Assembly (NCBI GenBank): GCA_022360435.1
Contig: JAKSCU010000494.1
Span: forward strand, 1-37,210
Length of the DNA stretch: 37,210 bases
Origin: Bacillota bacterium
Lineage (GTDB): Bacteria > Bacillota > Desulfotomaculia > Desulfotomaculales > Desulfallaceae
Direction of reading: 5' to 3'
Both the position numbers and the translations under genes were made by a program. How positions within the stretch are numbered: the stretch's first letter is position 1; every line of letters begins with the position of its first letter. Shown here piece by piece: positions 1 through 37,210 of this stretch. Below the pieces are notes generated by a model, which had not been told where the DNA came from, searched no databases, and worked only from the letters and a program-made list of their open reading frames with translations.

Positions 1-12
1 AACTTTTGCCAT
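1..12 (-). CDS. 5' end of a further minus-strand gene (M-A-K-V...), truncated by window edge
   Basis: Minus strand after the aldolase stop reads GGAGGtgcctcaaATGGCAAAAGTT: good Shine-Dalgarno and ATG at 12-10. Confidence 0.6.
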
Positions 13-32
13 TTGAGGCACCTCCAATTGTT

Positions 33-860
33 TTAAACGCAAACACGTATTTTGCGGCGCGCTAATTCTTTTACGGCCGCACATGCCGCCGCGCTTAGTT
101 TCCAGGGTTCGGTTTCACCTTGGTTCAAGCAATCCTTTACCGCTTTGCTCCACGCTATTTTAAGCTCGGTTCCTATGTTAATCTTGGCAATACCCATCTT
201 TATGGTTTTTTTCAACATAGCGTCGGGGATTCCCGAACCGCCATGCAGCACCAGGGGCGCCTCCACCTGCTCGCGTATGGCTTTCAGCCTGGCAAAATCT
301 ATCTTGGGCGCACCCTTGTACAGCCCGTGGGCGGTACCTACGGCCGGGGCCAGGGCGTCCACGCCGCTTTCCCGAACCAGGCGGGCGGCCTCTGCGGGCT
401 CGGCCAGCCCCCCGGCCCCCCCGGTGCCGACCCCGTCTTCGACACCGCCGATATGTCCCAATTCAGCCTCCACCGAAGCTCCGGCGGCATGAGCAAAAGA
501 AGCCGCCAGCTTAGACAGGCGTATATTTTCCGCCAAGGGAAATTTAGAGGCATCCATCATCACCGATGTAAAGCCGTTAACCAAAGACCAGGCGATCCAC
601 CGCAGGTCCTCGCTGTGATCGAGATGAAGCGCGATCCTGACGGACGAAGCCCGGGCCCACTCCCTGGCCAGAGCGGTTATTTGGGGTGGATTTAATTTTT
701 CCAGGTAAAGGGGGGTTATTTCCAAAATAACCGGGGTCTTTTCAATTTCCGCCGCCTCTATGACCGAGCGGATAAAGTCGTAGCCGTAAAAATTGAAGGC
801 CGGCACGGCATACCCGTCTTTTTGCGCCTCCAGTAAAAGTTCCCTGGCTGTTACCAGCAT
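33..860 (-). CDS. Class II ketose-bisphosphate aldolase (Fba/GatY family)
   Basis: HLDHSED, SVMMDAS, EAELGHIGG, GTAHGLYKG, LHGGSGIP and KINIGTEL motifs. Confidence 0.9.
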   Translation of the reverse strand: MLVTARELLLEAQKDGYAVPAFNFYGYDFIRSVIEAAEIEKTPVILEITPLYLEKLNPPQITALAREWARASSVRIALHLDHSEDLRWIAWSLVNGFTSVMMDASKFPLAENIRLSKLAASFAHAAGASVEAELGHIGGVEDGVGTGGAGGLAEPAEAARLVRESGVDALAPAVGTAHGLYKGAPKIDFARLKAIREQVEAPLVLHGGSGIPDAMLKKTIKMGIAKINIGTELKIAWSKAVKDCLNQGETEPWKLSAAACAAVKELARRKIRVCV

Positions 861-899
861 TTATGCACCATCCTTTAGTCAGCAAGTAAATTAAAATAT

Positions 900-1673
900 T
901 CACCAAGCGGTATACCCGCCGTCTACCAAAAGAATGTGCCCGGTAATAAAACTGGCCGCGCCCGATGCGAGAAACACGGCGGCGGGTCCTATTTCCTCCG
1001 GGGCGGCAAATCTCTTCATCGGGGTAAGCTCCAAGGCTGCCTCACTCATGGCGGGATCGGCCATCCACTTATCGTTGAAGGGGGTAGTAAAATAACCCGG
1101 AGCGATTGAGTTCACCCGCACATTATAGCGCGCCCACTCGGTGGCCAAAGACTTGGTGAGCATGATCACACCGCCCTTGGAGGCGCAGTACGCCGAAATT
1201 TTCCTGTCCTTGTTCACAATGGTCCCGGACATGGAAGAAATATTGACAATACTGCCGCTTTTCCGCCGGATCATCTCCCGGCCAACTTTCTGGCAGCATA
1301 AGAAGACCCCTTTAAGATTCACCGCCATAACCTGTTCCCACTCTTGCGCCGCCAGGTATTCGGCGGCCACCTTCTTACCCACACCCGCGCTGGTGACCAG
1401 TATGTCAATACCCTTAAATTCATGTTTTACTTGGGCCACCATTTTTTCCACCTGCCGGGCCATTGACACATCGGTGCGGATAAAAATGGCCCGGCGGCCC
1501 AAATCATTAATTTTGGCTATTATGGAGTCGGCCTCGCCCCCGTCAATGTCCGCCACGGCTATGTCGGCGCCGGCCTGGGCCAGCGCTTGAGCAGCGGCCG
1601 CCCCCAGTCCCGAAGAACCGCCGGTGACAACAGCTTTCTTGCCGGCCAAAGAAAAGCTGGACATCACATCCAA
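900..1673 (-). CDS. Short-chain dehydrogenase/reductase (gluconate 5-dehydrogenase-like)
   Basis: TGGSSGLG Rossmann motif, NISSMSG, YCASKGG catalytic YxxxK, C-terminal GHILLVDGGYTAW. Confidence 0.93.
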   Translation of the reverse strand: MDVMSSFSLAGKKAVVTGGSSGLGAAAAQALAQAGADIAVADIDGGEADSIIAKINDLGRRAIFIRTDVSMARQVEKMVAQVKHEFKGIDILVTSAGVGKKVAAEYLAAQEWEQVMAVNLKGVFLCCQKVGREMIRRKSGSIVNISSMSGTIVNKDRKISAYCASKGGVIMLTKSLATEWARYNVRVNSIAPGYFTTPFNDKWMADPAMSEAALELTPMKRFAAPEEIGPAAVFLASGAASFITGHILLVDGGYTAW

Positions 1674-1686
1674 AGAACAACCCCCC

Positions 1687-2886
1687 TTACAGGCTCAAGG
1701 CCAGGTATTCCGGAAAATCATACTCCAACAGCGGCTTAATCCAGCTTATAAAACATTCCGTCACATCATTATTAACAGCGTCGTAAAACTCAGGCGGCAT
1801 GGTCTTTTCTCCGGCGGCCACCTCGGCCAGGGCTATTGAACCGAACATACCGCCCCCACAGCCGGGGTGGTTTAATGTCACCATTTGCCCGCCGTCGCCG
1901 CGCAAAGCCAGTCCGACAGCCTCCCGGCCAAGCAGAAAAGCCTCTTTCCTGTCCCGGGGGGAGGGACAGGCGCCGAAACTGCGCTGCAGCATGCCCAGGT
2001 CCTGGGCCCTGGCCCGTAATTTCGTTCTGGCGGTAACCAGGCGGGTCAAGCATTCCGCGGCCCCGTGGCGCACAATATGCAGGTTGTCCCCCTGGATGTC
2101 TGAAAAAGGGGTTTGACCTAGATAGGCTCCGCTTTCATCCTTAATGCTTTCGCTCACCACCACCAGCACCCAGCCGTGGCGGCTGTAGACACTCTCCACG
2201 TCTCGCAAAAATTTGTCGGTGCAGAGGGCGTATTCCGGGATATAGATCAGGTGGGGGCCATCTCCCCGCTCCTGTCTCGCCAGCGCGCTGGAAGCCGCGA
2301 TCCAGCCGGCCCTCCGGCCCATGGTTTCAATAATCCTTACCTGCTCAAAAGTACGCATGGACTTGAGGTCCGCGGCCTGGGCCTTAACCGCCAGGGCCGC
2401 GTAAACCGCGGCGCTGGCAAAGCCAGGGGTATGATCGGTGCCGGTTATATCGTTGTCAACAGTCTTGGGTATGCCTATGATTTTCAAGTCCAAACCTTTT
2501 TCCCCGGCCAGCTTTTCGATTTTCGAGCAGGCCGCCATGGTGCCGTTGCCGCCGATACACAGAAGATAGCCGGCGTTGTGCCGGTTCAACACATCCAAAA
2601 CGGCGCGATAATCCTCTGCTTGCATTTCTTTCCGGCTGCCGCCCAGAACAGACCCCGGGGTGTTTTTCAACATCTCCAGGGCATCGGCGCCTAAAGAGCT
2701 TAATTTAATGATCCGGTCGGTCAAAAGCCCCTCAAAGCCGCAAGACGACCCGTAAATTTCATCAACCCGGTCATTATCCCGGCAGGCTTCAATAATACCG
2801 GCCAGCGTGCCATTTATCACCGCCGTCGGGCCTCCGGACTGCAAAACAAAAAGCGTTTTTGGAGTAGAATAATTCATTTGCGCCAT
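1687..2886 (-). CDS. 6-phosphofructokinase family kinase
   Basis: SGGPTAVIN, CIGGNGTMA, GIPKTVDNDITGTDHTPGF and MGRRAGW motifs. Confidence 0.92.
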   Translation of the reverse strand: MAQMNYSTPKTLFVLQSGGPTAVINGTLAGIIEACRDNDRVDEIYGSSCGFEGLLTDRIIKLSSLGADALEMLKNTPGSVLGGSRKEMQAEDYRAVLDVLNRHNAGYLLCIGGNGTMAACSKIEKLAGEKGLDLKIIGIPKTVDNDITGTDHTPGFASAAVYAALAVKAQAADLKSMRTFEQVRIIETMGRRAGWIAASSALARQERGDGPHLIYIPEYALCTDKFLRDVESVYSRHGWVLVVVSESIKDESGAYLGQTPFSDIQGDNLHIVRHGAAECLTRLVTARTKLRARAQDLGMLQRSFGACPSPRDRKEAFLLGREAVGLALRGDGGQMVTLNHPGCGGGMFGSIALAEVAAGEKTMPPEFYDAVNNDVTECFISWIKPLLEYDFPEYLALSL

Positions 2887-2925
2887 ATCTCCTGTAGAAC
2901 AAAGATGTCTGCTTGTTAAAGAGCG

Positions 2926-3951
2926 TTATGGTTTCAGTAAAACCTTGAGACTCTCCCCGGAAGCCATGGCGGCGTCAAACCCTGACTGCGCCGCCTCCAG
3001 GGGAAGCCGGTGGGTAATCACTTCCCGCAGCTCGCTTAGCTGGGGCATTAGGCTGACGGCGGTTTTGAAGTCGTTTGGGGTATACACCCTGCTGCCAAGA
3101 ATGTGCAATTCACGCAGGTTAACATCTTGCAGGTCAACTTGCGCCAACTGCCGGTGAACACCCACCACCACAGCGGTACCGCGCGTCCGCAGCAGCCCGG
3201 TCATCTGGGCCGATGTGGCGGCTGCCGCCGCCGCTTCAAACACTACATCCGCTCCGGCGCCCCGGGTTATATCCAACACCTGCTCTTTGACGGACCCGTT
3301 TTGCGGGTCAAGGGTTTTAAAACCCATTTTGCCGGCTTTTCCCAGCCTAAACGGGCTAACCTCACCCACCGCCACCATCTCAGCGCCGGCGGCCCTTGCC
3401 GCCAGGGCCACCATAAGCCCGATGGGCCCCCCGCCCAAAACCACCACCCGGTCGCCGGCTTGCGCGCCGGAACAGTTTACCGCATGCACCCCCACCGCCA
3501 AGGGTTCCGCCAGGGCCGCAACATCCAAACCCATTCCCTCCGGCACCCGGATAAGCTGGGACGGCCGCACTTTTACATATTCGGCAAAGGCCCCGTCGGT
3601 ATCTATGCCGATGAGCCCCAGTTTTTGGCATACATGCGTATACCCACGCCGGCAAGGGTCGCAGGCCCCGCACCAGAGCAACGGATTGACCGCCACCTGG
3701 TCGCCGGCTTTCCAGTCTCCGCCGCACTCGCCTCCCACATCCGCCACCCAGCCCGACATCTCATGGCCCATAACCAGCGGATACTTAACCCTGGGATTTT
3801 TACCGTGGTATATATGCACATCGCTGCCGCAAATACCGCCATAGCCGACCCGCAAAAGGATCTCGCCGGGCCGGGTGTCGGGCAGTGGCACGGTTTGCAT
3901 CTCCAGCTTGCCGGGAGCCGGAATTTTTAATGCTTTCATGTGTCCTACCAC
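2926..3951 (-). CDS. Zn-dependent medium-chain alcohol/polyol dehydrogenase
   Basis: GGICGSDVHIYHG, GHEMSGWV, structural-zinc CGACDPCRRGYTHVC, GGGPIGLM cofactor motif. Confidence 0.92.
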   Translation of the reverse strand: MVGHMKALKIPAPGKLEMQTVPLPDTRPGEILLRVGYGGICGSDVHIYHGKNPRVKYPLVMGHEMSGWVADVGGECGGDWKAGDQVAVNPLLWCGACDPCRRGYTHVCQKLGLIGIDTDGAFAEYVKVRPSQLIRVPEGMGLDVAALAEPLAVGVHAVNCSGAQAGDRVVVLGGGPIGLMVALAARAAGAEMVAVGEVSPFRLGKAGKMGFKTLDPQNGSVKEQVLDITRGAGADVVFEAAAAAATSAQMTGLLRTRGTAVVVGVHRQLAQVDLQDVNLRELHILGSRVYTPNDFKTAVSLMPQLSELREVITHRLPLEAAQSGFDAAMASGESLKVLLKP

Positions 3952-3968
3952 CTTTTTTGTATTTTGAC

Positions 3969-5261
3969 TTAGCCCGCGTACCCGCCCAAAAGCCTGGGAA
4001 TCAGTAGAACCAGGTCGTCAAAATTCATCAACAAAAGAATCAACAGAATCAGGACTACCATGTACGGCAAGGCGCCCCTGGCCACCCGTTCCAGAGACAA
4101 CCCCGAAAGGTTCATGGCAATGAACAGGTTAACGCCAAGGGGCGGTGAAAGCAGGGCCACCTCATTGACCATAACCCAAATGATGCCGAAAAATATGGGA
4201 TCTATGCCCACCTGGGTTATAACCGGCATGAACACCGGCGCAAGAATAACAATGGTGGCCAGGGTTTCCATAAACATGCCGAGGAAAAAAAGAAGCGCGC
4301 CGATCATCAGCAAAATCAAATATGGCTCGCTGGTAAATCCCAGCATTAACTCCGCCAGTTTCTGCGGTATTTGGTACATGGTGATAAACCGGCCGAACAA
4401 AGTGGAAACACCCACCACGATTATTATCGTGGCCGTTGACATGTTAGTCAGCTTGATGGACTCCCAGAATTCCAGCGGGTTAAGCTTGCGGGTGATAAAA
4501 ATACCCACAAACAACGCGTAAAAAACCGCCACCACCGATGCTTCCACCGGCGTGCATATGCCGGCGTAGATACTGCCCAAAATGACCACGGGAGCCAGCA
4601 GGGACCAGATATTTCTCACCAGGGCCCGGCCAAAATCGGCCAAGGTTTGGGTTTCCATACTTCCTTTAAAGCCCGCGCGCCTGGCATAAATATAAGTGGT
4701 CATCATCAGCACCAGCCCCACCATAAAGCCCGGAAGAAACCCGGCCATGAAAAGAGTCGAAATGGATACATTGGCTATTACCCCGTACACAATCATGGGA
4801 TTGCTGGGTGGAATGAGGATGCCCAGCGTTCCGCCGGTGGCGGTTACTCCGGCCGCATACTCCCGCGAGTATCCTTTTCTTATCATGGAAGGTATCATCA
4901 GGCTGCCCATAGCCGCCACGGTACCGGGACCCGAGCCAATCATGGCGGCGAAAAACATGCATCCCAATATAGTGACCATACCCAGCCCGCCGCGAACACG
5001 GCCTACAATCATGGCGGCTATATCCACAATCTGCGCCGCCATACCGCTCCTTTCCATCAGGGCGCCGGCAAAAATAAATCCCACCACCGCCAGCAGGGGA
5101 AACATATCCGACACTTTCAGCAAGTCCACCGGTATAATACTCAGGGGTATCTCGCTCTGCACCAAGACAACCAGGGACGCAACCCCCAGGGAAACAAAAA
5201 TTGGAGCGCCCAGGGCAAGCATCACAAAAAGAGCAATCCAGATCAACCAGTCCAGAGCCAC
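3969..5261 (-). CDS. dctM: TRAP transporter large permease, DctM subunit
   Basis: 430 aa, many TM helices, GTLGILIPPSNPMIVYG signature. Confidence 0.95.
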   Translation of the reverse strand: MALDWLIWIALFVMLALGAPIFVSLGVASLVVLVQSEIPLSIIPVDLLKVSDMFPLLAVVGFIFAGALMERSGMAAQIVDIAAMIVGRVRGGLGMVTILGCMFFAAMIGSGPGTVAAMGSLMIPSMIRKGYSREYAAGVTATGGTLGILIPPSNPMIVYGVIANVSISTLFMAGFLPGFMVGLVLMMTTYIYARRAGFKGSMETQTLADFGRALVRNIWSLLAPVVILGSIYAGICTPVEASVVAVFYALFVGIFITRKLNPLEFWESIKLTNMSTATIIIVVGVSTLFGRFITMYQIPQKLAELMLGFTSEPYLILLMIGALLFFLGMFMETLATIVILAPVFMPVITQVGIDPIFFGIIWVMVNEVALLSPPLGVNLFIAMNLSGLSLERVARGALPYMVVLILLILLLMNFDDLVLLIPRLLGGYAG

Positions 5262-5762
5262 TTATGACACCCCCCCCAATGTGCCCTGGTCTCCGCCGCG
5301 AAAACGCAGGTACCAACGCTGCACAATCCTGACTATCATCAGCAAGAAAGCTATGGGCAAGGCCACGTAAACATACCGCATGTCCAGCATCAAAGCCCCC
5401 GACACCATCGGTCTCTGGCCCATGTCTTGAATCAGATGCACACCTTTGACCACCACCACAATACTAAAAACAATCCAGATCACATCGGTCAAAACCAGTA
5501 ATAAAGACTGCACTTTTTTGGGCAGCAGGGCTATGTGCGCGGTAACCCTGATATGAATCCCTTTTTGGGCGCCCAGGCTGGCCCCCAGGTAAACCATGTA
5601 CAGGAAAGAAAAGCGGGATACTTCTTCGGCCCAGGCTATGGATATACCCAGAAAATACCGGCATATGACCTGGAGCATCAGAAGGGTCATAATCCAGCAC
5701 AGGAGCGCGCCGCATAAAACTTCCTCAAGGTTATTGAAAAACCACGTCAGTCGCTTAACCAT
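5262..5762 (-). CDS. dctQ: TRAP transporter small permease, DctQ subunit
   Basis: 166 aa, four predicted TM helices, WAEEVSRFSFLYMVYLGAS motif, adjacent to dctM. Confidence 0.92.
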   Translation of the reverse strand: MVKRLTWFFNNLEEVLCGALLCWIMTLLMLQVICRYFLGISIAWAEEVSRFSFLYMVYLGASLGAQKGIHIRVTAHIALLPKKVQSLLLVLTDVIWIVFSIVVVVKGVHLIQDMGQRPMVSGALMLDMRYVYVALPIAFLLMIVRIVQRWYLRFRGGDQGTLGGVS

Positions 5763-5794
5763 ACTGTTTTCTCCTTAATTATTTTGCCGGCGAA

Positions 5795-5822
5795 GCCGGA
5801 GCGGCCCCTAGGCCGCTCCGGC
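5795..5822. other. Perfect 12-bp intercistronic hairpin between dctP and dctQ
   Basis: GCCGGAGCGGCC-ccta-GGCCGCTCCGGC; no following T-run. Confidence 0.85.
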
Positions 5823-5855
5823 AAGCAAAATGATTTGTTCATCACCTTTATCGGG

Positions 5856-6914
5856 TTAAGCTGTGGGCTTTTCCCGGCCCAGGGTATTCATCATTTGGTC
5901 AAGCAGGCGCACGTCTCCGATAGTGTCATAGAATTTGGGCCATATGGACATGGCGTTTTTCATCCACTGGTCTTCGTCCTCAGGGGTGCCGCTTAATATC
6001 ATGCCCTTTTCCTTAAGTAAATCAAGGGTCTCCTGGTCCATCTTCTGCATCAGCGCGCGGTTGTCCATGGTGGCGTCCCTGCCGGCTTGGATAATGGCTT
6101 CCTGGACATCCGCCGGCTGGCTCTTGAGCCACTGCTCGTTCACCACCACCGGGACGACCCACATTTTATAGTGGATATCGGTGACATATTTTTGCACCTC
6201 GTAAAATTTATTGGTGGCAATAACCGGATAGGGATTTTCCTGGCCGTCCACAACTTTTTGCTGCAGGGCGTTGAATGTCTCGTCCCAGGCAATGGGAACC
6301 GGCTCACAATCCCAGGCCTTAAATGTTTCCACCATGATGGGGTTAACCGGCACCCGAATTTTCAGTCCTTTTAAATCAGCCATGGTATTAACCGGCTTTT
6401 TGCTGTTGGTAAGCACCCGAAATCCTTGCTCAAGCCAGGCTATGGCTACGTTTCCGCTTTCCTCAGCCATAAGTTGGTTAATATCATCCCAGTTTTCATC
6501 GATAACCGTGTAAAACTCGTCCCGGTCCTTAAACAGGTAAGGGAGGTCGAAAACCCCCAGCGAAGGGCTGAAAACACTGGCATTGTTCACCGCCAGCGAA
6601 GTGGCCTGCACTATCTGCTGCTGAACGTCCTGAAAGCCCTTCTGCTCGCTGCCCAACTGGCCGGCCGGGAAAATTTGCACCTCAACCCGTCCCTCGGTGG
6701 CTTTTTCCACCGACTCTTTGAACTTTAACGCCGCCGCCTGGTGCGGATCCGTCATAGCAGTACCGGCGCTATGGGTGTATTTGATTACAATTTTTTCATC
6801 TACCGCGGCTCCCTTGTCCCCTTCTTTTCCATCCTTATCGCCGCCGCACCCGGCCAGCGCCAACACCGCCGCCAGCGCAACCACCAGAGCCGCTACCTGC
6901 CAACCTCTGCTCAT
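5856..6914 (-). CDS. dctP: TRAP transporter solute-binding protein, DctP family lipoprotein
   Basis: Lipobox LALAGCGG; FPAGQLGS; LKGLKIRVPVNPI containing the usual ligand-carboxylate Arg position. Confidence 0.93.
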   Translation of the reverse strand: MSRGWQVAALVVALAAVLALAGCGGDKDGKEGDKGAAVDEKIVIKYTHSAGTAMTDPHQAAALKFKESVEKATEGRVEVQIFPAGQLGSEQKGFQDVQQQIVQATSLAVNNASVFSPSLGVFDLPYLFKDRDEFYTVIDENWDDINQLMAEESGNVAIAWLEQGFRVLTNSKKPVNTMADLKGLKIRVPVNPIMVETFKAWDCEPVPIAWDETFNALQQKVVDGQENPYPVIATNKFYEVQKYVTDIHYKMWVVPVVVNEQWLKSQPADVQEAIIQAGRDATMDNRALMQKMDQETLDLLKEKGMILSGTPEDEDQWMKNAMSIWPKFYDTIGDVRLLDQMMNTLGREKPTA

Positions 6915-6995
6915 TGTCTTTACCTCCTCCTAATCAAGCTTAAAATTCCTGTCGTTTACGATAAAGAAACCCGGATACGCGCCATCGTTTTTTTG

Positions 6996-7937
6996 TCAGG
7001 CACGGCGCATAATTTTCCTGGCCAGCCCGGCGATATTTTCGGCCGTAAGGTTAAACGCTTTTAACAGTTCATCATAGCTGCACGCCGACTGCCCAAAGGA
7101 GTCTTTTACGCCTATGCTTTCCACCACCACCCCCGGCATGTTTTTTAAAGTCCCGCCAATTGCGTCTCCCAGCCCCCCAATCAAGCTGTGCTCCTCCACG
7201 GTTATTGCTCTGCCGGTCCCACCGGCCAGCGCGCGCACGACTTGCTCCTCAAGGGGCTTAATGGTGCTGACATTGGCCACCGTAAGGTCAATGCCTTCCG
7301 GGGCCAAGGATTCGGCCGCTTCAAGGGCCATGGCAACCATGGTCCCGCAAGCGAAAACCACAATATCCCGGCCCTGGCGGAGAACGTGGATCTTGCCCAC
7401 GGTAAAATCCCGGTCCCGGGGAAAAACCGCCGGCACCTCATCCCGGGGAAGCCGAATGTAAACAGGCCCGTGGTATTTGGCCGCCCACCGCACGGCCTCA
7501 ACAGCCTCCGCGGCGTCGCTGGGCACAATAACGGTCATTCCCGGCAGCGCCCGCATAAGAGCTATGTCCTCGGTTGACTGGTGGGTGCCTCCGTCGGGAT
7601 AATTGGAAAAACCGGCCGACGAGCCGACAAGCTTGACATTGGTGCGACTCAAGGCCACTCCCACCCTTATCTGGTCGTAGGCTCGGCCCACAAGAAAATT
7701 GGCGAATGTGTTAACAAACGGTGTTTTGCCGGTCAAAGCCAGGCCCACTGCCACCGACACCATATTTTGCTCGGCAATGCCCATTTCAAAAAAATTTTCC
7801 GGGTGCGCTTTCTGAACCATGGCCGACCTGGTACCGATGGAAAGGTCGGCATCCAGCACAACACAACTCGGGTTTTCTGCAACCAGTTCAACCAGGGCTT
7901 GCCCGTACGCGTCCCTTACACTTGGCGTTATGGCCAT
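6996..7937 (-). CDS. Transketolase, C-terminal subunit
   Basis: LDADLS, FFEMGIAEQNM, DGGTHQSTEDIALMR, PGMTVIVPSDA motifs; adjacent to N-terminal subunit. Confidence 0.93.
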   Translation of the reverse strand: MAITPSVRDAYGQALVELVAENPSCVVLDADLSIGTRSAMVQKAHPENFFEMGIAEQNMVSVAVGLALTGKTPFVNTFANFLVGRAYDQIRVGVALSRTNVKLVGSSAGFSNYPDGGTHQSTEDIALMRALPGMTVIVPSDAAEAVEAVRWAAKYHGPVYIRLPRDEVPAVFPRDRDFTVGKIHVLRQGRDIVVFACGTMVAMALEAAESLAPEGIDLTVANVSTIKPLEEQVVRALAGGTGRAITVEEHSLIGGLGDAIGGTLKNMPGVVVESIGVKDSFGQSACSYDELLKAFNLTAENIAGLARKIMRRA

Positions 7938-7939
7938 TT

Positions 7940-8776
7940 TTATCTGCCTCCCCCGGAATTTAAGCCTTGGATGGCCTTTTGATATAGCTCGTCGGTTAAA
8001 AACACATGGTGGTAAGAGCCGTCGTTTTCGGCAAACGGAAAACCTTTTCCCTTTATGGTGCGGGCTATGACTGCTTTTGGGCGCCCGCTTACCGCGGCCA
8101 GGCCGTCCAGGGTATCGGCCAGCGCTTTTAGGTCATGCCCGTCTACCTCTGTGACAAACCACCCGAAAGCGGCAAGCTTTTCTTTTATGGAACCCATGTC
8201 CACCAGGTCGCATATCTTTCCGGTGCAGGCAAAGCCGTTGGCGTCAACCACAGCCACCAGATTATCCAGCTTGTAGGCCGAGGCGGCGATGGCCGCCTCC
8301 CATATTTGCCCTTCGTACATTTCACCGTCCCCAAGCAAAACATAAACACAATAAGATTTTTTATCCATTCTGGCCCCCAGGGCCATGCCCAACCCCACCG
8401 AAAGCCCCTGCCCCAGGGACCCGGTACAAACTTCCACCCCAGGCACCCTGTCGTTTTCCGGATGCCCCTGCAGATTGGCGCCCACTTCTTTGAATTTGCC
8501 AAGCTCTTGCCGCGGGAAATATCCCGCCTGGGCCAGAGTGGCGTAAAGCGCCTGGCTGGCATGGCCCTTGCTCAGCAAAAAACGGTCTCTGTCAGGCCAG
8601 TCGGGTTCGGATGGCCGGTGGCTCATCTTGTGGAAGTACAGTGCGGTGACGATATCCGCGCACGAAGCGGAACCGCCCAAATGGCAAGCTTTTTTGGTGC
8701 CGGCCATGTTTACTATGTCCAACCGCACTTGTTTGGCCTTTTCCTCCAGCTCCTTGACTTTTGCCAAAGATATCAT
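7940..8776 (-). CDS. Transketolase, N-terminal (ThDP-binding) subunit
   Basis: DRDRFLLSKGHASQALYA, TGSLGQGLSVGLGMA, LLGDGEMYEGQIWEA ThDP motif. Confidence 0.93.
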   Translation of the reverse strand: MISLAKVKELEEKAKQVRLDIVNMAGTKKACHLGGSASCADIVTALYFHKMSHRPSEPDWPDRDRFLLSKGHASQALYATLAQAGYFPRQELGKFKEVGANLQGHPENDRVPGVEVCTGSLGQGLSVGLGMALGARMDKKSYCVYVLLGDGEMYEGQIWEAAIAASAYKLDNLVAVVDANGFACTGKICDLVDMGSIKEKLAAFGWFVTEVDGHDLKALADTLDGLAAVSGRPKAVIARTIKGKGFPFAENDGSYHHVFLTDELYQKAIQGLNSGGGR

Positions 8777-8854
8777 TTTTTAAAAAACCTCCCGCCGGTA
8801 GAGCAGTTATTTGTTTGATTAATTAGAAAACAATACCGACTATTGCAATGCCGA

Positions 8855-9307
8855 CTATTGACCAAATCTGGATTCGATATCGGCAATTTTGGCCAGCTTG
8901 GGCAAAGTGGCTCCCCCGCCGTACTCCGTGGTCAAAAAAAGTTTAATTAACATTCTGGCGGCATCAATACCCGTGATCCATGAACCAAGGGCCATAATTT
9001 GGGCGTCATTGTTGAACCTTGACCGGTAGGCCGTGACAATATCCGGGCACTGGGCGGCCCTGATGCCCGGCACCTTGTTGGCGGTTATAGCCATGCCCAC
9101 TCCGGTGCCGCAGATTAGAACTCCGCGGTCGGCCTTGCCTTCCTTTACAGCCAGGGACACATTCAGGGCCACATCGGGGTAGTCCACGGGTTCTATGTTA
9201 TGACACCCGTAATCCTGGATAACAAAACCCAATTCCCGTATATAATCTTTCATATCCTCTTTTAAATTGAAACCAAACTGATCCGAACCAATAGCCACTT
9301 TTAGCAA
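8855..9307 (-). CDS. RpiB/LacAB-family sugar isomerase, divergent
   Basis: GVLICGTGVGMAITANK and YPDVALNVSLAV motifs; TTG start at 9307 with GGAGG 7 nt upstream fits the family N-terminus better than the track start at 9538. Confidence 0.85.
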   Translation of the reverse strand: MLKVAIGSDQFGFNLKEDMKDYIRELGFVIQDYGCHNIEPVDYPDVALNVSLAVKEGKADRGVLICGTGVGMAITANKVPGIRAAQCPDIVTAYRSRFNNDAQIMALGSWITGIDAARMLIKLFLTTEYGGGATLPKLAKIADIESRFGQ

Positions 9308-9556
9308 AACTTTTCCTCCTCCCTCATTAACTGAGATTTTTATTTTTAAAACCATGGCAGGCCAAAGGCCATTAGCAACACATCGGGGCATTTCTTTATC
9401 CACGAGGTCCCCCTGAAAAAAGTTTTGGTGAGCGGTTTGGTATTTTCCCAAATTGCCACTGGCTTTCATATCCGGTAACCCCAAACCCCGCCGCAAGTTT
9501 TTTTTGGGGGAGACGCTATGTAAAATGGCGGCCGGCAAAGCATGTCTTGGGATGAA

Positions 9557-10345
9557 TTAGCCGCTAAAACTACCTGGGGGCTCTAAAATACCTTCACAAT
9601 TGTTGCTTTGATCCCGGGTTAATTTGACGCGATATTTATATCTGTCCGCCCTGTATACGTTTATGGAAAGTTCCACCGGCCGGCCTCCGGAGTAAAGCGT
9701 TCTTTCCATGATCAAAATTGGAAAACCAGTCTCCACCCGCAGGTATTGCGCCTCCTTATTGCCAGCGATACCAGCGGCAATAGTCTGTTCCGCCTCTTCC
9801 AGGTTAACGCCAAGCTTCTCCTCGGCCAGTTCGTAAAGGCCGTGCTGCGATATGTCAAATTCAGCCAAGCGTTTTCCATATTCAAAGGGCCAATAACTCC
9901 TTAAATATACAACCGGTTGGTCATTCATCATCTGCAGCTTTTCAACCAGGTACAGCTTTTGTCTGCCGAATACGCTAAGCTGGGGAATTTTTTCTATAGT
10001 TTGTAGCGTTAATTCCACCGGCTCGACGTTTAAAACTTTTGAACTGGGTTTATATCCTCTCTTTCTCATCTCCTCAAAAAAACCGGTCAGCTTGCTTAAA
10101 GTTTCCTCCACGTGCTCTTTTCTTACAAAAGTCCCCTTGCCGGGCAAACGCTCAAGCCAGCCCTCGTAAACCAACTCCGAAATCGCTCTTCTTACGGTGG
10201 TGCTGCTTACACCATATTGTTCCATCAATTGCTTATCGGTGGGAAACTGGTCGCCCAGATTCCATTTTCCCTCTTTTATATCATTGCGCAGATCATTGGT
10301 TATCTGAAAGTGAAGCGGTACAGGCCTTGAGCTTATGGTCCTCAT
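9557..10345 (-). CDS. GntR-family transcriptional regulator with UTRA domain (HutC subfamily)
   Basis: PLHFQITNDLRNDIKEGKWNLGDQFPTDKQLMEQYGVSSTTVRRAISELVYEGWLERLPGKGTFV winged helix, C-terminal UTRA-like domain. Confidence 0.94.
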   Translation of the reverse strand: MRTISSRPVPLHFQITNDLRNDIKEGKWNLGDQFPTDKQLMEQYGVSSTTVRRAISELVYEGWLERLPGKGTFVRKEHVEETLSKLTGFFEEMRKRGYKPSSKVLNVEPVELTLQTIEKIPQLSVFGRQKLYLVEKLQMMNDQPVVYLRSYWPFEYGKRLAEFDISQHGLYELAEEKLGVNLEEAEQTIAAGIAGNKEAQYLRVETGFPILIMERTLYSGGRPVELSINVYRADRYKYRVKLTRDQSNNCEGILEPPGSFSG

Positions 10346-10364
10346 TCTCCACCAACCTTTCTCA

Positions 10365-10426
10365 AATTATACAAAGTTACAAAGTTACAAAGTTACAATA
10401 TTACAATATTGCAACTTTGTATAATT
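10365..10426. promoter_or_regulatory. Operator-like element: 14-bp perfect inverted repeat flanking tandem octamers, upstream of gntR
   Basis: AATTATACAAAGTT (10365-10378) and AACTTTGTATAATT (10413-10426); three ACAAAGTT (10371-10394) then two ACAATATT (10395-10410); contains TATAAT in both orientations. Confidence 0.75.
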
Positions 10427-10490
10427 ATATTTTTTGTATGGACTATTGTCAATAACTTTGATGTTATTTTTCTGCGAATTTATACAATTT

Positions 10491-10518
10491 AAAAAAGCGC
10501 GCCCATTCGGTTACTCTC
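10491..10518. repeat. Partial copy of GCGC-hairpin repeat family
   Basis: AAAAAAGCGCGCCCATTCGGTTACTCTC matches the first part of copies at 12259, 12362 and 13547. Confidence 0.5.
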
Positions 10519-10819
10519 TGATGAGGTGTGCCGGAAGGATGCGACGGCGGAGATTATTGCTGATGAGGAAATGATGGTTTCCATCCGCAAAGCGGATGAA
10601 GCATACCGGGAAGGGAGGTTTGACAAGTTTGTCCCACTCTACAAAAGACTGCAACCAGATGCACGGAACAAAATATTTGAAGCTTTGAATTTGTTACGTC
10701 AAGCTTTGTGTGGCGAACTTAAAGGCAGGTACCGCCTGAGCCTGAGACTTTTCAGTGGAACAAAGCAGCCACGGGTCCTTTCACCCAAGCAGGCTAACAA
10801 AGGCCCTAAGCGGTCAAAA

Positions 10820-10925
10820 AGTTGGTTATGCGGCTGTTTGAAAAGACAGTTCAAACTCTACCGGAGACATATAGCCAAAGGCTTAATATAAGCGTCTCGC
10901 ATTCGGTTTCCCTGGAATACGCGCT
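10820..10925 (-). pseudogene. IS3-family transposase C-terminal relic
   Basis: Minus-strand translation reads ...PNARRLY*AFGYMSPVEFELSFQTAA*, matching the IS3 C-terminal RPHxALGYMSPxEFE motif with an internal stop. Confidence 0.6.
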
Positions 10926-10934
10926 TTTTTATAC
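10891..10934. repeat. Divergent copy of GCGC-hairpin repeat family, at the 3' end of the radical SAM gene
   Basis: AGCGTCTCGCATTCGGTTTCCCTGGAATACGCGCTTTTTTATAC. Confidence 0.55.
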
Positions 10935-12167
10935 CGGTCGGGAAAAGTTCCCCACCGCCAAACCGGGAATATCCCGCAGCATCCCCACAAGCTGCGGCAT
11001 ACCAAGAATTTCACCTTTAGCGGGCACCCGGCGCCAAAAAAAATCCGGGTCAATGTTAAGGTTGCGCAATTGCACTTGGTTGACACCGTTTTCGACAATG
11101 AACTCCCCCAGGGCTTCCATTTCCACGTCCCGGTCGTTCAACCCCGGCAGCGCCAGCAAATTCAAAGATACGTACACGCCCCGTTCCCGGGCCGCCTTTA
11201 TTGACCCGGCCACGTCCGCCAGACGGTATTCCCGGGGACGGTGGTAAGCGCGGTACACTTCCTCCCGGGCGCTCACCAGGCTGACCCGGATGGAATCCAG
11301 CCCGGCGTCGCAGATTTGGACCACGCCACGGGAATAACCGGCGTTGCTGTTCATGTTAATGGTGCCCTTCGGCGTTTCCCGGCGCACTGTGGATATTACC
11401 CTGGCCACGGTATCCGCCGCCAGGGAAGGTTCTCCCTCACAGCCCTGGCCGAAACTAATAATACCTTCGGGGGCGTTTCGTAGGTGATGCAGGGCCAACT
11501 CCCCGGCCTCGGAAACAGTGGGGCGGAATTCCAGCCGGGCCTGGGGAGAAGGACAACACTCGGCCGGCTGCAGGGATATGCAGCCCCAACAGCGGGCATT
11601 GCATAAAGGGGAAAGGGGCAAGCCGCCTTCCCGGCGGGCATAGAAAATATTTTGGGCGGTGTAGCAACTGTAATCCAGGGCACAATGCCCCAGGTGGGCC
11701 AACAAGCGGTTGCCCGGCGACCCGGCCCGGCGGTCCCGCACCAGTTGCGGCAGGTCTGCCGAGTTGTAATGCCGCGGGTCCCAGGGGTCGGGATCGTCGG
11801 TACAAGCTGCGGCCACGTATACCCGACCGTCACGCCAGGCCACCGCCGCGTAGCCCAGCAGGGGCAGCGGCCTTTTCCCCCGACGGCGATAACCGGGCAG
11901 AAGCGTACGGGTATATCCTTGGGGCAGCAGGGCGCCCACCGCCCGGGCAGACCCACCTTCAGGCACTTTTTCCAACAGTTTAAAAACACCGTTTTTATCT
12001 ATGCCGGCAGGAGTGCTTTCCGGCAAAAACACCAGGGAAGCGCTTGCCGGCAGCGGTATTACATCCTCGTCGAGGACCTCAGCCAAGCGGTCGCCGGTAC
12101 GTCCCACCGCCCCCAAAGGGTGGTCGCACATACGTCCGTTGTCATCGGAATAAAGCAGCCGGTACAT
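10929..12167 (-). CDS. Radical SAM protein with extended N-terminal domain, function unknown
   Basis: CNARCWGC (CxxxCxxC) cluster motif preceded by ~190 aa; GQGCEGEPSLA and INMNSNA downstream motifs. Confidence 0.85.
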   Translation of the reverse strand: MYRLLYSDDNGRMCDHPLGAVGRTGDRLAEVLDEDVIPLPASASLVFLPESTPAGIDKNGVFKLLEKVPEGGSARAVGALLPQGYTRTLLPGYRRRGKRPLPLLGYAAVAWRDGRVYVAAACTDDPDPWDPRHYNSADLPQLVRDRRAGSPGNRLLAHLGHCALDYSCYTAQNIFYARREGGLPLSPLCNARCWGCISLQPAECCPSPQARLEFRPTVSEAGELALHHLRNAPEGIISFGQGCEGEPSLAADTVARVISTVRRETPKGTINMNSNAGYSRGVVQICDAGLDSIRVSLVSAREEVYRAYHRPREYRLADVAGSIKAARERGVYVSLNLLALPGLNDRDVEMEALGEFIVENGVNQVQLRNLNIDPDFFWRRVPAKGEILGMPQLVGMLRDIPGLAVGNFSRPV

Positions 12168-12258
12168 ATTCTAAATCACTCCGGGATAGCAGCTTTTGCC
12201 ATATGTAGACTAACAAACTCATATCATTTTACCACCGCCGGAGATTGATTAACAGCAT

Positions 12259-12361
12259 AAAAAAAGCGCACTCATTCAGTTCCCTTTGCGTGCGCTTTTT
12301 AATACTCTTATCCTTAAATCCGGCCATTAATATGGACGGAAGTATACTTTCCTAAGAGTAT
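12259..12361. repeat. GCGC-hairpin bipartite repeat, copy A
   Basis: 11-bp stem AAAAAGCGCAC (12261-12271)/GTGCGCTTTTT (12290-12300); second stem ATACTCTTA (12302-12310)/TAAGAGTAT (12353-12361). Confidence 0.8.
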
Positions 12362-12452
12362 AAAAAAGCGCGCTCATTCAGTTCCCTTTGCGCGCGCTTT
12401 TGATACTTTAATCCTTAATTCCGGCCATAGATATGGCCCGGGTATACTTTCA
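12362..12452. repeat. GCGC-hairpin bipartite repeat, copy B
   Basis: AAAAGCGCGC/GCGCGCTTTT stem with the same loop as copy A, then CCGGCCATAGATATGG and GTATACTTTC. Confidence 0.8.
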
Positions 12453-12453
12453 A

Positions 12454-12519
12454 AAAAACACCCTGGCACTTTGGTAAAAGAGCAACCCTCTAAAACCAAA
12501 ACAGGGAAAGGGTGTTTTT
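12454..12519 (-). terminator. Terminator-like inverted repeat after the LysM/M23 peptidase gene
   Basis: AAAAACACCCT (12454-12464) / AGGGTGTTTTT (12509-12519); T-run in minus orientation. Confidence 0.6.
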
Positions 12520-12525
12520 GTCTGT

Positions 12526-13482
12526 TTAGGCGTAGGTGCGCTTCAGGCACAGCAGCGGGTCAAAGGGGACACCGTTCATCAGCACCTCCAGGTGCAGGTG
12601 GGGTCCGGTGGAACGGCCCGTACTGCCCACCCGGGCAACCGGCTGCCCCGCCAGCACCCGCTGTCCCTCCCGCACCAGCAGGCGCGAGTTGTGAGCGTAC
12701 AGGGTGCGCAATCCGCCGCCGTGATTGATAATAACAGTCTGCCCGTACGTACCCCGGGGACCGGCAAAGACAACCCGACCTTCTCTTGCGGCCCGCACAA
12801 CCTGGCCGTGGTCGGCGGCGATGTCGATACCCTCGTGCATGACACCGTCACGAATACCGTAAGGCGAGCTGATCCAGCCCTGCACCGGCCACAACAGTTT
12901 ACCAACGGGCAGGGCCCGGGAGACAGTCAGGCTGCCACCGCCCTGACCGGCGGGAATAACCAACTGCCGCCCCTCCCGCACGTGGTCGGGGTTGTTGAGG
13001 TTGTTCAATTCCACCAGTTCCGCGTATCTCACTCCAAACCGGCGGGCAATACCGCCCAAAGTGTCACCGCTGCGTACCCGGTAATTGAATACCGTGCCCG
13101 GCAGCATCAGGGCTTGCCCCTGGAAAATATGGTTGTGATCCCGCAGGTGATTCATCCGGGCCAGTTTTTCCGCCCCGACGCCATATCTGCGGGCAATGTC
13201 GCCCAGGGTGTCGCCGTGGCGAACTACATAAACCCGGGGAGTCGCCGCCACCGCGGGCCTGTTGGTCTCAACTTCCTTAATTTCCGACGGCGGCGCGGGA
13301 TACGGGGCATCGGCCCACACCAGTTCGTCGAGCCGGGCCTGGACCGGGCGAGGTTCCGCCAGTGTCCAGCCAACTATCAACAATGCCGCCGCCAAAAATG
13401 GAATTATTCTATTTGTCGGCTTAAAAAACATCTTTATTAAACGACTTTTGCTCATTTTTTCCTCTCCTGCCAATAATAACAA
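12526..13482 (-). CDS. LysM-domain M23 metallopeptidase (cell-wall hydrolase)
   Basis: Two LysM repeats (YVVRHGDTLGDIARRYGV, YRVRSGDTLGGIARRFGV); M23 motifs HEGIDIAAD and GPHLHLEV. Confidence 0.95.
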   Translation of the reverse strand: MLLLAGEEKMSKSRLIKMFFKPTNRIIPFLAAALLIVGWTLAEPRPVQARLDELVWADAPYPAPPSEIKEVETNRPAVAATPRVYVVRHGDTLGDIARRYGVGAEKLARMNHLRDHNHIFQGQALMLPGTVFNYRVRSGDTLGGIARRFGVRYAELVELNNLNNPDHVREGRQLVIPAGQGGGSLTVSRALPVGKLLWPVQGWISSPYGIRDGVMHEGIDIAADHGQVVRAAREGRVVFAGPRGTYGQTVIINHGGGLRTLYAHNSRLLVREGQRVLAGQPVARVGSTGRSTGPHLHLEVLMNGVPFDPLLCLKRTYA

Positions 13483-13546
13483 AGAGCATCACTCTAAATT
13501 ATACCCGCCGGAGAGCGTCATTATACCAGTTAATGCTAAAAATTAT

Positions 13547-13650
13547 AAAAAAAGCGCACTCATTCGGTTCCCTCTATGTGCGCTTTTTAATACTTTTTTC
13601 CTCTGCCCTTGCCATATATATGGCAAGGTATACTTTCCTTAAAGTATAAC
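13547..13650. repeat. GCGC-hairpin bipartite repeat, copy C
   Basis: AAAAAGCGCAC (13549-13559)/GTGCGCTTTTT (13578-13588); CCTTGCCATATATATGGCAAGG hairpin; ATACTTTCCTTAAAGTAT. Confidence 0.8.
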
Positions 13651-13733
13651 AAGAGGGATTTAAACAGCGCACATTTGGGCACGCGATTAACACGCAATTG
13701 CTAAACGTTGGCGTTTTATTTATAATTAAGTAA

Positions 13734-13785
13734 GGAAAGGAGACACGTCTCCTGCGGAAGAATGTCCCTAACGTATGCACGTCCC
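13734..13785. repeat. 52-nt REP-like direct repeat, left of mntA-hepT
   Basis: 46/52 identical by eye to 14716-14767; core GGAGACACGTCTCCTGCGGAAGAATGTCCC. Confidence 0.85.
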
Positions 13786-13790
13786 AATTT

Positions 13791-14246
13791 GTGGTGGTGG
13801 GTATGATAGTTACCAATAAGCAAAAGACTAATTTGGCTTCTTTCTTTGCAAACCAACCCGAGATTATCGTCGCATATTTATTCGGTTCCCAGGCCAAAGA
13901 TACGGCAGGTCCGATGAGTGACATCGATCTGGCGGTATTGGTGAACCCCGCCGTTTCGCATGAAAAAAAATATCCCTTCGGGTATCGTGCTCATTTGATT
14001 ACTGAATTAAGCAGGGTTTTGCATACAAACGAGCTTGACGTAATTGTTTTGAACGAGGTTCCCCCGCTGCTCAAGTTCCAGGTTATTTATCACGGGGAGG
14101 TTATTTTTTGCCGCTCCAAAAACAAGAGACTGGATTTCCAACTGCAAACTTTCAACGAATACCAGGACATTCGCCCCATGTTGGTCGTGCAGTATGATTA
14201 TATGTTGAAACGCCTGGAGAAAAAAAAACGGGATTTTTCATCTTAA
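13791..14246 (+). CDS. mntA: MntA-type minimal nucleotidyltransferase antitoxin
   Basis: GSQAKDTAGPMSDID fits GSX10DXD; followed immediately by hepT-like gene. Confidence 0.85.
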   Translation: MVVGMIVTNKQKTNLASFFANQPEIIVAYLFGSQAKDTAGPMSDIDLAVLVNPAVSHEKKYPFGYRAHLITELSRVLHTNELDVIVLNEVPPLLKFQVIYHGEVIFCRSKNKRLDFQLQTFNEYQDIRPMLVVQYDYMLKRLEKKKRDFSS

Positions 14247-14262
14247 CACAGTAGCTTAAAAC

Positions 14263-14706
14263 ATGCTTGCCCGGGGAGGGCTGCCATTGGTTGCTGACCG
14301 GCAAATGGTACTAGATAAATTGAATCAGCTGGAAATGTATGTTGAGGAATTGGAGTCATTACAAAAATATAGTATTGATGACCTCCAGCGTCACCTTGCC
14401 AACCTGTGGACAGTAACCCACGGGCTTCAGCTTTCCATCCAGATTATACTTGATGTGGGCAACCACCTGCTTTCAGACCTGGGTATCAAGGTTGGCGATT
14501 ACACCGAAATCATTGACAAAATGGGGGAAACAGGTATTATACCCGGACCCTTTGCCCAAAAAATTCGCGGCATGGCGGGTTTTAGAAATGTGCTGGTGCA
14601 CGGGTATATCACCTTGAACATTAATCAGGTATATCAAGTGCTGCAAAACAACCTTACTGATTTTATTGACTTTAATAATTACGTTAACAAATACTTGAAT
14701 GGTTAA
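14263..14706 (+). CDS. hepT: HepT-like (DUF86) RNase toxin
   Basis: RNVLVHGY fits RX4HXY; helical HEPN-like protein paired with a nucleotidyltransferase. Confidence 0.87.
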   Translation: MLARGGLPLVADRQMVLDKLNQLEMYVEELESLQKYSIDDLQRHLANLWTVTHGLQLSIQIILDVGNHLLSDLGIKVGDYTEIIDKMGETGIIPGPFAQKIRGMAGFRNVLVHGYITLNINQVYQVLQNNLTDFIDFNNYVNKYLNG

Positions 14707-14715
14707 AAGTATAAC

Positions 14716-14767
14716 GGAAAAGGGACACGCCTCCTGCGGAGGAATGTCCCCAACGTATGCATGTCCC
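14716..14767. repeat. 52-nt REP-like direct repeat, right of mntA-hepT
   Basis: GGGACA-cg-CCTCC-tgc-GGAGG-aa-TGTCCC hairpin followed by CAACGTATGCATGTCCC. Confidence 0.85.
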
Positions 14768-14803
14768 ACCTGAATAGGCGCGCGTTTTTTTAGCGGTAAG
14801 CAA

Positions 14804-16087
14804 TTACGGCAATTCGTTTTGCTGTTGTTTGCCGTTGCCGCGTTTGATGTTCCGGTAGGCCCTCACTAGGTCGGCGTTGGACCTGGTTTTTTTCAACCGC
14901 TCGGCGATGTATTCCAGCGCTTCAGCCTGCCCCATGCCTGCGGTGGCCCGGCGGAAGTACCAGTTCAACTCCAGTTCCTCCTTGGTAAGCAGCAGATCCT
15001 CGCGCCTGGTTCCGGAGCGCAGCACGTCCACGGCGGGAAATAGTCGCCGCTCCGCGAGGCGGCGGTCCAAAATCAACTCCATGTTGCCCGTGCCCTTAAA
15101 CTCCTCGAATATCACGTCGTCCATACGGCTGCCGGTTTCCACCAGCGCGGTGGCCAGTATGGTCAGCGAGCCCCCTTCCTCCAAGTTGCGGGCAGCGCCG
15201 AAAAACCGCTTGGGCTTATGGAGCGACGCCGGGTCGACGCCGCCGCTGAGAGTGCGCCCACTGGGGGGCACCAGCAGATTATGAGCTCTGGCCAGGCGGG
15301 TAATGCTGTCCATCAGAATGACCACGTCCCGACCGTGCTCCACCAGCCGCTTGGCTCGCTCCAACACCATGTCGGCCACCCGCACGTGGTTTTCCGGCGG
15401 CTCGTCGAAGGTCGAACTGACCACGGTGCCGTGGACCGACCTTTCCATGTCGGTGACTTCCTCGGGCCGCTCGTCAATTAACAGCACAATAAGGCTGATT
15501 TCTGGGTGATTGGCGGATACGCTGTTGGCTATGGCTTTCAGCAACACTGTTTTGCCGGCCTTGGGCGGAGATACGATTAATCCCCTTTGCCCCTTACCGA
15601 TGGGGGAAATTAAGTCTATAATCCGGGTGGACAGTTTTTCCTTGTCGGTTTCCAAGTTTATCCGCTCTTGGGGAAACAGGGGAGTGAATCCTTCAAAGTG
15701 CAGCCTTTTCGAGGTTTCCTCGGGGTCGGCCCCGTTAACCTGTTCCACGCGCAGCAGCGCCGAGTACCGCTCGCTGTCCTTGGGACCCCGAACCTGACCG
15801 GCCACCAGGTCACCGGTGCGCAGATCGAAACGCCTTATCTGGGATAACGACACGTAAATGTCGTCATAACTGGGCAGAAAGTGAAACGGCCTCAAAAAAC
15901 CATACCCGTCCGGGAGGATTTCCAGCACACCGCTGGAGAATTGCAGCCCGCTTTTTTCCGCCTGGGCCTTGATTATTTCCGCAATCAACTCTTTTTTGCG
16001 CAATCGTGAACAACCGGATAAATCCAATTCCCTGGCCAAGGTGTACAGCTCGGACAGGGTTTTGCTCTCCAGTTCCGGATGATTCAA
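14804..16087 (-). CDS. rho: Transcription termination factor Rho
   Basis: [54 protein letters not shown] start at 16087 ([14 protein letters not shown]) with upstream GGGGG preferred over 16213. Confidence 0.95.
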
Positions 16088-16418
16088 GGGCAAACCCCCT
16101 TTCGGGTCTTTTATTATATTAATCTGTATTGCCACCCTTGCTGTATTTAATACCCCCGGCTGCAGTCTCCCGTCGTTTTTGCTTGGTCTCAGCAACACTT
16201 TGCGCTGCAGCAAGAATGACAGCTAAGGACGGGGCGGCGGCAAGGTCGTTGCCGTCACCGGCCAAACCATAACATAAGCAACGGAAATGCTGATTAATGG
16301 GATGGGCAAAAAGTTCGGGGCCAGTCCCGGGGTGATTTTAACGGGCGCTTGGGGTATGTTTGTTATCCGGCTTTAAACACTTTTCAGGCGCCCCAAAGGC
16401 CAAATGGAAATTGTCTCC

Positions 16419-17066
16419 CTAACTTTTGGGTACCCTGGCCCAGTCGGTTAAAAATTTTTCAATTCCCAGGTCGGTAAGGGGGTGTTTGAGCATTTGCATC
16501 AACACTTTATAGGGGACAGTGGCGACGTGTGCGCCCGCCAGGGCGGATTGGGTGACGTGCAGCGGGTGCCTGATGCTGGCGGATATTATCTGCGCATCCA
16601 GGTTGTGAATATCGAACACGGAGACTATTTGTTCCACCAGCGCTATCCCGTCATGGCCGATATCGTCCATGCGACCGACAAAGGGGCTGATATAGGCGGC
16701 TCCGGCCAGGGCGGCCATCAGGGCCTGATTGGCGGAGAAAACCAGGGTAACGTTGGTTTTGACACCTTCCCGCGACAATACGCTTACGGCTTTCAAACCT
16801 TCAGCATTCATGGGAATCTTGACCACAATGTTGGTGTGTATGGCCGCCAGTTCCCGAGACTCTTGGATCATGGGGCCGGCCTGGGTGCTGACCGCCTCGG
16901 CGCTCACCGGGCCGTCGATAATGGAAACAATCTCCCGGACCACTCCCACAAAGTCCCGGCCTTCCCGGGCAATCAGTGACGGGTTGGTGGTTACCCCGCT
17001 AATTACACCCAGTTCGGCTGCGGCTTTAATCTCAGCTACGTTGGCGGTATCGATAAACAGTTTGAT
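16419..17066 (-). CDS. fsa: Transaldolase / fructose-6-phosphate aldolase family (FSA), apparently non-canonical start codon
   Basis: Minus strand GGGGAGGtgtattgccATCAAACTGTTTATCGATACCGCCAAC gives (I)KLFIDTAN then VTTNPSL and [14 protein letters not shown]; the track ORF begins only at an internal ATG. Confidence 0.87.
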
Positions 17067-17102
17067 GGCAATACACCTCCCCGGTGTGGAGATAACAGAT
17101 GG

Positions 17103-17957
17103 CTATACTCGTCCGGAGCTGCCGAAAAGCCTAATTTTTTCGCTGATCAGTTCCACCGCCGCTTCCCGGGCCGGGCCCAGTATCTTGCGCGGGTCAATTT
17201 CTTCGGGGTTGTCGGTAACAACCTGCCGGCAGCAATCAACGAAAGCTTCCCGGATGTTGGTGTCAATGTTGATTTTGCGTACCCCCAGGCGGATGGCCTC
17301 CCGGATGGCGTCGCCGGGAACGCCGGAGGAGCCGTGCAGCACAATGGGGATGCCGACCAGGGAGCGTATTTTCTCCAGCCGGGCGAAATCCAGTTTGGGT
17401 TCGCCCTTGTAACGCCCGTGGGCGGTACCTATGGCCACGGCCAGAGCGTCCACGCCGGTTTCCGCCACGAACCGGCCGGCCTCGTCGGGGTCGGTGAAGA
17501 AAGCGTCGGCGTCATCAACGTGGATATCGTCCTCGGTGCCGCCGATTTTGCCTAGTTCGGCCTCCACGGATACGCCAACCGGGCGGGCCGCCGCCATCAC
17601 CTGTTTGGTAAGGGCAATGTTGTCATCCAGCGAGTGTTTGGAACCGTCGATCATTACGGATGAAAAGCCGGACCGTATGCAGCGCATCACCTGTTCAAAG
17701 CTGGTGCCGTGGTCAAGGTGCAGGGCCACCGGCACATCCGCCATGGAAGCGGCCACATTGGCCATGGCGGTTATGTATTCAATGCCGGCGTATTTAATGG
17801 CGCCCTGGCTGGCCTGCATAATCACCGGCGCCCGCTCGGCCCGAGCGGCGGCGGCAATGGCTTGCACTATTTCCATGTTGTTGCAGTTAAAAGCGCCCAC
17901 GGCATAACCGCCGGCCTCGGCTTCCTTTAGTAAATCGCTGATGGGTACCAAACCCAT
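17103..17957 (-). CDS. fba: Class II fructose-1,6-bisphosphate aldolase
   Basis: LHLDHGTSFEQ, GFSSVMIDGS, EAELGKIGG, LHGSSGVPGD, KINIDTN motifs. Confidence 0.95.
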   Translation of the reverse strand: MGLVPISDLLKEAEAGGYAVGAFNCNNMEIVQAIAAAARAERAPVIMQASQGAIKYAGIEYITAMANVAASMADVPVALHLDHGTSFEQVMRCIRSGFSSVMIDGSKHSLDDNIALTKQVMAAARPVGVSVEAELGKIGGTEDDIHVDDADAFFTDPDEAGRFVAETGVDALAVAIGTAHGRYKGEPKLDFARLEKIRSLVGIPIVLHGSSGVPGDAIREAIRLGVRKINIDTNIREAFVDCCRQVVTDNPEEIDPRKILGPAREAAVELISEKIRLFGSSGRV

Positions 17958-17994
17958 TTGCCCGCATCCTCCTCAATTAGGAAATATCCCCAAA

Positions 17995-18678
17995 CTATTT
18001 CCTTTTGCGTTTGGTATTTTTATCCGATTTGTCGACATTGGCCAGGCTGTCCAGGTACCCGAAACCGTTGCGAGTCAGTTCGATGGTGTCAACGCCTTTA
18101 ATTACCCGCAGATCATCTTCGGTTTCGGCATAGATAATGTTCACACTGTCACATTCCCGGCAGTGCAACTCCAGCCGGTCGGGGAAAATATCCACCTCCA
18201 CGTCCAGGTTGCCGCACTGGCAGTACAGGGCGTTCTGCTCGGCGATATCGTGCAGGCAGTTGAGGACCTCGTACATGATTTCCGAGTTATTGAAATACCT
18301 GTCTTCGCCCTCGAATTCACTGGTCAGTGATTCGATGTTTTCTTCCTGGGCTTCGGCCAGAAGCTTTACTTCCTTTTCAGATCCCAAGTAGCCCAACTCA
18401 AGGCCGGTTTCCTGGCAGAATAGGTAATTGACCTCGCTTGACCAAAATCGCCTGGCGCTGATGGACAGCAGGTGTTTTGATTCACAAACCACGCACGGGA
18501 ACTGCAGAACGTATTCCTTGCGGTCCCTTGTGTTAACCACCAGCTTGACATACCCGCAGGCGCAGTTTATTTCCATTTTTTTACGCAAACCAAATTCAAA
18601 ACGCGACAGTTTATGGTAATCAAGCTTGCCGCAGTCGGGGCATCGCATGGCCAGCAGCGCACCGGTTTCAATAATCAT
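17995..18678 (-). CDS. Zinc-ribbon-rich protein of unknown function
   Basis: CPDCGKLDY, CACGY, CVVCESK, CQCGN and CRECDS cysteine pairs; starts downstream of the response regulator gene. Confidence 0.7.
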   Translation of the reverse strand: MIIETGALLAMRCPDCGKLDYHKLSRFEFGLRKKMEINCACGYVKLVVNTRDRKEYVLQFPCVVCESKHLLSISARRFWSSEVNYLFCQETGLELGYLGSEKEVKLLAEAQEENIESLTSEFEGEDRYFNNSEIMYEVLNCLHDIAEQNALYCQCGNLDVEVDIFPDRLELHCRECDSVNIIYAETEDDLRVIKGVDTIELTRNGFGYLDSLANVDKSDKNTKRKRK

Positions 18679-18806
18679 GGCTTACCTCCTGCCATTGGTG
18701 TTGAAGACGTTTGTCAGCCGTAATCGAAACACCGGTAATGTCATTTCCGTCTTTTTGCAATTCGGCGCCAAAACCGGTTAATCCTTTTTTGCCGCCGGCT
18801 GCCGGT

Positions 18807-19211
18807 TCAGCTTATTACCCTGGCGGCGTCGCGCCGGGATGATGTCTGGGTGTACTGCCGGGCCAGGGAACGCAACTCGTTCAGGTCGAAGGGTTTGCAT
18901 AGGAAATGGGCAACTCCCAGTTTATCGGCTTCCTCTAACAGGTCCAGTTCTTCATAAGCTGTCATCAGCACCACAGGCACATCACGGTCGATTTTCCTGA
19001 TTTCGTGCAGCGTCTCCACGCCGCTCATCCCCGGCATTTTGACGTCGAGGATAATCAGCTGGTATTTTTTCTCTTTCAGCAAATCCAAAGCTTCACGGCC
19101 GTCAACAGCCTGGTCCACCAGGTAACCCGCGTCCAGCAACGCTTCGCTAATCAGCCTGCGCACGCCCATCTGGTCATCAACGACAAGCAAATCTCCAGTG
19201 TTATGGGACAT
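18807..19211 (-). CDS. spo0F: Response regulator receiver protein, Spo0F-like
   Basis: Stand-alone receiver: VVDDQMGVRRLISEAL, LIILDVKMPGMSG, VVLMTAYEE, FLCKPFD; next to fba as in other Firmicutes. Confidence 0.85.
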   Translation of the reverse strand: MSHNTGDLLVVDDQMGVRRLISEALLDAGYLVDQAVDGREALDLLKEKKYQLIILDVKMPGMSGVETLHEIRKIDRDVPVVLMTAYEELDLLEEADKLGVAHFLCKPFDLNELRSLARQYTQTSSRRDAARVIS

Positions 19212-19466
19212 ATATCCTTCCCCCCTGAAGATAATGGTCCAACTCGCTCATTAAAACGTTGGCCGCTACGAACTACCGTGTTATGGCGCTCCTTTTGGCG
19301 CGCTCTTGAAACCCTTGCTTGACACTACGACGTAACATTGCGACAGCCTTTATATTACACTGTGTTGTTAAAAGCCGCTTATGCAGGCCCTTTAGAGAGA
19401 GTACTTCGCCAACGGAATTTAATTCCCTTCCCCACCGGTTATTTTAAATAATTATTATACAAAAAT

Positions 19467-20288
19467 TTAATACAAGTCGCCGGTGTATAGTGTCGCCGCC
19501 AGGGAGCCGAACACGATCAACCCGATAAACAGTATCACAATCAGCGCCAGGACCGGCGTAAAAACGGTGAACGCGGCCCTGCCGGTACTAAAACCGTGCA
19601 CTTCCCTGATACCGATCACCAGCAGTATTACAAACCAAATAAACACGGCCAGGCTTAATAAGCCGCTGATAATGTTGACCCCGGCGCTGGATGGGAAAAA
19701 TGACACCAGTAATTGCAGCGGGATTATTAACGCCGCCGGCAGGCCGGCCAGACCGTAAACCGCGAAAACCCCCCGGGCCCGGCCCCGACCGCCGTACAGT
19801 TCGGCCAGCAGGTGCAACACCCCGGCCATGAAAAACCATTCCACAAACCCTAAAACAAACCCGCCGGCGGTGGCCAGCGGCATTAAAGCCTGCATAGCGT
19901 CTTGGGCCGGTATTCCGGGCAGTTGCAGCCCATTTAGATAATACGGAGTGTTAAACATACCCATCAAGGCTTGGGCCAAACTGAGCAACACCACGATTAT
20001 GACCGCGGCAAACACTGGAGGCTGCTGTGCAAAACCGGCAAAGGTGCGTACCGGATCGAAAAGCACCCCGTATATTAAATCCAGGATACCGTCCTTTACC
20101 AGCCCGCCGCCGGATGCCGTCTTAGGTCCTGCACCGGCTTGAATGTCCGGCAGTTCCTGTTGCCCGGCGCCGGGCGCGGCCGGTGCGTCTCCCCGAGCGC
20201 TATCCGCCGGTCGATCCGGAGCTTGGTCTTTATTATGGATACTTTCCCCTTCGGCACCGGGATATACATTTTCATCCTTATGATCCAA
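19467..20288 (-). CDS. Yip1-domain membrane protein
   Basis: Pro/acidic N-terminus then FDPVRTFAGFAQQPPVFAAVIIV and several TM helices. Confidence 0.7.
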   Translation of the reverse strand: MDHKDENVYPGAEGESIHNKDQAPDRPADSARGDAPAAPGAGQQELPDIQAGAGPKTASGGGLVKDGILDLIYGVLFDPVRTFAGFAQQPPVFAAVIIVVLLSLAQALMGMFNTPYYLNGLQLPGIPAQDAMQALMPLATAGGFVLGFVEWFFMAGVLHLLAELYGGRGRARGVFAVYGLAGLPAALIIPLQLLVSFFPSSAGVNIISGLLSLAVFIWFVILLVIGIREVHGFSTGRAAFTVFTPVLALIVILFIGLIVFGSLAATLYTGDLY

Positions 20289-20312
20289 AGCGTGCCCCTC
20301 CCCGGCAATATT

Positions 20313-21230
20313 TTATTCCAGCATTGGCTTGTACACCAACCATGCGGCGGGGTACATTTCCAGGCCAACGATCCCCAGCCTGACATTGCTTAACGTCTCC
20401 CACCAGGGGATTACCGGCGTCAGGTCGATGACCCGGGCGCTGTCTTCCAGTCCGGCCAATTGTGCCGCCACACCGACGGCATCATAAAAATTGCCCAACT
20501 CGTCCACCAGGCCGTTTTCCACTGCCTGGCTGCCGGTAAAAATACGCCCGTCGGCCAGTCTGGCCACCTGTTCGCGGTCCATACCCCGCCCGTTGGATAC
20601 GGTATTGACGAATTGCCGGTATATATCATCGACCATTTCTTGGAAAATGGCTTGTTCCTCGGGGTCTATGTCCCGGGCGGGCGAACCCATGTCCTTGTGC
20701 GGGCCGCTTTTGAAAACTTTGGGGTCTATACCGATTTTATCATACAAACTTCGCATATTGGTAGTTTCCATAATCACGCCGATGCTGCCGGTGATGGTGC
20801 CGGGGTTGGCCACGATTTTGTCGCAGTGCGAGGCAATCCAGTAACCGCCTGACGCGGATACGTCACCCAGGGAGGCCACCACCTTTTTACCGGCCTCGCG
20901 CAAGCGTTCAATTTCCAGGGTTATCTCCTGGGAGGCCGCCGATGTGCCTCCGGGGGTGTTCATCCGGATTACCACCGCCTTTATATGCGGGTCGTCGGCG
21001 GCCCGTCTGAGCTGCTCCATGACGGTGTCGGAACCGGCCACCGCGCCGAACAGGCCGCCGGTGCTGTTACCGGCCATAATCAGGCCATTGATGTGAATAA
21101 CACCAATTGCGTCTCCTCCGGTCAGCCCGCCGCCGGCGACGGCGCCCCCGCGCTGCTGGTGCAGGGCGGCGATCACCAGGGATATAAAAGCCACACCGAT
21201 TATTACACCTGCTATTAATTTTCGTTTCAA
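20313..21230 (-). CDS. sppA: Signal peptide peptidase SppA
   Basis: IRMNTPGGTSAASQEI, GDVSASGGYWIAS, NPGTITGSIGVI motifs. Confidence 0.94.
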   Translation of the reverse strand: MKRKLIAGVIIGVAFISLVIAALHQQRGGAVAGGGLTGGDAIGVIHINGLIMAGNSTGGLFGAVAGSDTVMEQLRRAADDPHIKAVVIRMNTPGGTSAASQEITLEIERLREAGKKVVASLGDVSASGGYWIASHCDKIVANPGTITGSIGVIMETTNMRSLYDKIGIDPKVFKSGPHKDMGSPARDIDPEEQAIFQEMVDDIYRQFVNTVSNGRGMDREQVARLADGRIFTGSQAVENGLVDELGNFYDAVGVAAQLAGLEDSARVIDLTPVIPWWETLSNVRLGIVGLEMYPAAWLVYKPMLE

Positions 21231-21314
21231 GCTTAATCACTGCCTTTCATTGCTTCACTAAAGAAAAAGCTTTGGAATGTACCAAAGCTGCCAATTGCAT
21301 TAAGCTGTCCATTA

Positions 21315-22973
<1,659 letters not shown>

Positions 22974-23103
22974 TTAATAATTCTATCATGCTCATTGGGC
23001 ATGTCAATACAAAACAAGGTGTGTATGGGTCGTCGTTATGTTTGCCGTCGCTACCCGCGACTCCGGCAAGAATACCGTCCATAGCGAACCCGGGCTCGTA
23101 AAA

Positions 23104-23268
23104 TTAATCCCAGCCCAGCCAGCGAGTGGCCGCCACGTAACCGAGGAAAAGGCCCACAATACCCATCAGGCCCGCCAGCGTGGGCGGCGCGGGGGTGGGC
23201 AGCTTCAGGCGGGCAAACAACAGGCCGATGGCAACACCCACCAAGGTGGCCAATATTACTTCACGCAA
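23104..23268 (-). CDS. XapX-domain small membrane protein (54 aa)
   Basis: TTG start preceded by GGGGGG; translation MREVILATLVGVAIGLLFARLKLPTPAPPTLAGLMGIVGLFLGYVAATRWLGWD. Not in the ORF track. Confidence 0.8.
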   Translation of the reverse strand: MREVILATLVGVAIGLLFARLKLPTPAPPTLAGLMGIVGLFLGYVAATRWLGWD

Positions 23269-23282
23269 AGGCAATCCCCCCA

Positions 23283-25037
23283 TTACATTTTTTCCGGCGC
23301 CTGCACACCCAACAGCCCCAGAGCGTTCCGCAGCACCACCCGGGTGGCTTCCACCAGCAGCAGCCGGGCGTTGCTCAGTTCCCGGTCGTCGGTGATTACC
23401 CGGTAGGCGTTATAAAAACTATGCAGCAAGCCGGCCACTTCGTGCACATAACGGGCTATACGGTGCGGGGCCAGTTGCCGAGCCGCCATGGCCACCTCCT
23501 CGGGGAAATCGGCCAAGCGGCGGGCCAGGACCAGTTCGGCCTCTTCCTTGAGCAATTCCAGGTTCACCTGGCCGGGGTCCGGTTTTGGCCGACCCTGTTC
23601 CGCCAATTGCCGGAAGATGCTGCAGATGCGGGCGTGGGCGTATTGAACGTAATAAACCGGGTTGTCGTTGGACTGGGTCCGGGCCAGGTCCAGGTCGAAA
23701 TCCAGGTGGCTGTCGGCGCCGCGCATGACAAAAAAATAACGGGCGGCGTCTCGGCCCACCTCTTCCACCAGCTCCTCCAATGTGACAAACCGGCCGGTGC
23801 GCTTGGACATACGCACTATTTCCCCGCCCCGGAACAGCCGCACCAGCTGCATCAGAACGATATGCAGCGCCTCGGGGTCATGCCCCAGCGCCTCCATGAC
23901 CCCCTTCATCCGGGGCCCAGGCCCGTGGTGGTCGGCTCCCCAGATATTGATTACCCGGTGGAAGCCCCGCTGGAACTTGTCCATATGATAGGCGATATCG
24001 GCGGCAAAATAGGTGGATATACCGTTCTTCCTAACCACCACTTCGTCCTTTTCCGTGCCGAAGGCGCTTGCCTTGAACCACAGGGCGCCCTCGTGCTCGT
24101 AAACGTAACCTCGTTCCCGCAGGCGGGAGACGGCTTCATCCACCTGTCCGCTGTCGTGCAGCGACTGCTCCGAAAACCACACGTCGTACTCTACGCCAAA
24201 CTCAGCCAGGGCTTCCCGGATGCCTTCGATTTTTTCCGCCAGAGCGTACCGGGCCAGGGTATCCAGCCTGGTGCGCCGCTCCGCATGCAGCAGGCCGTCG
24301 CCGTGCCCGGCTATGTACCGGCGCGCCGTGTCCGCGATATCCTCCCCGTGGTAGCCGCCCTCGGGTATCCGGCCTTCCCGGCCCAGCAGCTGAAAATAGC
24401 GGGCTTCCAGGGACAGGGCGAAATTTTCCACTTGGTTGCCGGCATCATTTATGTAGTACTCCCGGGTCACCCGCCAGCCGGCAAAATCCAGGATGGCGGC
24501 GATACTGTCCCCCAGCGCCGCCCCCCGGGCGTTGCCCATGTGCAGCAACCCGGTGGGGTTGGCGCTGACGAACTCCACCTGCACCCTTTCGTCCTCCACA
24601 AGCCGCGCCCGACCATAATCCCGCTGCTGCCGCGCCGCCAGAGGCACCGCGTCCAGCACCCAGCGGGAGTCCAAGTGAAAATTGACAAACCCGGGGCCGG
24701 CCACTTGCACCCGCTCCACCCAGCGCATGGCGCCGGTTTCGCGGCATAAGTCCTTGTTGCGCCTTGGCTGCGCCGGCAGATTTTCCAGCAGTATCTCCGC
24801 AATTTTGCGGGGCGCCAAGCGGGCTTGTTTGGGCAGCAGCATAGCCAGGTTGGCGGCAAAATCCCCGTGTTCCCGTTCCCGGGGCACCTCCACCACGAAG
24901 TCCGGCATATCCACCGGCGGGAGTTGCTCCGCCGCCACCGCCGCCGCCACCGCCTTCTCCAGCGCCTCCCGCAGCCCGGCACGCATCTCCTCAACAATGT
25001 TGCTCATATCCGCCTCCTCTGGTGTCAGGTGTTGCAA
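23283..25037 (-). CDS. argS: Arginyl-tRNA synthetase
   Basis: VEFVSANPTGLLHMGNARGAALGD (HIGH-like), RMSKRTGRFVTLEEL (KMSKS-like). Confidence 0.96.
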   Translation of the reverse strand: MQHLTPEEADMSNIVEEMRAGLREALEKAVAAAVAAEQLPPVDMPDFVVEVPREREHGDFAANLAMLLPKQARLAPRKIAEILLENLPAQPRRNKDLCRETGAMRWVERVQVAGPGFVNFHLDSRWVLDAVPLAARQQRDYGRARLVEDERVQVEFVSANPTGLLHMGNARGAALGDSIAAILDFAGWRVTREYYINDAGNQVENFALSLEARYFQLLGREGRIPEGGYHGEDIADTARRYIAGHGDGLLHAERRTRLDTLARYALAEKIEGIREALAEFGVEYDVWFSEQSLHDSGQVDEAVSRLRERGYVYEHEGALWFKASAFGTEKDEVVVRKNGISTYFAADIAYHMDKFQRGFHRVINIWGADHHGPGPRMKGVMEALGHDPEALHIVLMQLVRLFRGGEIVRMSKRTGRFVTLEELVEEVGRDAARYFFVMRGADSHLDFDLDLARTQSNDNPVYYVQYAHARICSIFRQLAEQGRPKPDPGQVNLELLKEEAELVLARRLADFPEEVAMAARQLAPHRIARYVHEVAGLLHSFYNAYRVITDDRELSNARLLLVEATRVVLRNALGLLGVQAPEKM

Positions 25038-25088
25038 GACTGTTTTGTTGCAAGTTGAAGGGTAGAATGTAAAATATAGTTATGCAAA

Positions 25089-25335
25089 CCTTAGTATCCA
25101 GGAGGTGTTTCCAATGGGTCGTCCTCCCCGTTATTACCCGACACCAGATACAGTATACCATGTTATCTCCCGGGGCAATAACCGGCAGCAAATTTTTTTG
25201 GACAACCGGGATTACCACGGATACCTCACTTGTGGCGCAAGCACAAGATGGAAATGGATTTGCATGTTTACGCCTATCACCCGGGAAGGGATTGACCGCC
25301 CCGATAAGGAAATGCCAATGCCCATCGATAATCGT
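25089..25335 (+). pseudogene. REP-associated tyrosine transposase (RAYT, IS200-like Y1 family), truncated and frameshifted
   Basis: MGRPPRYYPTPDTVYHVISRGNNRQQIFLDNRDYHGYL; the expected KHKMEMDLHVYAYH continuation is in another frame and ends early. Confidence 0.75.
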
Positions 25336-25478
25336 CAATAAAAGCAACCATGGCCGTCACTATAAATATCCCGGCGGTCAAAAAAAAGAAAAACGGCAAG
25401 AAGCACCATTAAAAAGCAGTTCAACAAATTTAACTTGCAACACCCGGCACCAAAGCCAACCACCACTGACAGGACATA

Positions 25479-26771
25479 TTATCGGTTGTCGATAACACGT
25501 TTTATTTTGCCCTCACTGCGGGCCAAAGAGTGCGGCTCCAACAAACGCACCCGGCAGTTCAAGGAAAGGACGCTGAATATTTTCTGCCTCAGTTTATTTT
25601 CCAAGGCTTCAAGGTCCTTGAACGAGCCGGTGAAAACCTGATCGGTCAACTCCACCTGAACTTCCAGGTGGTCCAAATAGCCTTTCTTGCTGACCAAAAT
25701 CTGGTAGTGCGGGGACAGACCGGCCATATCCATAAGCACGGTTTCGATCTGGGACGGAAATACGTTAACTCCGGAAATAATCAGCATGTCGTCGGTGCGC
25801 CCGCACACCTTGCGCATCCGGGCCGTGGTGCGGCCGCAGGCGCATCTGGTTTCGTCAAGCACGGTGATGTCCCTGGTGCGGTAACGCAGGATGGGCAGCG
25901 CCTCCTTGGTCAAGGTGGTTATGATCAGTTCGCCCTCCCGGCCGGGTTCCGCCTTTTCCCCGGTGGCAGGGTCGATAACCTCCACCAGGAAGTGGTCTTC
26001 GTTGATGTGCAAACCGGCCCGCTGGAGGCATTCCCCGGAAACACCGGGACCCATTACCTCGCTGAGGCCGTAATTGTCGGTGGCTTTCATGTTCCAGGTG
26101 CGTTCCATTTCCCCCCGCATGCTCTCGGTCCAAGCCTCGGCCCCGAACAACCCCTTGCGGATACCCAGGTCCGCCGGATCCACTTGCATAGCCCTGGCCG
26201 CGTCGGCCAGGTGCAGCGCGTACGACGGGGTGCCAACCAAGGCGGTGGCGCCAAAATCCTGCATTAGCATAATCTGCCGGCCGGTGTTGCCCACCGAGGC
26301 CGGGACGATGGTGGCGCCCACTTTCTCCAGGCCGTAATGCAGGCCGAAGGCGCCGGTGAACAGGCCGTAACCGAAGGTAATCTGCACCACATCCTCGTCG
26401 TCGACCCCGGCCATGGTGACAATGCGGGCCACCAGATCAGACCAGGTTTCCAGGTCCCGCCGGGTGTATCCCACCACCGTGGGCTTGCCGGTGGTGCCGG
26501 AGGATGCGTGCAGCCGGTTGACTTCCTTCTTGGACACGGCCAATAGCCCGTAAGGATAGTTGTCCCGCAAAGCTGTCTTGTCAGTGAACGGGAGCTTGTC
26601 AATGTCATTCAAAGTGTTTATATCTTCGGGGCGCACACCGGATTCGTCCATGGCCCGGCGGTAAAACGGCACCCGTTGATATACCCGGGTCACGGTTTCC
26701 TTCAACCTTTCCAACTGCAGAAGGCGCAGTTCATCCCTGTCCATGCATTCATGCTGCGGGTCCCAAATCAT
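25479..26771 (-). CDS. paaK: Phenylacetate-CoA ligase family (PaaK-like AMP-forming)
   Basis: HASSGTTGKPTVVGYT, DNYGLSEVMGPGV, RYRTRDITVL, GRTDDMLIISGVNVFPSQIE. Confidence 0.94.
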   Translation of the reverse strand: MIWDPQHECMDRDELRLLQLERLKETVTRVYQRVPFYRRAMDESGVRPEDINTLNDIDKLPFTDKTALRDNYPYGLLAVSKKEVNRLHASSGTTGKPTVVGYTRRDLETWSDLVARIVTMAGVDDEDVVQITFGYGLFTGAFGLHYGLEKVGATIVPASVGNTGRQIMLMQDFGATALVGTPSYALHLADAARAMQVDPADLGIRKGLFGAEAWTESMRGEMERTWNMKATDNYGLSEVMGPGVSGECLQRAGLHINEDHFLVEVIDPATGEKAEPGREGELIITTLTKEALPILRYRTRDITVLDETRCACGRTTARMRKVCGRTDDMLIISGVNVFPSQIETVLMDMAGLSPHYQILVSKKGYLDHLEVQVELTDQVFTGSFKDLEALENKLRQKIFSVLSLNCRVRLLEPHSLARSEGKIKRVIDNR

Positions 26772-26893
26772 CTTGTTTACACTTCCTTGACCTGAATTCC
26801 GGTTTGATTTATTTTATTACCCATCACAACAGCGTAATTAAAGGTTAGCGGGGTCACAGAGAAGGATTATTGTTGGAAATAAAAATAACCAGG

Positions 26894-27067
26894 GCGTTGA
26901 AGGGTGATAAATACCTTTAACCCCGGCTTTGACGCCGGGCTTTCGAGACTCGGGCATAGCAACTGGTGTACAGCCCGGAGGTTATCTCCCGAGTACGCAG
27001 GACCCGGTTGAACCGGGGCCGGCAGTCAGCCCACCAACGTGTAGCCGAGCATAATTCAAAAGCCCGG
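26894..27067 (+). ncRNA. Highly structured intergenic RNA candidate resembling HEARO / IscB omega-RNA, stand-alone
   Basis: Serial stems GTTGAAG/CTTTAAC, CCCGGC/GCCGGG, ACTCGGG/CCCGAGT, CCCGGT/ACCGGG; contains GACTCGGGCATAGCAACTGGTGTACAGCC. No iscB ORF downstream. Family recalled from memory. Confidence 0.45.
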
Positions 27068-27122
27068 ATGTCCATAACTAATTCTCCCGTACTGCATAAC
27101 TTGATGTCTGATATAAGCAGTT

Positions 27123-28366
<1,244 letters not shown>

Positions 28367-28370
<4 letters not shown>

Positions 28371-28858
28371 GGCGAAATCATCAACCTCCTGTCTTCTTCG
28401 CCGTCTTCCAGAATTACGCCGTCCTGTTTGTAAGTTTTCAGGACAAAATGGGTGGCGGTGCTGATTACTCCTTCAATGGTAGACAGCTTGGTGGAAACAA
28501 AATGGGATATTTCTTTCATACTGCGGCCCTCCACGAATACCGCCAGGTCGTAGTCGCCGCTCATCAGGCGCATGCTGCGCACCTCCGGGAACCGGTATAC
28601 CCGTTCGGCCACGCCGTCGAAGCCTACGTCCCGCTGGGGGGTGATGCGCACTTCGATTAACGCGCTCACTTTTTCTTCACCCAATTTTTCGTAGTTAACT
28701 AAGGTCAGGTATTTTAAGATGACTTTTTTTTGTTCCAGGCTTCTGATGGCGTCCTTTATTGTTTCCGCGTCCATATTCAGCATGACGGCTATTTCCCCGG
28801 CGGTGAGCCTGGCGTTGTCCTCAAGCAACTCCAGTATCTGCTTGGTGATGTCGTCCAT
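28367..28858 (-). CDS. Lrp/AsnC-family transcriptional regulator
   Basis: MDDITKQILELLEDNARLTAGEIAVMLNMDAETIKDAIRSLEQKKVILKYLTLVNYEKLG; ATG at 28858 preferred because the longer track ORF runs into the T-box. Confidence 0.9.
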
Positions 28859-28872
28859 CAATACACCCCTTT

Positions 28873-29135
28873 CGATAAAATAAAAGAACCCCGCCCCTGC
28901 AAAGGGACGAGGTTTTACTCGCGGTACCACCCTGGTTGACCGCTCCCGACAACCGGCCCAAAATTCGACCGGGCGCGGCAGGCGGCCCTCTCATAGCCTT
29001 TAACGGTGACAAGCCGGCATTAACCTACTGGCGCATAACGCTTTCAGCCCGCAGTTCCGGGGCGGCACAGGCGCTCCAACCCGCCGGGCTCACACCCTCC
29101 CCGGCTCGCTGGTGGATTATAACGGCACCTTTATT
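28873..29135 (-). promoter_or_regulatory. T-box riboswitch leader upstream of the Lrp/AsnC-aminotransferase genes
   Basis: Minus strand AGGGTGGTACCGCGAGT antiterminator sequence, AACCTCGTCCC-TTTGCA-GGGGCGGGGTTCTTTTATTTT terminator, and stem I AGCGAGCCGGGGAGGGTGTGAGCCCGGC. Confidence 0.93.
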
Positions 29136-29253
29136 CCCCTTCAAAACCGTTCAATTTTTTAAAAAATCAAACTCATCTTAGCACGGGTTAGGGCCGGTGT
29201 CAACCCTCCGGTGTCGGGTGTTGCAAGTTGGCCGGGGGGTAAGCTTTGAGGCT

Positions 29254-30621
29254 TTACATAGTCAAAACACCGTCCTGGTTTTCGATCAGCCGGAGCACGT
29301 TTTCCTCCCGGCCGTTCATGGCGTTTATGTACACCAGGTAAGAATCTTCGCCCAGGGTGCCTTTGAACTCCCAGGTCAGCAGCTCCTTGTCCGGATCCAG
29401 GGGGATGAGGGCCAGCCTGCCGCGATCCTGAATCTGCAGCCTGCCGCTCACCAGTTCCCGGGCCTGCCGTTCCGTAACTTGGGGCTCGGACAGGTCGCGC
29501 CGATGGTGCGACATCAGGTAGGTACGAGTGTCCACGGCCACCACCCGCCCGTTATCCCGAGCCACGGTCACCTTGACCAGATCCGGGTAAATAATCACAT
29601 CATCCTGCATGTAGGCAAAGTTGAATGTGACCGTGTTGTCGTTGCGCTGGTGGTAACTGAGCTTCATCGGGCCGTAGCCGCGTTCTTCAAGGTAACCGGC
29701 AGCCAGCTTCCCGGCTTCGTTGATACTGACACCGGCACCGGGGATGTCACGCTGGTAAAGCATCCAGACCAGGTGCCCGCCCCGCCGGGTTATGTCGGCT
29801 ATCGCCGGTTCTCCCTGTTTTTCGCCTTCCCGGCGGAGGATCATCTCCACCCGGTAAGCCTTTATATCAGTTTCCACCGTCCCGGTAACGCGGGCCGTTA
29901 CATCTTCCCCTTTTTCAATGTCCAGGTACCGCAGGGCTGCCGCCTTGGCTTGGGCCGGCGTAATGTCGTCGCCGGTTACCCCGCGGGCATTGCCTTGCTC
30001 CAGGTGATCGGAAAAAGGACCGTCATATATTAGAGAAGGATATTTCTGCATTTGATTGTCCATGTCCTGAAAACCGGCGCCGGCCGGAGTTCGGCCTTCC
30101 TTGGCCAGTCTGCGGCTGCTGCTGACGGCAAGTTCGGTAAAGCTGAACCGCCCGTCGGCCACCTCGGCATGGATTCTGCCCAGTTCGGTGTTCAGACCGG
30201 AAGCTTGGTTGTATAGACGGTTCAATGTGTCCCATTGCTCGCCGGACACAGCTTTGCCCATGGCCACCTGTTCGGCAAGGGAATGGGAATAATCCCCCAA
30301 CTGAACAATAAATTTAGCCGTTCGCCCCAGCAGTTCGCCCTGTACCGGCAACTGGGTCAGACTATCCAAAGCCTGGCTGGACTGCTCCCGAACTTGCTCA
30401 AACAAGCTTTGGATCTGCACGGGGTCTGCTGTAACCAGGGCTTTTCCCAACAATACTTCGGCATTTTGCACTTGGTCCGCCAGATTGTAAAAAGCCCGCT
30501 GATAATTGTTATCCAGAGCGGTCCTTAGCATACGGTTTTCATTTTGCTGCCAGTTAAACCAGTAACCCGCCCCCAGCGCCAGGGCCAGCAATCCCAGCGG
30601 CAAAAGCCATTTTCTGTACAT
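29254..30621 (-). CDS. ypeB: Germination protein YpeB
   Basis: Single N-terminal TM, repeated PepSY-like regions, directly upstream of sleB-like gene. Confidence 0.88.
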   Translation of the reverse strand: MYRKWLLPLGLLALALGAGYWFNWQQNENRMLRTALDNNYQRAFYNLADQVQNAEVLLGKALVTADPVQIQSLFEQVREQSSQALDSLTQLPVQGELLGRTAKFIVQLGDYSHSLAEQVAMGKAVSGEQWDTLNRLYNQASGLNTELGRIHAEVADGRFSFTELAVSSSRRLAKEGRTPAGAGFQDMDNQMQKYPSLIYDGPFSDHLEQGNARGVTGDDITPAQAKAAALRYLDIEKGEDVTARVTGTVETDIKAYRVEMILRREGEKQGEPAIADITRRGGHLVWMLYQRDIPGAGVSINEAGKLAAGYLEERGYGPMKLSYHQRNDNTVTFNFAYMQDDVIIYPDLVKVTVARDNGRVVAVDTRTYLMSHHRRDLSEPQVTERQARELVSGRLQIQDRGRLALIPLDPDKELLTWEFKGTLGEDSYLVYINAMNGREENVLRLIENQDGVLTM

Positions 30622-30716
30622 AGTATCACTCCCGGGGATAAAAATATAAAGTGTTCACCAAAGCCACAAACACGCCGGCAACGGCTTATCCGCCGCCAAA
30701 ACCGGCCGCCGGGCGG

Positions 30717-31457
30717 CTACCGCGCAAAAACGTGCCGGCCGATGCGTTGGATTATCTGCCTGCTCCAGATCCACGGGGTGACCTGTTTGGCCGGGTTCCA
30801 GAAAAATGTGGCTCCACCTGTGGGATCCCAGCCGCTCATGGCCTGCCTGGCCGCGTTAATGGACTCCTTGGTCAAAGGCCGGTTAATCTGGCCGTTGGAC
30901 ACCGACTCAAAGGCATGCGGTTGGTAAACAACGCTGGCCAATGTATTGGGAAACGCCGAGTTGCTCACCCGGTTCAGAACTACCGCCCCGACGGCCACTT
31001 TGCCGGCATAGGGTTCGTCGGCGGCCTCAGCCTCAATTACCCGGGCCAGCAGGGTAATGTCCCGGGAGCTGCTCACCGCGCCCGCAGTGGTTGTCTTAGT
31101 ACCGTCACCCTCAGAATCCGGGGGCTCGCTTGCCGCCGCCCCCCCGTAACCAAGGGCCGCCCAGGTCCGGGGGCCCACCACCCCGTCCGCCCGCAGCCCG
31201 TTCTGGCGCTGGAATTCGCGCACCGCCTGGTAAGTGGCGGAACCGTAATTTCCGTCATTAAAGCCATGATAGTAACCCCACTGCCTTAACTTATGCTGTA
31301 CGGTTACCACCTCGTCGCCCCGGCTACCCCAGTAAAGTGTCTTGTTTTGGGCAGCCGCCTGGCGGACAAACAGCGGAAACAGGGCGGTTGTCAAAAACAT
31401 CAATATAACCGTTATACAAACCGCCGGCTTTGCCAATGATGATATCCAACCGGACAA
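30717..31457 (-). CDS. sleB: Spore cortex-lytic enzyme SleB
   Basis: Peptidoglycan-binding repeat (GDEVVTVQHKLRQWGYYHGFNDGNYGSATYQAVREFQRQNGL) plus hydrolase_2 domain (VIEAEAADEPYAGKVAVGAVVLNRV). Confidence 0.93.
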   Translation of the reverse strand: MSGWISSLAKPAVCITVILMFLTTALFPLFVRQAAAQNKTLYWGSRGDEVVTVQHKLRQWGYYHGFNDGNYGSATYQAVREFQRQNGLRADGVVGPRTWAALGYGGAAASEPPDSEGDGTKTTTAGAVSSSRDITLLARVIEAEAADEPYAGKVAVGAVVLNRVSNSAFPNTLASVVYQPHAFESVSNGQINRPLTKESINAARQAMSGWDPTGGATFFWNPAKQVTPWIWSRQIIQRIGRHVFAR

Positions 31458-31638
31458 AAGGCCTGCACCTCACTTTTTTCATAGTTTTAGTCAAAAAGAG
31501 AAAACTATGTGTTGACCGGAAATAGTTTTTGATTTGCCAGGAAAGGATTTGTTTTATTTTTGCGAGAATATATAACTGGGTAGGCAAATACAGGCAACCG
31601 GTCGGGGATATCTTTGTTTTGGTTACCCAAAGGGGGTG

Positions 31639-31905
31639 ATGACCCTGAGGAGGCGGATTGATGTTGATAACTTCGTGCAGGAACGGCAAAAAGAGATTGA
31701 GTATCTGGTAAACAAGGCGCTTAACCATGCCGGGGACGTGGTGAAAGAAAAAGTTTCCGGCGGCGAAATCAAAGCCAACATGCAGGAGGTGCTCCCCCTG
31801 TTGTTGTACGAAGCGCTGGTAACCAACACGGTGGCCGTGCTGCGACTGGTGGCGGAAATGCTTGAGCAGGACGAATCTCCGGAACAAAGTTGTACCGAGC
31901 ATTAA
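31639..31905 (+). CDS. Small helical hypothetical protein
   Basis: GGGGGTG upstream of ATG; MTLRRRIDVDNFVQERQKEIEYLVNKALNHAGDVVKEKV... Confidence 0.55.
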   Translation: MTLRRRIDVDNFVQERQKEIEYLVNKALNHAGDVVKEKVSGGEIKANMQEVLPLLLYEALVTNTVAVLRLVAEMLEQDESPEQSCTEH

Positions 31906-31970
31906 ATGACTGTTTGTAGGGGATTGCCATAGAATTAATTGTCATTAAATCAAAGCTGGAGGGCAGAACA

Positions 31971-32075
31971 TTGAACGAAAAAACCTTGGCGTTTCTTATT
32001 TTTCTGGCGGTAGCGGGGTTAGCGGCTTTTGTGTACGGGGCGTATGTGGAAAGACGTAAAAAGGACGGGGGGTAA
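31971..32075 (+). CDS. Putative 34-aa single-TM small membrane protein
   Basis: GGAGGgcagaacaTTG; MNEKTLAFLIFLAVAGLAAFVYGAYVERRKKDGG. Not in the ORF track. Confidence 0.6.
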   Translation: MNEKTLAFLIFLAVAGLAAFVYGAYVERRKKDGG

Positions 32076-32145
32076 TCATCCGCCACAACGCAAAGGAGAC
32101 GCATCTATTTGTGTCTCCTGAATAAGCTTTGGCATGGGTTTTCAG

Positions 32146-32275
32146 GGGTTTGGTGTTATAAGTCGGGGCTTTCGCCAACACCAAACCCTGCCGCGACATC
32201 ACCGCGGCCACGGGACGGTTTCATCGTCTCACCCGGTTCCCAACGCTTTGCGTTCCGGGGACGTTCGAACCGTCC
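32146..32275. other. Two successive strong intergenic inverted-repeat structures
   Basis: GGGTTTGGTGTT (32146-32157)/AACACCAAACCC (32177-32188); GGACGGTT (32213-32220)/AACCGTCC (32268-32275) enclosing CCCGG..AACGC-TTT-GCGTTCCGGG. Confidence 0.7.
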
Positions 32276-32282
32276 GCATAGC

Positions 32283-33707
32283 TTAGTTTAGCTTCCTATG
32301 CCGGATCCCGGCGCGCACCAGACGTTTCGCCCAGTCCGGGGTGGCCAGGGCGTGCAGGTGGGTGTAGCAGGCCAGCACGTTTTTGTATATTATGCCGTCA
32401 CGTTCACCGTCCAGCCCGTATCCCCGGGTCACGCCGAAGGCAAAGCGTATTTTTTCCCGCTCCAGGTTCTCCAGGCGGGAGTGGTGAAATTCGTGCCCCT
32501 TTAACTCTTCGCCCTTATTATAGTAAAGGCTTTGGTTTTCCACCCGCAAAGTAATATAGCCGTGACCCTGGGGCCGGTCCATCATAACCACATCATAGGG
32601 CAGCGCGCCGGTCATGGGGTAGTCCCGGCCCCGCCAGGCAATCTTCCGCCCCAGGTACATCAGGCCGCCACACTCGGCGTATACCGGCAGTCCGGACTCA
32701 ATACGCTCCCGCAGGTGGGCGCGCAGCGTTTCGTTGGCCGCCAGCCCGTCGGCAAAAACTTCCGGGAAACCGCCGCCGATGTAGGCGGCGTCAAAGTCGG
32801 GCAGACGTTTGTCCGACAGCGCGTTCACCGGCACCAGTTCCGCTCCGGCGGCCACCAGGGATTCCAGGTTATCCGGGTAGTAAAAACTGAAAGCCCGGTC
32901 CATAAACACCGCCACCTTGGCCCGGGGCGTTTCCGGTTTCAGCCCGGCCAGCCGGGGCTCCCGCAGCAGGGGAATATCAAGCAGCGGGTGTTTTTTCACC
33001 TCCAGGGGCGCCGCGCTGCCGGCCACTTCCATTATGGCTGGCAAGTCCAGGTATTCTCCGGCGGCTCCGCCGGCCCCGTCGACAGTCAAAGCTTGTTCAT
33101 CGCTTTCCAGGGCCGGAACCAGGCCCAGGTGCCGGTCGGGGATGTTCAGCTTTTGCCCCTTGGGTATCACACCCAACACCGGGATGCCGCAGTAATGTCG
33201 GATAGCCGCACGAAGCATTTGTTCGTGGCGCGGGCGGGCCACTTTGTTCAGAATTACACCGGCCACGCGCACTTCGGGGTCAAAATGCCGGTAACCGGAA
33301 ACCATGGCCGCCACGCTCCGGGTCATCCGGGTGGTGTCGACCACCAGAATGACCGGCGCTCCGATGGCCTTGGCAATTTCAGCGGTGCTACCGCTGCCTT
33401 CCAGATCGACGCCGTCAAACAGGCCCATGGCCCCTTCCACCACGACGAGATCAGCGTCCCCGGCGGTTCGGGCCAAGGAGGCGCGGATGGTTTCCCGATC
33501 CATCAAAAAACTATCCAGGTTGCGGCAAAAACGCCCGGTAATCCTGGTCATCCAACTGGGGTCGATAAAGTCGGGGCCTTTTTTATACGGCTGTACGCGA
33601 CAACCGGCTTTTTTCAGCGCCGACAGCAGACCGATGGTGGTGATGGTTTTGCCGGAGCGCCCCTGGGGTGCGGCAATCACCAGCCTGGGAATACCGCAAT
33701 GCCTCAT
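32283..33707 (-). CDS. dsrN: Cobyrinate a,c-diamide synthase family; likely DsrN (siroheme amidase) from dsr context
   Basis: APQGRSGKTITTIGLL, YKKGPDFIDPSW, VVEGAMGLFDG, AECGGLMYLG; adjacent to dsrC-dsrK-dsrM. Confidence 0.8.
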   Translation of the reverse strand: MRHCGIPRLVIAAPQGRSGKTITTIGLLSALKKAGCRVQPYKKGPDFIDPSWMTRITGRFCRNLDSFLMDRETIRASLARTAGDADLVVVEGAMGLFDGVDLEGSGSTAEIAKAIGAPVILVVDTTRMTRSVAAMVSGYRHFDPEVRVAGVILNKVARPRHEQMLRAAIRHYCGIPVLGVIPKGQKLNIPDRHLGLVPALESDEQALTVDGAGGAAGEYLDLPAIMEVAGSAAPLEVKKHPLLDIPLLREPRLAGLKPETPRAKVAVFMDRAFSFYYPDNLESLVAAGAELVPVNALSDKRLPDFDAAYIGGGFPEVFADGLAANETLRAHLRERIESGLPVYAECGGLMYLGRKIAWRGRDYPMTGALPYDVVMMDRPQGHGYITLRVENQSLYYNKGEELKGHEFHHSRLENLEREKIRFAFGVTRGYGLDGERDGIIYKNVLACYTHLHALATPDWAKRLVRAGIRHRKLN

Positions 33708-34009
33708 TATGGTTTCACCGCCTTTAAGAGTTTTGGAGTTTTATATATAGTAGCCGGAATTCAGCGGCACTATAGCATTAAATGGTTCTTGTCTTCCCTG
33801 CGGCTCCTGCTCCGCGCTTCGGGGTCGCTCTAACCGCCGGTCCCGCGGCTTGCCAAGCTTTTGCGGCCATGACTCCTAAATAACGGCGAAAAACAACAGG
33901 CACGGTGGCTCCGGCGCCTGGAAGGCGCCGGGCGCAACCTGTGCCCGGTCAATTCAAATCGGCAAAAACATGCCCTGCCGCGTACTGCAAACACCGGTTG
34001 CCGCGGCAG

Positions 34010-34375
34010 CTACACACAGCCGGTGGGTTTGGGTAGTCCCGCCAGCTTGCAGGCGCCCTTGGCCGGTCCGGAGGGAAACAAGTCATAAATGTACTTCAGG
34101 CTGCAGCCCGTTTCCTTGCACAGCTTGCGGACCATGGGCGCGATGTGGTACTGTTTGAAGTACGCCCTCAGGTAGTTAATCACTTTCCAGTGGTATTCGT
34201 TCAGTTGGGTTATTCCCTCGGAGGCGGCGAATGCCCTGGCCACATCTTCGTTCCACAAGTCGGGATCAATCATAAAGCCGTCTTCGTCCAGCTCAATTTC
34301 CACGCCGTTAACGGTTATGCAAGGCACAGCTGCATGCACCCCCATTTCCTGACCAGCTGAAAAATCTATTTCCAA
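34010..34375 (-). CDS. dsrC: DsrC sulfur carrier protein
   Basis: C-terminal arm CKLAGLPKPTGCV with two Cys spaced by ten residues; GFMIDPDLWNEDVA. Start could instead be 34345. Confidence 0.95.
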   Translation of the reverse strand: MEIDFSAGQEMGVHAAVPCITVNGVEIELDEDGFMIDPDLWNEDVARAFAASEGITQLNEYHWKVINYLRAYFKQYHIAPMVRKLCKETGCSLKYIYDLFPSGPAKGACKLAGLPKPTGCV

Positions 34376-35748
34376 ACCAGGGCCTTACCCACCAGGTCGA
34401 TAAGACCCTTGACTTCGACGCCCAGTTCGTGTTCCTCCACCATCGGGTACAGTTGGGCCTTGCAGATGGAGCACGGGGCGCACAGGATGCCGTTGCCGCC
34501 CTTGCCCACGCCGGTGGCCCGCACCTGGTCGGCTTTCTTCTGGCTGAGCTGGATGCGCTTCTGGTACATTTCCGGGTCGTCGAACAGGATGCCCGAACCG
34601 CCGCCGCAACAGAAGTTATCCATACCATTGGGGGTCATTTCCCGAAAGTCCGTGGTAACGGCGTTCATAATGACGCGCATGTTCTCGTTCAGGCCGCAGG
34701 CGCGCACGTAATTGCACGGGTCGTGCAGTGTGGCGGGCTGCGAGTTGTTCTCGGGGTTCAGTTTCAACTCGCCCTTGCGGATCAGATCGGCGACTTCGTC
34801 ATGGATGTGGGTTATGGGCCAGCGCATCGGCCGGTCGGCCAGGGATGGAATGTACATCTTGGCCGCCCGCCAACCGTGGCCGCACTCACCCCAGACGATC
34901 TTCTTGGCGCCCAGTTCGTGCGCCGCGTTCAGCAAGCGATTGACATTGCCCCGCTGGGTATAGTACTGGTCAAACAGAAACCCGAAGTTGCCGGCCTCGG
35001 TAACGGTGCTGGGGATGGTCCAATTGGCGCCGATATATTTAAAGAACATGCCCGCGCCCATCAGGGTGTACTCGTTCAGCATAAAGTCCGCCGAGGATGG
35101 GATGTAAATAATATCCGAATCCGGCTTGTCGACGGGAAAGTCAACCTCGGCGCCGAAAATATCCATGATTTCCTCGGACATGAACTCCAAGGTGTCAACA
35201 ATGCCCGGCTTGGGCAAGGTCATATGGTTGCCCGTCTTTTCCATGCCGCCGCCGGTAGTGGCGTGCAGCTTGGGCGTAATGCCCAGCCAGTGCAGGATCT
35301 GGCGGCCGACGAAAGTCACCTCGCAGGTGTCGATGCCGAAGGGGCACACATGGGCGCACCGGCGACACTGACTGCACTGGTAGTAGTAAGAGTACCACTG
35401 TTCGATAACGTCCAGGCTGATATCCTCGGCGCCCACCAACTTGCCGAACCAGCGCCCTTCCAGGGTGAAGTAACGGCGGTAGATCTTGCGGATCAGTTCG
35501 GCCCGGTTGCCGGGAATGTTGTTTGGATCCTGGGTGCCCAGATAAGTGTGGCAATTTTCGGCACACTGGCCGCACTTGACGCAGGATTCCATGGCCACCA
35601 CGAAGGAGCGAAATTTCTTGCGAATATCATCCAGGTACTCCAGCGCTTTTTGCGGCTTTTGCTCGTCGGGCACCGGCTCGACAAAAATTTTGCGCAGTTC
35701 TTCAGGAGTAGCCCGAACCGGTTGTGTCATTCCATTATATTCTGGCAT
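34366..35748 (-). CDS. dsrK: DsrK, HdrD-like iron-sulfur subunit of DsrMK
   Basis: CVKCGQCAENC and CSQCRRCAHVC clusters; CCG motifs NFCCGGGSG and LCAPCSICK; position before dsrC. Confidence 0.94.
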   Translation of the reverse strand: MPEYNGMTQPVRATPEELRKIFVEPVPDEQKPQKALEYLDDIRKKFRSFVVAMESCVKCGQCAENCHTYLGTQDPNNIPGNRAELIRKIYRRYFTLEGRWFGKLVGAEDISLDVIEQWYSYYYQCSQCRRCAHVCPFGIDTCEVTFVGRQILHWLGITPKLHATTGGGMEKTGNHMTLPKPGIVDTLEFMSEEIMDIFGAEVDFPVDKPDSDIIYIPSSADFMLNEYTLMGAGMFFKYIGANWTIPSTVTEAGNFGFLFDQYYTQRGNVNRLLNAAHELGAKKIVWGECGHGWRAAKMYIPSLADRPMRWPITHIHDEVADLIRKGELKLNPENNSQPATLHDPCNYVRACGLNENMRVIMNAVTTDFREMTPNGMDNFCCGGGSGILFDDPEMYQKRIQLSQKKADQVRATGVGKGGNGILCAPCSICKAQLYPMVEEHELGVEVKGLIDLVGKALVWK

Positions 35749-35751
35749 AAT

Positions 35752-36621
35752 TTATACCCCCTCCCCGGCGGTATCGCCGGACGGAACCCCTATACCGGCT
35801 TTACGGGCCGCCGCTACGTCAACATCGGGTATGCCCGGGGCGGGATCTTTGTAAACCCGGTTGACAATCCAACGCTCGGCGAACATACCGAATAGATGCA
35901 TCAGTTTACTGAACGGGAGAATAATCAACATAATCTGCACCAGCAGGTAGTGGACCAGGAAAAAGCCGTTGTCCAGAAGGGACATGCCCATAACCGGCTG
36001 GAACGTGGCCAGGGCCAGCATGTAGTCCCGTACAGGCACATAGCCCACGTTTACGGCGGGGAACAAGCGCATAATGTTGCCCACACCCACCAGCGCAATC
36101 AGGTAAACCAGCCACAGGTTGTCGCTCAGCCTGGTTGTTTCCCTGACGGGTCTAATGCTTACGCGCCTATACAGCAGGTAAAGCAAAGCGACGAACAGTA
36201 AAATGCCGAATACCGTGCCCAGTATGTTGGACATGGCTTTGCTCAGTTCCGGGGTGATACCCAGGCCCGGGATCAAAGCAAACTGCTGGCCCAATAAGCT
36301 GAAACCCACCACATGCCCGGCGATGATGCTAAGCAGGGCAATGTGCATTAAAATGGCGCCGGCCCACAGGGCTTTATCAAATCTGAACAAGTTGCGGAAC
36401 AGGAAAGCTTCCGAGCCTATCCTTATAGCCACTTCGGTGTTGTTATTCAGCCAGGGTGAAAGTGTGATATTGTGAACAATCCGCGCTCCCACCCAGCGAC
36501 CCAGGCGGTACATTACACCCAGGGTAAAAAGGATTACCGTGATATACGGTAATATTTGTCCAATTAGTAATTGCACTAGTGCACCTCCCTGGAGCATAGC
36601 CCTTTTATCTTTAAGGGCCAA
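35752..36621 (-). CDS. dsrM: DsrM, membrane cytochrome b subunit (NarI-like) of DsrMK
   Basis: Polytopic NarI-like protein with HIALLSIIAGHVVGF; next to dsrK. Confidence 0.92.
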   Translation of the reverse strand: MALKDKRAMLQGGALVQLLIGQILPYITVILFTLGVMYRLGRWVGARIVHNITLSPWLNNNTEVAIRIGSEAFLFRNLFRFDKALWAGAILMHIALLSIIAGHVVGFSLLGQQFALIPGLGITPELSKAMSNILGTVFGILLFVALLYLLYRRVSIRPVRETTRLSDNLWLVYLIALVGVGNIMRLFPAVNVGYVPVRDYMLALATFQPVMGMSLLDNGFFLVHYLLVQIMLIILPFSKLMHLFGMFAERWIVNRVYKDPAPGIPDVDVAAARKAGIGVPSGDTAGEGV

Positions 36622-36645
36622 TTAGTTAAATAAAAATGCAGCAAA

Positions 36646-36864
36646 TTAATTTTCCTCTACGGTGATAGCGCCGGTAGGGCACACGGAAACACAGGTTTCG
36701 CAACCAAGACACTCTTCGGGGTCGGTTACCACTGCTATCCCGTCCTCCATTTCTAAAATATCCGCGGGACAGGATTCGGTACATTCACCACAACCTTCAC
36801 ATTTGTCACGATCAATAGCAACCGTAAAAATAAGGCTCACCTCCTTAAAAGACTTTTTAACTTG
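36646..36864 (-). CDS. 2x[4Fe-4S] ferredoxin
   Basis: CEGCGECTESCP and CLGCETCVSVCP; start uncertain. 36864 is an approximate N-terminus (AAGGAGGtgagccttATT); the track start is 36915. Confidence 0.85.
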   Translation of the reverse strand, partial: QVKKSFKEVSLIFTVAIDRDKCEGCGECTESCPADILEMEDGIAVVTDPEECLGCETCVSVCPTGAITVEEN

Positions 36865-37210
36865 CGTGGACAATCCCGTCCCCCTAAAGCTATCTCCTCC
36901 CACGGACGGAAGCATCCTTAGAATTGGGTTGCTAAAAAAATTAGGGTAAAACAGATAAATCCCCCTTAAAATATTCGTTGTCCGCGCAATTATTCCTCCC
37001 GGCTCAAGGCATCAAGCGGCAATTTTTTCACAATTCAAAAGTAGCATGTAACGCCCGGCCTGTCAACGGACACAAAATGCCAAGCCGGGCCTGGTCTGGC
37101 TGCAGCGCATTTGACGGCTATTGAGCCGTGCTTTATACTAAAGCTTGAGGGGTGCGGCCAGCTGTCAACACCCCGGAGTCAAAACAGCAGAGGGGTAGAG
37201 AAAATTGCCT

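Follow-up and report, generated by a model that had tools for sequence, protein, structure and literature searches.

The window, by which we mean the whole 37,210-nucleotide stretch analysed, corresponds to the entire contig C582 of a 626-contig genome and carries an operon that may degrade an imported sugar acid (an aldonate) by repeated ketol transfer, a reading to which we give an even chance. It is founded on a split transketolase and an RpiB-family isomerase that both depart from their pentose-phosphate counterparts, and on the genes found next to related transketolases elsewhere. A previous sequence-only reading had given the gene order as gntR-rpiB-tktN-tktC-dctPQM-Zn-ADH-pfk-SDR-fba. 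All eleven genes were indeed found, collinear on the minus strand, with gaps of 0–93 bp from tktN on downstream. The description of this TRAP-fed operon as unlike any textbook pathway also stands. Its features are as follows.

1–12, minus: start of a further operon gene (RBS GGAGGTG and ATG; codons ATG GCA AAA GTT)
33–860, minus: class II ketose-bisphosphate aldolase, GatY/KbaY-like (TIGR00167 above cut-off; best solved relative 1gvf)
900–1673, minus: SDR dehydrogenase of the gluconate-5-dehydrogenase/KduD-like group (profile match)
1687–2886, minus: 6-phosphofructokinase (PFK), PPi-PFK-like branch (PRK14072 above cut-off; residues GGNGT and PKTVDND; alignment ambiguous near R162, which is given no weight)
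2926–3951, minus: Zn-dependent (MDR) polyol/sugar-acid-type dehydrogenase, Zn-ADH (Tdh/inosose-DH/IdnD family, under the equivalog cut-offs)
3969–5261, minus: TRAP large permease DctM (TIGR00786 above cut-off)
5262–5762, minus: TRAP small permease DctQ (weak YiaM match and location between dctP and dctM)
5856–6914, minus: TRAP solute-binding lipoprotein DctP (PF03480)
6996–7937, minus: transketolase C-terminal subunit TktC (motif GSSAG; H461S, S385G, E468P)
7940–8776, minus: transketolase N-terminal subunit TktN (motif ACHLGGS; residues and tree)
8855–9307, minus: RpiB-family isomerase (PF02502; TTG start after GGAGGAGG)
9557–10345, minus: GntR/UTRA (HutC-type) regulator (Pfam GntR and UTRA)
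10366–10425, no strand assigned: A+T-rich palindrome/repeat TACAAAGTTnCAATATTGTAAnTTTGTA (read from the sequence; downstream of the promoter, just upstream of gntR)
10424–10452, minus: sigma-70-type promoter, TTGACA-17-TATAAT, upstream of gntR (12/12 consensus matches)

Residues and phylogeny of the transketolase and the isomerase

The catalytic residues His26, His66, His100, His261, His473 and Glu411 are all retained in the window TktNC, as are R358 and R520. TktC carries GSSAG at the position of the ATHAG-type motif of ordinary loci and thus departs from the pentose-phosphate pattern. The replacement of His461 (E. coli numbering) by serine is common to all 19 loci of the clade to which the window enzyme belongs. 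This histidine normally binds the substrate phosphate, and H461S aids the use of non-phosphorylated aldehydes (PMC3657141). The same change is part of the E. coli transketolase variant R358I/H461S/R520Q, engineered for 5-ketogluconate (PMC12016104), whose reaction, ketol transfer from a keto-aldonate, is the one proposed for the window enzyme; that TktA variant is a laboratory enzyme, whereas the window enzyme has R358 and R520 intact and S385G in addition. Retention of these two arginines is expected with a phosphorylated acceptor such as glyceraldehyde-3-phosphate, and is no proof of a non-phosphorylated donor. Since Ser461 also occurs in a Rhizobium apiose-type TktC, His461 loss by itself does not prove an acid substrate either.

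In the tree, the window TktNC lies inside a separate clade of 18 rows (the window and 17 relatives, support 100/100), with the ordinary, housekeeping split transketolases outside it. Its closest relative, in G208, shares 58% identity. We call this group the GSS-type transketolase clade, a name coined here, and its signature combines a GHLGGS-type motif in TktN (CHLGGS in the window) with GSSxG in TktC. The D-apiose transketolase pathway (AptA/AptB) resembles the window in having a split transketolase with a replaced His461 in a sugar-catabolic operon. However, the AptAB pair of E. coli SE15 is only 35–37% identical and forms its own clade (100/97), an apiose route being rejected on this tree, and the apiose pathway has a kinase and a sugar ABC importer where the window has TRAP and RpiB. 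Residues and phylogeny both set the operon's split transketolase apart from the pentose-phosphate enzymes.

His10, His99, Arg133 and Arg137, together with Cys66, mark ribose-5-phosphate isomerase B. Compared with E. coli RpiB, the window protein retains the catalytic Cys66/Thr68, and H10, H99, R110, R133, H134 and R137 are replaced. It is thus devoid of the phosphate ligands and ring-opening residues and lacks the combination that marks the family, yet it scores above the TIGR01120 cut-off. Phylogeny places it within a clade without His99 (99% support), outside the pentose-phosphate RpiB group. The earlier recognition of a split transketolase and a divergent RpiB is therefore upheld by both residues and trees, neither tree containing SqwGH or SqwI sequences. 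The phylogenetic outcome named beforehand as refuting that reading, a firm grouping of TktNC and RpiB with pentose-phosphate enzymes, did not materialise.

Pairing of a clade TktNC with RpiB was observed in the window only. A contig scan with RpiB returned three poor matches and no relative of the operon, and plasmid searches with RpiB, TktN and TktC gave no match above 51%. The RpiBs of Halomonas PA16-9, Pseudalkalibacillus and E. gilvus were set aside as members of dihydroxyacetone-kinase-type operons. RpiB variants beside TktN'/TktC' in G259, G333, G356, G160 and G198 are not orthologous, these loci having another transketolase type, a transaldolase and a PHP phosphoesterase.

Clade neighbourhoods and a proposed aldonate route

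Of the 19 clade loci, 14 have a gene for the tartronate-semialdehyde reductase GarR no more than 1.5 kb from TktNC and five do not, against none of 60 ordinary loci; for an SDR or Zn-ADH the figures are 16/19 and 0/60, all these loci being phylogenetically non-independent. GarR homologues from three loci score above the tartronate-semialdehyde reductase cut-off and below that of sulfolactaldehyde reductase. Zn-ADH homologues adjoin clade TktNC in other genomes, and the operon SDR is 52% identical to SDRs in this position in G336 and G128. Taken with H461S, these neighbours suggest that the GSS-type clade probably removes ketol units from keto-sugar acids. Organic-anion importers (TRAP/TTT) are found in the window, G208 and G336, and in G553 the clade transketolase occurs together with TRAP, a PdxA-type dehydrogenase and a threonate-kinase-like protein. 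Several clade relatives have sugar ABC importers instead, which counts against the acid reading. No GarR was detected in the visible operon or in the entire host genome (E≤1e-10).

The gene content, the clade of the transketolase, the changed residues, the neighbourhood counts and the absence of GarR from the host are computed results; the substrates and reactions that we infer from them start from a candidate C6 or C5 aldonate, which DctPQM would bring in. The SDR and/or the Zn-ADH would oxidise the hydroxyl adjoining the terminal CH2OH, and the product would be a keto-aldonate without phosphate, for example 5-ketogluconate (C6) or a 4-ketopentonate (C5). TktNC would then transfer a C2 ketol onto glyceraldehyde-3-phosphate; this would make xylulose-5-phosphate and leave tartaric or tartronic semialdehyde as the aldehyde acid, which in the relatives GarR would reduce to glycerate or a comparable acid. 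In the window, RpiB probably takes the place of that step by isomerising the leftover aldehyde acid to a ketose acid, allowing TktNC to remove a second ketol. What would remain is glyoxylate if the substrate is C6 or, for a C5 substrate, CO2 formed via hydroxypyruvate. PFK and aldolase could convert pentose-phosphate-derived fructose-6-phosphate into the triose-phosphate acceptor, glyceraldehyde-3-phosphate.

A known system close to this one is L-idonate/5-ketogluconate catabolism, where IdnD and IdnO, like the window Zn-ADH and SDR (33% and 39% identity), could converge on a 5-keto-hexonate; that pathway ends in a gluconate kinase where the window has a transketolase. A transketolase route for carboxylated sugars seems not to have been described previously, open-access papers on such a route for sugar acids reporting engineered or in vitro work only. 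It is conceivable, at slightly less than even chances, that an undescribed aldonate route extends across anaerobic Firmicutes-type bacteria, with a dedicated transketolase clade whose cleavage of keto-aldonates gives xylulose-5-phosphate plus an aldehyde acid. The window would then hold its fully iterative version, a phosphate-blind RpiB replacing the GarR step, as a carboxylate counterpart of the sulfo-transketolase pathway. If so, nature would use transketolase as an entry enzyme for sugar acids that carry no phosphate, and a recurring cassette (GntR-type regulator, TktN, TktC, GarR, SDR or Zn-ADH), annotated today merely as ‘transketolase’, would be explained. It would also offer natural enzymes for ketol transfer from 5-ketogluconate in the direction of tartaric semialdehyde, a reaction hitherto sought through mutants of E. 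coli TktA, and it would predict, in testable form, a sugar-acid substrate for a lineage that has sulfate-reduction genes.

Other substrates considered

A tetritol-type pathway, with RpiB working on erythrose-4-phosphate/erythrulose-4-phosphate, appears unlikely. The window RpiB does share its clade with the RpiBs linked to dihydroxyacetone kinase (DhaK), PFK and aldolase resemble enzymes for phosphorylated sugars, and the operon is truncated. EryI/DerI, the D-erythrulose-4-phosphate isomerase, is also a PF02502 protein catalysing aldose-ketose isomerisation of a four-carbon sugar. However, the window protein, devoid of phosphate ligands, reaches only 98 bits with the DerI profile NF051858 (cut-off 240 bits) and has fewer of these ligands left than the DhaK-linked RpiBs. 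Moreover, the TktNC clade is linked to GarR rather than DhaK, PFK is the only visible kinase, and anions are the usual cargo of TRAP importers.

A sulfo-transketolase-type route is disfavoured and looks improbable. It would take sulfoquinovose or sulfofructose as substrate, with TktNC as SqwGH and RpiB as SqwI, and leave a C2 sulfonate. The likeness of logic noted beforehand is real, a split transketolase lying beside a PF02502 isomerase, and the sulfo route has an equal activity pair, its isomerase acting on a C4 sugar (PMC11659671, PMC9594981). In that pathway (SqvD, SqwGH, SqwI, SqwF), as proposed for the window, the pair takes two ketol units off a C6 ketose that has a non-phosphate anion at its far end, glyceraldehyde-3-phosphate being the acceptor and xylulose-5-phosphate the product. 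DctP, whose closest solved chains are 4pfr, 24gg and 24gh, has matches including an isethionate-binding DctP and entries of a DHPS TRAP series, and DsrK/DsrM-like genes lie on the operon's contig. Against this, the clade neighbours are tartronate-semialdehyde reductases and not sulfonate enzymes, two sugar-acid-type dehydrogenases would be superfluous, and a carboxylate is what the dehydrogenases, the TRAP importer and the relatives linked to GarR suggest. The window operon also includes PFK and aldolase. As anticipated, no typical sulfoquinovosidase is visible in the operon, nor an SQ isomerase; SqwF (the PF00465-type ADH) and SqwD/SqwKL are likewise missing from its visible part, which the contig end cuts. 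SqvB (DUF4867) is usual though not universal in the sulfo-transketolase pathway, and DUF4867 (PF16161) has no match in the host genome. The suggestion of a sulfonated sugar specifically is thus unsupported. As a marker for sulfo-transketolase clusters, DUF4867 was rejected: ten genomes exceeded the cut-off, none with TktNC nearby at the loci examined.

Equally improbable is a broad-specificity accessory module, in which paralogous transketolase, isomerase, PFK and aldolase raise central carbon flux for an unrelated TRAP substrate oxidised by both dehydrogenases: the genome does have housekeeping versions of split TktNC (C438) and aldolase (window 17103–17957) as well as an ordinary RpiB (C53), but the operon paralogues are altered precisely at phosphate-binding residues, which flux boosting does not require, and the transketolase sits in the GarR-linked clade.

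Operon ends and regulation

The operon runs past the window edge, as had been supposed: the sequence from the aldolase stop to base 1, GGAGGTGCCTCAAATGGCAAAAGTT, provides an RBS and an ATG at bases 12–1, so that at least one more gene follows. The contig end is not common to any other contig, and a gene missing beyond this cut could alter the pathway picture. The same contig carries DsrK/DsrM-like genes of the sulfate-reducer type. At the other end, the GntR/UTRA regulator scores under all NCBIfam equivalog cut-offs. Of the 13 promoter-like sites found in this region, the one upstream of gntR is the best (shuffled sequence yields 8.4 such sites on average), and the adjacent palindrome is a probable GntR operator.

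Operon architecture and genomic setting

The operon occupies the low-coordinate end of the window, and all 11 genes are seen in the set and order claimed by the sequence-only reading:

33-10345, minus strand: gntR, rpiB, tktN, tktC, dctP, dctQ, dctM, Zn-dependent dehydrogenase, PFK, SDR and class II aldolase, tightly spaced

Upstream of gntR, the sequence shows a sigma-70 promoter that matches the consensus at every position, together with an A+T-rich palindrome. On the other side, the aldolase stop codon is followed by GGAGGTG and then by ATGGCAAAAGTT, reaching base 1 of the contig. The operon is cut by this contig end, for which comparison with the other contigs of the genome revealed no shared end. 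The host assembly (3.5 Mb, 626 contigs, 98% complete, 6.9% contaminated) contains the window as one entire contig.

Third-position GC is 51-68% in the operon genes versus 69-78% in the housekeeping genes of the same contig. Neither this transketolase type nor a comparably close RpiB occurs in any other genome sampled in the class. These features together suggest that the operon was acquired laterally beside the core genes rho, pyrG and argS. A housekeeping transaldolase/fructose-6-P aldolase-like gene adjoins a second class II aldolase (16419-16949 and 17103-17957, minus strand), the operon aldolase being therefore a paralogue. At 13791-14706 (plus strand), a small nucleotidyltransferase, with weak PADLOC matches only (PDC-S09), precedes a second small protein resembling a HEPN partner, as in MNT/HEPN-type pairs.

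A clade of split transketolases with altered residues

The host also possesses an ordinary split transketolase, to which the operon pair is 48-50% identical; a structure is known for one split transketolase (PMC7661550). Compared with E. coli TktA, the operon pair retains the catalytic His26, 66, 100, 261 and 473 and Glu411, as well as Arg358 and Arg520, and carries Ser for His461, Gly for Ser385 and Pro for Glu468. His461 has been linked to phosphate binding of natural substrates, and the H461S mutation raised activity on non-phosphorylated aldehydes (PMC3657141). An R358I/H461S/R520Q variant was made for 5-ketogluconate, yielding tartaric semialdehyde (PMC12016104). Two more transketolase-like gene pairs lie on short host contigs (G000:C169:131-910 and G000:C30:11-1119), one being cut at the contig edge.

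A search of 300 genomes of the phylum with the operon transketolase gave one clear outlier, G208 (TktC identity 59%), and two more loci sharing the GSSxG motif; a profile built from these and the window retrieved further members. When 59 concatenated TktN+TktC sequences were placed in a tree, 18 of them, including the window, formed one clade (support 100/100), with G208 as the closest partner of the window (100/98). The comparison with AptA/AptB proposed earlier placed E. coli SE15 AptAB, whose gene cluster type supports growth on apiose (PMC13001218), in a separate clade. GSSxG was present in 19/19 clade loci examined, versus an ATHAG-type motif in ordinary loci.

Clade neighbourhoods and candidate substrates

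Of the 19 clade loci, 14 have a gene for a tartronate-semialdehyde reductase (GarR) within 1.5 kb and 16 have one for an SDR or Zn-ADH, versus none of 60 ordinary loci in both cases; the clade loci are related and their counts thus not independent. FadR-ADH-tktN-tktC-garR and FadR-garR-tktN-tktC-SDR are common orders. The GarR proteins of three loci tested score above the tartronate-semialdehyde reductase cut-off and below that for sulfolactaldehyde reductase. Importers vary: G208 has a TRAP system and G336 a TTT system, and several other loci have sugar ABC systems. In G553, the clade enzyme occurs with a TRAP permease, a PdxA-type dehydrogenase and a threonate-kinase-like protein, within a large cluster (L219, G553:C131:32000-51900) that also holds a second TktNC pair, two Zn-ADHs, an Fe-ADH and acetoin/pyruvate-DH-type E1 subunits.

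The simplest reading for the clade is that oxidation by the SDR or Zn-ADH yields a keto-aldonate, from which the transketolase takes a ketol, the leftover aldehyde acid being reduced by GarR or entering tetronate metabolism. If the substrate is a pentonate, this leftover acid would be tartronate semialdehyde itself. For the operon itself, we give a sugar acid substrate an even chance. Among the open-access papers searched, none described a transketolase route that acts naturally on keto-aldonates; the cassette combines a known pathway logic with a new enzyme clade, and the substrate class is probably new.

No GarR homologue was found in the host genome at E<=1e-10. The operon RpiB retains Cys66 and Thr68, with His10 replaced by Gln, His99 by Asn, Arg110 by Trp, Arg133 by Ala, His134 by Thr and Arg137 by Lys, positions that we take to serve phosphate binding and ring opening. 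As judged from these residues, the changes would fit an enzyme that isomerises a short aldehyde acid in open-chain form and without a phosphate group. In place of GarR, RpiB could produce 2,4-dihydroxy-3-oxobutanoate from tartaric semialdehyde, or hydroxypyruvate from tartronate semialdehyde, which would allow a second round of transketolase action and leave glyoxylate or CO2. In the phylogeny, this RpiB has a long branch and belongs to a clade of 21 rows that lack His99 (support 99). Pentose-phosphate RpiB lies outside this clade, a separation that the sequence-only reading had left to such a tree. The same clade contains RpiBs encoded in dihydroxyacetone-kinase-type operons, candidate erythrulose-phosphate isomerases; a route for a phosphorylated tetritol or pentitol is considered unlikely for the operon.

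The role of RpiB would parallel that of SqwI in the sulfo-transketolase route, where SqwI activity was not measured directly (PMC9594981). The proposed likeness to that pathway holds for the operon logic. A DsrK-like gene (396 bits, cut-off 400) also adjoins a DsrM-like gene (72 bits, cut-off 300) at 34366-36621 (minus strand), a pair consistent with sulfite/sulfate reduction even though both fall under the equivalog cut-offs. A sulfonated sugar as substrate is nevertheless improbable, since the gene neighbourhoods link the transketolase clade to tartronate-semialdehyde metabolism, DUF4867 was not found in the host genome and the visible part of the operon has no PF00465 dehydrogenase.

The operon PFK falls in the PPi-PFK-like branch, with Gly at the position of Asp in PPi enzymes (GGNGT) but the Lys typical of that branch retained (PKTVDND), a mixed signature as to the phosphoryl donor; the aldolase is GatY/KbaY-like. 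Both likely return fructose-6-phosphate, which would arise from xylulose-5-phosphate, to glyceraldehyde-3-phosphate, the acceptor that the transketolase would use up. That the operon is simply a central-flux module seems a poor prospect.

Other transketolase loci

Five loci (L139 in G259:C3, L140, L141, L142 and L143) share a conserved cassette in which a split transketolase of a different type (TktC motif GTDxxFS) occurs with a transaldolase-like protein, a PHP-domain phosphoesterase and an RpiB that lacks His99. A TktN-TktC-SDR-TRAP cluster on a Paracoccus sp. MA plasmid (NZ_CP087599.1; L152:7042-12577) encodes a protein with Tyr for His26, Ser for His100 and Ala for Arg358, which is perhaps not a transketolase in function. 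On a Streptomyces sp. NBC_01006 plasmid (L148, 9917-11808), a split transketolase lies within a LysW/amino-acid-carrier and NRPS biosynthetic cluster.
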